Shown here: positions 1-50,305 of the stretch, one piece after another
Position numbering within the stretch: position 1 is the stretch's first letter
Layout: each line of letters starts with the position of its first letter
Source: an archaeon
GTDB taxonomy: Archaea; Thermoproteota; Nitrososphaeria; Nitrososphaerales; Gagatemarchaeaceae
NCBI GenBank assembly: GCA_021800855.1
Contig: JAJYYP010000006.1
Location: 1 to 50,305, forward strand
Direction: 5' to 3'
DNA length: 50,305 nucleotides
Translations under genes and position numbers: made by a program
The notes under the pieces: model-generated
Database searches by the model: none
What the model saw: the letters and a program-made list of their open reading frames with translations, nothing else
Told to the model about the DNA's origin: nothing

Positions 1-199
1 AGTCCCCTTCCAAGTTGACCATTATTCCCCTCGTCTTCCGCGCATAGTTGCTTATCGAAGCCTGAGTGACCCCGAGTCGCTTGGCGACCTCTTGCTGCGT
101 GAGATGATATTCATCCTGCAGCCTCCTAGCCACCATGGCCCGGAGTGCAGGCAGAGCAGATTTTGCGACTATCTCATATGGGCTGATGAGGCGTGACAT
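1..199 (-). CDS. Archaeal HTH transcriptional regulator, N-terminal part (runs off left edge)
   Basis: Reading the reverse strand from the ATG at 197-199 gives 66 open codons to the window edge. The N-terminus has an archaeal regulator pattern: SPYEIVAKSALPALRAMVA, then a helix-turn-helix with LTQQEVAKRLGVTQASIS (about residues 38-55). This is the layout of the COG2522-type archaeal HTH regulators, which may carry a C-terminal ligand domain; that part is outside the window, so the ligand is unknown. An AT-rich TATA-like element (ATATTTAA, 229-236) lies about 30 nt upstream. It is divergent from the Lhr helicase gene at 482, with 282 bp between them in which I see only promoter-like sequence. 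Confidence 0.75.
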   Translation of the reverse strand, partial: MSRLISPYEIVAKSALPALRAMVARRLQDEYHLTQQEVAKRLGVTQASISNYARKTRGIMVNLEGD

Positions 200-481
200 C
201 CGATTTCAATAACTTATGTTATAGTCTGATATTTAAGGCAATATTATGGGTTCTGGTAACTTGGTTGAGGAATAAGGCTTCGTCGGCTATCCCTTTGACC
301 AACCCCCCGGTGGTCTGTGTCACCTTCAGTTTTCTGGACCCTTATCCGTGTCCTCATCACGACAGTTTCATTTTGGCTTCGGCTTTCTGGACGCCATGCT
401 ACCATAAACTTATTGGATGAGCTTCAGCCGTTTCGTCACATTGTTGAGATTTGCCCGAGTCCCCACCCTGAGGTATGAGGG

Positions 482-3352
482 ATGATTCCGAACCAGGACG
501 CCTTTCAGCTCCTTTCGCCACCACTGGTGGCTGCGCTGAAGGAGCGCGGCTTCGACTCCCCCACCGACCCTCAGGAGAAGCTCCTCCCCATCGTGAGGGA
601 GGGGAAGAATGCTCTCCTGATGGCTCCGACCGGGACAGGTAAGACCGAAGCCGCTCTATTGCCAATCCTGGATGCCATGGTCAGGGAGGGCGAACCGAGA
701 GAGAAGGGGACCAAGTTGCTCTACATCACTCCGCTCAGGGCGCTGAACAGGGACATGCTCGACAGGATGCAGTGGTGGTGCAAGCGCTTCGACATCAGGC
801 TCGGGGTCAGGCATGGGGACAGCTCCCAGTCTGAGCGGACCAATCTGAGCTTCGCCCCTCCGGACATCCTCATCACCACCCCTGAGACGCTGCAGATCCT
901 GCTGGTTGGCAGGAGGATAAGGCAGAACTTGGCAAAGCTGAGGTGGGTCGTGGTGGATGAGGCCCACGAGTTGTCAGAAGATAAGAGAGGGAGCCAGCTC
1001 AGCGTGGGGCTCGAAAGGCTCCGGGACGTGGCGGAGAAGGACTTCCAGGTGGTCGGCCTGTCTGCGACAGTCGGGTCCCCTGAGAAGGTGGCGCAGTTCT
1101 TGGTGGGGAGCGGGAGAAAATGCGAAGTGGTGCGTGTCCCGGTGGAGAAGAGCCTTTCACTGAGGGTAGACGCCCCCAGAGCTACAGGGGACGACAAGAT
1201 ACTCGCGGACTCTATCTACTCCTATCCAGAGGTCGCGGCGAGGCTCAGGACGGTGAGGGAGCTTGTTGAGAAGTACAGGTCGGTGTTGGTCTTCACCAAC
1301 ACGAGGTCTGAGGCAGAGGCCCTGTCGAGCCGCTTCAGGGTTTGGGACCCCAGCTTTCCCATCGCGGTGCACCACAGCTCCCTTTCGAAGGCGACCCGGG
1401 AGGCGGTCGAGAAGGGCCTCAAGGAGGGCAAACTGCTCGGGGTGATCTGCACGAGCAGCCTCGAGCTCGGGATAGACATCGGGTTCCTAGAATACGTGGT
1501 GCAGTACAACTCCCCCAGGCAAGTCACGAGGCTGATCCAGCGGGTTGGGAGGAGCGGACACAGGATCGGGCAGATCTCCAACGGTCTCGTCATCACCCAG
1601 GACTCGGACGACACCCTCGAAGCAGCTGTCCTTTGCCGCAAATCTGTCATGGGAGAGCTTGAGCCCCTCGAGCCTGTCTTCAACCCCTACGACGTCGCGA
1701 TACACCAAGTGGCCGGGCTCCTCATAGAGCAGACGAACTGGAACTTCGACGACCTGATGGCGCTCTTCAGGCGGAGCTACGCCTACGCGGACCTGGACGC
1801 CGACAGGCTGAAGAAGGTCCTCGCGTACATGAGGGAGAGGTATCCAAGACTCGCATATTACAGCGAGTCTGACGGGAAGGTGTTCCGAGCCCGGGACGTC
1901 AAACCTCTCTTCTCTTACTACTTCGACAACCTTTCGATGATCCCGGATGAGAAGCAGTATCTGGTCATCGAAGGTGACAACTTCGTCGGTACCCTGGACG
2001 AGGCCTTCGTCTCGGAATACGGGGAGGTCGGAGTGAAGTTCGTTGAGGCGGGGAGGTGCTGGAAGGTGGAGCAGATTTATGGGAACAAGGTCTACGTCAA
2101 GGCTGAAGAAGACCCCACTGGAGCCGTCCCTAACTGGGTGGGGGACGAGATACCCGTCCCAAGGGAGGTCGCTGCCGAAGTTGGCGCAGTGAGGAGGAGG
2201 TACGCCGAGGAGCTCTCAAAAGGGACAGGATCAAAGTACCTGGACGAGCTAGTACTGACCTACCCGATTTCCAGGGTAGTCCTCGAAGAGTCGCTGAAGG
2301 AAGTGGCCGAGCAGTACGAGGCGAAGCTCCCCATACCCTCGGAGAGACTGATCACCATCGAGAAGTGGGACAGGTTCATAGTGATTCAGGCAGCCTTCGG
2401 TCATCGGGTGAACAGGTTGCTCGCCAGGGTCATCGGACAAATCGTCTCCGAGAGGATTGGACAGTCGGTTGCGGTGCACCAGGACCCCTATCGGATAGTC
2501 ATAGAAGCCGACGCTTCGCCTGCTATGGTGCTCTCCGTAATAGAAGAACTCCACAAGCTCGATCTGAGAGTGGCGACCGAAAAGGCGGTAGAGAGGAGCG
2601 GGATTTTCAAACGGAGACTGATACACGCGGGGAAAAAATGCGGTGCTATAGCCAAGGATGCTGACTACGCAAGCGTCTCAATTTCGGGGATTATCGAGGC
2701 GCTCAGAGACACCCCGGTCTACGAAGAGGCGATGAGCGTGATTTTCCACGACGACTTCGACCTGGCAGGGGCGTCTGACGTGGTCGAAAAGATCCATGCC
2801 GGGGCCATAGAGGTAAAACTAGTGGAGTACGAAGCACTCACCCCCATAGCGCGCATCGGGGTCGAGGAGATCAGCAGGAGGGGGGAGATTGTCTCGCCCG
2901 AGAGGCTCAGGGCCCTACTCAAGCAGTCCACGAGAGCCAGGATCAACGAGACATTCTTGGTGGTAGTCTGCACCAACTGCTGGAACTTCCTCGAACTCAG
3001 GAAGGTCGTCGACCTGGAGGGGCTCGACAGGTGCCCCGCCTGCGGCAAGGCCGCCGTCGGGCTCTCGACCGACTCCTACGAGAACGTCTTCTCTCTCGCG
3101 ATGAAAGCGAGGAGTAGATCGGACCTCCGTGGAAGCAAGCAGAAGCTTGTGGAGTCGCTCAGGAAATCGGCTGAACTTAGGGCCGAGTACGGACATGCCG
3201 TTGACATACTGGTCGCCGGGAGGGGCATCAGGATAACCGACGCCTCGGCCCTGGCCGCGAAGATGAGGAAAGAAGGGACAGACGTGATCGAGCTGGCGAT
3301 AGAGGGCGAGAGAGAAGCGCTCCGCAGGCGCTACTTCTTTGCGGCTTCCTGA
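482..3352 (+). CDS. lhr: Lhr-family ATP-dependent helicase (first copy)
   Basis: Superfamily 2 3'-5' helicase of the Lhr type, 956 aa, within the usual archaeal Lhr range. Visible motifs: Walker A APTGTGKT (about 48-55), DEAH box VVVDEAHEL (about 157-164), motif III GLSAT (about 192), motif IV FTNTRSEAEA (about 271), motif VI QRVGRSGHR (about 353-361). A C-terminal Cys4 zinc site is seen as CTNC and CPAC (about residues 830-854). Lhr proteins unwind DNA and RNA:DNA hybrids and are linked to DNA repair. The ATG at 482 is preceded by a GAGG. The gene runs tail to tail into the Nse3-like gene with a 22-bp overlap. A second Lhr lies at 6777-9620 and the Smc5/6-like operon is between the two, suggesting a shared repair role (inference). 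Confidence 0.93.
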   Translation: MIPNQDAFQLLSPPLVAALKERGFDSPTDPQEKLLPIVREGKNALLMAPTGTGKTEAALLPILDAMVREGEPREKGTKLLYITPLRALNRDMLDRMQWWCKRFDIRLGVRHGDSSQSERTNLSFAPPDILITTPETLQILLVGRRIRQNLAKLRWVVVDEAHELSEDKRGSQLSVGLERLRDVAEKDFQVVGLSATVGSPEKVAQFLVGSGRKCEVVRVPVEKSLSLRVDAPRATGDDKILADSIYSYPEVAARLRTVRELVEKYRSVLVFTNTRSEAEALSSRFRVWDPSFPIAVHHSSLSKATREAVEKGLKEGKLLGVICTSSLELGIDIGFLEYVVQYNSPRQVTRLIQRVGRSGHRIGQISNGLVITQDSDDTLEAAVLCRKSVMGELEPLEPVFNPYDVAIHQVAGLLIEQTNWNFDDLMALFRRSYAYADLDADRLKKVLAYMRERYPRLAYYSESDGKVFRARDVKPLFSYYFDNLSMIPDEKQYLVIEGDNFVGTLDEAFVSEYGEVGVKFVEAGRCWKVEQIYGNKVYVKAEEDPTGAVPNWVGDEIPVPREVAAEVGAVRRRYAEELSKGTGSKYLDELVLTYPISRVVLEESLKEVAEQYEAKLPIPSERLITIEKWDRFIVIQAAFGHRVNRLLARVIGQIVSERIGQSVAVHQDPYRIVIEADASPAMVLSVIEELHKLDLRVATEKAVERSGIFKRRLIHAGKKCGAIAKDADYASVSISGIIEALRDTPVYEEAMSVIFHDDFDLAGASDVVEKIHAGAIEVKLVEYEALTPIARIGVEEISRRGEIVSPERLRALLKQSTRARINETFLVVVCTNCWNFLELRKVVDLEGLDRCPACGKAAVGLSTDSYENVFSLAMKARSRSDLRGSKQKLVESLRKSAELRAEYGHAVDILVAGRGIRITDASALAAKMRKEGTDVIELAIEGEREALRRRYFFAAS

Positions 3353-3891
3353 GCGCGCGAAAGGATTAGGGTCATCAGGGACTTTTCGTCGACTTCCGCC
3401 CTGGTCCTCCACCCTATGTGTAGCATCCCCTTGTCGTCCTGGTCGAGGTACCCCTTCTTGACGTACCTGTCCAGGGAGTAGTCGACGCGCCACCTCGGAA
3501 ACTTTTCGCGGAGGAACTGCTCGACTTCGCGCCGGGAGACGCGCCCTGACTTTGAGTTGATGAAAGCGATGCTGGCAGCGAGGACTGCAAGGTCGTCGAT
3601 GCGTATCCCTGACGTCTCCGCTTCGCTAATCGTCGGTGGCTCTTTGAACCTCAAAAGGAACCGCGAGGAGTCATCGGTGGCGTCCGGCCCCTTCACCTCG
3701 AACACCTCGAGCCCCATTGGCGCCACGTCTTCAGAGAGGACTTCGATTATCTTGCGGTAATCGCGACCCAAGTGCCTCCTCATCTCCCACCCCTTGACCC
3801 CCGGGTTCCGCCCGCGCTGAAGGACGAGTACCTGGAATGCCCTCCTTACCTTCCTCTCCAGCAGCGCCCTGTCTGCGCTCTCCGGCTCCAT
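3331..3891 (-). CDS. Nse3/MAGE-like winged-helix subunit of an Smc5/6-type complex
   Basis: 186 aa, last gene of a three-gene reverse-strand operon; its ATG overlaps the stop of the preceding gene (TGATG at 3889-3893). In eukaryotes Nse3/MAGE is a tandem winged-helix protein that binds the kleisin Nse4 and DNA. What I see: an N-terminal helical region (1-55), then a segment like MAGE domain B: GLEVFEVKG (about 60-68), a helix with AASIAFINSKSGRVSRREVEQFL (start about 105) matching the MAGE 'ILxxIfmkGnxIsEeexwefL' layout, and KKGYLDQDDKGMLHIGWRTR (145-164) followed by AEVD, matching the MAGE 'YLexxxxxxxxfxWGpRAhaEi' signature. The match is by eye and remote; other winged-helix proteins (ScpB-like) are the alternative. 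Context beside an Nse4-like and an SMC-like protein supports the call. Confidence 0.65.
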   Translation of the reverse strand: MEPESADRALLERKVRRAFQVLVLQRGRNPGVKGWEMRRHLGRDYRKIIEVLSEDVAPMGLEVFEVKGPDATDDSSRFLLRFKEPPTISEAETSGIRIDDLAVLAASIAFINSKSGRVSRREVEQFLREKFPRWRVDYSLDRYVKKGYLDQDDKGMLHIGWRTRAEVDEKSLMTLILSRAQEAAKK

Positions 3892-4649
3892 CAGCTGTCC
3901 CCCGTTATCGAGATGGCCACCGACTTTGGGGTCCCCTTTGCCCTCTCGGCGAGAGCCATCGTCCAGATCTTCCCGGTGAGGGGCTCGGTCTTCAGCAGCG
4001 CCCTCCCCTCGCTTATGAGGAAGGCAAGCAGGTACGCCCTCCTGACCTTGGCCCCGTAGCTTTCACCCTCTATGAACTGGCGGTAGTCCAACCATTCGCC
4101 ATTTGACTTCTGAAGGAGCTCGTCGTAGAGGCGGGTCAGGCCGAGTTCAAACTCTTCAGCGGTGAAGACGCCGAGGCTGACCAGGTCTGAATATTCTACG
4201 ACCCCGGGGATAATCCCATATGTTCCCAACTGGCTCTTGAAGCGCTCTGACATGGGAGTCAGCTCGCGCCAGTAGACGAAGGCCTTCTCGAGCCCACGAG
4301 AGGACAGCTGGTCCACCTGGGCGATTGGGTGCCAGCTCTTCACGAACGCCTCCGAAAGGGTCTCCTTGGGGAGTAGCTTCAGCTTCAGCTGAATGAGCAG
4401 TGGGTCTATGTAGAGGGCGCTGGCCCTCTGTTTAAGCCACTGGTCCTGGAGCTTTACTATTTGGGCGAGCTCGAGCATCGCTTCCGAGTCAACGAGCAGC
4501 TCGTCGAGGAACTTCAGCTCGGGGAGGCGCTGCTTCAGGAGCAATATCTTCTCCCGGATGTCTACGTCGAATGGATTGGCGCTGCTCGTCTCCACATCAC
4601 GGCAGAGTTCTATCACCCTCAGATAGTCGTCGAGCTTCGTCTGTTCCAC
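3891..4649 (-). CDS. Nse4-like kleisin of an Smc5/6-type complex
   Basis: 252 aa from a GTG at 4647-4649, directly after the SMC-like stop codon (TGAGTG). Residues about 45-90 contain LDELLVDSEAMLELAQIV followed by a basic helix, resembling the Nse3-binding part of Nse4, where an 'EAxLDxxxLVxASDL' helix is typical. Residues about 203-222 read RRAYLLAFLISEGRALLKTE, which resembles the Nse4 C-terminal winged helix ('NxFyxSFLvxDGRaxi'). Kleisins bridge the two SMC heads; Nse4 bridges Smc5 and Smc6. The order SMC, kleisin-like, winged-helix partner is also that of bacterial smc-scpA-scpB, so at minimum this is an SMC accessory subunit. The specific Nse4 assignment is inference from short similarities. 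Confidence 0.6.
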   Translation of the reverse strand: MEQTKLDDYLRVIELCRDVETSSANPFDVDIREKILLLKQRLPELKFLDELLVDSEAMLELAQIVKLQDQWLKQRASALYIDPLLIQLKLKLLPKETLSEAFVKSWHPIAQVDQLSSRGLEKAFVYWRELTPMSERFKSQLGTYGIIPGVVEYSDLVSLGVFTAEEFELGLTRLYDELLQKSNGEWLDYRQFIEGESYGAKVRRAYLLAFLISEGRALLKTEPLTGKIWTMALAERAKGTPKSVAISITGDS

Positions 4650-6686
4650 TCACTTCAGCTCCTTGACCTCTGACCCGCCGTGCACTGCCTGGACAGTTAT
4701 GACGTGAGCGCTCTTGTCGAAGACGGTGAGGATAGATGGGGTTATCACGATGTACTGTGACGCCTCCCTCTGCTTCATCTGAGAGAGTATCATCTTGAAC
4801 ATGGCCTCCCTGTTCTTGGGGTCCATGTGTATGTCGAACTCGTCGAGCGCCCTCAGGGGGGAGACGATCCTCGCCTGCAACGACAGGAGGAACGCCATCA
4901 GCGCCACCGACCGTTCGCCTCCGCTCTGCGTGAACGGGTCAAGGGTGGAGGGCGCTCCGCCCCGGAACCCCACATAGAGGTCGAACCCGGCATCCTCGAT
5001 GGCGTCGGCCTGCTCGAGCTTGATGAAACCGCTGGCGTCGGCGGCTGAGAGCACCGCCTGGTAAGCCGGGTCTACTGCCTCTACGAGGTCCTCCATCGCC
5101 TTCCTCCAGACCTCCTTGCGCGACCCGAGCTCCACGAGCATAGACTTCTTGTTTTCCTGGAGCTTGGCAAGCTTGACCTTAAGCTCCTCGATGTTCCCAG
5201 AGTAGTCGTTGTAAATCTTCTCAGCGTCGTCCGGGACGTCCTGCATCTTCTGGATGTGCGCCGATACCAGCTTCAGTTCCTCTGACACCTCGTAAGGCTG
5301 CCTGGCGGTCTCCATCCTAGCACCTGCTTTCTCTAGGTCGGGCGCGAGCTTGTCCAGCTCGGATCTATACTCCTTGGCACTCCGTTCGAGGTCGTGTAGG
5401 TCTGACTCGGTCACCCTGATCCTGTATGTCAGTACCTCCGCCTTCACCCTGAACGAGACGTAGCTTTCAGTGGTCCGTTTGATCAGCTCCTCGGTCCTGG
5501 TGATCTCCGGCTGGAGCGAAGACACCTCCCTATCGAGCTCCCCCTTTCTGCGCTTCGCGTCCTCTTCCGCGGCCTCTCCCTTCTTTTCGATATATTCGGC
5601 CAGGTCCTTCAGCCTCTTCCCACTCTTGTCCCCGCCCTTGGCCAGGAGCTCGTCTATGGTGTTCGAGAGCCCCGCCATGTCCTCCTTTATGGAACGATAG
5701 GCGTCCCTTGCTGATTCGTCCTTTGCCTTCTCCGACTCCGCCCTTATGAGCGCGTAGTACAGCTTTCTGAGCTCGACCTGCTTGTCGAGAAGGGTCTGGT
5801 GCATCTGCTCGGCGTCGGCCGTCACCTCGGCCTGCTGGGACTTCAGATCCTCCAGCGCCCTGGTCTTCGACATGATCTTCTCCTCCGCAATCTGGAGCGC
5901 TTTGCTCAGCTTGGCTTCAGTGCACCACAGGAGCTCCTTGGAAAGGAGGTCGCGGTGCTCGATCAGCTTCCTCTTCTCCTGATAGCGGTCGTACACCTGC
6001 TTCCAGTATTCTAGCGCCTGGTTGGCGTTGTCAATCAGTTGAATGAGTGAACTCTCCTCCCCGACGAGGCCGCTCAGCTCCTGCTCGGCGAGCAGAATCC
6101 TTTGCCTGTACTCGGAGAACCCGACCGCTTCCTCGACCATCCTCAGCCTTTCTTGTGGGGTGACGGCGCCCAGCTCTTCAATCATCCCCTGGTGCATTAT
6201 AATCAGTAGGTTGTCGGGGTTGATGCCGAACTCGCGGAGCAACCTGACCACTTCGCTCTTATCAATCTCCTTGTAGTCTGCCTCGAACCAGTATGAGCCG
6301 TCACGCCTGAGGTAGCGGCTCAGCATGAAGGTGTCGGACTTCGAATATGGTATCGGCCTGCGACCTGCCTTCGCGGAGTTGTCAAAGACGAGGGAGACCC
6401 TGGCTATCTCTTTGCCCCTTCGGATGAGGTCTGAGAGCTTCCGAGAGCGTTCAGTGTATGCTTGACCGAACGCGACTGAAATCGCCAGTAGCACTGAAGA
6501 CTTGCCTGCCCCGTTGGGACCGACTATCAGGTTCAGCCCTTCACGCAGGGGGATCCTGGCATATTCGTAACTCATGAAGTTCTCAAGGATGATCTCCTTG
6601 ACGGTCGTGAGGTGGGAAGGCCTCTCTTGGGAGACCTCTTTGACGCTGCGGGACAAGCTTACAGGCTGCGCGAACCCTGGACGCAT
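4650..6686 (-). CDS. SMC/Rad50-like ABC ATPase, Smc5/6-related, with short arms and no hinge
   Basis: 678 aa. Walker A GPNGAGKS at about 56-63, Q-loop region IIMHQGMI (162-169), then VTPQERLRMVEEAVGF (175-190), a typical SMC/Rad50 stretch. Two coiled-coil arms span about 195-345 and 365-535. ABC signature FTQSGGERSVALMAFLLSL (585-603) and Walker B SPLRALDEFDIHMDPKNR (609-626) are closest to Smc5/Smc6, which carry 'LSGGERS' and 'xDEFDvxMDxxNR'. Between the arms there is only a short glycine/lysine-rich turn (about 348-362): no SMC hinge domain and no CxxC zinc hook, and the total is far below the 1000-1200 aa of true SMCs. The start is the ATG at 6686; later starts are possible since conserved sequence begins near residue 28. 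It shares a divergent promoter region with the second Lhr gene. Confidence 0.8.
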   Translation of the reverse strand: MRPGFAQPVSLSRSVKEVSQERPSHLTTVKEIILENFMSYEYARIPLREGLNLIVGPNGAGKSSVLLAISVAFGQAYTERSRKLSDLIRRGKEIARVSLVFDNSAKAGRRPIPYSKSDTFMLSRYLRRDGSYWFEADYKEIDKSEVVRLLREFGINPDNLLIIMHQGMIEELGAVTPQERLRMVEEAVGFSEYRQRILLAEQELSGLVGEESSLIQLIDNANQALEYWKQVYDRYQEKRKLIEHRDLLSKELLWCTEAKLSKALQIAEEKIMSKTRALEDLKSQQAEVTADAEQMHQTLLDKQVELRKLYYALIRAESEKAKDESARDAYRSIKEDMAGLSNTIDELLAKGGDKSGKRLKDLAEYIEKKGEAAEEDAKRRKGELDREVSSLQPEITRTEELIKRTTESYVSFRVKAEVLTYRIRVTESDLHDLERSAKEYRSELDKLAPDLEKAGARMETARQPYEVSEELKLVSAHIQKMQDVPDDAEKIYNDYSGNIEELKVKLAKLQENKKSMLVELGSRKEVWRKAMEDLVEAVDPAYQAVLSAADASGFIKLEQADAIEDAGFDLYVGFRGGAPSTLDPFTQSGGERSVALMAFLLSLQARIVSPLRALDEFDIHMDPKNREAMFKMILSQMKQREASQYIVITPSILTVFDKSAHVITVQAVHGGSEVKELK

Positions 6687-6746
6687 TTAGACATTGCTGA
6701 CCGCGCAGTCGATATTCACTTTCGGTCATCCCTCTCTAACTACTCC

Positions 6747-6752
6747 TTAAAT
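6747..6752 (+). promoter_or_regulatory. TATA box for the second Lhr gene
   Basis: TTAAAT at 6747-6752 lies about 27 nt before the TTG at 6777, the spacing expected for a leaderless archaeal transcript. This fixes the start of the second helicase at 6777 instead of upstream in-frame codons that would overlap the divergent SMC-like gene. Confidence 0.6.
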
Positions 6753-6776
6753 CGGCGGGAGCCCTCCAGAAGGTGC

Positions 6777-9620
6777 TTGCCAAACGAGACAGCGTTCGAG
6801 TCCCTCGCGCCGGCTGTGAGGGAGTTTCTGGCTGACACCGACATCAGGGAGCCGACCCCCCCACAGGTGAAGGCGTGGCCGCTCATCGCCAGAGGGGAGG
6901 ACGTACTCGTAGTGGCCCCGACCGGGTCGGGGAAGACCGAAGCGGCCCTCCTCCCGCTGCTGAGCAGGCTGGTGCGCGAGGGGCACGGGGAAGGTATCTC
7001 TCTCCTCTACATCACGCCGATGAGGGCCCTGAACAGGGACATGCTGAAGAGGCTCCAGGAATGGTGCATGAAGCTCGGGCTGACGGTCGACATAAGGCAC
7101 GGAGACACCCCTCAAGCGCAGAGGGCGAAGCAATCGGCGCATCCCCCCGACGTGTTGGTAACGACGCCAGAGACCCTTCAAGCAGTCCTCCCCGGAAGGC
7201 GGATGAGGGAGAATCTCTCCCACCTGAGGGCCGTCGTCGTCGACGAGCTGCACAACCTTGTAGAGAGCAAGCGTGGGGTCCAGCTCTGTGTGGGTCTTCA
7301 GCGGCTCAGGAAGGTCTCGCCTGACTTCCAGCTCGTCGCGCTTTCTGCTACGATTGGGACTCCAGATGCAGCAGGCACCTTCCTCTTCGGAGACCGGCCT
7401 CGGACTCTGGTGAAGGCGGACGCCCCCAAGGAGTTCTCATATGCCATCGAATACCCCGTCCCCGATTCGTCGAGCCAGCCGACCTCGAAAGAGACGTACG
7501 CCGCTCCCGACCTAGCGGCAAGGCTATCCAGGATAAACTCCATGATTGACGAGCACACATCGACGCTGATATTCGTCAACAGCAGGACCCTGGCAGAGAT
7601 GATGGGGGAGAAGTTCGCGAGGCTGAGGAAAGACGTGGGGGTACACCACGGCTCGCTTCCGAGGGAGGAGCGAGAAAGGGTCGAACAGGCATTCAAGTCT
7701 GGCGAACTGAAGGCGCTCGTCTGCACCAGCACCCTGGAGCTCGGCATAGACGTCGGATCTGTCGATCTGGTGGTGCAGTACATGTCTCCGAGGCAGGTTA
7801 CAAGCCTGGTCCAGCGTGTGGGGAGGAGCGGCCATAGGCTCGGAAAAGTGTCGAAGGGGGTTCTGGTGACCGTGTCGGCGGACGACATACTTGAATCGTC
7901 GGCCGCCATAGGCTCGGCGAGCAAGGGTAGGATTGAACCGACCCGCCCCTACGTGAACTCTCTGGACGTGCTTGCGCACCAGATCGCAGGCTACCTCATG
8001 GACTTCGAGGCCATGGAACCAGACAGGATGCTGGCCGAGATCAGGAAGGCGGCGCCGTTCAGGGGCCTGACTGAGGACGCCTTCCTCCGCACGGCGAACT
8101 ATCTCTCCGAGCTAAGAAAGATCAGGTTCGACGGCAAGACGCTCGTGAGGACGAGGCTCACCCGCGAATATTACTACGAGAACCTCTCCATGATCCCTGA
8201 TGAGACCCGTTACCTGGTGGTCGACGTCTCCACCAACCAGACCGTCGGGATACTCGGCGAGGAGTTCGTCCTCCTAAGGGCGAAGGTGGGAGTCCATTTC
8301 ATCATCAAAGGCAAGGTCTGGCAGATCGAGCAGATAGCTGACGACAGGAAGATCTACGTCACCCCCGTCGAGGACCCCCTAGCTGCCGTCCCAGGGTGGG
8401 ACGGGGAGATGCTGCCGATACCATACGAACTTGCGGCCGAGACAGGGCGGTTGAGGAGGGAGATTTCAGAGGCTCTGGACCTTGGGGACGGGGCCGTGGA
8501 GTCGGTCGGGAAGAAGATCCCTGGAGAGGCGGCTGCCCGGGCGCTGGTGGTCGACCAGATCGCCGAGCACAAGAAGATGGGAGCCCCGGTACCGTCGGAC
8601 AAGTTGGTACTCTTCGAAGGGTTCGGGAAGTACCTAATCGTCCACCTCTGCTTCGGAGAGTCGGTGAACCGGACGTTCGCTTACGTGTTCGAGGAAGTGC
8701 TTTCGAGACGGGGGCTGGTCAGGGTCTGGTGGCTCGACGGCTATCGGCTGCTGATGGAGCTCACGACGGACACCGAGGAGCTCGACCTCAAGGCGTTGGC
8801 GAAGGAGCTGATGGGGCTGACCCCAGAACAGCTGGAAAGGACCTACGCGGTGGCCGCCCAGAGGAACTTCCCGTTCCCGGCCAGGGTAAAGTTCGTGGCA
8901 GAGAGGTTCGGCGCCCTGAAACGAGGGAAGCTCATCGCGCATCCGAACCTGTGCTCACTCCCGACGAGGTTCGAGAGGACACCCATCTTCGAGGAGGCGT
9001 TGCAGGAGACAGGGAGAGACCTCATCGACATTGAAAGGGGGAAGCAGATTCTGGTGGAGGTCGCCAACAGGGGGATAGCGGTGGAGACCTTTCAGGCGGG
9101 AGAGAGGCCCACCCCCATCGCCTACAACCTCCTCTACAGGTACCTTGAGACCCCGGAGGCGGTCGCGCCCGACTCCCTCGGCAGGTCGTCATACCAGAGG
9201 ATGAAGGCGAGCATATTCGGCACCGAGGTGAGTCTCATATGTGTGAGGTGCGGCGCGGACCAGGGGCAGACCACGGTCGGAGACATCCCGGAAGAGCCGC
9301 GATGCGGCGCCTGCGGCTCGGGGTTGCTGGTCCCCTGCTACTGGGGGACAGCCAAGCTGACTGACCTCGTGAAAAAAAGAGAGAAGAGAGCGCAGCTCAA
9401 CGAGGAGGAGAGGGCCGAGCTCGCCAGAGCGAGGAGAGGGGCTGACCTCGTCCTCTCTTATGGGAAGAAAGCCGTGGTCGCCCAGACTGTCTACGGGATA
9501 GGCCCCCAGACGGCATCGAGGATTCTGGCCGAGATGCACGACGACGAAGAGGCGTTCTATAGGGACCTGCTCGAGGCGAAGATACGTTTCGTCACTACCA
9601 GGCAGTACTGGGGCAACTGA
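6777..9620 (+). CDS. lhr: Lhr-family ATP-dependent helicase (second copy)
   Basis: 947 aa from the TTG at 6777, chosen because a TATA box sits at 6747-6752 and the homology with the first Lhr begins here (FESLAP). Motifs: APTGSGKTE (Walker A), VVVDELHNL (a DELH box, unlike the DEAH of the first copy), ALSATIG, FVNSRTLAEM, QRVGRSGHR. The C-terminus has a Cys4 zinc site (CVRCG and CGACG, about residues 821-845) and a helix-hairpin-helix-like GIGPQTASRIL near the end. It leads a likely operon with the 227-aa unknown protein and the phosphoesterase at 10342. The two Lhr proteins share the whole domain layout but differ clearly, so they are distinct paralogues, not a recent duplication. Confidence 0.92.
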   Translation: MPNETAFESLAPAVREFLADTDIREPTPPQVKAWPLIARGEDVLVVAPTGSGKTEAALLPLLSRLVREGHGEGISLLYITPMRALNRDMLKRLQEWCMKLGLTVDIRHGDTPQAQRAKQSAHPPDVLVTTPETLQAVLPGRRMRENLSHLRAVVVDELHNLVESKRGVQLCVGLQRLRKVSPDFQLVALSATIGTPDAAGTFLFGDRPRTLVKADAPKEFSYAIEYPVPDSSSQPTSKETYAAPDLAARLSRINSMIDEHTSTLIFVNSRTLAEMMGEKFARLRKDVGVHHGSLPREERERVEQAFKSGELKALVCTSTLELGIDVGSVDLVVQYMSPRQVTSLVQRVGRSGHRLGKVSKGVLVTVSADDILESSAAIGSASKGRIEPTRPYVNSLDVLAHQIAGYLMDFEAMEPDRMLAEIRKAAPFRGLTEDAFLRTANYLSELRKIRFDGKTLVRTRLTREYYYENLSMIPDETRYLVVDVSTNQTVGILGEEFVLLRAKVGVHFIIKGKVWQIEQIADDRKIYVTPVEDPLAAVPGWDGEMLPIPYELAAETGRLRREISEALDLGDGAVESVGKKIPGEAAARALVVDQIAEHKKMGAPVPSDKLVLFEGFGKYLIVHLCFGESVNRTFAYVFEEVLSRRGLVRVWWLDGYRLLMELTTDTEELDLKALAKELMGLTPEQLERTYAVAAQRNFPFPARVKFVAERFGALKRGKLIAHPNLCSLPTRFERTPIFEEALQETGRDLIDIERGKQILVEVANRGIAVETFQAGERPTPIAYNLLYRYLETPEAVAPDSLGRSSYQRMKASIFGTEVSLICVRCGADQGQTTVGDIPEEPRCGACGSGLLVPCYWGTAKLTDLVKKREKRAQLNEEERAELARARRGADLVLSYGKKAVVAQTVYGIGPQTASRILAEMHDDEEAFYRDLLEAKIRFVTTRQYWGN

Positions 9621-9656
9621 AAAGCCATTAACAGGGGACGCCGGGGTCAGGCCAGA

Positions 9657-10340
9657 TTGGTTCTAGCAGGGAAGGTCTTCCTCGTGAGAGAGAACTACGA
9701 GCTCGACACGCTGGCTGACAAACTGAAGTCGTTCAGGATAGAGACTGAGACGAGCGTCGAAGACAAGGAGTTCAAGCTGGTATCTGAAGTCACCGACCTG
9801 AGCGTTGGGAAGGGGTCCCTGGAGGGCAAGTTCTCCTTCGACTCGGTCTTCGTTGTCCCGCACCGGGGGGAGCCGGTCCCGGTCCCGCGGACCTACGAAG
9901 CCCCCTTCACCTTCAGCATGTACAAGGACAGGATGTTCCTGACGGTCTACGACAAGAAGAGCAGGGCGAACAACATCGCGAACGAGATGAGCAAGGCGGT
10001 GTTCATGAGCCTCGGGCAGGTGGTGGAAGCCAGAATCGACCCAGAGACCCTGAGGAAGTTCCACGAAGCCAACTTTGAGGACACGAAGGTGATATTCTAT
10101 TCTGAGGTGGATCTGCCGAACATCACCAAGCTTTCGCTCTACGGCGCCGAGCTCGGTAACACCAGCCTTTACAGTGATTATTTGACCCATGGGAAACTGT
10201 GGTACATCGTCTTCAAGAGCAAGTCCTATGGCTACGTTTTCGGCCTGACCAGGAACTGCATACTCACCGGCTTCAGCAAGATGGAGCTGTCCGAGTTCAA
10301 GAGCTTCATCGACGCCCAAGTGCTCCCGCTCATCGCCTAG
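9657..10340 (+). CDS. Uncharacterised protein between Lhr and its phosphoesterase
   Basis: 227 aa from a TTG at 9657, 36 bp after the helicase stop and one base before the next start codon, so almost certainly cotranscribed with both. I do not recognise a family. No signal peptide, membrane segment, cysteine-rich motif or nucleotide-binding loop is visible; it is rich in predicted beta strands in the first half (residues about 1-110) and mixed alpha/beta afterwards, with an aromatic stretch KLWYIVFKSKSYGYVFGL near residues 180-197. Context suggests a partner of the Lhr/phosphoesterase pair in nucleic-acid processing (inference only). Confidence 0.8.
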   Translation: MVLAGKVFLVRENYELDTLADKLKSFRIETETSVEDKEFKLVSEVTDLSVGKGSLEGKFSFDSVFVVPHRGEPVPVPRTYEAPFTFSMYKDRMFLTVYDKKSRANNIANEMSKAVFMSLGQVVEARIDPETLRKFHEANFEDTKVIFYSEVDLPNITKLSLYGAELGNTSLYSDYLTHGKLWYIVFKSKSYGYVFGLTRNCILTGFSKMELSEFKSFIDAQVLPLIA

Positions 10341-10341
10341 T

Positions 10342-11100
10342 TTGCTCAAAATAGTCCCCTGCGACGCAGCACTCATCTTCTCGACCGCCGAGTCGAAGAC
10401 GCTTCTGGTCTCAGACCTGCATCTTGGGCTCGAGAAGGAGATGGCGAAGAAGGGATTCCGCCTCCCTGCCTACTCGGTGAAGATGGTGGAACGGGTGAAG
10501 CGGATAGCGGAGACCTACGGCGCGAAGAGGCTCGTCGTGCTTGGGGATGTCAAGCACACGGTCGGTAAGGTGGAAGACATAGACTGGGGGGTGATACCAT
10601 GGTTCTTCGACACCATGCTGGACCTGTTCGAGGCAGTGGAGGTTGTCCCCGGAAACCATGACGGCAACATCAGGACGGTGCTACCCCCCCGGGTCAAGCT
10701 GGATCCGTCGCAGGGGACGGTGCTGGGAGAGGGGAAGAACAGGGTCGGGGTGGCTCACGGCCACGCCTGGCCTTCGGAGGCAGCGATTGCGACGAGGAAC
10801 CTGGTAATCGGCCACTCGCATTTCACATATGAGATGCGTGACTCGTTCGGGTCGAGGACGAGGGAGTCTGTTTGGGTTACCGCGGAATTCGACGTAGCCG
10901 AGCTGATGGAGGGGGCGGGCTACAGGTCAAAGCTGAAGGGCAATGGAAAGCTGACTGTGATGCCACCGTTCAACAGGCTGGTGGGAGGTCAGCCCATTAA
11001 CCGGAGCGCGTCTTTCCAGTTTGGGCCGGTGCTCTCGTCGAGGTCGCTTAGCCTAGGGAAGGCAGACATATTCCTCACGGACGGGACGAGGGTGACCTAG
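10342..11100 (+). CDS. Calcineurin-like metallophosphoesterase associated with Lhr
   Basis: 252 aa, TTG start one base after the upstream stop. The five metallophosphoesterase motifs are visible in order: SDLHLG (about 26-31), GDVKH (about 68-72), GNHDG (about 105), AHGHAW (about 135-140) and GHSHF (about 154). These bind two metals and mark phosphodiesterase or nuclease activity. Single-domain enzymes of this type (COG1407, 'ICC-like') are often encoded next to Lhr helicases in archaea and bacteria, as here. The C-terminal third has no metal motif and may bind substrate. The gene meets the thioredoxin gene tail to tail with a 5-bp gap. Confidence 0.88.
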   Translation: MLKIVPCDAALIFSTAESKTLLVSDLHLGLEKEMAKKGFRLPAYSVKMVERVKRIAETYGAKRLVVLGDVKHTVGKVEDIDWGVIPWFFDTMLDLFEAVEVVPGNHDGNIRTVLPPRVKLDPSQGTVLGEGKNRVGVAHGHAWPSEAAIATRNLVIGHSHFTYEMRDSFGSRTRESVWVTAEFDVAELMEGAGYRSKLKGNGKLTVMPPFNRLVGGQPINRSASFQFGPVLSSRSLSLGKADIFLTDGTRVT

Positions 11101-11105
11101 CCCAG

Positions 11106-11453
11106 TCAGCCGCCGATGGCGCTTATGACGAGCTTCTCCAGGGACGATTCACCGACGGCGCCGATGACCGCGTCCATGGGCTGGCCGTTCCTGAAGATCA
11201 TGAAGGTCGGTATAGAGAACACCTGATAGCGGGATGAGATCCCCATCTCCTCGTCTACGTTCACTTTCGCGAAAGTGATTTTGTCGGAGTACTTCTTCGC
11301 GAGCCTGTCCACCACCGGGTCCATTATCCTGCAGGGGCCGCACCAGACCGCCCAATAGTCGACGAAAACCGGTTTCGGTCCTGACACGACCCTGTCGAAG
11401 TTTTCTTCGGTAAGCTTCATCGCAGCTTCTGATTGATTGCTCTCCTGTGACAT
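11106..11453 (-). CDS. Thioredoxin
   Basis: 115 aa, one thioredoxin fold, cytoplasmic. The redox centre is WCGPC (about residues 36-40), inside FVDYWAVWCGPCRIMDPV; the conserved cis-proline motif SIPTFMIF lies near residue 82. It reduces disulfides in client proteins, normally with a thioredoxin reductase, not encoded nearby. An eleven-residue Ser/Gln/Asn-rich lead precedes the domain, so the ATG near residue 12 could be used instead. It is divergent from the Nudix gene at 11525. Confidence 0.95.
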   Translation of the reverse strand: MSQESNQSEAAMKLTEENFDRVVSGPKPVFVDYWAVWCGPCRIMDPVVDRLAKKYSDKITFAKVNVDEEMGISSRYQVFSIPTFMIFRNGQPMDAVIGAVGESSLEKLVISAIGG

Positions 11454-11491
11454 TATGCCATCGGCCTCGGCTGCGCGAACCTCGATGCATA

Positions 11492-11497
11492 TTTAAA
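11492..11497 (+). promoter_or_regulatory. TATA box of the Nudix gene
   Basis: TTTAAA at 11492-11497 in a short AT island places the transcript start near 11520, just ahead of the in-frame TTG at 11525. Upstream start codons in that frame lie before the promoter and are therefore unlikely. Confidence 0.55.
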
Positions 11498-11524
11498 ATT
11501 GGAGGGGCGTCGAGAAGATTCGAC

Positions 11525-12076
11525 TTGGGGAGCGAGTTGGTGGCGAGGGTATCGAAAGGCCTGGCTCTCCAGGAGCCGGCCACCAGCAGGCAGCGGCGGG
11601 CAGCGGTCTCGGTCATAATCAATGACGGGGAAAGACCGAGCGTGCTGCTGATCAGGAGGGCGGAAAGGAGCGGGGACCCATGGTCGGGGCAGATTGCCTT
11701 CCCCGGCGGGAAGATGCAGGATGGCGACAGGACCGCCAGAGACACGGCGGTCAGGGAGACCCTGGAGGAAGTGGGGTTCGACCTGACTTCTTCAGACTTC
11801 CTTGGCTATGGGAGGCTCACCACGACCCACACGGGGACCATGGACGTGGTCCCGACGGTCTTCCATCTCAAGAGGGGGGTCACCGTGGTACCAAACGAAG
11901 AGGTCGCTTCTTTCAGGTGGGTGGGCCTTTGTGACCTGGCCTCTCCGGGAGCAAGGTCGAGCTTCATGGCGACGTTTCAGGGGAACCGCATGGAGTTCCC
12001 CGCCCTGAAAGTGGGGGACTACACGGTCTGGGGTCTGACGTATAGGATTCTCACCTCCATACTTGCTGGAGCCTGA
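11525..12076 (+). CDS. Nudix hydrolase, CoA-diphosphatase-like
   Basis: 183 aa from the TTG at 11525 (TTG 11537 and GTG 11540 are alternatives). The Nudix box reads FPGGKMQDGDRT...TAVRETLEEVGF, and the spacing with an Asp before 'TAxREtxEExG' is that of the CoA/acyl-CoA pyrophosphatase branch (NUDT7/CoaA-like), as is the preceding WSGQIAFPGG. Such enzymes cleave coenzyme A or similar nucleoside diphosphate compounds, needing Mg or Mn. Substrate is not provable from sequence. It runs tail to tail into the MntR-like gene with a 7-bp gap. Confidence 0.88.
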   Translation: MGSELVARVSKGLALQEPATSRQRRAAVSVIINDGERPSVLLIRRAERSGDPWSGQIAFPGGKMQDGDRTARDTAVRETLEEVGFDLTSSDFLGYGRLTTTHTGTMDVVPTVFHLKRGVTVVPNEEVASFRWVGLCDLASPGARSSFMATFQGNRMEFPALKVGDYTVWGLTYRILTSILAGA

Positions 12077-12083
12077 ACGTTGC

Positions 12084-12521
12084 TTAGTCCCGGTTAAGGT
12101 AGTCCATTATCTTCCTTAGGACGTGCGGGTTCTCATGGAAGTACTCGGCCAGCTTCTCCATCCGTCGCAGGGTGCTCGGATGCACGTGGTGCTCGATTCC
12201 TTCGGTGTCGACATAAGCCGTATTGGGGTCCACCCCGAGCATGGTGATGAGGTCAGAGATGACCTGGTGCCTCTTGATGACGGACCTGGCCACGTTCTCG
12301 CCAGACGGGGTGAGCCGCATACCTCGATACCGCTCGTGCTCTAGATACCCCTTCTTGGCGAGATTGGCCACCATGCTCGAAACAGTAGGCGGTTTGACGC
12401 CCAACCGGTCGGAGATGTCGGAGGCGCTCACGTATCCCTTCTCCTCATGCAGGTTGTAAATCGCCTCCAGATAGTCCTCGAGCCTCGACAGGTCCCTCCC
12501 TGACTGCGCTATGATAGCCAA
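12084..12521 (-). CDS. DtxR/MntR-family metal-dependent repressor
   Basis: 145 aa from a TTG at 12519-12521 with a GGGAGGGG about 6 nt upstream. The N-terminal winged helix (YLEAIYNL, VSASDISDRLGVKPPTVSSM, LTPSGENVA) and the dimerisation/metal domain (GIEHHVHPSTLRRMEKL, with the His and Glu residues used as metal ligands) are typical. There is no C-terminal SH3-like FeoA domain, so it is the short MntR form. Divergent from an Nramp importer gene with an inverted-repeat operator between them (12613-12628), so it most likely represses metal uptake when Mn or Fe is plentiful. Confidence 0.92.
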   Translation of the reverse strand: MAIIAQSGRDLSRLEDYLEAIYNLHEEKGYVSASDISDRLGVKPPTVSSMVANLAKKGYLEHERYRGMRLTPSGENVARSVIKRHQVISDLITMLGVDPNTAYVDTEGIEHHVHPSTLRRMEKLAEYFHENPHVLRKIMDYLNRD

Positions 12522-12612
12522 AACCCCTCCCTTCTATGTGATGGCCTTCGGATAAAAGCGTTCCCGCTGGCCAAGTTCGGCGGGGAACCAAATATGAGAG
12601 ACGCCGAGAGAT

Positions 12613-12628
12613 GTTAGGCGTGTCTAAC
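12613..12628. promoter_or_regulatory. Predicted MntR/DtxR-type operator next to the Nramp TATA box
   Basis: GTTAGGCGTGTCTAAC is an imperfect palindrome with perfect outer arms GTTAG/CTAAC. It resembles the TTAGG...CCTAA operators of the DtxR/MntR family. It abuts the TATA box TTATATAT at 12629-12636, so a bound repressor would block TBP/TFB. Consistent with autoregulated control of the flanking repressor/importer pair. Confidence 0.7.
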
Positions 12629-12665
12629 TTATATATCAACCAGCGGAGATTCGATTTTGTCATAC

Positions 12666-14078
12666 ATGAAGTGGCCGTTCAGAGGGACTCCGCCCCCGTC
12701 CAGGAACATGCCTCAGGGGGGCGATGGGGACAATTCAAGGCAGCGGTTGAGGCCATCGAGCCTCATTCCTCTATCGCTGAAGCAGTTCCTTCTGTGGGTC
12801 GGTCCCGCACTGATGGTGTCGATAGCATACATGGACCCTGGCAACTACGGCACAGACCTTGCAGCAGGGGCAGGGTACAAGTACGCACTCCTGTGGGCGG
12901 GCTGGCTCGCTTCTGGAATGGCCATGTTGCTTCAATATCTCTCCGGTAAACTCGGCATTGCTTCGGGCCATCATGTGGCGGAGTTAGTCAGGGAGTCGTT
13001 CGGCGGGAGGAGACGGTATGTGATCCCCTACTGGCTCGCTGCCGAGGCAGCTGCGGCAGCCACTGACCTAGCGGAATATCTGGGGACTGTACTGGGACTC
13101 AACATACTGTTCCACATCCCTCTCATTTACTGCGCCATATTCGGCGCCCTCGACGTCATCATACTGCTGACCATGATGACGAGGAGATTCCGTCTGATTG
13201 AACAGTATTTCGCGGTCCTCATCAGCGTTCTTGTGATAGGGATATTTTACGACCTGCTTGTCATAGGACACTTCGACATTGCACAGGTCGCATATGGTTC
13301 TGTGGTCCCGCTTGCTCCCGGCAATACAGCACTTTTCATCGCCGTAGGAATGATTGGGGCAACTGTGATGCCCCACGCTCTCTTTGTCCACTCTTGGCTC
13401 TCGAAAAACAAAATGGACCTCCTTGGTGCTCCAGTCAACGGAAGGACGGAGTCGCCATCGATCAAAGACATGCCGATTTCGGCGACCGATGTGCATCGTA
13501 CGTACACCCTCGAGCAAATGCACCGAACGAACAGGCTTCATCGAAATGAAACCATCATGGCCCTCACGATGGCAGGGGTGGTGAACGCTGGAATACTCCT
13601 TGTCGCCGTTCCTCTCTACCACGGCAACGGGGTTAATGCCAGCCTGACGGTGCAAACTTTCGTCGCAGGGATGAGTCAGATTTATGGGCCTGCTATTGGC
13701 ATCCTCTTCGCCTTAACCCTGCTCGCATCTGGACTTTCTTCATCAGCGCTCGGCACCATAGCAGGGCAGGTCATCATGGAAGGCTTGATTGGAAAGCGCG
13801 TGAACATTTGGGCGAGAAGAATCATAACGAGAGCCGTTAATGTTTTCCCCACGACGATAGCCATCCTATTCGGACTGAGCCCGCTTGTCTTGCTCATCTA
13901 CAGTCAGGTGATTCTGAGCCTGATGATTCCGCTGCCTATGATTCCTCTGGTATACTACACATCGAAGACGAAGTTCATGGGAGATTTGGTCAACAAGAGG
14001 TTCACGATTGTCTTGGCCCTAGTGACAGTGGCGTTCATACTTTCCTTTAATGGCCTTCTACTGACTACTCTTTTCTAG
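12666..14078 (+). CDS. mntH: Nramp-family Mn2+/Fe2+ transporter
   Basis: 470 aa from the ATG at 12666 (a TTG at 12657 is possible); the TATA box at 12629-12636 gives a transcript start near 12658. About eleven membrane helices follow a 30-residue basic, Gly/Pro-rich cytosolic N-terminus. The Nramp hallmarks are present: DPGNYGTD in TM1 and MPHALFVHS in TM6, whose Asp, Asn and Met coordinate the transition metal. It imports Mn2+ or Fe2+ with protons. A long His/Met-containing loop follows TM6. The gene ends 14 bp inside the 3' end of the opposing phosphoribosyltransferase gene. Regulated by the adjacent MntR-like repressor (inference from the operator). Confidence 0.93.
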   Translation: MKWPFRGTPPPSRNMPQGGDGDNSRQRLRPSSLIPLSLKQFLLWVGPALMVSIAYMDPGNYGTDLAAGAGYKYALLWAGWLASGMAMLLQYLSGKLGIASGHHVAELVRESFGGRRRYVIPYWLAAEAAAAATDLAEYLGTVLGLNILFHIPLIYCAIFGALDVIILLTMMTRRFRLIEQYFAVLISVLVIGIFYDLLVIGHFDIAQVAYGSVVPLAPGNTALFIAVGMIGATVMPHALFVHSWLSKNKMDLLGAPVNGRTESPSIKDMPISATDVHRTYTLEQMHRTNRLHRNETIMALTMAGVVNAGILLVAVPLYHGNGVNASLTVQTFVAGMSQIYGPAIGILFALTLLASGLSSSALGTIAGQVIMEGLIGKRVNIWARRIITRAVNVFPTTIAILFGLSPLVLLIYSQVILSLMIPLPMIPLVYYTSKTKFMGDLVNKRFTIVLALVTVAFILSFNGLLLTTLF

Positions 14079-14577
14079 ACAGCTGGCCCCTACTTCCCTT
14101 ATCTTCCATCTCGGTCCTCTGCCGGCCGACCTCACCCAGTTCAAAGGGGAAGACTATCCACTCGCTGACGACTTCCAAGAAGTAATCGGGATCCGTCCTG
14201 CTCCAAGGCTTCTTGAACATCACGGCTGTCTCTAGAGACCTGGGTCGCTGGTCTTCAAGGTACTTCTTGAGGAAGACGATGGTGTCTCCCTGGTCCACAA
14301 GGTCGTCCACCAGCAGAACATCCTTCCCCTCGACCCCCTCTACGAGGGTAGAAAGGATCCGAGGGGCGGTCCGTTGGCCGATGTTGTTATACGACTTGAC
14401 GTTCACGAAATCTATCTTTACGTTCAGGTGGTCTGACACGACCATGGCCACCGGGATCCCTCCTCGAGCGATGCCCACCACAAGGTCATAGTGTCTTCCG
14501 TTGGCTCTGATCTTCTCTGCTAGTGCCTCGGCCAGGTTGCCGTATTCGGACCAGCTGATGTATCTGAAATTAGGCAT
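14065..14577 (-). CDS. Purine phosphoribosyltransferase-like protein
   Basis: 170 aa. Type I PRTase fold: N-terminal YDLVVGIARGGIPVAMVVSD and the PRPP-binding loop VLLVDDLVDQGDT (about 90-102). This branch resembles xanthine/guanine (Gpt-like) and archaeal hypoxanthine PRTases that salvage purine bases with PRPP. The C-terminal 30 residues are charged and probably disordered. Base specificity cannot be read; a regulatory role without catalysis is possible. The ATG at 14577 is followed downstream (on its strand) by the Nramp tail, and the tRNA-Val gene lies 67 bp upstream. Confidence 0.88.
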   Translation of the reverse strand: MPNFRYISWSEYGNLAEALAEKIRANGRHYDLVVGIARGGIPVAMVVSDHLNVKIDFVNVKSYNNIGQRTAPRILSTLVEGVEGKDVLLVDDLVDQGDTIVFLKKYLEDQRPRSLETAVMFKKPWSRTDPDYFLEVVSEWIVFPFELGEVGRQRTEMEDKGSRGQLSRKE

Positions 14578-14644
14578 CTCTAGCGGGGCTGGGGTTCTAG
14601 GATAGATAACCGTTCGATGGCTGCATCACTCGCATTCGCTATGA

Positions 14645-14735
14645 TGGGCCGGGGCGGATTCGAACCACCGGCCATGGCGCGCTGTGCGTTTCGCCGTGTA
14701 AGGGCGACGTCCTGACCAGGCTAGACGACCGGCCC
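14645..14735 (-). tRNA. tRNA-Val (TAC) with a small intron in the variable region
   Basis: Reverse strand. Acceptor GGGCCGG/CCGGCCC plus A73; D-arm GTCT/GGAC; anticodon arm TCGCC-CTTACAC-GGCGA with anticodon TAC at 14698-14700; T-arm GGTGG-TTCGAAT-CCGCC. Between the anticodon stem and the T stem there are 21 nt (14670-14690) where a class I tRNA has about 5, so about 16 nt must be an intron at a non-canonical site near positions 43-47. The exact splice points cannot be fixed. No encoded CCA. Confidence 0.88.
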
Positions 14736-14827
14736 GTTTTAAACCGGTATTTCGACGTGTAATAAGCCTTGGAGACAAATCAGGAGCAGGTTTTAACACA
14801 CCGCGGAGGCGCCTGTGGGTGGGACCC

Positions 14828-16105
14828 ATGGCGACCCGGACAACCATCTTAGAAATCAGAGCGAGGCAGATTCTTGATTCGCGCGGAAATCCAACAGTAG
14901 AGGCTGAGGTCACAACGAGTAGAGCCATGGGGAGGGCCAGCGTCCCGTCAGGGGCCTCCAAGGGGAAACATGAGGCACTCGAGCTCAGGGATGGTGGCAA
15001 AGAGTTCCATGGCAAGGGTGTCATGAAGGCTGTGGCCAACGTGAACGGGGCGCTCCGACGCGGACTCTTGGGGCTCGAAGTGAACGACCAGCACGGCCTG
15101 GACCAAGCGATGATTTCGCTAGACGGCACACGAGACAAGAGCAGACTGGGGGCCAACGCGATACTCGCAGTATCCATGGCCTCAGCGAGGGCTGCAGCCA
15201 ACTCAAGCAAAGTTAGTCTCTTTGCCCAGCTCAGGAAGTCAGTCCGGTACATCCTCCCTGTGCCGATGATGAACGTTATCAACGGAGGAGAACATGCGGG
15301 AAATAACCTGGCGATTCAGGAATTCCTTATCGAACCCGTAGGAGCATCGACTTACTCCGAAGCAATTCGTATGGGGTCTGAAGTTTACCAGTCACTGAAG
15401 TCGATTCTCTTGTCTGAGCATGGGAGGAGCGCCATCAACGTAGGCGATGAGGGAGGGTTCGCCCCGCCGCTTAGGCTAACCCGCGATGCACTTGTGTCCA
15501 TAAGGAAGGCGGTTTCGGCTTCAGGCTACAGCGAAGACGACGTCAGGTTAGGCGTCGACGCCGCGTCTTCTACATTCTACGACCAGAAGAACGGGAGCTA
15601 CAAACTAGACGGCAAGACGATGAGCGAAGGCGCACTGGAAGACTATTATGCGCGGTTGAGGGACGAATTCGCCCTCCTCACAATCGAGGACCCGTTCCAA
15701 GAAGATGCGTTCGAAGCTTTTGCATCGATAACAAAGAGGTTGGGGGGCAAGACCAAGGTAATCGGCGACGACCTCTACGTGACAAACGTGGCTAGGATGA
15801 AGATGGGCATCGAGGGGAAGGCGACCAACGCAATCCTGATCAAGCTTAACCAGATAGGTACTGTTTCCGAGACCGAGGACGCCATCGGACTCGCCCGCAA
15901 GGCAGGATGGACTGCCATCGTCTCGCACCGGTCGGGCGACACCGAGGATTCTTTCATCGCGCACCTCGCGACGGCGTTCGCGGCGGACTTCATCAAGACA
16001 GGCGCCCCCGCAAGGGGCGAGAGGGTGGCGAAATACAACGAGCTACTCCGAATTGAGGAAGAGCTAGAGTCAAAGGGTCGCTATGCGGGCAAGGACCTCG
16101 GCTGA
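14828..16105 (+). CDS. eno: Enolase
   Basis: 425 aa from the ATG at 14828 (a GTG at 14819 would add three residues); a TATA-like TTTTAACA lies at 14791-14798. Glycolysis/gluconeogenesis: 2-phosphoglycerate to phosphoenolpyruvate, Mg-dependent. Visible: RQILDSRGNPTVEAE at the N-terminus, the catalytic loop NGGEHAGNNLAIQEFL (about 156-171), NVGDEGGFAPP, metal ligands in GVDAASS, LTIEDPFQED and VIGDDLYVTN, the catalytic lysine in LIKLNQIGTVSET, and SHRSGDTEDSFIAHLA. Full length for the family and complete. Confidence 0.97.
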   Translation: MATRTTILEIRARQILDSRGNPTVEAEVTTSRAMGRASVPSGASKGKHEALELRDGGKEFHGKGVMKAVANVNGALRRGLLGLEVNDQHGLDQAMISLDGTRDKSRLGANAILAVSMASARAAANSSKVSLFAQLRKSVRYILPVPMMNVINGGEHAGNNLAIQEFLIEPVGASTYSEAIRMGSEVYQSLKSILLSEHGRSAINVGDEGGFAPPLRLTRDALVSIRKAVSASGYSEDDVRLGVDAASSTFYDQKNGSYKLDGKTMSEGALEDYYARLRDEFALLTIEDPFQEDAFEAFASITKRLGGKTKVIGDDLYVTNVARMKMGIEGKATNAILIKLNQIGTVSETEDAIGLARKAGWTAIVSHRSGDTEDSFIAHLATAFAADFIKTGAPARGERVAKYNELLRIEEELESKGRYAGKDLG

Positions 16106-16175
16106 CCCGTCTGGGCACTGCGAAAGTCGTAGACTTGCTCAGGGTACCTCTAAGGGCTATGGTTTCAGAATAAGG

Positions 16176-16308
16176 CGCAGGGGGTGGGAATTCCGCCCTT
16201 TCGGGATTCGAACCCACGAGTCCCGTTAGAGACACAGGCTTAGCAAGCTTGCGCCCATCAGGCTGCGCCTTACCAGGCTCCCCGTCCAGGACTCTAGGCT
16301 ACCCCTGC
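16176..16308 (-). tRNA. tRNA-Ser (GCT) interrupted by three non-canonical introns
   Basis: Reverse strand, 133 nt; removing three inserts leaves an 86-nt serine tRNA. Acceptor GCAGGGG (16302-16308) pairs with CCCCTGC, discriminator G at 16176. Insert 1, in the D loop, about 16278-16293 (16 nt, 2-nt register ambiguity). Insert 2 splits the anticodon stem after its third base, 16249-16262 (14 nt); joining CAG to GC gives CAGGC, perfectly complementary to GCCTG. Insert 3, between T loop and 3' T stem, about 16189-16205 (17 nt, register ambiguity of up to 3); splicing restores GTGGG/CCCAC. The anticodon loop is TTGCTAA, and a class II variable arm GTCTC/GGGAC is present. Without splicing no stem but the variable arm is intact. 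Confidence 0.9.
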
Positions 16309-16346
16309 GCAAGATGACCATCGAAATGAGTGTTAAAAACGTGAGC

Positions 16347-16665
16347 GGCGGTGGTTCCCTCGGAGTTCACCATCGCTCTCCGATCCCTTCTCGCCGAGTC
16401 GGAAATCCCCCACGTAGACGGGGCAGCGTGGCCACGTCGCCATAGGGCTGCTCCCTCCCGGACCTCGCCCGGTTCGGCAATCAAGAGTCAGACCCTCTCC
16501 TTCGAGAGGGCTGCCCCTCATGACCGCCCACCCCGGCGTGAGTTCGTCTCCCCAGCCCGACGCGGGTGACGAAGAAGATGGTTTTACCCGAGGGTTGCTG
16601 GCCGCTGCGTAAAGCCGGTTTCAGCTTAGCGAGGACGGCTATCCCCCGGACCCTACCCACCGCCG
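16347..16665 (-). ncRNA. ffs: Signal recognition particle (7S) RNA
   Basis: About 319 nt on the reverse strand. The S-domain helix 8 signature GGTCCGGGAGGGAGCAGCC is present (near 16440-16460), as is a 5' Alu-like domain with GGGTCCGGGGGATAGCC and GCTGAAACC. The ends pair as helix 1, which is diagnostic of archaeal SRP RNA: GGCGGTGG (complement of 16657-16664) with CCACCGCC (complement of 16347-16354). A T-run, GTTTTTAAC, follows immediately (complement of 16334-16342). The 5' end overlaps the stop codon of the tRNA thiolase gene by about 12 bp. It forms the RNA core of SRP, bound by SRP19 and SRP54. Confidence 0.93.
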
Positions 16666-17609
16666 AAGGCGCTAGGCTCAGCGCGGCTTTTAACGTGTTC
16701 CTCCACGGTCGCCTTCATCCTGCACACGCTGCAAAGGCCGCTGGACGAAGGCCTTCCGCACTTCGCGCATGGAACAGAGTGTTTCTCGCTGTTGACGGCG
16801 TAGTGAGAAATCACGTCGAGGCTGCTACGGAGCAGGACGTTCTTGAGACCCGGGTGGTTCGCCTCCATGATGTTGAGGTAGTCCCTGACCTCGCTCCTGA
16901 GCCCCTCGTGCATATAGGGACAGCTCACGCTTTGAAGGGATACCCCTGCCTGGTGGGCGTAGAGGGCGACCTCTTCCTCATAGAGCTCCATGAATGGCTT
17001 GACTCTCCTCAAAGGGAACGAGGCGTCGGTATGGCTTGGGTCGAGCCATCCTAGCCTAGTAACGTCTCCATGCATTAGGTTCATCATGAACGTTTGAACG
17101 AAGTCGTCGAGGTTATGGGCCGTCGCCACGACCGATGCCCCAGCCCTCTGGGCGGCTTCGTCGATTGCCCTGCGCCTGAAGACCCCACAGAAGCTACAGG
17201 AAGACGCTTCGCGCTCTCCCTCCCAATCCAGAGCCTCGTCAAGAGAAAACCCGAACATCTCTTTGTAGGAGACGACAAGGTGTTTGACCCCAAGTTCACT
17301 CGCTAGCGAACGAGCGTGGGACAGCGCTTCTTCTCTATATCCAGCAACCCCTTCGTCAACCGAGACCGCCACGATGCCGTTCCCCCTGGAAGCGTAGAGT
17401 CCGGCGAGCACTTTGAGTAACGAAAGGCTGTCTTTCCCCCCAGAGACTGCAACAGCCACATTCTCCTGTGGTCCTATCATCTTGTACTTCGAGATGGTTC
17501 TACGGGTCTTCTCGACAATCGAGACGTCGAAACAAGAGGCGCAGAGGACCTCGCCGGAGTAGCGCCTTGTATAGAACGGCTTCCCTCCGCAGACTGAGCA
17601 CCCGGCCAT
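16653..17609 (-). CDS. ttuA: tRNA 2-thiolation enzyme, TtuA/Ncs6 family
   Basis: 318 aa. An N-terminal Cys4 zinc site (CSVC and CASC, residues 4-26), a PP-loop ATPase motif AVSGGKDSL (about 54-62), the FeS/sulfur-handling cysteines in CSFCGVFRRRA (about 138-148), ATAHNLDDFVQT, a further conserved Cys in SCPYMHEGLR, and a C-terminal Cys4 zinc site (CAKC, CSVC). This is the TtuA/Ncs6/Ctu1 layout: adenylates and thiolates uridine in tRNA (U34 or U54, depending on the member) with a sulfur carrier protein. Divergent from the site-2 protease gene; both have TATA-like elements 25-30 nt before their ATG codons. The 3' end overlaps SRP RNA. Confidence 0.92.
   Translation of the reverse strand: MAGCSVCGGKPFYTRRYSGEVLCASCFDVSIVEKTRRTISKYKMIGPQENVAVAVSGGKDSLSLLKVLAGLYASRGNGIVAVSVDEGVAGYREEALSHARSLASELGVKHLVVSYKEMFGFSLDEALDWEGEREASSCSFCGVFRRRAIDEAAQRAGASVVATAHNLDDFVQTFMMNLMHGDVTRLGWLDPSHTDASFPLRRVKPFMELYEEEVALYAHQAGVSLQSVSCPYMHEGLRSEVRDYLNIMEANHPGLKNVLLRSSLDVISHYAVNSEKHSVPCAKCGRPSSSGLCSVCRMKATVEEHVKSRAEPSAFGGG
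16688..16693 (-). promoter_or_regulatory. TATA box of SRP RNA, inside the ttuA-like coding sequence
   Basis: On the reverse strand TTAAAA at 16688-16693 is centred about 25 nt before the SRP RNA 5' end at 16665. It lies within the last 14 codons of the upstream thiolase gene, so the promoter is embedded in coding sequence. Confidence 0.65.
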
Positions 17610-17681
17610 TCGGCCGAAACAGAGACCGGGTCGATTTAAGGTATCAACGCTTAAAGCGAGAACGCCCTCGGAGCCCTCAAG

Positions 17682-18962
17682 ATGGGGCAGGAGAACTTCA
17701 AGCGGTTCGAGCTACATTATGGTGTCGTGCTGATGCTCAGGACCAGGAGGTTCCTCACTGTGATGGACCGGATGGGGCGCAGTCGAATCACAAAGCCCAT
17801 GAGCTGGCTTTTGCTCTATCTGATGCCCGTCTCGGCGGGGGTTGCCTTCTTTATTTTCATCAGCGTGTTTAGGGGGCTGATCTCTTCGAGGGGCCCGCAG
17901 ATAGCCCAAGGCATCGTGAGCCTCGGTCCCCTAGTCAACCTCGGGATACCTGGACTGAACCCATACATTCCTATCCTGTACGGATGGATCGCCTTGGTCG
18001 TCGGTATGATTGTCCACGAAGGCGCCCACGGGGTGATAGCTCGAAGCCTCCGCATCCCGGTGAAGAACTCCGGGCTTATCCTGCTCTTCTTCGTGATACC
18101 AATAGGCGCTTTTGTCGACATCGAAGAATCGGCGATCAAACAGGCTCCCAAGAGGCACTCCGCCAGAGTCTTAGCGGCAGGGGCGGGGACCAACCTTGTG
18201 CTGGCTGTGCTCTGCCTGCTACTTCTCGTTGGCGTCGTCAGCACCATGGTTCCAGCTGTCAATGGGGCCGCGATAACAGCGGTAGGCCAAGGGACCCCGG
18301 CGTACACGCAGGGGGTGCGTCCCGGCGACGTTGTGACAGCGGTCGACGGGAAGCCGATAACCAACCTCGACACGATACTCGGTCCGAGCACGAATTTGAC
18401 GGCAGGTCAGACGATCAACTTTACAGTCTACAGACAGGGCCAGACCATAGAAATCGACAACATCAAGCTCGTCTGCTGCACGAAGATTATAGACACGAGA
18501 ACCAACCAGACGCTGGCTAGCTACCCCTACATCGGAGTGGATTCGGTCTCAGAGGCAGACCTCCGTTCTGCAGTCTCGAGTTACACCGATGTCCTCGGAG
18601 ACCCTCTGCTATACATCGGGTGCATCCCGACGCTAAACATCGGGAACTGCCAGCAGGCGGTGCCGTTTTCGAACTCTGACTCTGTGTTCTATGTCTCCCC
18701 GCTAGGGAGCGCCTTGGTCCCTATAGCCAACGTGCTCTATTGGCTTTTCTTCCTCAACTTCAATCTCGCTATTTTCAACTCGCTCCCGATCTTTCCGCTT
18801 GATGGTGGCCAGGCGTTCGGGGTCGGGGTCGAGGCACTTGGAAGGGGCCGCCTGTCTGAAGCTGGCACCATGAGAATTACCATGGGCGCGACGATGGCTA
18901 TGTTGGTCTTCCTCCTCGCGATAATCGCGGGACCGTACTTCTATGTCTACTTGTTCGGCTGA
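17682..18962 (+). CDS. Site-2 protease family (M50) membrane metalloprotease with PDZ domain
   Basis: 426 aa, multi-pass membrane protein. The zinc motif is HEGAHG (HExxH, about residue 112) in a membrane helix; the third ligand motif is PLDGGQAFG (about 373-381). A PDZ domain sits between, with QGVRPGDVVTAVDGKPI (about 211-227). Members cut substrate helices within the membrane, often in regulated proteolysis. N-terminal 35 residues are cytosolic and basic. An extracytoplasmic stretch with CxxxxxxxxxCQ-type cysteines (about 308-326) may form a disulfide. TATA-like GCTTAAAG about 28 nt before the ATG suggests a leaderless mRNA. Confidence 0.92.
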   Translation: MGQENFKRFELHYGVVLMLRTRRFLTVMDRMGRSRITKPMSWLLLYLMPVSAGVAFFIFISVFRGLISSRGPQIAQGIVSLGPLVNLGIPGLNPYIPILYGWIALVVGMIVHEGAHGVIARSLRIPVKNSGLILLFFVIPIGAFVDIEESAIKQAPKRHSARVLAAGAGTNLVLAVLCLLLLVGVVSTMVPAVNGAAITAVGQGTPAYTQGVRPGDVVTAVDGKPITNLDTILGPSTNLTAGQTINFTVYRQGQTIEIDNIKLVCCTKIIDTRTNQTLASYPYIGVDSVSEADLRSAVSSYTDVLGDPLLYIGCIPTLNIGNCQQAVPFSNSDSVFYVSPLGSALVPIANVLYWLFFLNFNLAIFNSLPIFPLDGGQAFGVGVEALGRGRLSEAGTMRITMGATMAMLVFLLAIIAGPYFYVYLFG

Positions 18963-19041
18963 AGGCGTGCAGGGATAGCTCAGGGGAGCCTCCGGGAAGG
19001 CGCGGAGGGCGCGTTAAATATGGGACTCAAGCTGACATTTG

Positions 19042-19308
19042 ATGTCGAGCCTGCAGCCCCCGGGCGGGGTCGCGCCTCAGATTCAGCAGTTCGCCCAGCA
19101 GTTCGCGTCGTCGATGACCTTTCTCCTTTCGGTCGTCGACACAACAGTGATAGACCTGATGAGAATCGTTTACGTCTCCCTACTGATAATCGGCATCCTC
19201 CTATACTATTCGCATGTCGCCCAGAGGCTCGGGAAGGATTTGATCAAAGGAGGCGTGGCCCTTGCCATCATCTCAGAGTTCGTGGTTCCATGGTTAGTCA
19301 AGCTCTGA
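19042..19308 (+). CDS. Small membrane protein of unknown function
   Basis: 88 aa from the ATG at 19042; a TATA box TTAAATA at 19014-19020 sits 25 nt upstream, supporting a leaderless transcript and this start. A Pro/Gln-rich N-terminus (residues 1-22) is followed by two hydrophobic segments: about 25-55 (ending SLLIIGILLYYSHVA) and about 64-86 (GGVALAIISEFVVPWL). No family recognised. It follows the site-2 protease by 79 bp and overlaps the 3' end of the pelota gene by 11 bp. Confidence 0.75.
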   Translation: MSSLQPPGGVAPQIQQFAQQFASSMTFLLSVVDTTVIDLMRIVYVSLLIIGILLYYSHVAQRLGKDLIKGGVALAIISEFVVPWLVKL

Positions 19309-20350
19309 GGGCATACCTGAGGAGAGCCGCGATGCCCCCGAACGAAGAGACTTGCTTACCGAACTCCATCGAAGAGTCGACCAGGAAAACCCGCCCTCCC
19401 CTCTCCTCTATCTCGTTCAGGATACCGACAAGCTGAGACTCGTCTACTCCCCGCAGGAAGACGTCGTCCGACACCGCGCACGATTCCACGGCCCCCGCTG
19501 ATGCCGCCTCGGCCACCCGCGGGAGGGCATAGGCTACTTTTGGGTCACCACTGGAAACCCTCTTTACTATCTCCGCCACCAGCCGCTGCATTTCCACGAC
19601 CAGCGACCCCTTGGCAAGCGCTTGGAAGGTTGGCGACTTTATCATGGCCCGAACCCCGTCTCCCCCCGTCAAATCGGGACCTTCAACCACGTTCACTTCC
19701 ACGGACTTCAGAACCTCCCTGATCTGGTTCGCCACTGAATTCTTGAAGTTGCCTGGACCGGCCACGATAACCCTGTCTCCGTGCTGGAAAAGTTGGGAGA
19801 CGATCCCAGCTACCTTTGAGATGTAGGGGCGAGGACTGCGCTCCTCGCCCATCTTCCCACCGAGGCCAGACTCGATGGTCGTGACGACAGAGAGGTGTGA
19901 ACCGGCCAGGGAGCCTATCCCGGCCTCGCGCCTGTCGACGGCCACAAGGATGAACCTAGTGTCCTGTTCGACGGGGCGGACCAACCGTATGTCAAGCTGC
20001 GACCAGTGGTTCTTCCTCAGCGTGAGCGCGTGCCCCGGAGACAAGGTCACCGAGTGTGAACCTGCCTTCGTCACGCTCTCGTCGCTGGCTTCGAGGATGA
20101 TCCCTCTCACCCTGATTCTTTCGATGCTGCTGTCCAAGTGCACCTCGTCTACCGCCAGGGCTAGGGTGACTTTCACCCGCTCTCCCTTGTCTGGCCTAGA
20201 GTATTCTTCTTCCCTCTTGACCACCCTCGATCCACTAGTGACGACCACGTCCCCCTTCGCGATGAGCCTCCGTAGGGTCCAGAGGTCGTCAGCCGACTCG
20301 ATGGTCAGAGAACAGTAGCCGTGCTTGGGGTTGAAGTCGTTGACTTTCAA
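19298..20350 (-). CDS. pelA: Pelota homologue, mRNA surveillance and ribosome rescue factor
   Basis: 350 aa from a TTG at 20348-20350. Three-domain eRF1-like protein: an Sm-like N-terminal domain with DLWTLRRLIAKGDVV, ending near residue 125 (SHWSQLDI-like NHWSQLDIRL), a central domain with ILVAVDRREAGIG that lacks the GGQ of true release factors, and a C-terminal L7Ae-like domain with GGRVFLVDSS and FGGIAALLRY. Binds stalled ribosomes with aEF1a and ABCE1. Lies 9 bp after dnaG, likely one operon. Confidence 0.95.
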   Translation of the reverse strand: MKVNDFNPKHGYCSLTIESADDLWTLRRLIAKGDVVVTSGSRVVKREEEYSRPDKGERVKVTLALAVDEVHLDSSIERIRVRGIILEASDESVTKAGSHSVTLSPGHALTLRKNHWSQLDIRLVRPVEQDTRFILVAVDRREAGIGSLAGSHLSVVTTIESGLGGKMGEERSPRPYISKVAGIVSQLFQHGDRVIVAGPGNFKNSVANQIREVLKSVEVNVVEGPDLTGGDGVRAMIKSPTFQALAKGSLVVEMQRLVAEIVKRVSSGDPKVAYALPRVAEAASAGAVESCAVSDDVFLRGVDESQLVGILNEIEERGGRVFLVDSSMEFGKQVSSFGGIAALLRYALRA

Positions 20351-20359
20351 CTGACCAGG

Positions 20360-21532
20360 CTACTCGAGCCCTAAGTCCCTGAAAGTCCCTATCCTGACGT
20401 CTTCTGGGATCTGTCCGAGCTCTCCCGTGCGGTGCCCGATGATACCTTTGACCCCTACCCTCGCCGCGGATTCAACGAGCCGCTGCGTCACTATCCCGTC
20501 GAAGATGAGATACTGGGCGCCATTCGTCCCTTCCATCTTCTGTACCAGCTCGCTGATTGGAAACCTCCCGACTTCCTGGAGCCCCTGGTCGAGCAGTATC
20601 GCTTCCAGCGTGCCATTGAGGGCCGGAAAGAGCTCCCTGGTCTTCACAACCACCGGTTCGTCCGCTTCCTCATGCTGACGAGGAGGGGCGCTCTCAGCTG
20701 CCTTCTGCCTCCTTGAGGATAGCTGCGCCGTGTCGACCCTCTCTGCCTTCAGCAAGTTGATCACATCTATCGGGGTGAGGTCTTCTACCTCCTTCCCCTG
20801 AGGCGCGTGGATTATCTTCTCGACATGCATCACCTGACCTAGTTCCTTCTCGATGAGCTCCCCGCCCCTGTCGCCATCTAGGACTGCTATCAGCCTCTTC
20901 TTCTTGCCGAGTTCTATTATCGAGTCCGGGATGCTAGTCCCTTCAAGCGCGACCACGTTTTCGATTCCCGCCCTCAGGAAGAGCACTACGTCGGCCCTCC
21001 CCTCTACCAGGTAGACCAAATCGGACGAGTGCACTCCTGGGCCTGCTGGAAGATTCTCTATCCCGTAGCTGATTACTTTGGCCCTCCTAGTAGACTCCGT
21101 GACGTCCTTGAGAAGGTTCTCGCCTTCACTGGAAGTCTTTGAGCTCCAATCCCTTACAATCAGCTTCGCCCTGTCGACTATTTGCTTGCGCTTGACCGCC
21201 CTCACGTCTTCGATGTTGCCTACGCTGAAGCGCGCGCTGCATGGACCGACCTTGTCCACGCTCTCGACGGCCGCGGCGATCAGTGCTGCTGTGCCGATGT
21301 CAGTGGACATTGGTATGATCACCTCTCCCCTTGTCCGGTCGTTCTTCGACTCCAAGTTGATTTCTATCCTGCCGACCTTCCAGCTCTTCTGAAGCTCGTT
21401 CAGGTTCATCTCAGGGCCGAAGAGACCCTCAGTTTGACCGAAGATCGCCCCGATCACGTCGGCTCTTTCAACGACTCCGTCTACTTCAAATCTCAGTCTG
21501 ACTAGATACTTTACTATACCCGAATCTGGCAA
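20360..21532 (-). CDS. dnaG: Archaeal DnaG-like Toprim protein
   Basis: 390 aa from a TTG at 21530-21532. N-terminal conserved block GIVKYLVRLRFEVDGVVERA, DVIGAIFGQTEGL and PMSTDIGTAALIAA; central Toprim domain with LVYLVEGRADVVLFLRAG (the catalytic Glu) and AVLDGDRGGE (the DxD metal site, about 218-227); C-terminal domain with GVKGIIGHRTGE. Archaeal DnaG has primase activity in some species and is also an exosome subunit that helps recognise poly(A) RNA. A variable, charged linker (about 270-310) is normal. Upstream, an AT-rich 100-bp stretch (21540-21640) probably carries the promoter. Confidence 0.95.
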   Translation of the reverse strand: MPDSGIVKYLVRLRFEVDGVVERADVIGAIFGQTEGLFGPEMNLNELQKSWKVGRIEINLESKNDRTRGEVIIPMSTDIGTAALIAAAVESVDKVGPCSARFSVGNIEDVRAVKRKQIVDRAKLIVRDWSSKTSSEGENLLKDVTESTRRAKVISYGIENLPAGPGVHSSDLVYLVEGRADVVLFLRAGIENVVALEGTSIPDSIIELGKKKRLIAVLDGDRGGELIEKELGQVMHVEKIIHAPQGKEVEDLTPIDVINLLKAERVDTAQLSSRRQKAAESAPPRQHEEADEPVVVKTRELFPALNGTLEAILLDQGLQEVGRFPISELVQKMEGTNGAQYLIFDGIVTQRLVESAARVGVKGIIGHRTGELGQIPEDVRIGTFRDLGLE

Positions 21533-21639
21533 TTTCTTTCTCTCCGACCAATCTCTGGTTCACTCGTCCTTAACGGTGTTAATCGTTAATTGGTTCCCAC
21601 CAAATTTATCGTGGATATAAACTTCGTGTTTTTCGGTTC

Positions 21640-22191
21640 TCATTGGGAGGATCGGACGTCTTTCCCGACCCACCTTCGAAAATCAGGTGTGACTGGCCTA
21701 TGTGAGCCATCTGGCCAGCCAGGAGGCCCGTCAGGCTCCAGGCTGCTAGACTCTTTCGCGAACTTCCCCAAGTTCTCAATCTGGAGGAAAACCCCCCGAG
21801 AAGCTAGCCTGAGCTTGCTTCGTTCGCCAAGCGACGTCGCGATCCCTCCATGGATGAAGGACTTGGAGTATTTCGACGCGAGTAGGGTGCCCTCTCTGTC
21901 CATATCTGTGAGGATGACCATCTTTTCCACCCCGCCAAGGGCGGCGGGGCCCCTCTTACCTAGGACTGAAACCGTGAGGATTCGCCCCCTGTAGCCTAGC
22001 GCCCTCAGAGCGATGGAATCACGCTTCCCTTCGACAAGGACTGACCACCCATCCTCGTGCTTGTCGTTGAGGTCGCTGACGAAACAGGATAGGAACCACT
22101 CAAAGTCACCGTAGATTCGTTTCTGTCTTCTGTTCAGACCACATTTCACCTCGTTATGGAATGTTGCCCGTCTCTGACAAGCACGGATCAT
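21640..22191 (-). CDS. Small Toprim-domain protein (RNase M5/UPF0292-like)
   Basis: Up to 183 aa. A Toprim core is visible: VLVEGKRDSIALRALG (about residues 51-66, conserved Glu) and MVILTDMDREG (about 89-99, DxD). The closest idea is the archaeal UPF0292/RNase M5-like group, small Toprim proteins thought to act on RNA. The first 35 residues are Arg/Cys-rich and atypical, so the true start may be an internal GTG near residue 15. The last 30 residues (Pro-rich, SHRPVTPDFRRW) show no domain. The 170 bp between this gene and pheT hold no gene that I can see. Confidence 0.75.
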   Translation of the reverse strand: MIRACQRRATFHNEVKCGLNRRQKRIYGDFEWFLSCFVSDLNDKHEDGWSVLVEGKRDSIALRALGYRGRILTVSVLGKRGPAALGGVEKMVILTDMDREGTLLASKYSKSFIHGGIATSLGERSKLRLASRGVFLQIENLGKFAKESSSLEPDGPPGWPDGSHRPVTPDFRRWVGKDVRSSQ

Positions 22192-22360
22192 GTCCCAGCT
22201 TCAAGCGGGGAACATCACCGAGCCTCTTCAACGGGCAAACGGCCTCCGTCTGTCGCACGCCTGGGTAAACCATCCGCTCATCAAAGCGTTGCCGCCTTCG
22301 CAGGTGGCCGTTTGGCGCGCTTTTAGAACGAAAGCCGTCTACCGCGGAGGCGGTGTCGTT

Positions 22361-23995
22361 CTATTTTAGCAGTTCGTAGAGTTTCGAGAGGTCGATTTCG
22401 AATCCCGACGCAGGGACTCCCACCCCAAAGGCGTCGATGGTGCCAGGCCTCAGTTCGCCTATGTATCCCAGCCCCTCCTCTTTCGCCGTGACTGACGCGC
22501 ACCGACCGGGTGAGAACGCCCAGTGCTCGGCCGCCTTGGTTACTATCTCAAGCCCAGCCAAGAGCCTGCAAACCGCTTCCAGGTACATTTTTGCCTCGGT
22601 GTAGGAAGCCTGTGAGTGGGCGACGAGGCAACCTAGGTGCCAGAATTCCTTGACACCGTCGAATGCACGGGTGTAAATCCTGCCAATCTCGAAGACTCGT
22701 TGTGGATAATCAGACTTCACGTTTCCTGACAGAGCCGCCATCAAGCACGGGATGAGGGCATCCCTGAGCATCGAGTGGTCGAGGCTCTTGGGGTTCTGGA
22801 CCGTCACCTTCTCAGAAGACGGCCGCTCGAATGAGTCGTAGAGGGATTTCCTGTCAGTCAGCTCGTAAGTCATCATCTCTATCATCCCGGCTCCTGCCAT
22901 CACCGTCGACACAGAATCGAGGAACTCCTCGAACTCGTTGAGCGCCCCAGGAGTATTGCTCGGTGGGAATACGGGCTTGATGCGGTCTATCCCGTAGCCC
23001 AAGGCGACTTCCTCGACTACGTCCACCGGATGCAACAGGTCGATCCTATACCTGGGGCCGAGGGCAATGTTCCCCCTGACGCCCATCCGGCTCCTGGCCA
23101 GGCAACCAAGAATCTCCCTCCGTGGGAGGTCGAGCCCGATAACCGACCTAACAAGGTCGAGGTCGAAAGGAAGTTCGGTCGGTGCGAGGTCAGGCGTGAC
23201 CCTAGTTTTGTTTGGGTAACTTATTGCGACCGTCCCCAGCTTCCCCCCCACCTCAGAAAGCGTGGTAGCCAGGATGGCAAGCACGTCGTCCCCATCCTTC
23301 TGGCTGGTGCTCGTGACGTCAACGAACATCCGCCTGGTCCTAGTCGTGACCTTGGTGGCGTTCCCGTTGATTATCGGAGGGAAGGAGAGAACCGTCCCCT
23401 TCGAGTCCGAGATAACAGGGAAGACCTTGCTTCTGTCGAAGACATGGCCATAGGTCCTTCCCTCGTAAGAGTCATATAGGATGGAACGGATGGATGATGG
23501 CTTCTCTCCATCCAACGGTACGAACTCGAAGGTGGATGGGACCGCCCTGTAGGACAATGGAGGAGAGATCTCGTCGAGGTCGTGGAGGCCGACTGCGACT
23601 GCCTTCCGCTTGCGTCCTAAACCATTGTGCAGGTCCTCCTGGAGCGAGATTATCTGTCTAACATCTTCGTCGTCGAGGTCGAGCCCCGTCGCCACGCAGC
23701 AGGCTATGTAGGGCCTGACTTTGGCGAGCTTACGGTCCACGATTACGGTGATCCCCGAGGGCTTGGTCTGGAATTCCGGGAGCCCTGTCTCTTTCCCGAG
23801 GAGCCCTCTGAGGGCGCGCGCGATTCCATAGTCTGTTCCGAGGTCGGGTCGGTTGGGACTGTACTCTACGCGAACTGACCTGCTATTTGCACTCTCTATG
23901 TCGAGGCCGATGTAGGGGAGCCGGTCGAGTATCCTCTCCTCACCAGCCCCGACCATCTCGGCTAAGCGCGAGAGCTCGAGTCTAACTACCGGCAA
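22361..23995 (-). CDS. pheT: Phenylalanyl-tRNA synthetase beta subunit
   Basis: 545 aa from a TTG at 23993-23995, the start that best fits the family N-terminus (PVVRLELSRLAEMVG) and overlaps the pheS end by 14 bp. Archaeal/eukaryotic-type beta subunit. Visible: YSPNRPDLGTDYGIARAL (about 48-65), the B3/B4 editing region around PPIINGNATKVT, the B5 domain with DLPRREILGCLARSRMGV, the motif HPVDVVEEVALGYGID, and the catalytic-like domain with MEMMTYELTD-type sequence. The editing site hydrolyses Tyr-tRNA(Phe). Last gene of trpS-pheS-pheT. Confidence 0.95.
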   Translation of the reverse strand: MPVVRLELSRLAEMVGAGEERILDRLPYIGLDIESANSRSVRVEYSPNRPDLGTDYGIARALRGLLGKETGLPEFQTKPSGITVIVDRKLAKVRPYIACCVATGLDLDDEDVRQIISLQEDLHNGLGRKRKAVAVGLHDLDEISPPLSYRAVPSTFEFVPLDGEKPSSIRSILYDSYEGRTYGHVFDRSKVFPVISDSKGTVLSFPPIINGNATKVTTRTRRMFVDVTSTSQKDGDDVLAILATTLSEVGGKLGTVAISYPNKTRVTPDLAPTELPFDLDLVRSVIGLDLPRREILGCLARSRMGVRGNIALGPRYRIDLLHPVDVVEEVALGYGIDRIKPVFPPSNTPGALNEFEEFLDSVSTVMAGAGMIEMMTYELTDRKSLYDSFERPSSEKVTVQNPKSLDHSMLRDALIPCLMAALSGNVKSDYPQRVFEIGRIYTRAFDGVKEFWHLGCLVAHSQASYTEAKMYLEAVCRLLAGLEIVTKAAEHWAFSPGRCASVTAKEEGLGYIGELRPGTIDAFGVGVPASGFEIDLSKLYELLK

Positions 23996-25463
23996 GCTCT
24001 CCCCTGTTCCTGAGCCAGGATAAGTCTGAGCCGTACAGCGCGCGCATGTCCTCCAAGCCAAACCGCATCAGCATCAACCTCTCGATACCTGGGCCCCAGG
24101 CAAGGACAGGGACTCTGACGCCGAGCGGTTGCGTGACCTCTGGTCTGAACACCCCTGACCCTCCAAGCTCTATCCAGCTCTTGAACGCCTTTGAGTAACC
24201 GACTACCTGCAAGGAAGGTTCCGTGTAGGGGAAGTAGGTTGGCCATAGTTTCACGCCAGCCATCCCTAGTTTCTTGTAGAACTCGGTGAGAAACCCCATG
24301 AGGTGCCTGACGTTGAGGCCCTCGCCTACCATTATCCCGTCCATCTGGTAGAATTCTGCCAGGTGCTTGTAATCGAGGTTTTCATTCCTGTAGACCTTTG
24401 ATACAGCGAATACTCTGGCCTCCCTTTCCTTTGTCTCAGACAGCGCCTTCACAGAGAGGACAGTGTTGTGTGTCCTAAGTACCAGGCGCCTGGCCTCCTC
24501 TAAGCGCCAGCGATATCCCCACCCTCTGCTCCCAGTCTTCCAACCATCTTCGTGGACCGAGGCCACCTTCGCCACTACACCAGAACGTTTGAGCGCTGCG
24601 TCCGACAGCCCATCCAGATAGAAGGTGTCCTGCATCTCCCGTCCTGGGTGATCCTGAGGGATGAACAGCGCATCGAAGTTCCAAAAGGCAGAGTGGACGC
24701 TATCGCCCTGGAGTTCGGTGAAACCCATAGAGAGATACACCTCCCGCACTTCTCGGATGAAATCACGGACAGGGTGACGCCTTCCGGGGAAGAAGCTCGG
24801 GGCTTTCGCCTCGACATCGATGGGGCGTAGTTTTCTGCCTCTCCAGGTCCCGGAAGCGAGAATGTCCGGGGTGAGCCTGTCGATGAGGTGTGCATCCGAC
24901 GCCAGTGAAGAAGAGATTCTGCCTTTGTCAGTGACGGCGACGGTGGTCGTGCGAGTCTCGACGCGTCTGACCAACCCCCGTTTCAGCAGGTCCGAGACGA
25001 TGCCCGCCTCCTCGCTGGTCATATCATCCTCAGCCTTGCCGGCGGCAATCGACCGTACCACAGAGCGGAGAGACTCTATCCCTGCTGCGTCGGCTACGCG
25101 TACGACCTGTGCCGGTCCCTCGTCTACCTTTATCCAACCAGAGCCTCTCGCCCTCCCAAAGGCGGCGGAGAACTCGTCGGGCGAATCGAACTTGCCCCTC
25201 AGCTCTCCTACTGTGAGCGGCGCGGGTGCCTGGCTAACTTGGTGTACCAGGTCCAGCTCAGGTGGCTCCCTGACCAGCTCTAGCCTGCTTTCAACCGAGC
25301 TGCCTATAGAGACAAGCCCTTTCGATGCGAGCCACTGAAGGGCTCGCCTGACCTGATCCTCGTTCAGCGAAGCGGCAGCAACCAGCGCCTCAAAGGGGGC
25401 GGACCCCAGCGGGGCGAGCGCCGCGAGAACCCTGCGTTCGAGTGGATGAAGGGCGTTCGACAT
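23982..25463 (-). CDS. pheS: Phenylalanyl-tRNA synthetase alpha subunit
   Basis: 493 aa from the ATG at 25461-25463, 7 bp after the trpS stop. N-terminal winged-helix tRNA-binding repeats (LERRVLAALAPLG onward, to about residue 200), then the class II catalytic core: HPVRDFIREVREVYLSMGF (motif 1 region), LFIPQDHPGREMQDTFYL, FRNENLDYKHLAEFYQMDG-type motif 2 (here YRNENLDYKH), and motif 3 LAWGPGIERLMLMRFG. Charges tRNA-Phe as an alpha2beta2 tetramer with PheT. Confidence 0.96.
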   Translation of the reverse strand: MSNALHPLERRVLAALAPLGSAPFEALVAAASLNEDQVRRALQWLASKGLVSIGSSVESRLELVREPPELDLVHQVSQAPAPLTVGELRGKFDSPDEFSAAFGRARGSGWIKVDEGPAQVVRVADAAGIESLRSVVRSIAAGKAEDDMTSEEAGIVSDLLKRGLVRRVETRTTTVAVTDKGRISSSLASDAHLIDRLTPDILASGTWRGRKLRPIDVEAKAPSFFPGRRHPVRDFIREVREVYLSMGFTELQGDSVHSAFWNFDALFIPQDHPGREMQDTFYLDGLSDAALKRSGVVAKVASVHEDGWKTGSRGWGYRWRLEEARRLVLRTHNTVLSVKALSETKEREARVFAVSKVYRNENLDYKHLAEFYQMDGIMVGEGLNVRHLMGFLTEFYKKLGMAGVKLWPTYFPYTEPSLQVVGYSKAFKSWIELGGSGVFRPEVTQPLGVRVPVLAWGPGIERLMLMRFGLEDMRALYGSDLSWLRNRGELAGS

Positions 25464-25470
25464 TCCTGGT

Positions 25471-26601
25471 CTACTTTCCCCCAGACGAGAGGTAGGCTCT
25501 GTTCTTAGCCAGGAGCTCGGCCGCATCTCTCATTAGGGCATCACGTTTCCTGTGGTGCTCTTCCAAGAACGTCTTTACTCTTCCTATGACTTCCTGCTTG
25601 CATTCGCCGCAGAGGCGTATCCCCTTGATACACTCGTGGTTCACCCTCTGGACGTGCTCGTCATCCTTGGCGAAGTGGAAACGATAGAGGTCGTAGATGG
25701 GGCAGATGTCAGGTCTACCCCCGAGTCTGCGCTGCTCTTCCACTGTGTCTCTCCCTCCGGTGTAGGCAGACCTGATTCTTTTCGACGCGTCTGCTGACGT
25801 GTCGTCCAGAGTGAAGCCAGACGCAGGGTCCCGCTTTGACATCTTCTGCCCTCCCGTGAGCGCCAGTTCGAGCCGATGGTAGATGGCAGACGGAGGTATG
25901 AACCCGAACTCTGAATGGAAGCGGTTGGCAAGATCCCTGGATAACCTGATGTGTGGGTCTTGGTCGGCTCCTACTGGGACCAGGACCGGCTTCGGCCCAC
26001 CAAACTCTGGGAGCTGTGGCATGAGGATGTCACCTGCCTGTATGAGCGCGGAGAGGTAGAGCCCTAGCTGTCGTTCTCCATATATCGCTTTCATCATGTT
26101 GTTGGTCACTGCGCGTGAGAAGATTGTCGACATCCTCATCACTCTCATTTCTTCGCTCTGCTTGTACACGACTGCACGGTCGGGATCGAGGCCAAGGGCG
26201 AGAATGTCGGCCACGTTTCTTACCGCCGTCTTGGCTGACTCGTTGAACGAAAGACCATTGTCTGTGTAAGCTTCCACGTCGGCGATGGAGTAGTAGACAA
26301 TCCCTTTCTTTGAGAGGGACTGGAAGTAGACCATGTCGTCGGCAGTCAACTTGTTTCCCAGGTGGAAGACCCCGTCAGGCTTGATGCCGCTCATCACAGC
26401 GTAGGGCTTATGGCTGTCTATGGCGTCGAGGACCCTGGCCAGGTCTCTCTGTCCGAAGTCAATACCCCGGCTTATGTGATGGCTCGGAGCCTTGAAACGA
26501 GGAACAAGTGGGGCGAGCGCCTCGATACCAAATTCAGACTGCAAGCGACCATAGTCCTTGACTACGGTCGTTCCCCACGGATCGAGCTTGTCCTTTTCCA
26601 C
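25471..26601 (-). CDS. trpS: Tryptophanyl-tRNA synthetase
   Basis: 376 aa from a GTG at 26599-26601. Class I synthetase, archaeal/eukaryotic type. The HIGH-like motif is GVFHLGN (about 77-83) and the KMSKS loop is KMSKRDPASG (about 254-263). Also PVGADQDPHIRLSRDLA and the C-terminal ICPIYDLYRFHF and CGECKQEVI typical of archaeal TrpRS. First gene of the trpS-pheS-pheT operon; only 26 bp separate it from coaD upstream, so coaD may belong to the same transcript. Confidence 0.95.
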   Translation of the reverse strand: MEKDKLDPWGTTVVKDYGRLQSEFGIEALAPLVPRFKAPSHHISRGIDFGQRDLARVLDAIDSHKPYAVMSGIKPDGVFHLGNKLTADDMVYFQSLSKKGIVYYSIADVEAYTDNGLSFNESAKTAVRNVADILALGLDPDRAVVYKQSEEMRVMRMSTIFSRAVTNNMMKAIYGERQLGLYLSALIQAGDILMPQLPEFGGPKPVLVPVGADQDPHIRLSRDLANRFHSEFGFIPPSAIYHRLELALTGGQKMSKRDPASGFTLDDTSADASKRIRSAYTGGRDTVEEQRRLGGRPDICPIYDLYRFHFAKDDEHVQRVNHECIKGIRLCGECKQEVIGRVKTFLEEHHRKRDALMRDAAELLAKNRAYLSSGGK

Positions 26602-26627
26602 ACTGCCTCGCCTGCAGGCGTTCTGAT

Positions 26628-27131
26628 TTAACTACTCGGGAGGGAGTCTCTCCCCTTGAGCCCCAACGGTCTTGTAAGCCTCCCTTCGTCGTCTATTTCG
26701 CCTAGTCTTATCCTGGTGGATGAGATCGGCTTCGAGTCGTCAGCGAGGACGTAATCCACGACGACGACCTCTAGCGGAGGATAGCCGTTGGCCTTCCTGA
26801 GCTTGTTCGCGATAGGGACACGCTTCGCTGTCTCTTGGGTCACCACTATCGCCTCTACTTCGGGCGATGCGATACCCGGACCGAAGTAGTCGTCTAGTTT
26901 GGCGACGATGTAGTCCCTGTCGGGATATCTCTTCTCGACAAGAGCCCGCAAGGCTCTGGTGCGCTCTTCGTAGCTCTGATCAGGGTTCTTGCCTTCCTTC
27001 AGCGCGAACTCGTCAGAAGTGACGCCTATCACCACGCGGTCCCCGACCTCGAAGCTCTTGGAGAGGAGCGCGATGTGGCCTCTGTGGATATGGTCGAATG
27101 TTCCCCCCGTCGCTACGGTCTTGTATCTCAC
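26628..27131 (-). CDS. coaD: Archaeal phosphopantetheine adenylyltransferase
   Basis: 167 aa from the GTG at 27129-27131; upstream in-frame sequence is low-complexity and lies over the promoter region. Nucleotidyltransferase fold: TGGTFDHIHRGHIALL (T/HxGH signature, about 9-24), VVIGVTSDEFALKEGK, and the ISSTRIR motif near the end. Makes dephospho-CoA from 4'-phosphopantetheine and ATP; this is the archaeal COG1019 branch. Divergent from the methionine aminopeptidase gene; the 73-bp spacer holds AT-rich promoter elements for both. Confidence 0.92.
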   Translation of the reverse strand: MRYKTVATGGTFDHIHRGHIALLSKSFEVGDRVVIGVTSDEFALKEGKNPDQSYEERTRALRALVEKRYPDRDYIVAKLDDYFGPGIASPEVEAIVVTQETAKRVPIANKLRKANGYPPLEVVVVDYVLADDSKPISSTRIRLGEIDDEGRLTRPLGLKGRDSLPSS

Positions 27132-27204
27132 TGGCGAGACACCCCGTAAATCAATTGAAATACCACGTGCGCATCCGCTGACAGAGTAACTGCATAAAGG
27201 ATTT

Positions 27205-28107
27205 GTGAGAGAGTTGGGACTGCTTCCTGAAGAATATCGGAGGTCTGGTAAGATTACCAGTGAAGTGAAGTCCGTCGTGAGATCGGCGGTCAAGCCTGGC
27301 GTAACGTACCTTGAGATCTGTGACCTGGTGAAGAGAGAGGTAGAGTCACGCGGAGGTAAACTGGCATTTCCCACCGGAATCGGGGTCAACGAGGTGACTG
27401 CTCACTACGCGCCCCAGGACGGTGTCGATTCGGTCTTTCGCGAAGAAGACCTCGTGAAGGTTGACTTCGGTGTTCATGTAGACGGGTATGTCACCGACAC
27501 TTCGGTGAGCGTCACTTACAACCCGGACTACAACCTCCTCCTCGAAGCGACCGAGAGATCCCTAGAGGCGGCGATAGCGGCTGCAAGGAAGGATCCTAGG
27601 GCGGGCGAGATTGGGAGAGAGATTCACCGGGAAGCCGCACGCTTCGGGTTCAAGACTATTGAGAACCTCACCGGACATACTGTGGACAGATACACAGTAC
27701 ACGCCGGGAAGAGCATACCCAATCTGTATATGCCTGGGATGCAGACGTTGAGGAAAGGCGATGTTTTCGCCATCGAGCCGTTCCTCACGCTCGGGAATGC
27801 GGCAGGCTATGTAATCGATGGTTCATCGAGGACTATATTCTCCATTGTAGCGAGGAGGAAGACCGGGATTCACGAGTTGGACTCGTTCGCCGACATGGTA
27901 TGGGAAGAGCGCAAGACCCTCCCGTTCACCCCGCGATGGTACGCCGCGGAGTTGGGAGCAAAGAAGGTCGCGGATTTGGTCGATAGGCTGGTGACCAAGA
28001 AGATCGCAAGGGCGTATCCGACATTGGTGGAGGCTTCAGGCTGCCCGGTGGCGCAGTTTGAGCACACTATGGCCTTCGACGAGGGCGGCCTCGTGGTCCT
28101 AACCTGA
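27205..28107 (+). CDS. map: Methionine aminopeptidase, type II
   Basis: 300 aa from a GTG at 27205. Removes the initiator Met. Metal ligands are visible: DFGVHVDGYVTDTS (two Asp, about 89-102), GHTVDRYTVHAG (His), AIEPFLT (Glu) and the final QFEHTMAF (Glu, His). The substrate His lies in VTAHYAPQDG. A helical insert before the last ligands (about 230-275, KTLPFTPRWYAAEL onward) marks it as type II, the archaeal/eukaryotic form. It overlaps the zinc-ribbon gene tail to tail by 9 bp. Confidence 0.96.
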   Translation: MRELGLLPEEYRRSGKITSEVKSVVRSAVKPGVTYLEICDLVKREVESRGGKLAFPTGIGVNEVTAHYAPQDGVDSVFREEDLVKVDFGVHVDGYVTDTSVSVTYNPDYNLLLEATERSLEAAIAAARKDPRAGEIGREIHREAARFGFKTIENLTGHTVDRYTVHAGKSIPNLYMPGMQTLRKGDVFAIEPFLTLGNAAGYVIDGSSRTIFSIVARRKTGIHELDSFADMVWEERKTLPFTPRWYAAELGAKKVADLVDRLVTKKIARAYPTLVEASGCPVAQFEHTMAFDEGGLVVLT

Positions 28108-28302
28108 CTGCTTCATGGTTTCGGCGTAAACCAGGCCTATCCTTGTAGGGTTCCCGCACTTCGAGCACTTCGCAGCTTCCTTCGTCACGTAGTCTCCCAC
28201 GGCAAATGCCCGCTTTGTCTTTTGCCCACAGACGGGGCACTCCTCGATTGTGTAGACGAGCAGTTTCGACTTCTTGTCCGGGCCCGGGACAGAGCTCATC
28301 AT
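28099..28302 (-). CDS. Small zinc-ribbon protein
   Basis: 67 aa. Four cysteines in two knuckles: CPVCGQ (about 22-27) and CSKCGN (about 46-51), a rubredoxin-like zinc ribbon. Its ATG overlaps the TGA of the DUF1512 gene (ATGA), so the two are cotranslated. Function unknown; the size and fold would suit a protein- or RNA-binding accessory factor. Confidence 0.8.
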   Translation of the reverse strand: MMSSVPGPDKKSKLLVYTIEECPVCGQKTKRAFAVGDYVTKEAAKCSKCGNPTRIGLVYAETMKQSG

Positions 28303-29423
28303 TGCGCTACACCTAACGTGTTACCTATTCCGGCCACCACTACGTCGTCTCCTTCCTTCGTCTTCTCTTCGATGACCCTGTTCAGGACCTGCGTGACCTT
28401 GTCAGCGGCCTCTGCAATCTCCTTTCTCATCACTGTAATCGCTTCGAGGATACTCTGCTTCACTAGGATGGCATAGAGCGGGACCTTGGCTCTGGTTGCA
28501 GCCTCCTCTATCTGGAACTTCTCGACGCCAATCCCCCCAATCGCAGCGCCCACACCCTCAGCTATCTCCCCTGTCTTCTCCCCCTCGAGCTTCAGCGCCG
28601 CATCGATCATCACGATGGCACTGGGTTTGACGCCCATCTCCCCGACGATCTTTTGGATGGCTACGCCTGGCTGCCCCACGTAGGCCATCGGCCCATCAGC
28701 CTTCAAGACGTAGAGTTTTCGACCCTTGTACTCCGTGATGGCCATCACGGTGTCTTTGGCTATGACGCGCTTCTCCTTCCCGGCCATGAACCTGGAAACC
28801 ACGATAGGGCCAATCCCGTCTCCGACTGGCTGTCCCAGCTTGAAGGAGTCGACGGCGTTTAGGAGGGCGTCCGCCTCCTGGATTATCATCGGCATGAGCA
28901 TCTGTAACTGTACGAGGGTGAAGTACGAATTAGTCTTCTTTCCAAGGAGATAGTAGTGGCGGACGATTTTGTGGATCTGGTTTAGCGACGTGGCTACCTC
29001 TAGCAGGTTCTCGCTGATGGACACTGTGACTGGGTTGTTCTGTTTGAGCAAGGCGCCGACTTCTGCTCTTACCCTGTCGTTGTTGGTCGTTACGATGTGG
29101 TCAACCTTCCCCACGATGCCAGCTGGATCCATGTCTACGGGCATGATTGCGACATAGTCGAGGAATTGGTCTACCCTTTGGGAGGGGTCGCCTGGCGCCT
29201 TGCCGACGTCGACAAGGTAGTCTATGGCGTCCTTTCTTGCCTTGTCCTTCATTACCTTGAGCTTGTTGAGGCCCCTGCTGATTTCGCTCAGAGCCATGTA
29301 TGATTGTATCCTGGTCTGGTAGAGGAAGGTAAGGGCGAAAAAGCCAATCCACACGACGGTGACAAGGTCTGAGGTGTTGATCCCGCCGAACACCTGGAGG
29401 ATTCCACCCTCAAGTATAGACAT
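28299..29423 (-). CDS. DUF1512-family archaeal membrane-anchored protein
   Basis: 374 aa. One N-terminal transmembrane helix (about 18-36, DLVTVVWIGFFALTFLY), then a helical segment and a Gly-rich C-terminal domain with QPVGDGIGPIVVSRFM (about 197-212), GQPGVAIQKIVGEMG and IAEGVGAAIGGIGVEKF. I recognise this as the archaeal DUF1512 family, of unknown function. The GDGIGP block looks like a nucleotide- or phosphate-binding loop, but no activity is established. Operon with the zinc-ribbon gene; a TATA-like TTTAAG lies about 38 nt upstream. Confidence 0.8.
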   Translation of the reverse strand: MSILEGGILQVFGGINTSDLVTVVWIGFFALTFLYQTRIQSYMALSEISRGLNKLKVMKDKARKDAIDYLVDVGKAPGDPSQRVDQFLDYVAIMPVDMDPAGIVGKVDHIVTTNNDRVRAEVGALLKQNNPVTVSISENLLEVATSLNQIHKIVRHYYLLGKKTNSYFTLVQLQMLMPMIIQEADALLNAVDSFKLGQPVGDGIGPIVVSRFMAGKEKRVIAKDTVMAITEYKGRKLYVLKADGPMAYVGQPGVAIQKIVGEMGVKPSAIVMIDAALKLEGEKTGEIAEGVGAAIGGIGVEKFQIEEAATRAKVPLYAILVKQSILEAITVMRKEIAEAADKVTQVLNRVIEEKTKEGDDVVVAGIGNTLGVAQ

Positions 29424-29704
29424 GAGATTACCTGATTCGACGTCGCAAACCCGGACTTAAATGTTCTGTGGGATGCCTTCGGTGTAAGCAGGCGTTTTAG
29501 GGGAAGGCGCCGGCACCTCGGCTTCCCGACTCCTTTCGGAAGTCAGTAGCACCGGGGCGACGCGTGGTTTGACTGCCAGGATCGGAACGAGTCTGGGTCG
29601 GACCCACGCGCTATGGCCGGCTGAAGTGGAGGGGCCCTCCAGAGGTAGATTAACGTTTCCCGGCTCTCCAAGAGTTTTTTACAGGACTTCAAGCGTCCAT
29701 AGGC

Positions 29705-29983
29705 ATGCAGAGGAAGCTCCTGGACATACTCGCCTGCCCTATAGACAAGCACTACCCTTTGGAGATGATTGAGTTCAACGTCAGGGAGACGGACGTAGTG
29801 GTCGACGGCGTCCTCCTCTGCTCTCAGTGCGGGAGATACTACCCCATAGTTGACGAGATTCCTGTGATGCTCCCAGACAGCCTGAGGAATAGGAAGGAGG
29901 ACATTGGTTTCCTCGAGAGGTGGGGCTCAAGGCTGCCGGAGAGCGTGGTCCATGGGGGGAAGCCATGGAACCTCGCCGGGTGA
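29705..29983 (+). CDS. Trm112-like zinc-ribbon protein
   Basis: 92 aa, starts MQRKLLDILACPIDKHYPLE and continues to CSQCGRYYPIVDEIPVMLP. The Cys pattern (C11 alone in CPID, then CSQC) and the 'YPIxdxIPxml' ending match the Trm112 family, which stabilises and activates methyltransferases acting on tRNA, rRNA and translation factors. In the usual ribbon the first knuckle has two cysteines (CPxC); here the second is Asp, so zinc binding may be weak or lost. A TATA-like TTTTTTACA is about 30 nt upstream. It lies 47 bp before tRNA-Trp. Confidence 0.88.
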   Translation: MQRKLLDILACPIDKHYPLEMIEFNVRETDVVVDGVLLCSQCGRYYPIVDEIPVMLPDSLRNRKEDIGFLERWGSRLPESVVHGGKPWNLAG

Positions 29984-30030
29984 CCTGGGAAACTCTAAAG
30001 ACAGCTGATGGTCGGCCTGGAGGCCGTGTT

Positions 30031-30161
30031 GGGGGTATAGCCCAGCCAGGCAGGGCGACAGGCTCCAGTGACACCAATGGCTGACACGGAAACGTGGATG
30101 ACTTGACATTGGAGCTGCCTAAGAAACCTGTAGACCGTCGGTTCAAATCCGACTACCCCCA
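30031..30161 (+). tRNA. tRNA-Trp (CCA) with a 57-nt intron at the canonical site
   Basis: Acceptor GGGGGTA/TACCCCC with A73; D-arm GCCC/GGGC; anticodon stem ACAGG/CCTGT; T-arm GTCGG-TTCAAAT-CCGAC. Anticodon CCA is 30065-30067 and the intron is about 30069-30125, between positions 37 and 38. The intron can form a bulge-helix-bulge, with CCAATG pairing to CATTGG. It contains CTGA (30081-30084) and GGATGA, like D' and C' boxes; archaeal tRNA-Trp introns often double as C/D guide RNAs, but the outer boxes are weak here. Confidence 0.93.
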
Positions 30162-30198
30162 CACACCAACTTCTGAATTGGTCGTCAAGCTGTTAGGA

Positions 30199-30206
30199 TT
30201 ATATAC
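30199..30206 (+). promoter_or_regulatory. TATA box of the sorted surface protein and sortase genes
   Basis: TTATATAC at 30199-30206 is centred 27 nt before the GTG start codon at 30230, indicating a leaderless transcript that probably covers both genes, since no promoter is evident in the 13-bp gap between them. Confidence 0.65.
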
Positions 30207-30229
30207 AGAGATGGCGACCGAATCCAGTC

Positions 30230-30883
30230 GTGACATATAGGGACTATGCAGCACAGGCTCTGCTGCTTGTCTTGGCCATCTCCTTGGCTGCCCAGGGTAC
30301 AGTTGCCCAGACGTCGTACACGCTAACTGTCTCAACGGACAAGTCTTCATATGCGAGCGGACAGGCAATTCATGTCACAGGAAGAGTGATACCAGCCCCA
30401 GGCCCGAACACTGCAGTCTTCTTAGAAGTAATCAACCCGCATGACACCATAGTTGCTCCAGGAGAAGCAACGGTTAGTGCCGCCACTGGTCTCTATAACT
30501 ACACCTTCGTAGCCGGCGGGACTTCTGCGTGGGTTGCCGGGACATACACTGTGAACGCAACCTGGGGAGCATATCCTCCACAGGTGAACGCTACAGCCAC
30601 TTTCCAATACGCGCCGTCCGTGGTCACATCTACCAGTTCGAGCATATCTAGCGGCGCGAGCACAACTGGCAACCAGAGCACCACGACTGCCACCACGACA
30701 TCTTCCAGCTCAACTAACTCGGTCTTCAGCGCCACAACTTCGGTTTCCAGTTCCACCAAGAGCAGCGGTGGGATACCTGAGTTCCCGTTCCAGGCTGCGA
30801 TGGTAGGCATCACCGTCCTCGTGATAGTCTCGGCCTATCTAATGATGAAGAGGACTTCGTCAATGCGTCAGCATCTACAGTGA
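30230..30883 (+). CDS. Secreted protein with PEF-type C-terminal sorting signal
   Basis: 217 aa from the GTG at 30230. A signal peptide (residues about 1-26, ending AAQGTVAQ), then one beta-sandwich domain (about 28-138: YTLTVSTDKSSYASGQ, VTGRVIPAPGP, AGTYTVNATWG) like MG2/Ig-type domains, then a Ser/Thr-rich stalk (about 140-178), then GGIPEFPFQ, a transmembrane helix and a short basic tail. This tripartite end (motif, helix, Arg/Lys) is the layout of archaeosortase substrates; the PEFP form is common in Thaumarchaeota. Several N-glycosylation sequons (NxT/S) are present. The next gene is the sortase itself. Confidence 0.87.
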   Translation: MTYRDYAAQALLLVLAISLAAQGTVAQTSYTLTVSTDKSSYASGQAIHVTGRVIPAPGPNTAVFLEVINPHDTIVAPGEATVSAATGLYNYTFVAGGTSAWVAGTYTVNATWGAYPPQVNATATFQYAPSVVTSTSSSISSGASTTGNQSTTTATTTSSSSTNSVFSATTSVSSSTKSSGGIPEFPFQAAMVGITVLVIVSAYLMMKRTSSMRQHLQ

Positions 30884-30896
30884 ACGTGGCCAGTCG

Positions 30897-31796
30897 TTGA
30901 AAGCTGGAATTAGGTTCGCCGTTTGGATTGGAGCAGGAGCAGCCCTATCACTAGCCACCGCGCCGAACTTTCTTAGTCTTCTGGACCAGTCGCTGGGGGA
31001 CACGTTCGGCAGCGTCTTCCCAGCCGTCCCCTTCGCTGCCCTGTTGACGCTCATCTTCGCACTGAAGTGGAAGGAGCTACGCGGCCTACTTGATGCGGAA
31101 GGTGGGCTGGCATCCGAGCTCTGGACAAGGGCTCTCGGCGCAAGTATCTTGGTGGCGCTGTGGCTGTCTGAGCCTTACACAGGCAAGACGGTGGAGACAG
31201 CTGGCATTTCAGTCATCTTCACCATGTATGCCGCTTCGTTGGTCATTAACCCTCTGACGAAGGGATTCCTCCTCCCCTTTGCCGCCATCTATACTGTCGG
31301 GGTAGGCGCGCCGTTTGCGCTCCAGTGGGCTTTCGGCGAGCCGCTGGCCTACGCATCATCTGTCATGGCTTCAAGGTTCGTCGGCCTAGCCGGACTGCCA
31401 GTGGCTTGGCAGGGCACCCAGTTCGAGTTGTTTTCCAAGACAGGCGAAGTAGTCAACGGCTTCGTTGCGCCAGGATGCTCGAGTATAATTTCGATTACCA
31501 CCTTCGTCGGTCTGCTTGGTCTCATGCACTTAGACATGAAGAAGGACATTAGGTCGACGGCTGTCGTAGCGGTCGCAGGGGTAGCGATATTGACATTGCT
31601 TAACTCGTTCAGAATACTGCTCCTGATGTGGGTTGGATACGTCGATGGGGCCTCCGCATTCTGGGGGGTCCACAACTGGATAGGATACGCGATATTTCTT
31701 GGATTCTACCTTGCAGCGCTCACAATCTATTCCAGGATGGGAAGGAACAGCATTGCCGGTCATTCCAGTTCTGGAACCACATACACGCCGTCGTAG
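30897..31796 (+). CDS. Archaeosortase (exosortase family transpeptidase-like protein)
   Basis: 299 aa from a TTG at 30897, about eight membrane helices. The exosortase catalytic triad is visible: Cys in APGCSSIISI (about 198), Arg in LLNSFRILLL (about 240) and His in GVHNWIGYAIF (about 260). These enzymes cut a C-terminal sorting signal such as PEF and are thought to attach the protein to a lipid. It is encoded 13 bp after a protein ending in PEFPF and a membrane helix, so the pair looks dedicated. The TTG is weakly supported. The closest named group, as far as I recall, is the thaumarchaeosortase type. Confidence 0.87.
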   Translation: MKAGIRFAVWIGAGAALSLATAPNFLSLLDQSLGDTFGSVFPAVPFAALLTLIFALKWKELRGLLDAEGGLASELWTRALGASILVALWLSEPYTGKTVETAGISVIFTMYAASLVINPLTKGFLLPFAAIYTVGVGAPFALQWAFGEPLAYASSVMASRFVGLAGLPVAWQGTQFELFSKTGEVVNGFVAPGCSSIISITTFVGLLGLMHLDMKKDIRSTAVVAVAGVAILTLLNSFRILLLMWVGYVDGASAFWGVHNWIGYAIFLGFYLAALTIYSRMGRNSIAGHSSSGTTYTPS

Positions 31797-32496
31797 CCAG
31801 GTTTCACCTTTACCTTCCCCCCTCACGATGCGATTACGACGCTGACGACCGCAGGCGGGGCGACGGGATTAACGACAGAAATCCGTCATTTCGTTTGCGG
31901 GTCGCTAGTAGGTCCGATCGCCGTCGCGAGTATCCTCGAGGCCGTTTGTGGGAGTCATCGATAGAACACAAACAGGTCTAGTCCGGAACGCGCTGAATTG
32001 CGGGTCCACGCGTCGACAGGGATAACCAACGTCTACCTCGGAACCCCGAGACTCTCCGAGTGAAGGCCAGTGGATGTAGGTGAGTACGCTACGCTTGTTG
32101 GCATGGAGGCCCGCGAATCTGGAAAAGAAGTTGTCAACCTGTGGGGTTGTCAGAGTCTGGTGCGTATAGATGATGACTCACGCTCCGCCCTAGCCTACTC
32201 TCGTGATAGACAGTAAGACACCTCCCCAAAGCCAAGTCATCCCTTAGGCGTTGAAAAAGATCGGTCCCGGAGACCTGCTCGAGTTTAGGCATCGGCTCGA
32301 ACTAGGTGGGTGAAGGGTCGCCAATCGCTGGAGGTCGGGACCTTTGGTCTTGCTATTGTGGACAAGGCGCTCCGGCTCTATGTCTCTGTTGGTGGCCATT
32401 GCGAACAGCTAGCGGAATTGTAGGTCAGCCAAGACATTTATTGGTGCGGAGGACTTGTTGGTTGTCTAATTAAATGGGCCTTGCGAGTCCAATCGG
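31797..32496 (+). other. 700-bp stretch without a recognisable gene
   Basis: Between the archaeosortase and the DNA glycosylase. Open frames on both strands are short and show neither the codon bias nor the motifs of the neighbours. The right end holds the promoter of the glycosylase gene (CTAATTAAAT near 32466-32475, about 27 nt before the ATG). The rest may be degenerate sequence or house an unrecognised RNA; I can support nothing specific. Confidence 0.5.
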
Positions 32497-33105
32497 ATGA
32501 TTTTGCTTGGCCGCGTGCCGCGGGAGTTCTACAATAGGTATACCCCAGCAGTGGCAAGGGACTTGATTGGATGCCGCATCGTCAGAGTGATAGGGGGGGA
32601 GAGGTTGTCTGGAACCATCGTCGAGACAGAAGCGTACAGGGGCCCGAGAGATCCTGCGAGCCACGCTCACAAGGGGATGACTCCACGAAACCGCGTCATG
32701 TTCGGTCCGCCGGGGCATGCTTACGTCTATTTCACGATGGGCCTGCACTACTGCCTGAATGTCACCACAGAACCACTGGGGGCGCCCGGGGCGGTTCTGC
32801 TGAGGGCAATCGAGCCATGCGAGGGAGTCTGTGCCATGTCGAAGAACCGGAGGGGAGCCCCTTTCGTCAAGCTCGCGTCAGGGCCAGGCAACCTTACCAA
32901 GGCCCTGAGCATAGACGACAGGTTCGGCGGAGAAGACCTCGTGACATCAGAAAGGCTCTACTTGGAATATGAGCGCAAAGCGAGAGAGATTTCGACGAGC
33001 ACTAGGGTGGGGGTGTCTGCCGGGCGGTCTAACAGATGGAGGTTCTTCGAGAGGGGGAACCGCTTCGTGTCAAGAGGGAAGCCGTCATCAACCCAGAACC
33101 CATAA
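32497..33105 (+). CDS. 3-methyladenine DNA glycosylase, AAG/MPG family
   Basis: 202 aa, single domain, from the ATG at 32497, 27 nt after a TATA-like TAATTAAAT. Base-excision repair: removes alkylated purines (3-methyladenine, hypoxanthine, ethenoadenine). Family signatures: ARDLIGCRIVR, the catalytic VETEAYRG (Glu activates water), DPASHA, NRVMFGPPGHAYVYFTMGLH with the base-intercalating Tyr, and ASGPGNLTKAL. Length is typical. Its stop codon overlaps the TATA-like CATAACTAT of the downstream tRNA-Pro. Confidence 0.95.
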   Translation: MILLGRVPREFYNRYTPAVARDLIGCRIVRVIGGERLSGTIVETEAYRGPRDPASHAHKGMTPRNRVMFGPPGHAYVYFTMGLHYCLNVTTEPLGAPGAVLLRAIEPCEGVCAMSKNRRGAPFVKLASGPGNLTKALSIDDRFGGEDLVTSERLYLEYERKAREISTSTRVGVSAGRSNRWRFFERGNRFVSRGKPSSTQNP

Positions 33106-33133
33106 CTATCTCTGGGCTAGACCAAGTAGCGTA

Positions 33134-33241
33134 GGGGTCGTCGGCTAGTCTGGTCTAGGCTTCAAGCCTTGGGTGCCCTTCCGGCTTTCGCCGGCGTGCC
33201 GAGTCCGCTTGAGATCCCCGGTTCAAATCCGGGCGACCCCA
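33134..33241 (+). tRNA. tRNA-Pro (TGG) with a 32-nt intron at the canonical site
   Basis: Acceptor GGGGTCG/CGACCCC, A73 at 33241; D-arm GGCT/GGCT (two G-U pairs); anticodon stem CAAGC/GCTTG; T-arm CCCGG-TTCAAAT-CCGGG. Anticodon TGG is 33170-33172. Intron about 33174-33205 between positions 37 and 38; it holds a strong hairpin CCGGC-TTTC-GCCGG. A TATA-like element near 33100-33109 lies about 28 nt upstream. Confidence 0.92.
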
Positions 33242-33281
33242 TCCAATCATAAGACTCTAATGAAAACAGATAGTCATAGCG

Positions 33282-33310
33282 TTAAATACTTTTGACCTAG
33301 ACGTCAGGTC
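33282..33310 (+). promoter_or_regulatory. TATA box plus palindromic operator before the ATP-cone regulator
   Basis: TATA box TTAAATA at 33282-33288 is 28 nt before the TTG start at 33314. Between them, at the expected transcript start, lies GACCTAGACGTCAGGTC (33294-33310): arms GACCT/AGGTC around a central GACGTC palindrome. The position suits repression, plausibly autoregulation by the HTH protein it precedes. I did not find the same element at the nrdJ promoter. Confidence 0.6.
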
Positions 33311-33313
33311 GGG

Positions 33314-35401
33314 TTGCAGGCAGCTCCCCGCAGGGTCAAGACAATCTACAGTGTAATCGCGTCTCCACAGCGGCTCGAAATATTAAGGATACTGAACATC
33401 AAAGGCCCTCTGACCTATAGCGCCCTGAAGACCCTGGCTGGTTTCAAGTCGAAGAAGGAATCTGGAAAATTCGCCTACCACCTCCGAAAACTCGTGAAGC
33501 AGCTCCTCATCCAACTCAACAGGCAGGAGAGGAAGTACACGGTCACCAACCTCGGTCGGCTTGTGCTGAATCTTACAAGGCAGATAGAAGAGCAATCTCT
33601 CGTGGAGAGTGGGAAGCTGTATGTGCGGACTTCACATCAGACGATGGAGGAGTTCAACGCCAACAAGATACTTCAGTCTCTGGTGAAGGAGGCAGGGATG
33701 CCTGTGGAGCTGGCTCAGAAGATTACTAGTGAGACCGAATCCAGACTGTACAAATTCCAGACCCAGTACCTGACCGCCCCGCTCATACGCGAGATAGTCA
33801 ATGCGCTCCTCGTGGAGCATAGCATGGAAGAATACAGACACAAGCTCACCAGATTGGGCATGCCAATATATGACGTCACTCAGCTTTTGGGGAAGGCCGG
33901 GGACGAAGGGGCAAACGTCGAGTCGCTAATCCACCAGACCGGGAAGCAGGTGTTCTCTGAGTACCTCCTCTTGGAGCAGCTGCCAAGGGACGTTGCGGAC
34001 GCCCACCTGTCGGGCGAAATCCATATCACCAACGCGGGTTCGTGGGGTCTCTCCCCAGACACTGTGTTCATCGACCTGCTCTCAGTAAGGTCCGCAGGGC
34101 TTAACCCGAAGGGGAAGATACTCAACACCTCGATGATACCGAGCCCCGAGAATGCCGAAAGGGCGCTGAATATAGTTCTCAATATGACGTCCATGCTTAC
34201 TAGGGAGGTCTCTGACGAGGTGACCTTACGCAATTTCCTCCAATATGTCGGCCCATACTGCAGGTCTAAGGGGAAGAGGGAGCTTGAGTCTTTGTTCCTT
34301 AGGTTCTATGAGACCATCGGCTCGCCCGTAGCCGGAGCGACCGGGCCGGCAATCACGATCGACCTCAACCCATACAAGCATGACGACGTCGGCCGAGAAA
34401 TATTGGACAAGACGCTTGACGCCGCCCTCGGAGCCTACAGAAGCTACGTCGAAGAGACGCCCCGGCCTGACGTTCGGCTTCTCCTGGCGAAGCCCAACAG
34501 AGTGGATGAGACCAAGACATTGAAAGACGCAGCATCGATCATATTCAACGGCGGGAGGATTGCATTCTTCGCCTCAGATCAGCGGAGGAGCTTCCTCGGG
34601 CTTAACGCCAACGTCCTCGCTCAGGAGTCCCAGGCGGACAACATAAGCGTCCTCCATGGTCTCAGCCTGAACCTCCCCAGGCTAGCTTACGACTCCAACC
34701 AAGATGAAACTTACTTCAGGGCGAAGTTAGCCCTCCTCATCGGGGTAGCAGCGGACGCGCTCTCGACGAGGAGGAGGCTGATCGAGAGGGCATTGAAGAG
34801 GGGCCTGCTTCCGTCCTTGGCGTCTGGTTCCGACGCGGTGACTTCAGACACTATGCCTCTAATCATGAATCTTGTCGGCCTCGAAGAGACCCTTGCCAGC
34901 CTGATAAGAGACTCGACTACGGCCTCCCGTTACGAGCTTGCCGACAAGATAGTGGGGACGGCCACCCAGGTGGCTGACGACAAATCGACCAAGATTGACA
35001 GGCTGGGCGTGGCGATGTTGGACCTGGACGGCGCACTCAGGCTCGCAAACCTTGATTCTGAGAAATATGGTAAGGCTAACCTCCAACCCCTCATGAGAGG
35101 GGCATACACTCAGGCACCCAGGCTGCTTCTGGGCGACCTGGAGAACCCGGAGAAGATGGACCATATGGCTAAACTCTCCACGGGATTACGCGGAGGGATT
35201 TCTGTCACCTTGGACGGGTCCGCCGACGAGGTCAGGGGAATATACAACCTCATTCTTAATGCGACACCCAAGCTTGCTTACTTCAAGGTGGACAAGACCA
35301 TCTTTGTCTGCAGAAACTGCGGAGCGAAACTGCCGCAGAGCGCAGGCAGGTGCCCTAGGTGCAAGTCTGTGGCGACGACACAGTATTCAACCGCCGGCTA
35401 G
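33314..35401 (+). CDS. HTH + ATP-cone + inactive NrdD-like protein: predicted dNTP-sensing regulator
   Basis: 695 aa from a TTG at 33314. Domains in order: ArsR-like winged helix (about 8-85, VIASPQRLEILRILNIKG), ATP-cone (about 100-190, EEFNANKILQSLVKEAGM), a class III ribonucleotide-reductase-like body (about 200-655; ADAHLSGEIHITNAGSW matches the NrdD 'aHlxGdIHIhD' segment) and a C-terminal Cys4 zinc ribbon (CRNC, CPRC). The protein has only five cysteines, four of them in the ribbon, and there is no C-terminal glycyl-radical motif, so it cannot be a working NrdD. The ATP-cone senses ATP/dATP in reductases and in the bacterial repressor NrdR. It precedes class II reductase by 148 bp, so it probably controls that gene according to dNTP level (inference). 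Confidence 0.8.
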   Translation: MQAAPRRVKTIYSVIASPQRLEILRILNIKGPLTYSALKTLAGFKSKKESGKFAYHLRKLVKQLLIQLNRQERKYTVTNLGRLVLNLTRQIEEQSLVESGKLYVRTSHQTMEEFNANKILQSLVKEAGMPVELAQKITSETESRLYKFQTQYLTAPLIREIVNALLVEHSMEEYRHKLTRLGMPIYDVTQLLGKAGDEGANVESLIHQTGKQVFSEYLLLEQLPRDVADAHLSGEIHITNAGSWGLSPDTVFIDLLSVRSAGLNPKGKILNTSMIPSPENAERALNIVLNMTSMLTREVSDEVTLRNFLQYVGPYCRSKGKRELESLFLRFYETIGSPVAGATGPAITIDLNPYKHDDVGREILDKTLDAALGAYRSYVEETPRPDVRLLLAKPNRVDETKTLKDAASIIFNGGRIAFFASDQRRSFLGLNANVLAQESQADNISVLHGLSLNLPRLAYDSNQDETYFRAKLALLIGVAADALSTRRRLIERALKRGLLPSLASGSDAVTSDTMPLIMNLVGLEETLASLIRDSTTASRYELADKIVGTATQVADDKSTKIDRLGVAMLDLDGALRLANLDSEKYGKANLQPLMRGAYTQAPRLLLGDLENPEKMDHMAKLSTGLRGGISVTLDGSADEVRGIYNLILNATPKLAYFKVDKTIFVCRNCGAKLPQSAGRCPRCKSVATTQYSTAG

Positions 35402-35513
35402 GCATATGGCTGGAGCTCTTTTGTCAATATCATTTTACAGCTGAACGTCTCATGTCGCGGATAAAAGCGTGGGCTACGCTAAGATGGTTAACTCGGCATA
35501 AGCCTACTCGGAA

Positions 35514-35521
35514 TTATATAT
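35514..35521 (+). promoter_or_regulatory. TATA box of nrdJ
   Basis: TTATATAT at 35514-35521 predicts a transcript start near 35544, just before the ATG at 35550 and after the alternative GTG at 35535, which favours the ATG. nrdJ thus has its own promoter, separate from the upstream regulator. Confidence 0.6.
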
Positions 35522-35549
35522 CACGCGCACTGGGGTGAAGGCTAAGGTT

Positions 35550-37868
35550 ATGACGTCGATAGTTGAACAACCACACGACTCCCCGGACTTGGGGGAGACT
35601 ACGAGAGGAGAAGTCAAAATCCCAGTGGAGACTCTGGCGGCGTTCGGAGGGGATGAGCTGCGCGCCCGGGTCTTCTATGAGAAGTACGCGCTGAGAGACG
35701 CGGCAGGACGGCAGGTCGAGAGCGTCCCGGCGGACATGTGGCGCCGGGTCGCAAAGGAGCTCGCTTCGCCCGAGAAAGACGAGGAGAAGAGAAGGGAATG
35801 GGCCAACAAGTTCTACTGGCTTCTTGAGAACTATCGTTTTGTCCCAGGAGGACGGGTCCTGTTCGGCGCGGGGCAGGCGAGGAAGTCAACGCTACTGAAT
35901 TGCTACTTCTTCAAGATCAAAGAAGACTCGATCGAGTCCATATTCGACTGGTGCAAGGAAGCCGCCCGGACGTATAGCTTCGGCGGAGGGGTTGGGACGG
36001 ATATCTCGGTCCTGAGGCCGAGGGGTGCACCGGTGAATAACTCTGCCATCTACAGCTCTGGTTCGGTCTCTTTCATGGAGCTCCTCTCTACTACGACCGG
36101 GACTATTGGCCAGGCAGGGAGGCGGGGGGCCCTAATGATCACTATTAGGATAGACCATCCTGACGTGATGGACTTCATCAGCGTAAAACGGGATCTCAAG
36201 AAGGTCAACTATGCCAACATATCGGTAAAGATTACCGATGACTTCATGCGGGCTGTTGAGACCGACGGAGACTTCCTGCTCCACTTCAAGAATGAAAAGG
36301 TCGAAGCGAACCGCACGGTGAGGGCCAGAGAGATTTGGAAGTCTCTTGTCAAGGGAGCCTGGCAGTCTGCTGAACCCGGGGTACTCTTCTGGGACGCCAT
36401 CAAGCGCGAGTCAACCACTGAGTACAATGGTATGGAAGTACAAGGAGTCAACCCTTGCAGCGAGCAGACTCTCGAAAGCTATGGGTGCTGCTGCCTGGGC
36501 TCAGTGAACCTGAGCGCCTTCGTGAAGGACCCGTTCACCGAGCGGGCGAGCATCGACTGGGACCAGCTCACCAGAGCCGCCCAATTCGGCGTCAGGTTCC
36601 TTGACAACGTCCTCGACTACAATGCAGAGAGGCACCCCCTCCCGCAACAGAAAGAGGCATCCCTGTGGAGCAGGAGAATTGGGATGGGGATTACCGGTCT
36701 AGGGGACATGCTCATCAAGCTGGGGCTGAAGTACGACGAGGATTCGACGATTGGATTCGTAGACCATTTGTTCGAAAGGATCAAGAATGTGATCTACGAC
36801 TATTCGTCCGAGCTTGCGAAGGAGAAAGGAAGCTTCCCTGCGTTCGATGCAGACAAACACCTAGCCCAGCCGTTCATCTCAAGGCTTGAGGAGAAGGTGA
36901 AGGAGAAGATTAAGGCGCAGGGGATCAGGAACGCCGCTGTCACCACAATCCCGCCTGTGGGTTCTGGATCAATCCTCGCTGGGACCAGCAGCGGCGTCGA
37001 GCCTGTCTTTGCGCTCTACTACACGCGGAGGAGCAAATCGCTGAGTGAAGGGGAGTTCAAAGTCTTCCATCCTCTCGTGAAGGAATACATGGCAGCCACT
37101 GGAGCAAGAGACGAGGGTCAACTCCCTAACTACTTCGTCACCGCCCACCAGATTAAGCCGGAGATGAGGGTGAAGATGCAGGCGACGATTCAGAAACATA
37201 TCGACACCGCCATCTCCAGCACAGTGAACCTCCCTGAGGAGATAACGCCAGAAGAGGTCGAAAAAATCTACATGCTCGCATGGCGCATGGGGTGCAAGGG
37301 CATCACAGTCTACAGAGAAGGGAGCAGGGAAGGGATTCTTGAGACCGAGAAGGCCGCCAAAAGACCCGAGGCCCCGAAGTCTGCCGCAGCCTTCGAGCGA
37401 CCCAAGGTGATGGAGGGGCGGACCCTCAAACTCAAACTTCCCCAGGGGAGCATCTACCTTACAGCGAACCTCGTCGGAGACGCGATCAAGGAGGTCTTCG
37501 TTACGCTGGGGAAGTCCGGGGCTGATGAGAACGCAGACGCGGCCGCGCTCGGCAGGCTGATCAGCCTGTACCTCCAGCATGGAGGGGACATCAAGAACGT
37601 CATCTCCACCCTGAAAGGAATCAAGGGGAAGTACGTGTCTTGGGACGAGGGAACCCAGCTGCAGTCCATCCCGGACGCCATCGCGAAAGCCCTGGAGCTC
37701 TTGACCCTCAACCGCGTGGTCAAGGAATCAGGCTTCGTGGATGAAACCAAGGGGAAACAGGCGTCCAAGGGAGGGACAGGCACCTGTCCTGACTGCCATG
37801 AGAGCACTCTGGTGTTCGAGAACGGATGCTACCACTGTAATACGTGCGGCTACTCGAAGTGCGAGTAG
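35550..37868 (+). CDS. nrdJ: Ribonucleotide reductase, class II (adenosylcobalamin-dependent)
   Basis: 772 aa from the ATG at 35550. Reduces ribonucleotides to deoxyribonucleotides with B12, independent of oxygen. Visible: RFVPGGRVLFGAG, the first active-site Cys in LLNCYFF, SFGGGVGTDISVLRP, the catalytic NPCSEQTLESYGCC (about 312-325), and TTIPPVGSGSILAGTSSGVE. A linker (about 600-640) leads to a C-terminal domain with an Asp/Glu-rich TSCPxC-like ribbon: CPDC, CYHCNTC and a final CE, giving the redox-active tail cysteines. No N-terminal ATP-cone is evident; that domain is instead in the upstream regulator. No small subunit gene nearby, consistent with class II. Confidence 0.95.
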   Translation: MTSIVEQPHDSPDLGETTRGEVKIPVETLAAFGGDELRARVFYEKYALRDAAGRQVESVPADMWRRVAKELASPEKDEEKRREWANKFYWLLENYRFVPGGRVLFGAGQARKSTLLNCYFFKIKEDSIESIFDWCKEAARTYSFGGGVGTDISVLRPRGAPVNNSAIYSSGSVSFMELLSTTTGTIGQAGRRGALMITIRIDHPDVMDFISVKRDLKKVNYANISVKITDDFMRAVETDGDFLLHFKNEKVEANRTVRAREIWKSLVKGAWQSAEPGVLFWDAIKRESTTEYNGMEVQGVNPCSEQTLESYGCCCLGSVNLSAFVKDPFTERASIDWDQLTRAAQFGVRFLDNVLDYNAERHPLPQQKEASLWSRRIGMGITGLGDMLIKLGLKYDEDSTIGFVDHLFERIKNVIYDYSSELAKEKGSFPAFDADKHLAQPFISRLEEKVKEKIKAQGIRNAAVTTIPPVGSGSILAGTSSGVEPVFALYYTRRSKSLSEGEFKVFHPLVKEYMAATGARDEGQLPNYFVTAHQIKPEMRVKMQATIQKHIDTAISSTVNLPEEITPEEVEKIYMLAWRMGCKGITVYREGSREGILETEKAAKRPEAPKSAAAFERPKVMEGRTLKLKLPQGSIYLTANLVGDAIKEVFVTLGKSGADENADAAALGRLISLYLQHGGDIKNVISTLKGIKGKYVSWDEGTQLQSIPDAIAKALELLTLNRVVKESGFVDETKGKQASKGGTGTCPDCHESTLVFENGCYHCNTCGYSKCE

Positions 37869-37875
37869 GAGGCCA

Positions 37876-37895
37876 GGCCGGAGCGTCGTCCGGCC
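37876..37895 (+). terminator. Strong GC hairpin after nrdJ
   Basis: GGCCGGA (37876-37882) pairs perfectly with TCCGGCC (37889-37895) around a 6-nt loop, 8 bp after the nrdJ stop. There is no T-run, so it may be an mRNA 3'-end stabiliser or a weak terminator. Confidence 0.4.
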
Positions 37896-37952
37896 CTCGC
37901 TTCGTATCCAGGTCTGGGACGTTCGACTCGTAACCATCGGGCACGGAAGGCG

Positions 37953-38873
37953 ATGGCACAAATGAGGCCCATCACCGTCATCGGGAGTTACAATGCCAGC
38001 GAGACGATACGGGTGTTACGCCTCCCCAGACCGGGCGAGACTGTCATGGGCACAGGCTACTCCAAAGGGCCTGGAGGGAAGGGGTCTAACCAGGCCGTCG
38101 CTGCCCGACGGCTGAACGGCGAAGTGCGATTCATAGGCTGTGTGGGAAGGGACAGAAGTGGAGACGAGGCCTTCCTGCTCTGGGAGTCAGAGGGAATCGC
38201 ATCAGAACGGGTCAGGCGGGTCGCAAAGCATACTGGCACAGCGTTGATAGTCGTTAGCGAAGGCACCGGCGCTAACGCCATCACCATTGCCCCAGGGGCC
38301 AACCTCGACCTTTCCCCGGCTGACATCGCAGAGTCCAGGGAGGCCATCGCTGGCTGTGGGGTGGTGCTTACTCAGCTTGAGATCTCTGTCGAGACAGCCA
38401 CGGCAGCGACCAAGGTCGGGAGGGAAGAGGGAACATTGGTGATTCTGAACCCGGCCCCTGCGGTACCTGCATCAGAGCTCAACCTGTCGCAGGTGGATGT
38501 TATCACACCCAACGAACAAGAGTTCCGGCTGCTTGCAGGAACCGACAGCCTCGAAGGCGGTTCGGCAGCCATTCTGAAGAGGGGACCCCGGACGGTGATC
38601 GTTACACTCGGTGAAAGAGGGGCGTACGTGGCCACCGAAAGTGGGTCATACACCGTACATGCCCCTCGCGTGAAAGCGGTGGACGAGACGGGGGCAGGGG
38701 ACGCGTTCAATGGGGCCCTCGCAGTGGCGCTTTCAGAAGGAGAGGACATGGAGGAGGCGGTCCGGCTCGCCAACGCCGCGGGGGCCCTCACGGTCACCAA
38801 AGAAGAAGTCATCCCAGCCCTCCCCCGCAAAGCGGAAGTCGAAGCGCTCAGGCGCCAGACGGTACAATCCTGA
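37953..38873 (+). CDS. PfkB-family sugar/nucleoside kinase (ribokinase-like)
   Basis: 306 aa. ATP-dependent phosphorylation of ribose or a related substrate. Both PfkB signatures are present: GPGGKGSNQAVAARRLNGEV (about 38-57) and the catalytic DETGAGDAFNGALAVAL (about 245-261, with the catalytic Asp in GAGD). LNPAPAVPASELNLSQVDV and TPNEQEF are ribokinase-typical. Substrate could be ribose, deoxyribose or a nucleoside; neighbouring nrdJ does not settle it. Confidence 0.9.
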   Translation: MAQMRPITVIGSYNASETIRVLRLPRPGETVMGTGYSKGPGGKGSNQAVAARRLNGEVRFIGCVGRDRSGDEAFLLWESEGIASERVRRVAKHTGTALIVVSEGTGANAITIAPGANLDLSPADIAESREAIAGCGVVLTQLEISVETATAATKVGREEGTLVILNPAPAVPASELNLSQVDVITPNEQEFRLLAGTDSLEGGSAAILKRGPRTVIVTLGERGAYVATESGSYTVHAPRVKAVDETGAGDAFNGALAVALSEGEDMEEAVRLANAAGALTVTKEEVIPALPRKAEVEALRRQTVQS

Positions 38874-39014
38874 CCGCCTAATTGGCCCTCCAATGGTTGC
38901 TCTTTCTCGCGAAGTGCCGCGCTGAAACTGCGCCCAATGGAAGGAACAGCCATGGGACGAGCCCCCCGGAGAAGATCTTTAGGCCTCCGGCAGCAGTCGA
39001 ACTCATCGGTTTGG

Positions 39015-39347
39015 TCAGGATGTGAGCTTCAGGATTGCCCGGGCAACCTCGCCGTCAGACTGTTCGAGGGCCGCCACAACTTTCTCCCGGGGTGCCCCGG
39101 TCTGTTGCCGCACAAGGAGGATGTCCTCTTCGCTGAATGTCTTCCTCTCCACTTCCACCTCCTCGACTTCTCCCACGACTTGGAACATCCTCTGCCCCTG
39201 GGCGTTGACTTCTGAGACTGACGCGTTGGTGATGTGCATCTCTATTTCGGGCGTCTTAATCACGACCTCCTGGACGTTGGGGACCTCCTTCATGTTTATC
39301 CCAAGGCGGTCCATCATCCTTCTCGCGTTCCTGTTGTCCATTTTCAT
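39015..39347 (-). CDS. nac: Nascent polypeptide-associated complex protein
   Basis: 110 aa. NAC domain (about 10-70: MMDRLGINMKEVPNVQEVVI, AQGQRMFQVVG) followed by a UBA domain (about 73-108: FSEEDILLVRQQTGAPREKV, AILKLTS). Archaeal NAC forms a homodimer at the ribosome exit and shields nascent chains. Its ATG overlaps the stop of the PUA gene (ATGA), a tight operon of ribosome-related proteins. Confidence 0.96.
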   Translation of the reverse strand: MKMDNRNARRMMDRLGINMKEVPNVQEVVIKTPEIEMHITNASVSEVNAQGQRMFQVVGEVEEVEVERKTFSEEDILLVRQQTGAPREKVVAALEQSDGEVARAILKLTS

Positions 39348-39811
39348 GCCGCTATGCCTGATCTGACCTTCACTGCGGTCCCAGACTTAAATTGTTTCAT
39401 GTGCGCCCCATTGAGCACGGCCATCCCCACACCCAGAATTTTCCACCTCCCGTCCACTACTGCCACCTCGCTCTTTGGATAGATTTTCTTCCCCGACCAA
39501 GTGACAAACTTGCAGAAAACAGACCTCCCGCCTCGTACAAACTGGGTAACGTCGTCGGACACCTGCACGCAGTTGTCCTTGAACCTAGGGCTCCGGGAAA
39601 GGGTTTGGGCTCCGAAGATGGAGAGGGCGATGGCCCCGTTCGGTTTTACGACGGCGAAGAGCTTCCCGTCGAGATTGATCTGCTTCACCCGTCCGGATCT
39701 CCTGGACCGAAAGAGCTTGTAGACGCCTCTCGGAAGAGCCCTGCTCACGCCTTTCCCGAACAGGTAGTCTATCATCAGGCCAACTTGCCTGCGGTCCGGT
39801 AGAGTGTCCAT
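39344..39811 (-). CDS. PUA-domain RNA-binding protein
   Basis: 155 aa from the ATG at 39809-39811; an ATG at 39865 would add 18 residues, but a TATA-like CTTTATCG lies between the two, favouring the later start. N-terminal domain (about 1-80: VGLMIDYLFGKGVSRALP) and a C-terminal PUA domain: VQVSDDVTQFVRGGRSVFCKFV, then VAVVDGRWKILGVGMAVLNGAHM. PUA domains bind tRNA or rRNA and occur in modification enzymes; no catalytic domain is seen here. Cotranslated with nac. Confidence 0.85.
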   Translation of the reverse strand: MDTLPDRRQVGLMIDYLFGKGVSRALPRGVYKLFRSRRSGRVKQINLDGKLFAVVKPNGAIALSIFGAQTLSRSPRFKDNCVQVSDDVTQFVRGGRSVFCKFVTWSGKKIYPKSEVAVVDGRWKILGVGMAVLNGAHMKQFKSGTAVKVRSGIAA

Positions 39812-39909
39812 CTCCGAGAGGCGCCAACTTGAGGGCGATAAAGCTGCGCCATGGCCCGATGTCACTGTTCATCTACCGGGGCTGAAGAGGGAGGACGAGA
39901 GGAGGCAGG

Positions 39910-40434
39910 GTGAAGAGCATCAAGGTGCTTAGGCTGGGGCAGAGATACGTGAGGGACGAAAGGACGCTCACACACCTCTGCCTGGTCTCCAGGGCGTTGG
40001 GGGCCGAGTGCATTTATCTCGAAGACGCCGAGAATGACGTCACAGCTACGCTCGAAGAGGTGAACAAGACCTGGGGCGGGGACTTCCGCGCCGTGCTAGG
40101 CGCGCCGTGGAGGGGGGTGATAAGAGAGGGAAAGAAGGAAGGAAGGAGTGTAATCCACCTTACCATGTACGGTATGCCTATCCAGGATGTGATTCAAGAC
40201 CTTCGCAACCTAGAGAAATGCCTTATCGTCGTAGGAGGGCCGAAGGTACCCGGAAAAATCTATCATGAAGCGGACTACAACGTCGCGGTCACCTCTCAGC
40301 CCCACTCCGAGGTGGCAGCCCTTGCCATAATGCTCCACGAGATACAGGGCGGAGAAGAGCTTAAGAGGACGTTCAGCCAAAGTAGGCTTAGAATCTTGCC
40401 TTCGGCCCGGGGCAAGAGAGTTGTAGAAAATTGA
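39910..40434 (+). CDS. trm56: tRNA (cytidine-56-2'-O)-methyltransferase, aTrm56
   Basis: 174 aa from a GTG at 39910. SPOUT-class methyltransferase with the deep trefoil knot: VLRLGQRYVRDERTLTHLCL at the N-terminus and LIVVGGPKVPGKIYHEADYN plus VTSQPHSEVAALAIML at the AdoMet site. Methylates C56 in the T loop of tRNA, an archaeal-specific mark. The T loops of all five tRNAs here contain the C56 target. Overlaps tfe by 4 bp. Confidence 0.94.
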   Translation: MKSIKVLRLGQRYVRDERTLTHLCLVSRALGAECIYLEDAENDVTATLEEVNKTWGGDFRAVLGAPWRGVIREGKKEGRSVIHLTMYGMPIQDVIQDLRNLEKCLIVVGGPKVPGKIYHEADYNVAVTSQPHSEVAALAIMLHEIQGGEELKRTFSQSRLRILPSARGKRVVEN

Positions 40435-40940
40435 AGATTGAATACGAAGACACGTTTGTGAAGGTCGCCGGACTCATAGGCGGACCTGATTATGTCAGGG
40501 TAGCAAGGGCGCTCCTAAACAACGAGAACGCTACTGACGAAGAGATTGCCTCCGCCACGGGACTCAAGATAAAGACAGTCAGGAAGGCCCTCTACGATCT
40601 GTTTGGTCGGAGCCTCATAACAGGGGTTAGGGTCAGGGACCCCAAGAGAGGCTGGTTCGTCTACAGGTGGAAGGCCCAGCGAGACCAGACGGACGGGTTC
40701 ATCCAGACGCAGCGCAAGAAGGTCCTGAACAGGCTGAGGCAGCGCCTCGAATATGAAGAGATGCACGAGTTCTACCACTGCGGAACTCCCACATGCCTGA
40801 CCAGGACATTCGAGGACGCGATGGAGAACTTCTTCAAGTGCCCAGTCTGCGGCAAGTCCTTGAACCGCCTTGACAATGCGGAGCTGAAGGATGCCCTGAG
40901 TTGGAAAATCAAGCAGCTGGAAGAGGAACTTGCCAAGTGA
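40431..40940 (+). CDS. tfe: Transcription factor E alpha subunit (TFE)
   Basis: 169 aa from a TTG at 40431 overlapping the trm56 stop. Winged helix at the N-terminus (ATDEEIASATGLKIKTVRKALYDL, about 35-58; RDPKRGWFVYRWK) that binds the polymerase clamp, and a C-terminal zinc ribbon (CGTPTC about 116-121, CPVCGK about 137-142). Homologue of the eukaryotic TFIIE alpha N-terminus; helps open the promoter. Operon trm56-tfe-HD gene with overlapping codons. Confidence 0.95.
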   Translation: MKIEYEDTFVKVAGLIGGPDYVRVARALLNNENATDEEIASATGLKIKTVRKALYDLFGRSLITGVRVRDPKRGWFVYRWKAQRDQTDGFIQTQRKKVLNRLRQRLEYEEMHEFYHCGTPTCLTRTFEDAMENFFKCPVCGKSLNRLDNAELKDALSWKIKQLEEELAK

Positions 40941-41479
40941 TTGGTTCTGAGGAGGAAGCAGCGGCGCTCCATCGAAAGTATGGCAGCGACGAAAGGATCG
41001 TCTCACACTGCAGGATGGTGACCAAGGTCGCGTTGGCGCTGGCAGAAGAGTTCAGGAGACGTGGATACGAGATAGACAATAAGGCGGTGGGTGTCGCGGC
41101 CATGCTCCACGATATAGGGAGGTCCAGAGTCCAGACAGTCAGACATGGCGTGGAAGGTGCAGAAATCGCAGAGAGAGAGGGGGCAGGGAAGAAGGTCTCT
41201 GCGATAATCCAGAAGCATGTAGGTGCTGGAATCTCTCCCGAAGAGGCGAAGTCGCTCGGGTTGCCAGACTTGGATTACATACCTCGGACTCTGGAAGAAA
41301 GGATAGTCTGCTTCGCAGATAAGATGGTCGACGGAGGCAAGGTTCGGCCCTTCGAAGAGGAGGTGCGCAGGTTCACGGTCAAGAAGCATGACGTGAGACG
41401 CCTCCTAGGCCTTAGGGAGAGGCTCCGAGAAGAGCTAGGGGAAGACCCTGAAAAAGTCGTCTTCGATAATGTGAAATAA
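40937..41479 (+). CDS. HD-domain phosphohydrolase
   Basis: 180 aa from the GTG at 40937, which overlaps the tfe stop (GTGA); an upstream ATG at 40901 would run deep into tfe. HD motif: H near RIVSHCRMV, AAMLHDIGRS (HD pair, about 56-57) and CFADKMV, as in TIGR00295-like archaeal HD hydrolases. Metal-dependent hydrolysis of a nucleotide or phosphate ester; substrate unknown. Confidence 0.88.
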   Translation: MIGSEEEAAALHRKYGSDERIVSHCRMVTKVALALAEEFRRRGYEIDNKAVGVAAMLHDIGRSRVQTVRHGVEGAEIAEREGAGKKVSAIIQKHVGAGISPEEAKSLGLPDLDYIPRTLEERIVCFADKMVDGGKVRPFEEEVRRFTVKKHDVRRLLGLRERLREELGEDPEKVVFDNVK

Positions 41480-41500
41480 CGACAACCAAGCGACATAACC

Positions 41501-41608
41501 ATGGCCTCCTGCATCTGCAAGGTCTGCAGGCACAAAGACTACGAGAGCTGTTCGAGTTGTACCTGTTGCAGATATCATCGGGCTGCGTGCATGCAGATTC
41601 CCGGGTGA
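41501..41608 (+). CDS. Cysteine-rich miniprotein (35 aa)
   Basis: An ATG at 41501 opens a 35-codon frame with eight cysteines: MASCICKVCRHK, then ESCSSCTCCRYHRAACMQ, ending in a TGA at 41606-41608. The spaced CxCxxC and CxxCxCC patterns would bind one or two zinc ions. It begins 22 bp after the HD gene, probably in the same transcript. Chance occurrence of so regular a Cys pattern is unlikely, but it is short and no homologue was checked. Confidence 0.5.
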   Translation: MASCICKVCRHKDYESCSSCTCCRYHRAACMQIPG

Positions 41609-41661
41609 AGACGTCAGGAGCGTCGAAGGTCTAGATAGCTAGGATGAACAGACCCCCGAAG

Positions 41662-41669
41662 CATATAAG
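41662..41669 (+). promoter_or_regulatory. TATA box of initiator tRNA
   Basis: CATATAAG at 41662-41669 lies 28 nt before the tRNA 5' end at 41694. Confidence 0.6.
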
Positions 41670-41693
41670 AGCCAACCCATCCGAGCCCATCGA

Positions 41694-41810
41694 AGCGAGG
41701 TGGGGAAGCCAGACCCCCGTGGGGGTAAGGATCATCCCGGCGGGCTCATAACCCGCAGAGCGGAGATCGGGCAAAAGACCCGACCGTGCGTTCAAATCCT
41801 CCCCTCGCTA
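41694..41810 (+). tRNA. Initiator tRNA-Met (CAT) with D-loop and T-stem introns
   Basis: Acceptor AGCGAGG/CCTCGCT with A73; the A1-T72 pair and the G-C-rich anticodon stem GCGGG/CCCGC mark the initiator. Anticodon loop CTCATAA, CAT at 41747-41749, uninterrupted. Intron 1 in the D loop, about 41713-41729 (17 nt, contains CCCCC/GGGGG pairing). Intron 2 inside the 5' T stem between its fourth and fifth bases, 41766-41789 (24 nt, with a CGGG/CCCG hairpin); splicing GGAG to G restores GGAGG, complementary to CCTCC. Mature length 76 nt. Confidence 0.9.
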
Positions 41811-42231
41811 CCTTCCTACTGCAGGTTAGTCATTCAACGACCATAGAGCAACCTTTAATCTAATCTGAGGCTTGATGCCCCTGAGAATCATGTTAATGTG
41901 ACTTGCTTGACGCCGCAAGTCTCATCCATCATGTAGAAAAGATGAAGTTGCTGTCTGGTTTTTCGCTCATGGCGAGACCTATCAATCCATCAAGAGTCGC
42001 TGGGAGTACCTAGTAGTGGGTCCGTCCTATCATTTCATGAGTCTCAAACAACCCTCCGCGTTTTATGGACATAACATCGCCTGGCGCACAAAGATGACGC
42101 CCTGCCGATTGGTCTCTGCTCTTCTTCCCGCGCGAATCATAGCTTTCGACGGCCAACCGCATTCTTTCCAGGGACACAAATCGCCCCTGCCCGACATATT
42201 GCTTGGAGCAGGAAGCCAAAGGGGACCGGCG
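41811..42231 (+). other. 420-bp stretch without a recognisable gene
   Basis: Between the initiator tRNA and the 3' end of the MFS transporter gene. Short overlapping frames on both strands lack motifs and codon bias. A T-rich segment near 41920-41975 could carry a terminator for upstream transcripts. Nothing specific can be supported. Confidence 0.5.
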
Positions 42232-43719
42232 TCACTCCGCCTTGACCAGGAATCGTTCCTCGCCAGAGACCACTTCAATGTCTCTGCGCTTTGGTTCAGG
42301 GAGAGCAAACAGTGTCAGAAAGAGACCGATGGTTGAGAGGAGTGCCAGCACGATGAAGAGCGGCCCAAGGCCCAATGAAGCGACTATGAAGACGTTTGCG
42401 ACTGTTCCAATGAATGCCCCTGTCTTCCCTCCTGCTGCTGCAGTGCCGCTTCCAAGACCTCTGACCGACACTGGGAACACTTCTGGCGGATAGATGAATG
42501 TCGTCACGTTCGGACCGAACTCTATGAAGAAGTAGCTCAACCCGTATATGAGAAGGAAGTCCACCACGTATGCTGCAGTGGTCAGCTGGTGAAATATGCC
42601 TAGGGCTCCGAAAGTGAGAGCCATCATCGCGAACCCAGCGAGCTGTATAGGTTTCCTTCCAATCCTGTCGGTGACGAAAGTCGCCAACCAGTAACCAGGC
42701 AGAGCAGCAACACCGAAGATTAGCGCGGAGTACTCGGTCGAGAGAATAATCCTATGGATTCCTTTTATGCTTGACGGGATTAGGAAAGAAAGCATCGAGC
42801 TAGACATTATCGAGTTGCCGTATAGCGCCCAGTCCATTAGGAACCAGCTTCCCGCAGTCCCGATTACGAGGAGTAGGAGCCTCTTGTCAGTGAACAGTTT
42901 GTACCATTCCGCTCTCACGACTGTCTTTGTTCGTCCGCTGTTTCCATTCGCGCCTATGTTCAAGTCGGTGTACTTCGTAAAATCAGACGACGCCTTGTCC
43001 AAGTTACCCTTGACCCCGATCATGAATTTCGGAGGCTCCGGCATCCTTCTCCTGCCGTAGATTACAGCAGCTGCTGGAATGGCTCCAAAGGCGAACAGAA
43101 GCTTCCAGGCAAGAGCAGGACTTACTCCACTGAAGAGAAGCCCCAACGTGACGAGCGGCCCTGCGAGTAGTCCGAGGCTCTGCATCGAAAAGACCATTCC
43201 TACAAGCATTCCTCTCCTCTTGGTGTTGGAGTACTCTGCCATGATAGTCGAGCTCGTGGCGTAATCACCTCCAATTCCTATCCCAAGGAGGAACCTCCAA
43301 GCCATCAGTATGTAGACGCCGTTCACTGGCGTCAAGAACGCGCTTCCTAGAGCACCAGCGACGAGGATTATCAGCTCTAACCCATAAACAGCCTTTCGCC
43401 CCATGTAGTCGAGCGCCCTGCCAAACGTCAGAGCTCCAATAACGGCAGAAAGGAGGGCGGTAGAGCCGAGAAGCGCGGTGCTAGTGGATGAAAGCGGCCT
43501 CCAACCTGCAAGAGGCAACAAGCTCAAAACGACGCCTATCACGAACAAGTCGTAAGCGTCAGTAAAGAAGCCTAACCCCGATAGAATCCAAGTCCTGAAA
43601 TGAAAGCCGCTAGTCTTTGCGTTGTTTATCGTGTTGAGCAGGGCACTTCTGCCCGTGTCTACGAAAGCTCCACGCCCGGAGCCGGGATCATTTGGAATCT
43701 GGAGCTCGTCACTTGGCAT
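42232..43719 (-). CDS. MFS transporter, phosphate:H+ symporter/sugar-type
   Basis: 495 aa, twelve membrane helices. MFS signatures: RALDYMGRKAVYGLE (loop 2-3) and DRIGRKPIQLAGF (loop 8-9). The block RFLLGIGIGGDYATSSTIM followed by AEYSNTKRRG resembles the PHS (Pho84-type) and related metabolite:H+ symporters ('GIGIGGDYPLSxxImxE'). A 60-residue charged loop between helices 6 and 7 is usual. Substrate not provable; inorganic phosphate or an organic acid are the main candidates. The 40 N-terminal residues are cytosolic. Confidence 0.88.
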   Translation of the reverse strand: MPSDELQIPNDPGSGRGAFVDTGRSALLNTINNAKTSGFHFRTWILSGLGFFTDAYDLFVIGVVLSLLPLAGWRPLSSTSTALLGSTALLSAVIGALTFGRALDYMGRKAVYGLELIILVAGALGSAFLTPVNGVYILMAWRFLLGIGIGGDYATSSTIMAEYSNTKRRGMLVGMVFSMQSLGLLAGPLVTLGLLFSGVSPALAWKLLFAFGAIPAAAVIYGRRRMPEPPKFMIGVKGNLDKASSDFTKYTDLNIGANGNSGRTKTVVRAEWYKLFTDKRLLLLVIGTAGSWFLMDWALYGNSIMSSSMLSFLIPSSIKGIHRIILSTEYSALIFGVAALPGYWLATFVTDRIGRKPIQLAGFAMMALTFGALGIFHQLTTAAYVVDFLLIYGLSYFFIEFGPNVTTFIYPPEVFPVSVRGLGSGTAAAGGKTGAFIGTVANVFIVASLGLGPLFIVLALLSTIGLFLTLFALPEPKRRDIEVVSGEERFLVKAE

Positions 43720-44476
43720 GGCGCTGCTGCACTTTTCCTTGATACCACGCTGCTATGGAGAGCTACAAATGTCACTCGCAAATAAAATACATATGCTATG
43801 ATAGAGTACATAGACACTATAGAAACAAGTATCCTGCTACGAGGATACTGGAGATCAGAATTACACGCGAAGTCGAATCAAGATTACAGAGAGGCGTGGG
43901 TTTGGGTACTAGCCCTTAGACATTGAGGTTGAATCGCAATCCCCATTCTCGTGTCCGCCGCAGATACTCCGCGGAGTGATGCACCCAGAGGGAGTTCTTA
44001 GAAGCCGTCGCTTTCCCTCTAATGACCCCGATCTGATAGCTGTGACGTTGAGCGGGTCTCCTTGACGATTGTTGGTGCATCTAGCTATTTGATGCGAACA
44101 GAACAGACGGCGGCAAGGCCCTCTCAATGGCGGGCAAGAACTTCGAATTGGCCTGAATCAAGTAAGCCAGTCCAGGTAGGGAACGAACAAGATGCCCGTG
44201 AATGCGGCGTCAACCACGCCCGATATGTCAGCCCTTCTGGTTGATCAGCTGAAAGAAGTGGATGTTCGTAGCAGCGTTCGAGGATTTGAGGTTTTGAATG
44301 GATAGTTGGCTCCCCTCGCCACTGCTCTTTGATGCACGGCTCCGGGCTAAAGTGGGTGTAGCCACATCCTCGCGGAGCTTCGCATATGACTGATTCCTGC
44401 TTCGACTGATGGCGCCAGCCAACGGAGCGAGTTTTATAACTGGCCCTGACCTCAAGATAGACGAGAGGGACGCTAT
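43720..44476 (+). other. 750-bp stretch without a clear gene
   Basis: Between the MFS gene start and the thioredoxin-like gene. The left part is AT-rich (43780-43880) and holds the MFS promoter. A 37-codon frame at 44192-44305 has a plausible amphipathic sequence, but no start signal or motif, so I do not call it. A TATA-like TTTTATAAC near 44432-44440 serves the next gene. Confidence 0.5.
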
Positions 44477-44818
44477 TTGAATAGGATAAAGGCAATTCAT
44501 GTAGTTCATGCGAGTTGGTGCCCGCACTGCCACCCGACCACGGTGGAGCCGATCAAAGCGAAGGCCACCGAGCTTGGGGTTGGCTTCTACGACTACGACA
44601 TTGACAACCCTGAACAAGTGAAGAGGGCGGACGAACTTGTGAGGGACTACGGTGACTGGGCCGAAGACTATCTGATACCTCAGGTGTTCCTGGAGATGGG
44701 AGACGGGACGCTACGTCACGTCCTGAGTGGTTACTCCGAAGGAGTGGAACTTACCAAACGCGGGGTCGAGAACCTGCTGAAAAGCCCCTACTTTGAAGGT
44801 GATGCGCCTGCAAGATAA
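44477..44818 (+). CDS. Thioredoxin-like/glutaredoxin-like protein with CPHC centre
   Basis: 113 aa from a TTG at 44477. Thioredoxin fold with the redox motif ASWCPHCHPTT (about 12-22) and a cis-Pro loop LIPQVFLEMGDG (about 66-77). CPHC is DsbA-like, an oxidising-prone pair, but there is no signal peptide, so it is cytosolic. The next gene starts inside its 3' end (17-bp overlap), so they are cotranslated. Confidence 0.85.
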   Translation: MNRIKAIHVVHASWCPHCHPTTVEPIKAKATELGVGFYDYDIDNPEQVKRADELVRDYGDWAEDYLIPQVFLEMGDGTLRHVLSGYSEGVELTKRGVENLLKSPYFEGDAPAR

Positions 44819-45260
44819 CGTGACTGAGATAGCGCGCTCGCTCCTGGCGACCACGGCTAAGTGCCAGCACTGTGGCGGCCAGGCCGCTATGGAATACACA
44901 GAGGGTGGCTCAATCGGACTGCAAGTCTGCCCTGGGAGGTATGTCTCGAGGATAATCATGTACGGAAACGAACTCGACACAGACCGCTTCTTGGGGTATG
45001 TGAGAGGAGCCGTCCGAGGGACGCAGGAAATCGAGGCAGGAGATGTAAGGGTAGCGAGCCGCTATGCCTGGGACCTTGGGCTCGCGAGAAAGAGCAACGA
45101 CATCGTTCTAAAAGAGATGTACTGGACGCAGAACTATCGCAGGACGAAGAGCGAAGACCCTGACAGGGCGGCCCTCTTTCTCTGTGCCAACGGAGATGCT
45201 TTCTTCGTGCAGCCGCTAAAGAACGGCGAGAGATTCTGCGATAGATGCAGGACGTCTTGA
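44802..45260 (+). CDS. Uncharacterised CxxC protein, partner of the thioredoxin-like gene
   Basis: 152 aa from the ATG at 44802, overlapping the thioredoxin-like gene by 17 bp. Two Cys pairs, CQHC near residue 21 and CDRC near residue 148, could form a split zinc site, bringing the two ends together. A further Cys is in LQVCPGRYV, and one in LFLCANGD. The middle is mixed alpha/beta with no recognised family. Coupling to a CPHC protein suggests a redox or metal role (inference). Confidence 0.75.
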   Translation: MRLQDNVTEIARSLLATTAKCQHCGGQAAMEYTEGGSIGLQVCPGRYVSRIIMYGNELDTDRFLGYVRGAVRGTQEIEAGDVRVASRYAWDLGLARKSNDIVLKEMYWTQNYRRTKSEDPDRAALFLCANGDAFFVQPLKNGERFCDRCRTS

Positions 45261-45294
45261 GTATCTCCCAGGACATCGACCGTTTGATTGTGCC

Positions 45295-45780
45295 ATGTTC
45301 GACATAAGGGAGCTATACCGCTACTCGTCCTCGGTGAGGAGGCGGTTCCTAGAGAAACTCGAATCGCTGCCGTGGGATGAAGTGACCAAGAATCGCGAGG
45401 CCAGCTTCTATAGCATGAGAAATATACTGATCCATATGATAGACAATGAGGACTGGATCGTGAACTGGGTTGTTCGTGGGAGGTCAAGAGAGTACAAGAG
45501 AAAGAAGGCCGAGGAGTACACCAGCGTCCCGATGATCAAGAATCATCTAGAAGACGTGGAAGGGAGGACGAAGGCGTATTTGGCCAGCGCTGGCGAGGAC
45601 GAGTTACGGCGGCGCGTGGACTTCGCCCTACTCTCGTCGGACGCTTCTTTCGATCTTTCGGTCGAGGAGGCCCTGTTCCAGTCGTTTACCGAGCAGCTCT
45701 ACCATATGGGAGAGCTCATCGCTCTGCTCTGGCAGGAAGACATAGAGCCGCCCAAGATGCAATACTTCTACAACCGTTAG
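45295..45780 (+). CDS. DinB-superfamily protein
   Basis: 161 aa, four-helix bundle of the DinB/YfiT type: an N-terminal helix FDIRELYRYSSSVRRRFL, RNILIHMIDNEDWIVN (first metal His) and FTEQLYHMGELIALLWQED (C-terminal metal His). Family members are metal-dependent, and several are thiol S-transferases or DNA-damage-inducible enzymes. One of the usual three His ligands appears replaced (Glu/Gln in the last helix), so metal binding is uncertain. It starts 34 bp after the CxxC gene, likely the same operon. Confidence 0.8.
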   Translation: MFDIRELYRYSSSVRRRFLEKLESLPWDEVTKNREASFYSMRNILIHMIDNEDWIVNWVVRGRSREYKRKKAEEYTSVPMIKNHLEDVEGRTKAYLASAGEDELRRRVDFALLSSDASFDLSVEEALFQSFTEQLYHMGELIALLWQEDIEPPKMQYFYNR

Positions 45781-45847
45781 CCTGCCCAGGTCAGTGGTTG
45801 CGGCTCCCGCCATGTATTTAGGCGCCGTTAGAGAGCCTTTTGGACGC

Positions 45848-47020
45848 TTGCCTGGTGACTCGACGAAGTCCGTACACGAGGCAGAGCCCTTCGACGAGGA
45901 GACCGGCTCGCTAATCGCTCCAATATATGAGACCTCGACCTTCGGGTTCGCCCGGGCTGCAGACGTCCCGTTAGCAGTAGCAGGGTCAGGCGAGAAGGGC
46001 TACACCTACTCCAGATGGGACAACCCTACGGTTGTCAGGCTCGAAAAGAAGCTCGGGGCCTTCGAGCATGCAGGAGCGGGGGCCGCGTTCTCGTCCGGCA
46101 TGGCAGCGATATCCACAGCAGTCTTCGCTTTCCTGAAGGGAGGGTCGCACGTCCTAGCGATACGAGACCTATATGGTGGAACTTTCGGCTTGCTTCATGA
46201 CATGCTTCCTGGGCTCGGATTCAGTACGGACCTCGTAGATACTGGCGACGTTTCTGCCTTGGAAAGCGGATTGCGAGAGAACACGAGCATAGTCTACATC
46301 GAGAGCCCAACGAACCCGACCCTGAAGTTGGTCGACATAGGGAAGGCAGCCAAGCTCGCCCACGCCAACGGAGCGTTGCTCATGGTGGACAACACATTCG
46401 CGTCGCCTGTCAACCAGAACCCCCTGGACCTCGGGGCCGATGTCGTCGTGCACAGCGCGACCAAGTACCTCAACGGACACGCTGACCTGATAGCAGGGGC
46501 GGCGATGGCCAACAGGGAGAGGATACGGAAGATCAAGATGATGCGTAGGGAGTTGGGAGGAACCCTCGACCCCCTTCCTGCCTGGCTCGTATTACGCGGT
46601 ATGAAGACAATGGCAATCAGGGTTAGACAGCAGAATGCCAACGCTATGGCTCTCGCTGAATTTCTGTCTTCACATAAGAAGGTGACAGCGGTCCACTACC
46701 CCGGCCTCAAGACTCACCCCCAGCACGAGCTCGCAAGGAAGCAGATGCGGGGGTTCGGAGGGATGCTCAGCTTCGAGATCAAGGGGACCTCGAGGAACGC
46801 CATGAGATTCACCGAGAATGTGAAGGTCGCGACGCTGGCAGCGAGCTTAGGCGGGGTCGAGACGCTGGTGTCACAACCCTACAACATGACCCACACCCAG
46901 ATGTCGGCGGAAGATAGGGGGAAGGCAGGTATCCCTGAAACGCTTGTGAGGGTCTCTGTAGGGATAGAGGATGTGGATGACCTAATAGAAGACTTCAGGC
47001 GCGGACTCTCCGCTGCATAG
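45848..47020 (+). CDS. Cys/Met-metabolism PLP enzyme (cystathionine gamma-synthase/lyase type)
   Basis: 390 aa from the TTG at 45848; a TATA-like TATTTAGG at 45814-45821 lies about 29 nt upstream, and upstream starts would precede the promoter. PLP fold type I: YTYSRWDNPTVVRLEKKLGAF, SSGMAAIST, DLYGGTFGL, VYIESPTNPTLKL, VDNTFASP and the PLP lysine in VHSATKYLNGHADLIAG. Acts on cystathionine, homocysteine or a homoserine ester in sulfur amino acid metabolism; synthase and lyase activities cannot be told apart by eye. It ends 26 bp inside the opposing tiaS 3' end. Confidence 0.92.
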   Translation: MPGDSTKSVHEAEPFDEETGSLIAPIYETSTFGFARAADVPLAVAGSGEKGYTYSRWDNPTVVRLEKKLGAFEHAGAGAAFSSGMAAISTAVFAFLKGGSHVLAIRDLYGGTFGLLHDMLPGLGFSTDLVDTGDVSALESGLRENTSIVYIESPTNPTLKLVDIGKAAKLAHANGALLMVDNTFASPVNQNPLDLGADVVVHSATKYLNGHADLIAGAAMANRERIRKIKMMRRELGGTLDPLPAWLVLRGMKTMAIRVRQQNANAMALAEFLSSHKKVTAVHYPGLKTHPQHELARKQMRGFGGMLSFEIKGTSRNAMRFTENVKVATLAASLGGVETLVSQPYNMTHTQMSAEDRGKAGIPETLVRVSVGIEDVDDLIEDFRRGLSAA

Positions 47021-48182
47021 CAGGTTCGAGCCAACCGTCAACCGGCTTCGCTTCCTCGTAGACCTCGCGGCCGTACCTGATGAGAGGCTTGGTCAGGTGC
47101 CTGTTGGCCCGCGGGGACGGCGCATATGCCCCCGCTTCCAGCCCGCGTTGGGCGTGTTTCACCTCCAGTTTCTCTAGGTTGAGGATTTTCGAGTGGCGGA
47201 CCGTGCCCCTCCTAACACCTCCGAACGCGCGAACAGTGTCGCCATTGCTCAGTAGCTTGGCCGAACGTCTGAGGTCTCCTGAGGGTTCGTAGGCAGCTAC
47301 CGCCCGCTTTTGTCCCCCCGCGATGATTGTGATGTAGACGTGTCCGCCTTCCCCCACCCTCACCTGGTCTACGGTCCCGTCGACCCAGCCCGACGAGTAG
47401 ACTTTCCAATCAAGCTCCCTCTGGACGTGGGCATCGGTGTATTGGTTGGACAGGTACACCATGTACCCCTCGAGAGGTTCGCCATATCTCAGCATGCTAA
47501 AGCCCTTGATCACACTCGACGGAGAGTCTCCCCTGATTCCGACGAATACCGGGTCAGGTCCGTGGGGTGCGACCAAGACCTTCCTCTTCTGATAGTCGTA
47601 GCTGTTAAAGGTGTGAGGGAACAGCCTCGCGTCCATCTCCTTGACCGAAGTGCTGTCTACGGAACGCCTGCTCCCCCAGTACTCCCTCCTCCTATAGCCT
47701 ATCAACTCGTAGGTGTGATCTGAGCGGCAGTCAAAGCCCAGGGCTGCGGCCGCCCCGACGACGCCCATACCGTTCCCGAGCTCGATTGTCCTCCCCCCGA
47801 GTGCCTTGATGAGCTTTCGGACCCTGTGAGGACTGACCACGGCAGCGAGGGCGTCTTGATATAGGCCCTTGAAACCCTCGGCTCTGGTAGGGTCTTCAAG
47901 GAAGACCACCCCTGAGTTCGCCCCACCATTGACGTCTGACAGCTCTTTGACCTTCTCCGAGACGGACCGGAAGACCGCGTCCGCGCTGTCCCCCTCAAGC
48001 ATCAAGCACACGGCTGCGTTCCCTCGCGTCTTGAACGGAATGTTTGGGTTGAGCCGGACTAATCGAGGATAGGGGCACACACTGATTTCCGGAGCGAGGT
48101 CAGAAGCGATGCGGTAGGCGAGGTAGGTTGTGCAGTAACCCAGTGAAGAATCTGTATCGTCAATCCCAACGAGGAAGCGCAT
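46995..48182 (-). CDS. tiaS: tRNA(Ile2) 2-agmatinylcytidine synthetase TiaS
   Basis: 395 aa. Begins MRFLVGIDDTDSSLGYCTTYLA, the signature of TiaS, which attaches agmatine to C34 of tRNA-Ile(CAU) so it reads AUA. Also RLNPNIPFKTRGNAA (about 43-57), the central kinase-like GNGMGVVGAAAALGF, and an OB-fold region with VGIRGDSP and DWKVYSSGWVDGTVDQV; the usual C-terminal zinc ribbon is not apparent. TATA-like TTCTTAAACG about 28 nt before the ATG; probably leaderless. Confidence 0.95.
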   Translation of the reverse strand: MRFLVGIDDTDSSLGYCTTYLAYRIASDLAPEISVCPYPRLVRLNPNIPFKTRGNAAVCLMLEGDSADAVFRSVSEKVKELSDVNGGANSGVVFLEDPTRAEGFKGLYQDALAAVVSPHRVRKLIKALGGRTIELGNGMGVVGAAAALGFDCRSDHTYELIGYRRREYWGSRRSVDSTSVKEMDARLFPHTFNSYDYQKRKVLVAPHGPDPVFVGIRGDSPSSVIKGFSMLRYGEPLEGYMVYLSNQYTDAHVQRELDWKVYSSGWVDGTVDQVRVGEGGHVYITIIAGGQKRAVAAYEPSGDLRRSAKLLSNGDTVRAFGGVRRGTVRHSKILNLEKLEVKHAQRGLEAGAYAPSPRANRHLTKPLIRYGREVYEEAKPVDGWLEPAMQRRVRA

Positions 48183-48223
48183 GGGAAGAGATGATGCAGC
48201 AGGTCGTTTAAGAATGGGATGAC

Positions 48224-48457
48224 CTACGCGTCGACCACGATCATGGTGAGGGTGCTCCTCACCTTATCGAGGCGCCTGATGTTCCAAGTGATAGTCTCCT
48301 TGACCTTCTCCATGGTGTCGGCCTCCACCCGTGCAACTATGTCATAGACGCCATAGACTACGTAGACCTCCTTGACGTTGGGAATCTCTCTCAGCTTCTT
48401 CAGAAGATCCTCTTCAGCGCCGAGGTCAGCATTGACTAGCACGAACGCCTGTGGCAT
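48224..48457 (-). CDS. Stand-alone Lrp/AsnC ligand-binding (RAM) domain protein
   Basis: 77 aa from the ATG at 48455-48457 (a GTG at 48463 would add two residues). One RAM domain: AFVLVNADLGAEEDLLKKL, EVYVVYGVYDIVARVEAD, RSTLTMIVVD. There is no DNA-binding domain. Such proteins oligomerise with amino acids and can modulate full-length Lrp regulators. Confidence 0.88.
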   Translation of the reverse strand: MPQAFVLVNADLGAEEDLLKKLREIPNVKEVYVVYGVYDIVARVEADTMEKVKETITWNIRRLDKVRSTLTMIVVDA

Positions 48458-48745
48458 TGCCACCTAATAGCCCCCTGTCACCAATGCCATGTTTACGACG
48501 AGTATTAATCCTTACGCCAGCTTCGCCCAGTTCTAGGGGGGCTATCAAGCCGAAGGATTGCATTGCCGGAACTGCGGCGTCCCAGAGGTCTTCTGACAGT
48601 TTAACCCTCCCTTTGAACCGAGTCCGTCGCGTCTTAAAGGCGCTTAGCCTAGGCGGCCGGAACCGCGTGTGACATCAGGGTCAACCCCGTAGGTAGCACC
48701 GACATCACCTTAAGTGACCCCGAACGAGCCGCGAGTTGAGTTCAC

Positions 48746-49279
48746 ATGCTAGGGGTGTTCGCCCTCGAGATGGGACAGGATGACCCAATCAAGTGCACCG
48801 CCAGGAAGATGGTCAACATGGACCTGGCAAAGGGAGTGAGCAGGAAGTTCCATGCCTCTGACAAGGTGGTAGTCCTGAATCCATGGGCACACAGAATCCT
48901 CTCCCCGCCAGACAAGGGGGTGAAGGCGGTACTCGTCGTCGACGCTTCGTGGAACCAGGCGCAAGAAGTGTTCTTCAGGAAGCTGGGGGGGAAGCATCGG
49001 AGGCTCCCTGTTCTATTGGCGGCGAACCCCACCAACTACTCTAGGGCAGGGGTGCTCAGCTCGTTGGAGGCGGTCTCGGCTACGATGTACATACTCGGCG
49101 AGGTCGAAGAGGCAGAGAGATATCTCAGCTTATACAAATGGGGTCCGACATTCCTCACTCTCAACCGTGAACCGCTAGAGGCCTATCGCCGGGCGAGAAC
49201 GGAAGGAAAGGTGCGGCAGGCTGAGAGAGAGTATTTTCCTCACTTGTTCGCTCCTGACTCGCTCCAGCACGAGCAGTGA
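48746..49279 (+). CDS. tsr3: rRNA aminocarboxypropyltransferase Tsr3
   Basis: 177 aa. SPOUT-like fold of the Tsr3 family, which transfers the 3-amino-3-carboxypropyl group from AdoMet to a small-subunit rRNA base. Visible: QDDPIKCTARKMV (about 11-23), LVVDASWNQAQEVFF (about 69-83), LPVLLAANPTNYSRAGVLSSL (start about 92) and AVSATMYILGE. Length is typical of archaea. TATA-like CTTAAG lies about 32 nt upstream. Confidence 0.94.
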   Translation: MLGVFALEMGQDDPIKCTARKMVNMDLAKGVSRKFHASDKVVVLNPWAHRILSPPDKGVKAVLVVDASWNQAQEVFFRKLGGKHRRLPVLLAANPTNYSRAGVLSSLEAVSATMYILGEVEEAERYLSLYKWGPTFLTLNREPLEAYRRARTEGKVRQAEREYFPHLFAPDSLQHEQ

Positions 49280-49740
49280 TGCACACCACTATGGTAGCGG
49301 TTCAGGCGCGCACCTTCCACCAGGAACCATGAGCGCGTGGCCTTCGGGGGCGTAGGGATGCCCTTCAATCAACTGCCTACGTCTCAGCGTTGACGGCCCT
49401 TTTTTCAGGTCATGGAGGGCTGCCAGCCCGGGCAGTTATGGTCATTCACCAGGGTGGGGTGTATAGCTGCCGTCTCTCCTAAGCTCGTGCTCTCCGGGAG
49501 AGGTTGGTTCTATGAACTTGATGAGCCCTCCAGTAATGAATGGCATGGACAAACGGATTCGGGTTGACGCCCTCTCACTTTGCCGAGGTACATCTCATTG
49601 CCAGCCGTGCGCTAGGCGCCCGATTTGGCGAGCCCGTTGGGGACTCCTCCAGTTGAGTACTACGGCGCGGCCGCCGCCCATGCTGAACCACGCTTCGCCT
49701 CTCCGTAACGGTTAACTGGATGTTATCCATAATGCGTGAC
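49280..49740 (+). other. 460-bp non-coding stretch before RNase P RNA
   Basis: No protein-like frame. The left third (49290-49405) can fold into hairpins, for example CGTAGG (49351-49356) with CCTACG (49376-49381), and ends in a six-T run (49400-49405), so an unrecognised small RNA or the tsr3 terminator is possible. The right end holds a TTAAC element at 49712-49716, placed as a TATA box about 26 nt before RNase P RNA. Confidence 0.45.
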
Positions 49741-50036
49741 CGACGCGAGCCGGCGGACGGGCCACGGGGATCTCCTGGGGAAGTTCCTCCCTCGCTGCAG
49801 GACACATGGCGCCAGGAGGCGCGACCGGAGACGGTCGGCTCCAGAACAGAAACGAGACCCGCCCCACCTCGAGCAGTGATAGGGCGACCTTGAGGTCGGT
49901 GGGACACGGGATGAAACGGCTGACCCATGCGGAGTAAGGCCAAACATGGCCGATGAAGTGCCTGCGACAGGCCAGGGTAGGCCGCTGAGCGGAATCCCGT
50001 CTAGAACAGAAGGAGGACTACGGCCGGCACGGGTCG
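49741..50036 (+). ncRNA. rnpB: RNase P RNA, archaeal type
   Basis: About 296 nt. Conserved blocks in order: GGGGAAGTTCCTCCC (49777-49791, like the GGGAAAGTTCC block of archaeal RNAs), AGAACAGAAACGAGACCCGC, GGAGTAAGGCCAAACATGG (CR-IV) and AGAACAGAAGGAGGACTAC (CR-V, universal ACAGAA). The two ends pair as helix P1 with 12 of 14 positions matched: 49741-49754 with 50023-50036. It is the catalytic RNA that trims tRNA 5' ends. Confidence 0.93.
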
Positions 50037-50239
50037 AGCGTAACCTCGGGTGAGGGAAACCTCCCCGGGGTTGCCGATTAGAACCCCCGATGAGACGCTG
50101 CACCTAGCGTTTTCTCCATCATGGCGCGCTTCGTGGGGATTAATCCGAGTCATGCCATACATAACGTGCCTGATGTACTTATCCGCCACTGTCACCGAGG
50201 TGAAGTTCTCTTGCCGCGGAGGTGATTCAGGGTAGCCGC

Positions 50240-50305
50240 TTGGCCGAACTAATAGAGAATCGACTGGTCAAGAACTTTGGCGACCAGTCGCTGCAGGCCG
50301 GGGAT
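50240..50305 (+). CDS. Start of an unidentified gene (runs off right edge)
   Basis: A TTG at 50240 opens 22 codons to the window edge (AELIENRLVKNFGDQSLQAG). A strong Shine-Dalgarno sequence GGAGGTGAT (50218-50226), fully complementary to the 16S rRNA 3' end, lies 13 nt upstream, which is unusual in this mostly leaderless region and supports a real gene. An in-frame GTG at 50222 overlaps the SD and is less likely. Product not recognisable from 22 residues. Confidence 0.55.
   Translation, partial: MAELIENRLVKNFGDQSLQAGD

Follow-up and report, generated by a model that had tools for sequence, protein, structure and literature searches.

Gene organization at the locus

The minus strand of a 50,305-nucleotide archaeal stretch of DNA (contig JAJYYP010000006.1; hereafter the window) carries three consecutive genes encoding proteins of 678, 252, and 186 aa (Table 1). 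The three reading frames lie as a preliminary description of the locus had placed them, with spacings of 0–1 bp: the stop codon TGA of the ATPase gene is followed directly by the GTG of the 252-aa protein (gap 0 bp), and the 252-aa and 186-aa genes overlap by 1 bp at TGATG (spacing -1 bp). The motifs quoted in that description, QSGGERS, LDEFDIHMDPKNR, and YLDQDDKGMLHIGWRTRAEVD, are likewise all present in the window proteins. Residues D615, E616, D618, H620, D622, and R626 of the ATPase Walker B segment are invariant in the alignment. A methionine at codon 11 of the ATPase is conserved among its aligned relatives, so translation probably starts there (~6656) instead of at 6686. Archaeal RNase P and archaeal SRP RNA are both found in the window, indicating an archaeal genome.

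Table 1. Features of the three-gene locus and its neighbours (positions are those of the window).
Feature	Position	Strand	Description
Smc5/6-type ATPase, hinge-less	4650-6686	-	678 aa; true start likely near 6656
Walker A, GPNGAGKSS	6495-6521	-	Sequence; columns mostly invariant in alignment
ABC signature, QSGGERS	4908-4928	-	Sequence and alignment
Walker B, LDEFDIHMDPKNR	4809-4847	-	Sequence and alignment
Kleisin, GTG start	3891-4649	-	252 aa; N-terminal helical part ScpA-like
Kleisin C-terminal winged-helix region, ~residues 165-235	3945-4157	-	Nse4_C / ScpA-C like
Kite protein, 186 aa	3331-3891	-	Two winged-helix domains, ~residues 1-90 and 95-186
Lhr-type helicase, convergent neighbour	482-3352	+	Faces the operon 3' end; conserved at 47/72 loci with enough sequence
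Second Lhr-type helicase, divergent neighbour	6612-9620	+	Mainly in close relatives

The start codon of the second Lhr-type helicase is uncertain, as its listed GTG falls within the ATPase reading frame. Beyond this helicase, on the same strand, a 227-aa protein with no Pfam match (9657-10340, +) is a possible functional partner; at 35 of the loci fetched, ORFs that appear related to it form a cluster divergent to the operon, a relationship judged by eye. The next gene encodes a calcineurin-like phosphoesterase (10342-11100, +), and similar genes occur near the operon in 12 loci.

The ATPase and its two partner proteins

Sequence comparisons support the assignment of the ATPase head to the Smc5/6 type, apart from canonical SMC. 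When the single ATPase sequence was searched against the PDB, Smc5 scored 98 bits, Smc6 80, and prokaryotic SMC 73, while an ATPase profile matched Smc6 (219 bits), Smc5 (204), prokaryotic SMC (179), and Smc2 (173). A canonical SMC of a related genome best matched a Pyrococcus-type SMC (320 bits), as expected. A maximum-likelihood tree of concatenated head segments was rooted on zinc-hook Rad50-like proteins. Smc5/6 was represented in it by four sequences and Smc1-4 by none; PDB alignments supplied the eukaryotic, Pyrococcus, and Bacillus sequences. In this tree the archaeal family, Smc5, and Smc6 form one clade (support 99/96), within which the order is not resolved and the archaeal family may be either a sister group or a paraphyletic source; canonical SMCs of the same archaeal lineage group separately with bacterial SMCs (100/98). 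The PDB searches and the head tree therefore agree with the preliminary placement of the ATPase closest to Smc5 and Smc6. The NCBIfam ASRP model scored the window ATPase at 41 bits against a cut-off of 300.

The ATPase is about half the usual SMC length and has no hinge. The hinge model PF06470, which matches a canonical SMC at 1.4e-18, did not match the window ATPase or 8 further family members. Walker A and the signature motif are 429-594 residues apart in all but one of 161 members, as against 1046-1060 residues in canonical SMCs of related genomes. In the shortest members (~560 aa) the two arms together have roughly 200 residues, which is too little for a hinge. Without one, the complex cannot close the classical SMC ring, and a short ATPase of this kind marks a sister-type variant rather than Smc5/6 itself. 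If the Smc5/6 ancestor bore a hinge, the archaeal family lost it and would represent a sister lineage, not a direct ancestor. No CxxC zinc hook was found in the ATPase family outside one long, odd member. That protein (L117:1924-5055, -), from a Bathyarchaeota MAG, has 1044 aa, a long coiled coil, and a CDKC motif resembling the Rad50 zinc hook; a search of its genome found neither kleisin nor kite.

For the two downstream proteins the signal comes from homologue sets alone, as searches of the single window sequences against Pfam and NCBIfam gave nothing significant and the Pfam family Nse4_C (PF08743) did not match the window 252-aa protein by itself. Weak matches to Sec61_beta, DsbE, and DHU1_N were dismissed as chance. 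When 55 homologues of this protein were scanned singly, Nse4_C matched 29 (best 3.5e-7) and was the sole recurrent family, whereas the ScpA Pfam model matched 0 of 55 at the threshold used. A profile of the 55 members matched Nse4 in the PDB at E=2.3e-5 (yeast) and 1e-4 (human EID3), with a weak match of its N-terminus to ScpA (0.048); in a 38-member profile, the N-terminal part matched ScpA (0.0017) and the C-terminal part Nse4 (0.0018). A canonical archaeal ScpA profile also aligned with the C-terminus in hhalign (probability 94.8). The predicted structure is of low overall confidence (pLDDT 75.6, pTM 0.44), and Foldseek returned weak matches (E 0.016 at best), headed by the winged helices at the C-termini of ScpA, Nse4, and Scc1. 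Both ends by sequence, and the C-terminal end also by fold, thus place the protein in the kleisin superfamily. Together these comparisons support a kleisin with an Nse4-like C-terminal domain, predicted to bind SMC neck and cap. The preliminary description had proposed Nse4-like segments at both ends; this holds for the C-terminal one, but the N-terminal one looks ScpA-like, and profile searches of the family returned no match to the Nse4 N-terminal domain.

The AlphaFold2 model of the 186-aa protein is of higher quality (pLDDT 92.9, pTM 0.81) and contains two winged-helix domains. Foldseek ranked MAGE-G1 (5e-6), Nse3 (6.5e-6), and Nse1 (3.8e-5) at the top, with MukE (2e-4), JetB (7e-4), and ScpB (8e-3) lower. 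By sequence, a profile matched Nse3 (7e-4) and Nse1 (0.026) in the PDB, and a broader profile did so more weakly (Nse3 0.01, Nse1 0.06), behind a designed repeat protein (0.0016); this protein and TruD, which also appeared in the kite profile lists, were dismissed as chance. Among 54 kite members scanned, MAGE matched 3 and Nse1 matched 5, all weakly, and Pfam detected no RING domain in the 186-aa protein. From its modelled fold and these profiles, the protein is predicted to be a tandem winged-helix kite of the Nse1/Nse3 kind, about equally near to both. The MAGE-like label first proposed for it is too narrow.

Distribution, linkage, and copy number

The three-gene set is widespread in archaea, many of them uncultured, and travels together. 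One genome per species was scanned at the DNA level for the Walker B motif DEFD[VI][HYF]MD. The scan returned at least 119 loci; 110 of the 119 matches listed are true loci, and the other nine are chance matches. All three genes are present at 87 of these 110 loci, which argues that the association is not due to chance, and another 15 run off the end of the fetched stretch. The remaining 8 of the 110 listed loci hold an ATPase without adjoining partners, and in 7 of these 8 genomes (mostly ANME-1-like) kleisin and kite adjoin each other elsewhere, in one case ~3 kb from the ATPase on the same contig. At every locus fetched for a true ATPase orthologue, kleisin and kite come directly after the ATPase; one kleisin contains a masked stretch. 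Among the candidates rejected, L045-L047, initially caught as ATPase homologues, proved to be zinc-hook (CxxC) Rad50/ASRP-like proteins, and L040 a canonical SMC fragment.

The listed true loci come from Thaumarchaeota/Nitrososphaeria, Bathyarchaeota, Hecatellales, Methanomethylicota, Methanodesulfokora, Thermofilales, Geothermarchaeota, Culexarchaeum, Hadesarchaea, Methanophagales, and one Thermoplasmata MAG, and none of the 110 is from Asgard archaea. The Thermoplasmata-titled MAG (WOYO01000046.1), which has all three genes, stands far apart from the other groups and may reflect transfer or mis-binning. Of 61 genomes searched at a loose threshold that includes canonical SMCs, 58 gave an ATPase match; at E<=1e-30 the family proper was present in 62 of the 300 class genomes. 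Sampling of 299 genomes from the phylum gave kleisin in 125 and kite in 122, essentially the same genomes; the three extra kleisin-positive genomes comprise two marginal matches and one contig-edge case. Strong kleisin matches also came from 16 of 148 genomes in the phylum to which the ANME-1 member belongs.

Each gene is normally present once. The ATPase family has one member per genome as a rule, and the kite has one full-length copy per positive genome in the sample of 299. One close relative (G009) carries two closely similar ATPase copies that share 98% and 89% identity with the query. One family of the same order (f10, e.g., G045 and G059) has near-complete genomes of 1.2-1.8 Mb, probably of ammonia oxidisers as judged by inference; kleisin and kite were not matched in these near-complete genomes, which suggests that both were lost there.

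Canonical ScpA genes occur separately in other genomes of the phylum that have the three-gene set. The ScpA model of Pfam (PF02616) matched nothing in the G000 genome and 40 relatives, though canonical SMCs are present. Because PF02616 scores archaeal ScpA-like proteins weakly, this absence is not firm, and a divergent ScpA is likely.

A probable SMC-kleisin-kite complex of the Smc5/6 clade and its relation to known systems

Profile searches, predicted folds, and the head tree largely support a three-part Smc5/6-like reading, and we estimate a probability of roughly 0.85 that the three genes encode an archaeal SMC-kleisin-kite complex within the Smc5/6 clade. The best matches of the three proteins were neither to unrelated families nor to ScpA and ScpB only, and the idea of an Smc5/6-like operon was thus not refuted. 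The further proposal of a counterpart of the whole Smc5/6-Nse3-Nse4 core went too far: SMC and kite are each encoded by a single gene, Nse1 is matched as well as Nse3, the kleisin N-terminus looks ScpA-like, and the hinge is absent. Because the kite resembles Nse1 as much as Nse3 and the genes are normally single-copy, the set resembles a pre-duplication, homodimeric version of the complex. We tentatively suggest, at somewhat less than even odds, that the operon keeps the whole DNA-clamping module of Smc5/6 (heads, an Nse4-type kleisin, and an undivided Nse1/Nse3-type kite) in single-copy, pre-duplication form with the hinge lost. It would then be the first hinge-less SMC-kleisin-kite complex and a living model of the state before Smc5 split from Smc6 and Nse1 from Nse3.

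The strongest competitor to an Smc5/6-clade complex, though an unlikely one, is a generic, fast-evolving prokaryotic SMC-kleisin-kite set of the ScpAB, MukEF, or Wadjet kind, whose likeness to Nse proteins would reflect only a shared superfamily fold. The fit of the kite to MukE and JetB, its modest sequence E-values, and a kleisin that best matches ScpA at its N-terminus and also matches it at its C-terminus would all speak for such a set. Yet ScpB falls far behind Nse1 and Nse3 by kite fold, Nse4_C recurs among kleisins in which the ScpA model finds nothing at the threshold used, the ATPase lies within the well-supported Smc5/6 clade, and canonical ScpA is encoded separately in other genomes of the phylum with the three genes.

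Two readings that start from the short ATPase appear less probable still. A defence system against plasmids or viruses, of the Wadjet or Lamassu kind, would accommodate the matches of this short SMC-like protein to LmuB, mad3, and JetC in PADLOC, and both Smc5/6 and Wadjet act on foreign DNA (reviewed in PMC10586767). We consider it improbable, as kleisin and kite have no PADLOC match, no conserved nuclease or effector gene (JetD included) was seen beside the three genes in the neighbourhoods examined, and the set is usually single-copy and kept with its Lhr neighbour across distant archaea, unlike patchy defence islands. The absent hinge, the short coiled coil, and the CxxC of one distant member, a possible zinc hook, would instead fit a RecN/Rad50-like repair ATPase with two unrelated winged-helix partners and no SMC-kleisin complex. 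This reading is very improbable given a head closest to Smc5/6 with Rad50-like proteins far outside, a kleisin-type C-terminal domain with Nse4_C matches, and the kite fold of the 186-aa protein.

For an Smc5/6-clade complex, we infer the assembly, stoichiometry, DNA clamping, and repair role as follows. By homology, ATP would bring the heads of two copies of the short ATPase together, and the kleisin would bridge them, its N-terminal helical domain contacting one head at the neck and its C-terminal winged helix contacting the other at the cap. The middle region of the kleisin would carry a pair of kite subunits, giving two ATPases, one kleisin, and probably two kites. Eukaryotic Smc5/6 clamps DNA on top of its heads (PMC9191643). 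The parts that do so appear to be retained in the archaeal proteins while the hinge and long arms are absent, so ATP-driven DNA clamping would be the most likely activity. The complex might thereby clamp or entrap DNA in the head-kleisin compartment and partner Lhr-type helicases. Linkage to the Lhr gene suggests a role in DNA repair or recombination, or may merely be synteny. We favour, at somewhat less than even odds, a compact clamp that is driven by ATP and acts on DNA intermediates of repair or recombination.

How Smc5/6 arose is an unsettled issue in eukaryotic chromosome evolution. The ATPase, kleisin, and kite of one archaeal operon each lead to Smc5/6, which suggests that the core complex already existed as a unit before eukaryotes, and three small proteins offer a way to test its ancestral form. 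Confirmation that the hinge is missing would show for which SMC functions heads, kleisin, and kite suffice.

The operon can be set against several known systems. A preprint by van Hooff et al. (2024) reportedly deals with the prokaryotic roots of SMC complexes and may already report kleisin and kite; it lies outside the literature searched here, in which we found no description of an archaeal Nse4- or Nse1/3-type partner. Earlier publication of archaeal Smc5/6-related ATPases, mentioned in the preliminary description, is confirmed: PMC9389158 divides SMC proteins into two clusters, one of which unites eukaryotic SMC5 and SMC6 with the archaeal "SMC5/6-related" SMCs of Yoshinaga and Inagaki (2021), for which the ATPase alone is described and no partners are given. 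The ATPase described here very probably belongs to this same family. 

Among archaeal proteins, the ASRPs (ClsN, Sph) are also short SMC-superfamily ATPases; most carry a zinc hook, and no kleisin or kite partner is named for them in the literature covered here. MukBEF and Wadjet JetABC likewise combine SMC, kleisin, and kite, and the archaeal kite fold matches MukE and JetB, but their SMCs are other kinds of SMC. Wadjet additionally carries the JetD nuclease (PMC10586767). Canonical archaeal Smc-ScpA, which co-occurs with the operon in archaea, shares an SMC ATPase and a kleisin with it, but has a hinge and belongs to another SMC clade. It is also reported to work generally without a kite (PMC7055376), and archaea would thus gain an SMC complex with one.

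Another close counterpart is the eukaryotic Smc5/6 core (Smc5, Smc6, Nse1, Nse3, and Nse4). The archaeal operon encodes no Nse2, Nse5, or Nse6, and its set lacks the hinge and the RING domain on the kite. Where eukaryotic Smc5/6 has paralogous pairs of SMC and kite proteins, the archaeal set has one gene for each, and the two share the ATPase heads, an Nse4-like kleisin C-terminal domain, and a kite closest to Nse1 and Nse3.

Follow-up and report, generated by a model that had tools for sequence, protein, structure and literature searches.

NrdR, the bacterial repressor specific to ribonucleotide reductase (RNR) genes (TIGR00244), binds these genes and represses them in its dATP/ATP-loaded form (PMC9110341). 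Catalysis by the class III reductase NrdD depends on a small set of residues; the P. copri enzyme needs Cys171 on the first barrel strand, Cys416 in the radical loop and Gly711 (PMC11226230). Here we describe an archaeal gene that shares traits with both systems. Its product is probably a dead NrdD, derived from an archaeal class III reductase in a single event, that now serves as a dyad-binding regulator, reading the dNTP pool and lowering RNR expression. A published description of such a dead-NrdD regulator family was not found in the open-licence literature.

Domain architecture of the regulator

The regulator gene occupies positions 33314-35401 on the + strand of the window, i.e., the whole 50,305-nucleotide stretch of DNA that was analysed. 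It encodes 695 residues from a TTG start that most close relatives share; a TATA box (TTAAATA) lies ~30 nt 5' of the TTG. Searches against Pfam, NCBIfam and PDB profiles, AlphaFold modelling and structure comparison divided the product into a winged helix (residues ~7–92, 33332-33589), an ATP-cone (residues ~102–190, 33617-33883), an NrdD-like ten-stranded barrel (residues ~191–660, 33884-35293) and a zinc ribbon (residues ~661–690, 35294-35383), all on the + strand. The winged helix is matched by DUF7347 at residues 11–85, above the Pfam cut-off, and by HTH_20 just under its cut-off. ATP-cone PF03477 (residues 103–174, E 8e-7) and NRDD PF13597 (two stretches, E 1e-26) both exceed their Pfam cut-offs, and the ribbon is matched at residues 664–685, with C666, C669, C680 and C683 invariant. 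The equivalog model for NrdD, TIGR02487, gave 83.5 bits, well under its cut-off of 326 bits. A profile built from 23 orthologues found T4 NrdD in the PDB (E 1.3e-13), in an alignment that ends at the zinc ribbon.

The AlphaFold model of the full-length protein (pLDDT 82, pTM 0.71) has class III RNRs as its best structural matches (Foldseek E 4e-20), and NrdD structures superimpose on it with a VIA Z of ~30 over 450–469 residues at 2.8–3.3 Å. The N-terminal 190 residues were also folded separately, giving a model that is to be read with care (pLDDT 69, pTM 0.48). It matches the cone of S. coelicolor NrdR (Z 10.7, 81 residues, 2.3 Å), RNR ATP-cones (Z up to 10.7 among NrdR and RNR cones) and MarR-like winged helices (Z ~10). 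The preliminary description of this DNA had read the gene as a fusion of helix-turn-helix, ATP-cone, NrdD-like body and zinc ribbon, and each of these domains was found by Pfam profiles, with the fold supported by the AlphaFold model. In its own assembly, which is 91% complete, the gene is the only NrdD match and also holds the only ATP-cone.

Just upstream of the regulator lies a tRNA-Pro(TGG) gene with a 32-nt intron (33134-33241, +; ARAGORN, introns allowed). Farther upstream, an exosortase/archaeosortase-domain gene (30897-31796, +) directly follows the gene of a Ser/Thr-rich secreted protein (30230-30883), whose tail (IPEFPFQAAM, later a hydrophobic stretch and KR) resembles, by eye, a PEF-CTERM sorting signal.

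Loss of the reductase active site

The E. coli counterparts of P. copri Cys171, Cys416 and Gly711 are C175, C384 and G681. Catalytic residues were compared by aligning 36 regulators, sampled across the phylum, with seven NrdDs, one from E. coli and six archaeal. In the regulator, T250 occupies the column of C175 and R424 that of C384, and the radical-loop region reads RSFLGL vs. CRSFLGV in E. coli. All seven true NrdDs retain the strand cysteine and the radical-loop cysteine, whereas neither the strand (beta-1) cysteine nor the archaeal-type loop cysteine pair occurs in any of the 36 regulators. Two distant regulators (L164, L169) have a cysteine in the C384 column, three residues ahead of the archaeal NrdD loop cysteines, but lack the strand cysteine; a third (L149) has a glycine near the glycyl-radical place and neither cysteine. 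The glycyl-radical loop itself is missing because the chain ends 12 residues past the last zinc cysteine. Throughout the class Nitrososphaeria the regulators end soon after the ribbon and the glycine loop is gone, while more distant regulators keep a remnant of the region without the usual motif. The absence of active-site cysteines and of a glycyl-radical motif, claimed earlier from the letters of this one gene, thus held up in the alignment, which revealed no catalytic cysteine and no glycyl site, and the prediction that the product is a catalytically dead NrdD is well supported. Pfam NRDD matches in such genes are easily misread and are no sign of anaerobic dNTP synthesis.

Conservation along the chain points the same way. 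Mean pairwise identity among 48 orthologues is 82% in the winged helix, where GFKSKKESGKF is invariant, and 73% in the cone, compared with 36–40% in the barrel and 43% in the ribbon. This order is the opposite of that expected for a catalyst and fits a DNA-binding sensor. That the protein retains enzymatic activity through an unusual mechanism is accordingly very improbable: the complete NrdD fold predicted at Z ~30 would suit it, and T. maritima NrdD is reported to lack a pre-positioned active-site cysteine, but here neither cysteine position nor the glycyl loop has survived, and no part of the protein is less conserved than the barrel. A decaying pseudogene or a chance fusion would also account for the lost active site, a reading we regard as barely credible and already contradicted, given that ~140 genomes of the class have the reading frame uninterrupted over nearly its whole length and that its N-terminal half is strongly conserved.

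Within the cone, E112, F114 and T154 do not vary, and position 118 is K or R; in our alignment E112, F114 and position 118 correspond to E56, F58 and K62 of S. coelicolor NrdR. The place of the KRDG lysine (K50 in S. coelicolor NrdR) is taken by Thr or Ser. Active archaeal NrdDs of the same phylum carry the same VRTS-type cone, likewise without this lysine, so that the change may have been inherited and nucleotide binding need not be lost. Judging by homology, this cone may act as a sensor of ATP and dATP.

Distribution and origin

The regulator is present in 138 of 140 good genomes of the class Nitrososphaeria, a few of the matches covering the N-terminal part only, and orthologues occur in 31 of the 32 good genomes among the relatives searched. 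Named orthologue records belong to Nitrososphaerota/Thaumarchaeota, with Ca. Gagatemarchaeum among the near relatives. At the level of the phylum, winged helix and cone are found together at E < 1e-40 in ~92 of 151 genomes (our count). NrdR, as judged by TIGR00244 above its cut-off, is limited to seven of these 151 genomes, all from one family (f24), and profile searches found none in genomes of the class Nitrososphaeria, including that of the organism studied here. The f24 genomes (G199, G253, G263, G273, G288, G303, G318) have a dead-NrdD regulator in addition to a bona fide NrdR.

In a tree built from cone and barrel, 36 regulators and 15 NrdDs fall on opposite sides of one branch (support 100/99). 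A single origin is the simplest reading of this tree, which is unrooted. Repeated decay of NrdD enzymes into regulators was considered and finds no support, as a single branch divides the two groups.

Linkage to class II reductase genes

The next gene on the same strand, nrdJ (35535-37868, +), is the predicted target. It encodes a class II, B12-dependent ribonucleotide reductase of 777 residues that has no ATP-cone (PF02867 at E 1e-110, TSCPD, TIGR02504 above cut-off), and the position before a cone-less class II reductase that had been noted for the regulator was borne out by these Pfam and NCBIfam assignments. Among species-level loci of the same order with enough downstream DNA, nrdJ is the next gene on the same strand in 74 of 74, which also answers the question of whether homologues lie near nrd genes. 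In 130 of the 131 fetched loci holding both genes, a set that contains some species twice, nrdJ lies downstream on the same strand; in the exception (L180) the two are convergent.

The reductases at these loci are of at least four dissimilar types: ~777 residues without a cone (65 loci), 883 residues with a cone (48 loci, three with an altered KRDG motif), ~700 residues, in some with an additional intein (14 loci, four with a recognisable cone), and 1,059 residues (three loci). The regulator has stayed while the type of reductase changed. In seven loci (L008, L015, L021, L031, L079, L083, L095) nrdJ is interrupted or enlarged as by inteins. The idea that the regulator makes up for a cone missing from the reductase agrees with the locus studied here but not with the general picture, as the regulator precedes a cone-bearing NrdJ in Nitrosopumilaceae and relatives; cone compensation as a rule was rejected because J42-type NrdJs beside the regulator carry a cone. 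Six genomes of the class without the regulator (G042, G062, G065, G072, G075, G090) all have a cone-bearing NrdJ, which fits the compensation idea, although they are few and mostly from one family.

Evidence from these loci also bears on the possibility that the dead paralogue is mainly a protein partner of NrdJ, supplying the missing ATP-cone for control in trans, with a minor role for the winged helix. The RNR fold of the regulator, the presence of nrdJ in every species-level locus of the order and the cone-less NrdJ at 35535-37868 would all be explained in this way. We nevertheless judge it improbable, as conservation within the protein is highest in the winged helix, matching dyads occur at both promoters (see below), and the partners include at least four dissimilar NrdJ types, many with a cone of their own.

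Beyond the order the linkage loosens. In most other orders and classes the regulator gene is not beside an RNR gene; this is usual for the other orders of the class (L177, L179, L181), and two divergent copies within the order (L176, L178) likewise do not adjoin nrdJ. In other classes, homologues precede a true nrdD (L161, L167, L183) or nrdJ (L157), or stand beside pyrB (L148, L167) or argF (L153, L156). Since the latter two are aspartate and ornithine carbamoyltransferase genes, the targets there may differ.

Two genes downstream of nrdJ in the window there is a NAC-domain gene together with a gene that looks PUA-type (39015-39865, −), and in L153 the genes right after the regulator are a HYPK-UBA (NAC-like) gene and a PUA gene. 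The occurrence of NAC and PUA genes near the regulator at both loci suggests that nrdJ and pfkB were inserted into an older gene neighbourhood.

Candidate operators

Comparison of upstream regions revealed a dyad, GTNAA-N6-TTNAC, in the promoters of both the regulator and nrdJ, with different cores. The candidate operator of the regulator (GTTAAATACTTTTGAC, 33281-33296) overlaps the TATA box TTAAATA, has the start codon ~18 nt downstream and is kept in relatives. At nrdJ, box 1 (GTCAATATCATTTTAC, 35423-35438) lies about 112 nt before the start and is kept in the genus and several other families. A degenerate second box (GTTAACTCGGCATAAG, 35487-35502) follows 64 bp past box 1 and precedes the TATA box of nrdJ (TATATAT, 35515-35521, +). 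Most sequences of the genus keep this second box as GTNAAC..G..T.AGCC, 64–68 bp from box 1 where it is recognisable, and TATATA is kept 92–96 bp from box 1. The spacing of box 1, second box and TATA box is maintained in the genus while the intervening sequence diverges. A conserved element, CG..TCATG, was also observed between the two nrdJ boxes in the genus (~35450-35465 in the window, and in relatives).

Per base, the dyad is far denser in the promoters of the regulator (2.3e-3) and nrdJ (1.5e-3) than in the coding region (8.7e-6). Among 31 divergent representatives with <70% identity, it precedes the regulator in eight, vs. 0.09 expected from dinucleotide shuffles, and nrdJ in five, vs. 0.21 expected; no shuffle gave more than two. 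Genome-wide, two of the three matches in the complete genome G005 are the regulator and nrdJ sites, and the same ratio was obtained in G008, G028 and G033. In the assembly studied here these sites make up two of five matches; those on C73, a small contig, represent a single sequence present twice. A wider regulon was considered on account of a third match in this assembly, before a purD-like gene (named by eye). In 22 loci from relatives only the TATA-side part is kept and the GTC arm is not, so that we regard it as a chance match and a useful control.

Simple scans found no shared dyad in Nitrosopumilaceae, and outside the class the exact count over 33 distant regulators, two vs. 0.2 expected, is not convincing. 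One exact match, before the regulator of L161, was given no weight because GTCAA-N6-TTGAC is dispersed in that genome (G258) in dozens of near-identical copies, many of them paired ~34 bp apart, which possibly represent another regulon or a mobile element. The GTNAA-N6-TTNAC dyads are the presumed binding sites of the regulator.

The arrangement at nrdJ raises the question of the sign of control. It is rather unlikely, yet deserves consideration, that the DNA-binding regulator activates nrdJ while repressing its own gene, or that it responds not to dATP but to another signal, e.g., cobalamin, oxygen or substrate nucleotides. Both nrdJ boxes lie upstream of the TATA box, where archaeal activators often bind, the KRDG lysine place of the cone is atypical, and NrdJ requires B12. 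However, the cone fold is nearest to NrdR and RNR cones, E112, F114, K/R118 and T154 are kept, and neither a cobalamin element nor any other known RNA element was found upstream of nrdJ.

Proposed function and mechanism

Regulation of nrdJ by the product of 33314-35401 is well supported. The combination of a dead NrdD, a winged helix, a place before nrdJ and a dyad at both genes makes an NrdR-like job the most likely one, and the dead-NrdD regulator thus most likely fills the role of bacterial NrdR in these archaea. Such a role had been put forward in the preliminary description. It gains from the nrdJ linkage within the order, the absence of NrdR and the dyads at the regulator's own and the nrdJ promoter, whereas outside the order most homologues lie away from RNR genes.

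As we envisage it, radical chemistry would have been lost from the ancestral reductase while ATP-cone, barrel fold and zinc ribbon were retained and a winged helix was fused in front. The regulator presumably dimerises, and a dimer would occupy GTNAA-N6-TTNAC, with one dyad on its own TATA box and one, plus the degenerate copy, upstream of nrdJ. On its own TATA box the dimer should block TBP/TFB, so that the gene would be autorepressed. The ATP-cone, perhaps together with the old specificity site of the barrel, could read ATP/dATP or the dNTP pool, with dATP as the presumed signal. This signal would change the dimer such that plentiful dNTPs lower reductase expression. At nrdJ, with its boxes upstream of the TATA box, the regulator could either repress by looping or activate; repression of nrdJ is favoured because of the analogy with NrdR, and it is on this analogy that we expect nrdJ to be repressed rather than activated. 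Points against the overall scheme are the atypical cone lysine, the nrdJ boxes upstream of the TATA box, the taxonomic limits of the dyad and the non-RNR neighbours elsewhere.

A more tentative thought, which we hold to be possible but doubtful, is that the protein is a two-channel dNTP sensor in which the cone reads ATP vs. dATP while specificity effectors or substrate continue to bind to the dead barrel. If so, reductase transcription in this archaeal lineage would depend on how large the dNTP pool is and also on how it is balanced, beyond what a cone-only NrdR would be expected to do. For Nitrososphaeria, including ammonia oxidisers, the analysis provides a single candidate gene and a single target gene, together with exact DNA sites.

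Comparison with known systems

Like NrdR, the regulator joins an ATP-cone to a DNA-binding domain, is encoded beside RNR genes and is predicted to control RNR and itself, and the NrdR cone is the closest structural match of its own cone. In contrast to NrdR, in which the DNA-binding head is an N-terminal zinc ribbon, it has a winged helix in this place and its ribbon is C-terminal; NrdR comprises 140–220 residues, whereas the 695 residues of the regulator carry a whole dead NrdD. The operators also differ, with two boxes about three helical turns apart for NrdR and one dyad per promoter plus a degenerate copy ~65 bp away for the regulator, and TIGR00244 matches neither the protein nor any other product of its genome. 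With class III NrdD (PF13597, TIGR02487) the regulator shares fold, the order of cone, barrel and zinc ribbon, and a sequence match above the Pfam cut-off, but it lacks the strand and loop cysteines and the glycyl-radical loop, has an extra winged helix and falls below the TIGR02487 cut-off. Because the defining features of each fail (zinc-ribbon head and TIGR00244; cysteines, radical loop and TIGR02487), it is neither an NrdR nor an NrdD; it is a family separate from NrdR that most likely works in an NrdR-like manner.

MarR/ArsR-type regulators (HTH_20, DUF7347) resemble it in the fold of the winged helix and the conserved recognition-helix region, but its sensor is an ATP-cone with a dead reductase; the libraries searched held no member combining winged helix, ATP-cone and dead reductase. 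WhiA, a transcription factor related to homing endonucleases (PMC3781837), likewise uses an enzyme-derived scaffold with a helix-turn-helix for gene control. Its scaffold is unrelated, and only in the regulator does the parent enzyme family coincide with that of the genes predicted to be controlled. A cone-bearing regulator of reductase genes, as in NrdR, and an enzyme-derived transcription factor, as in WhiA, are known kinds; a reductase turned regulator beside reductase genes appears to be new.
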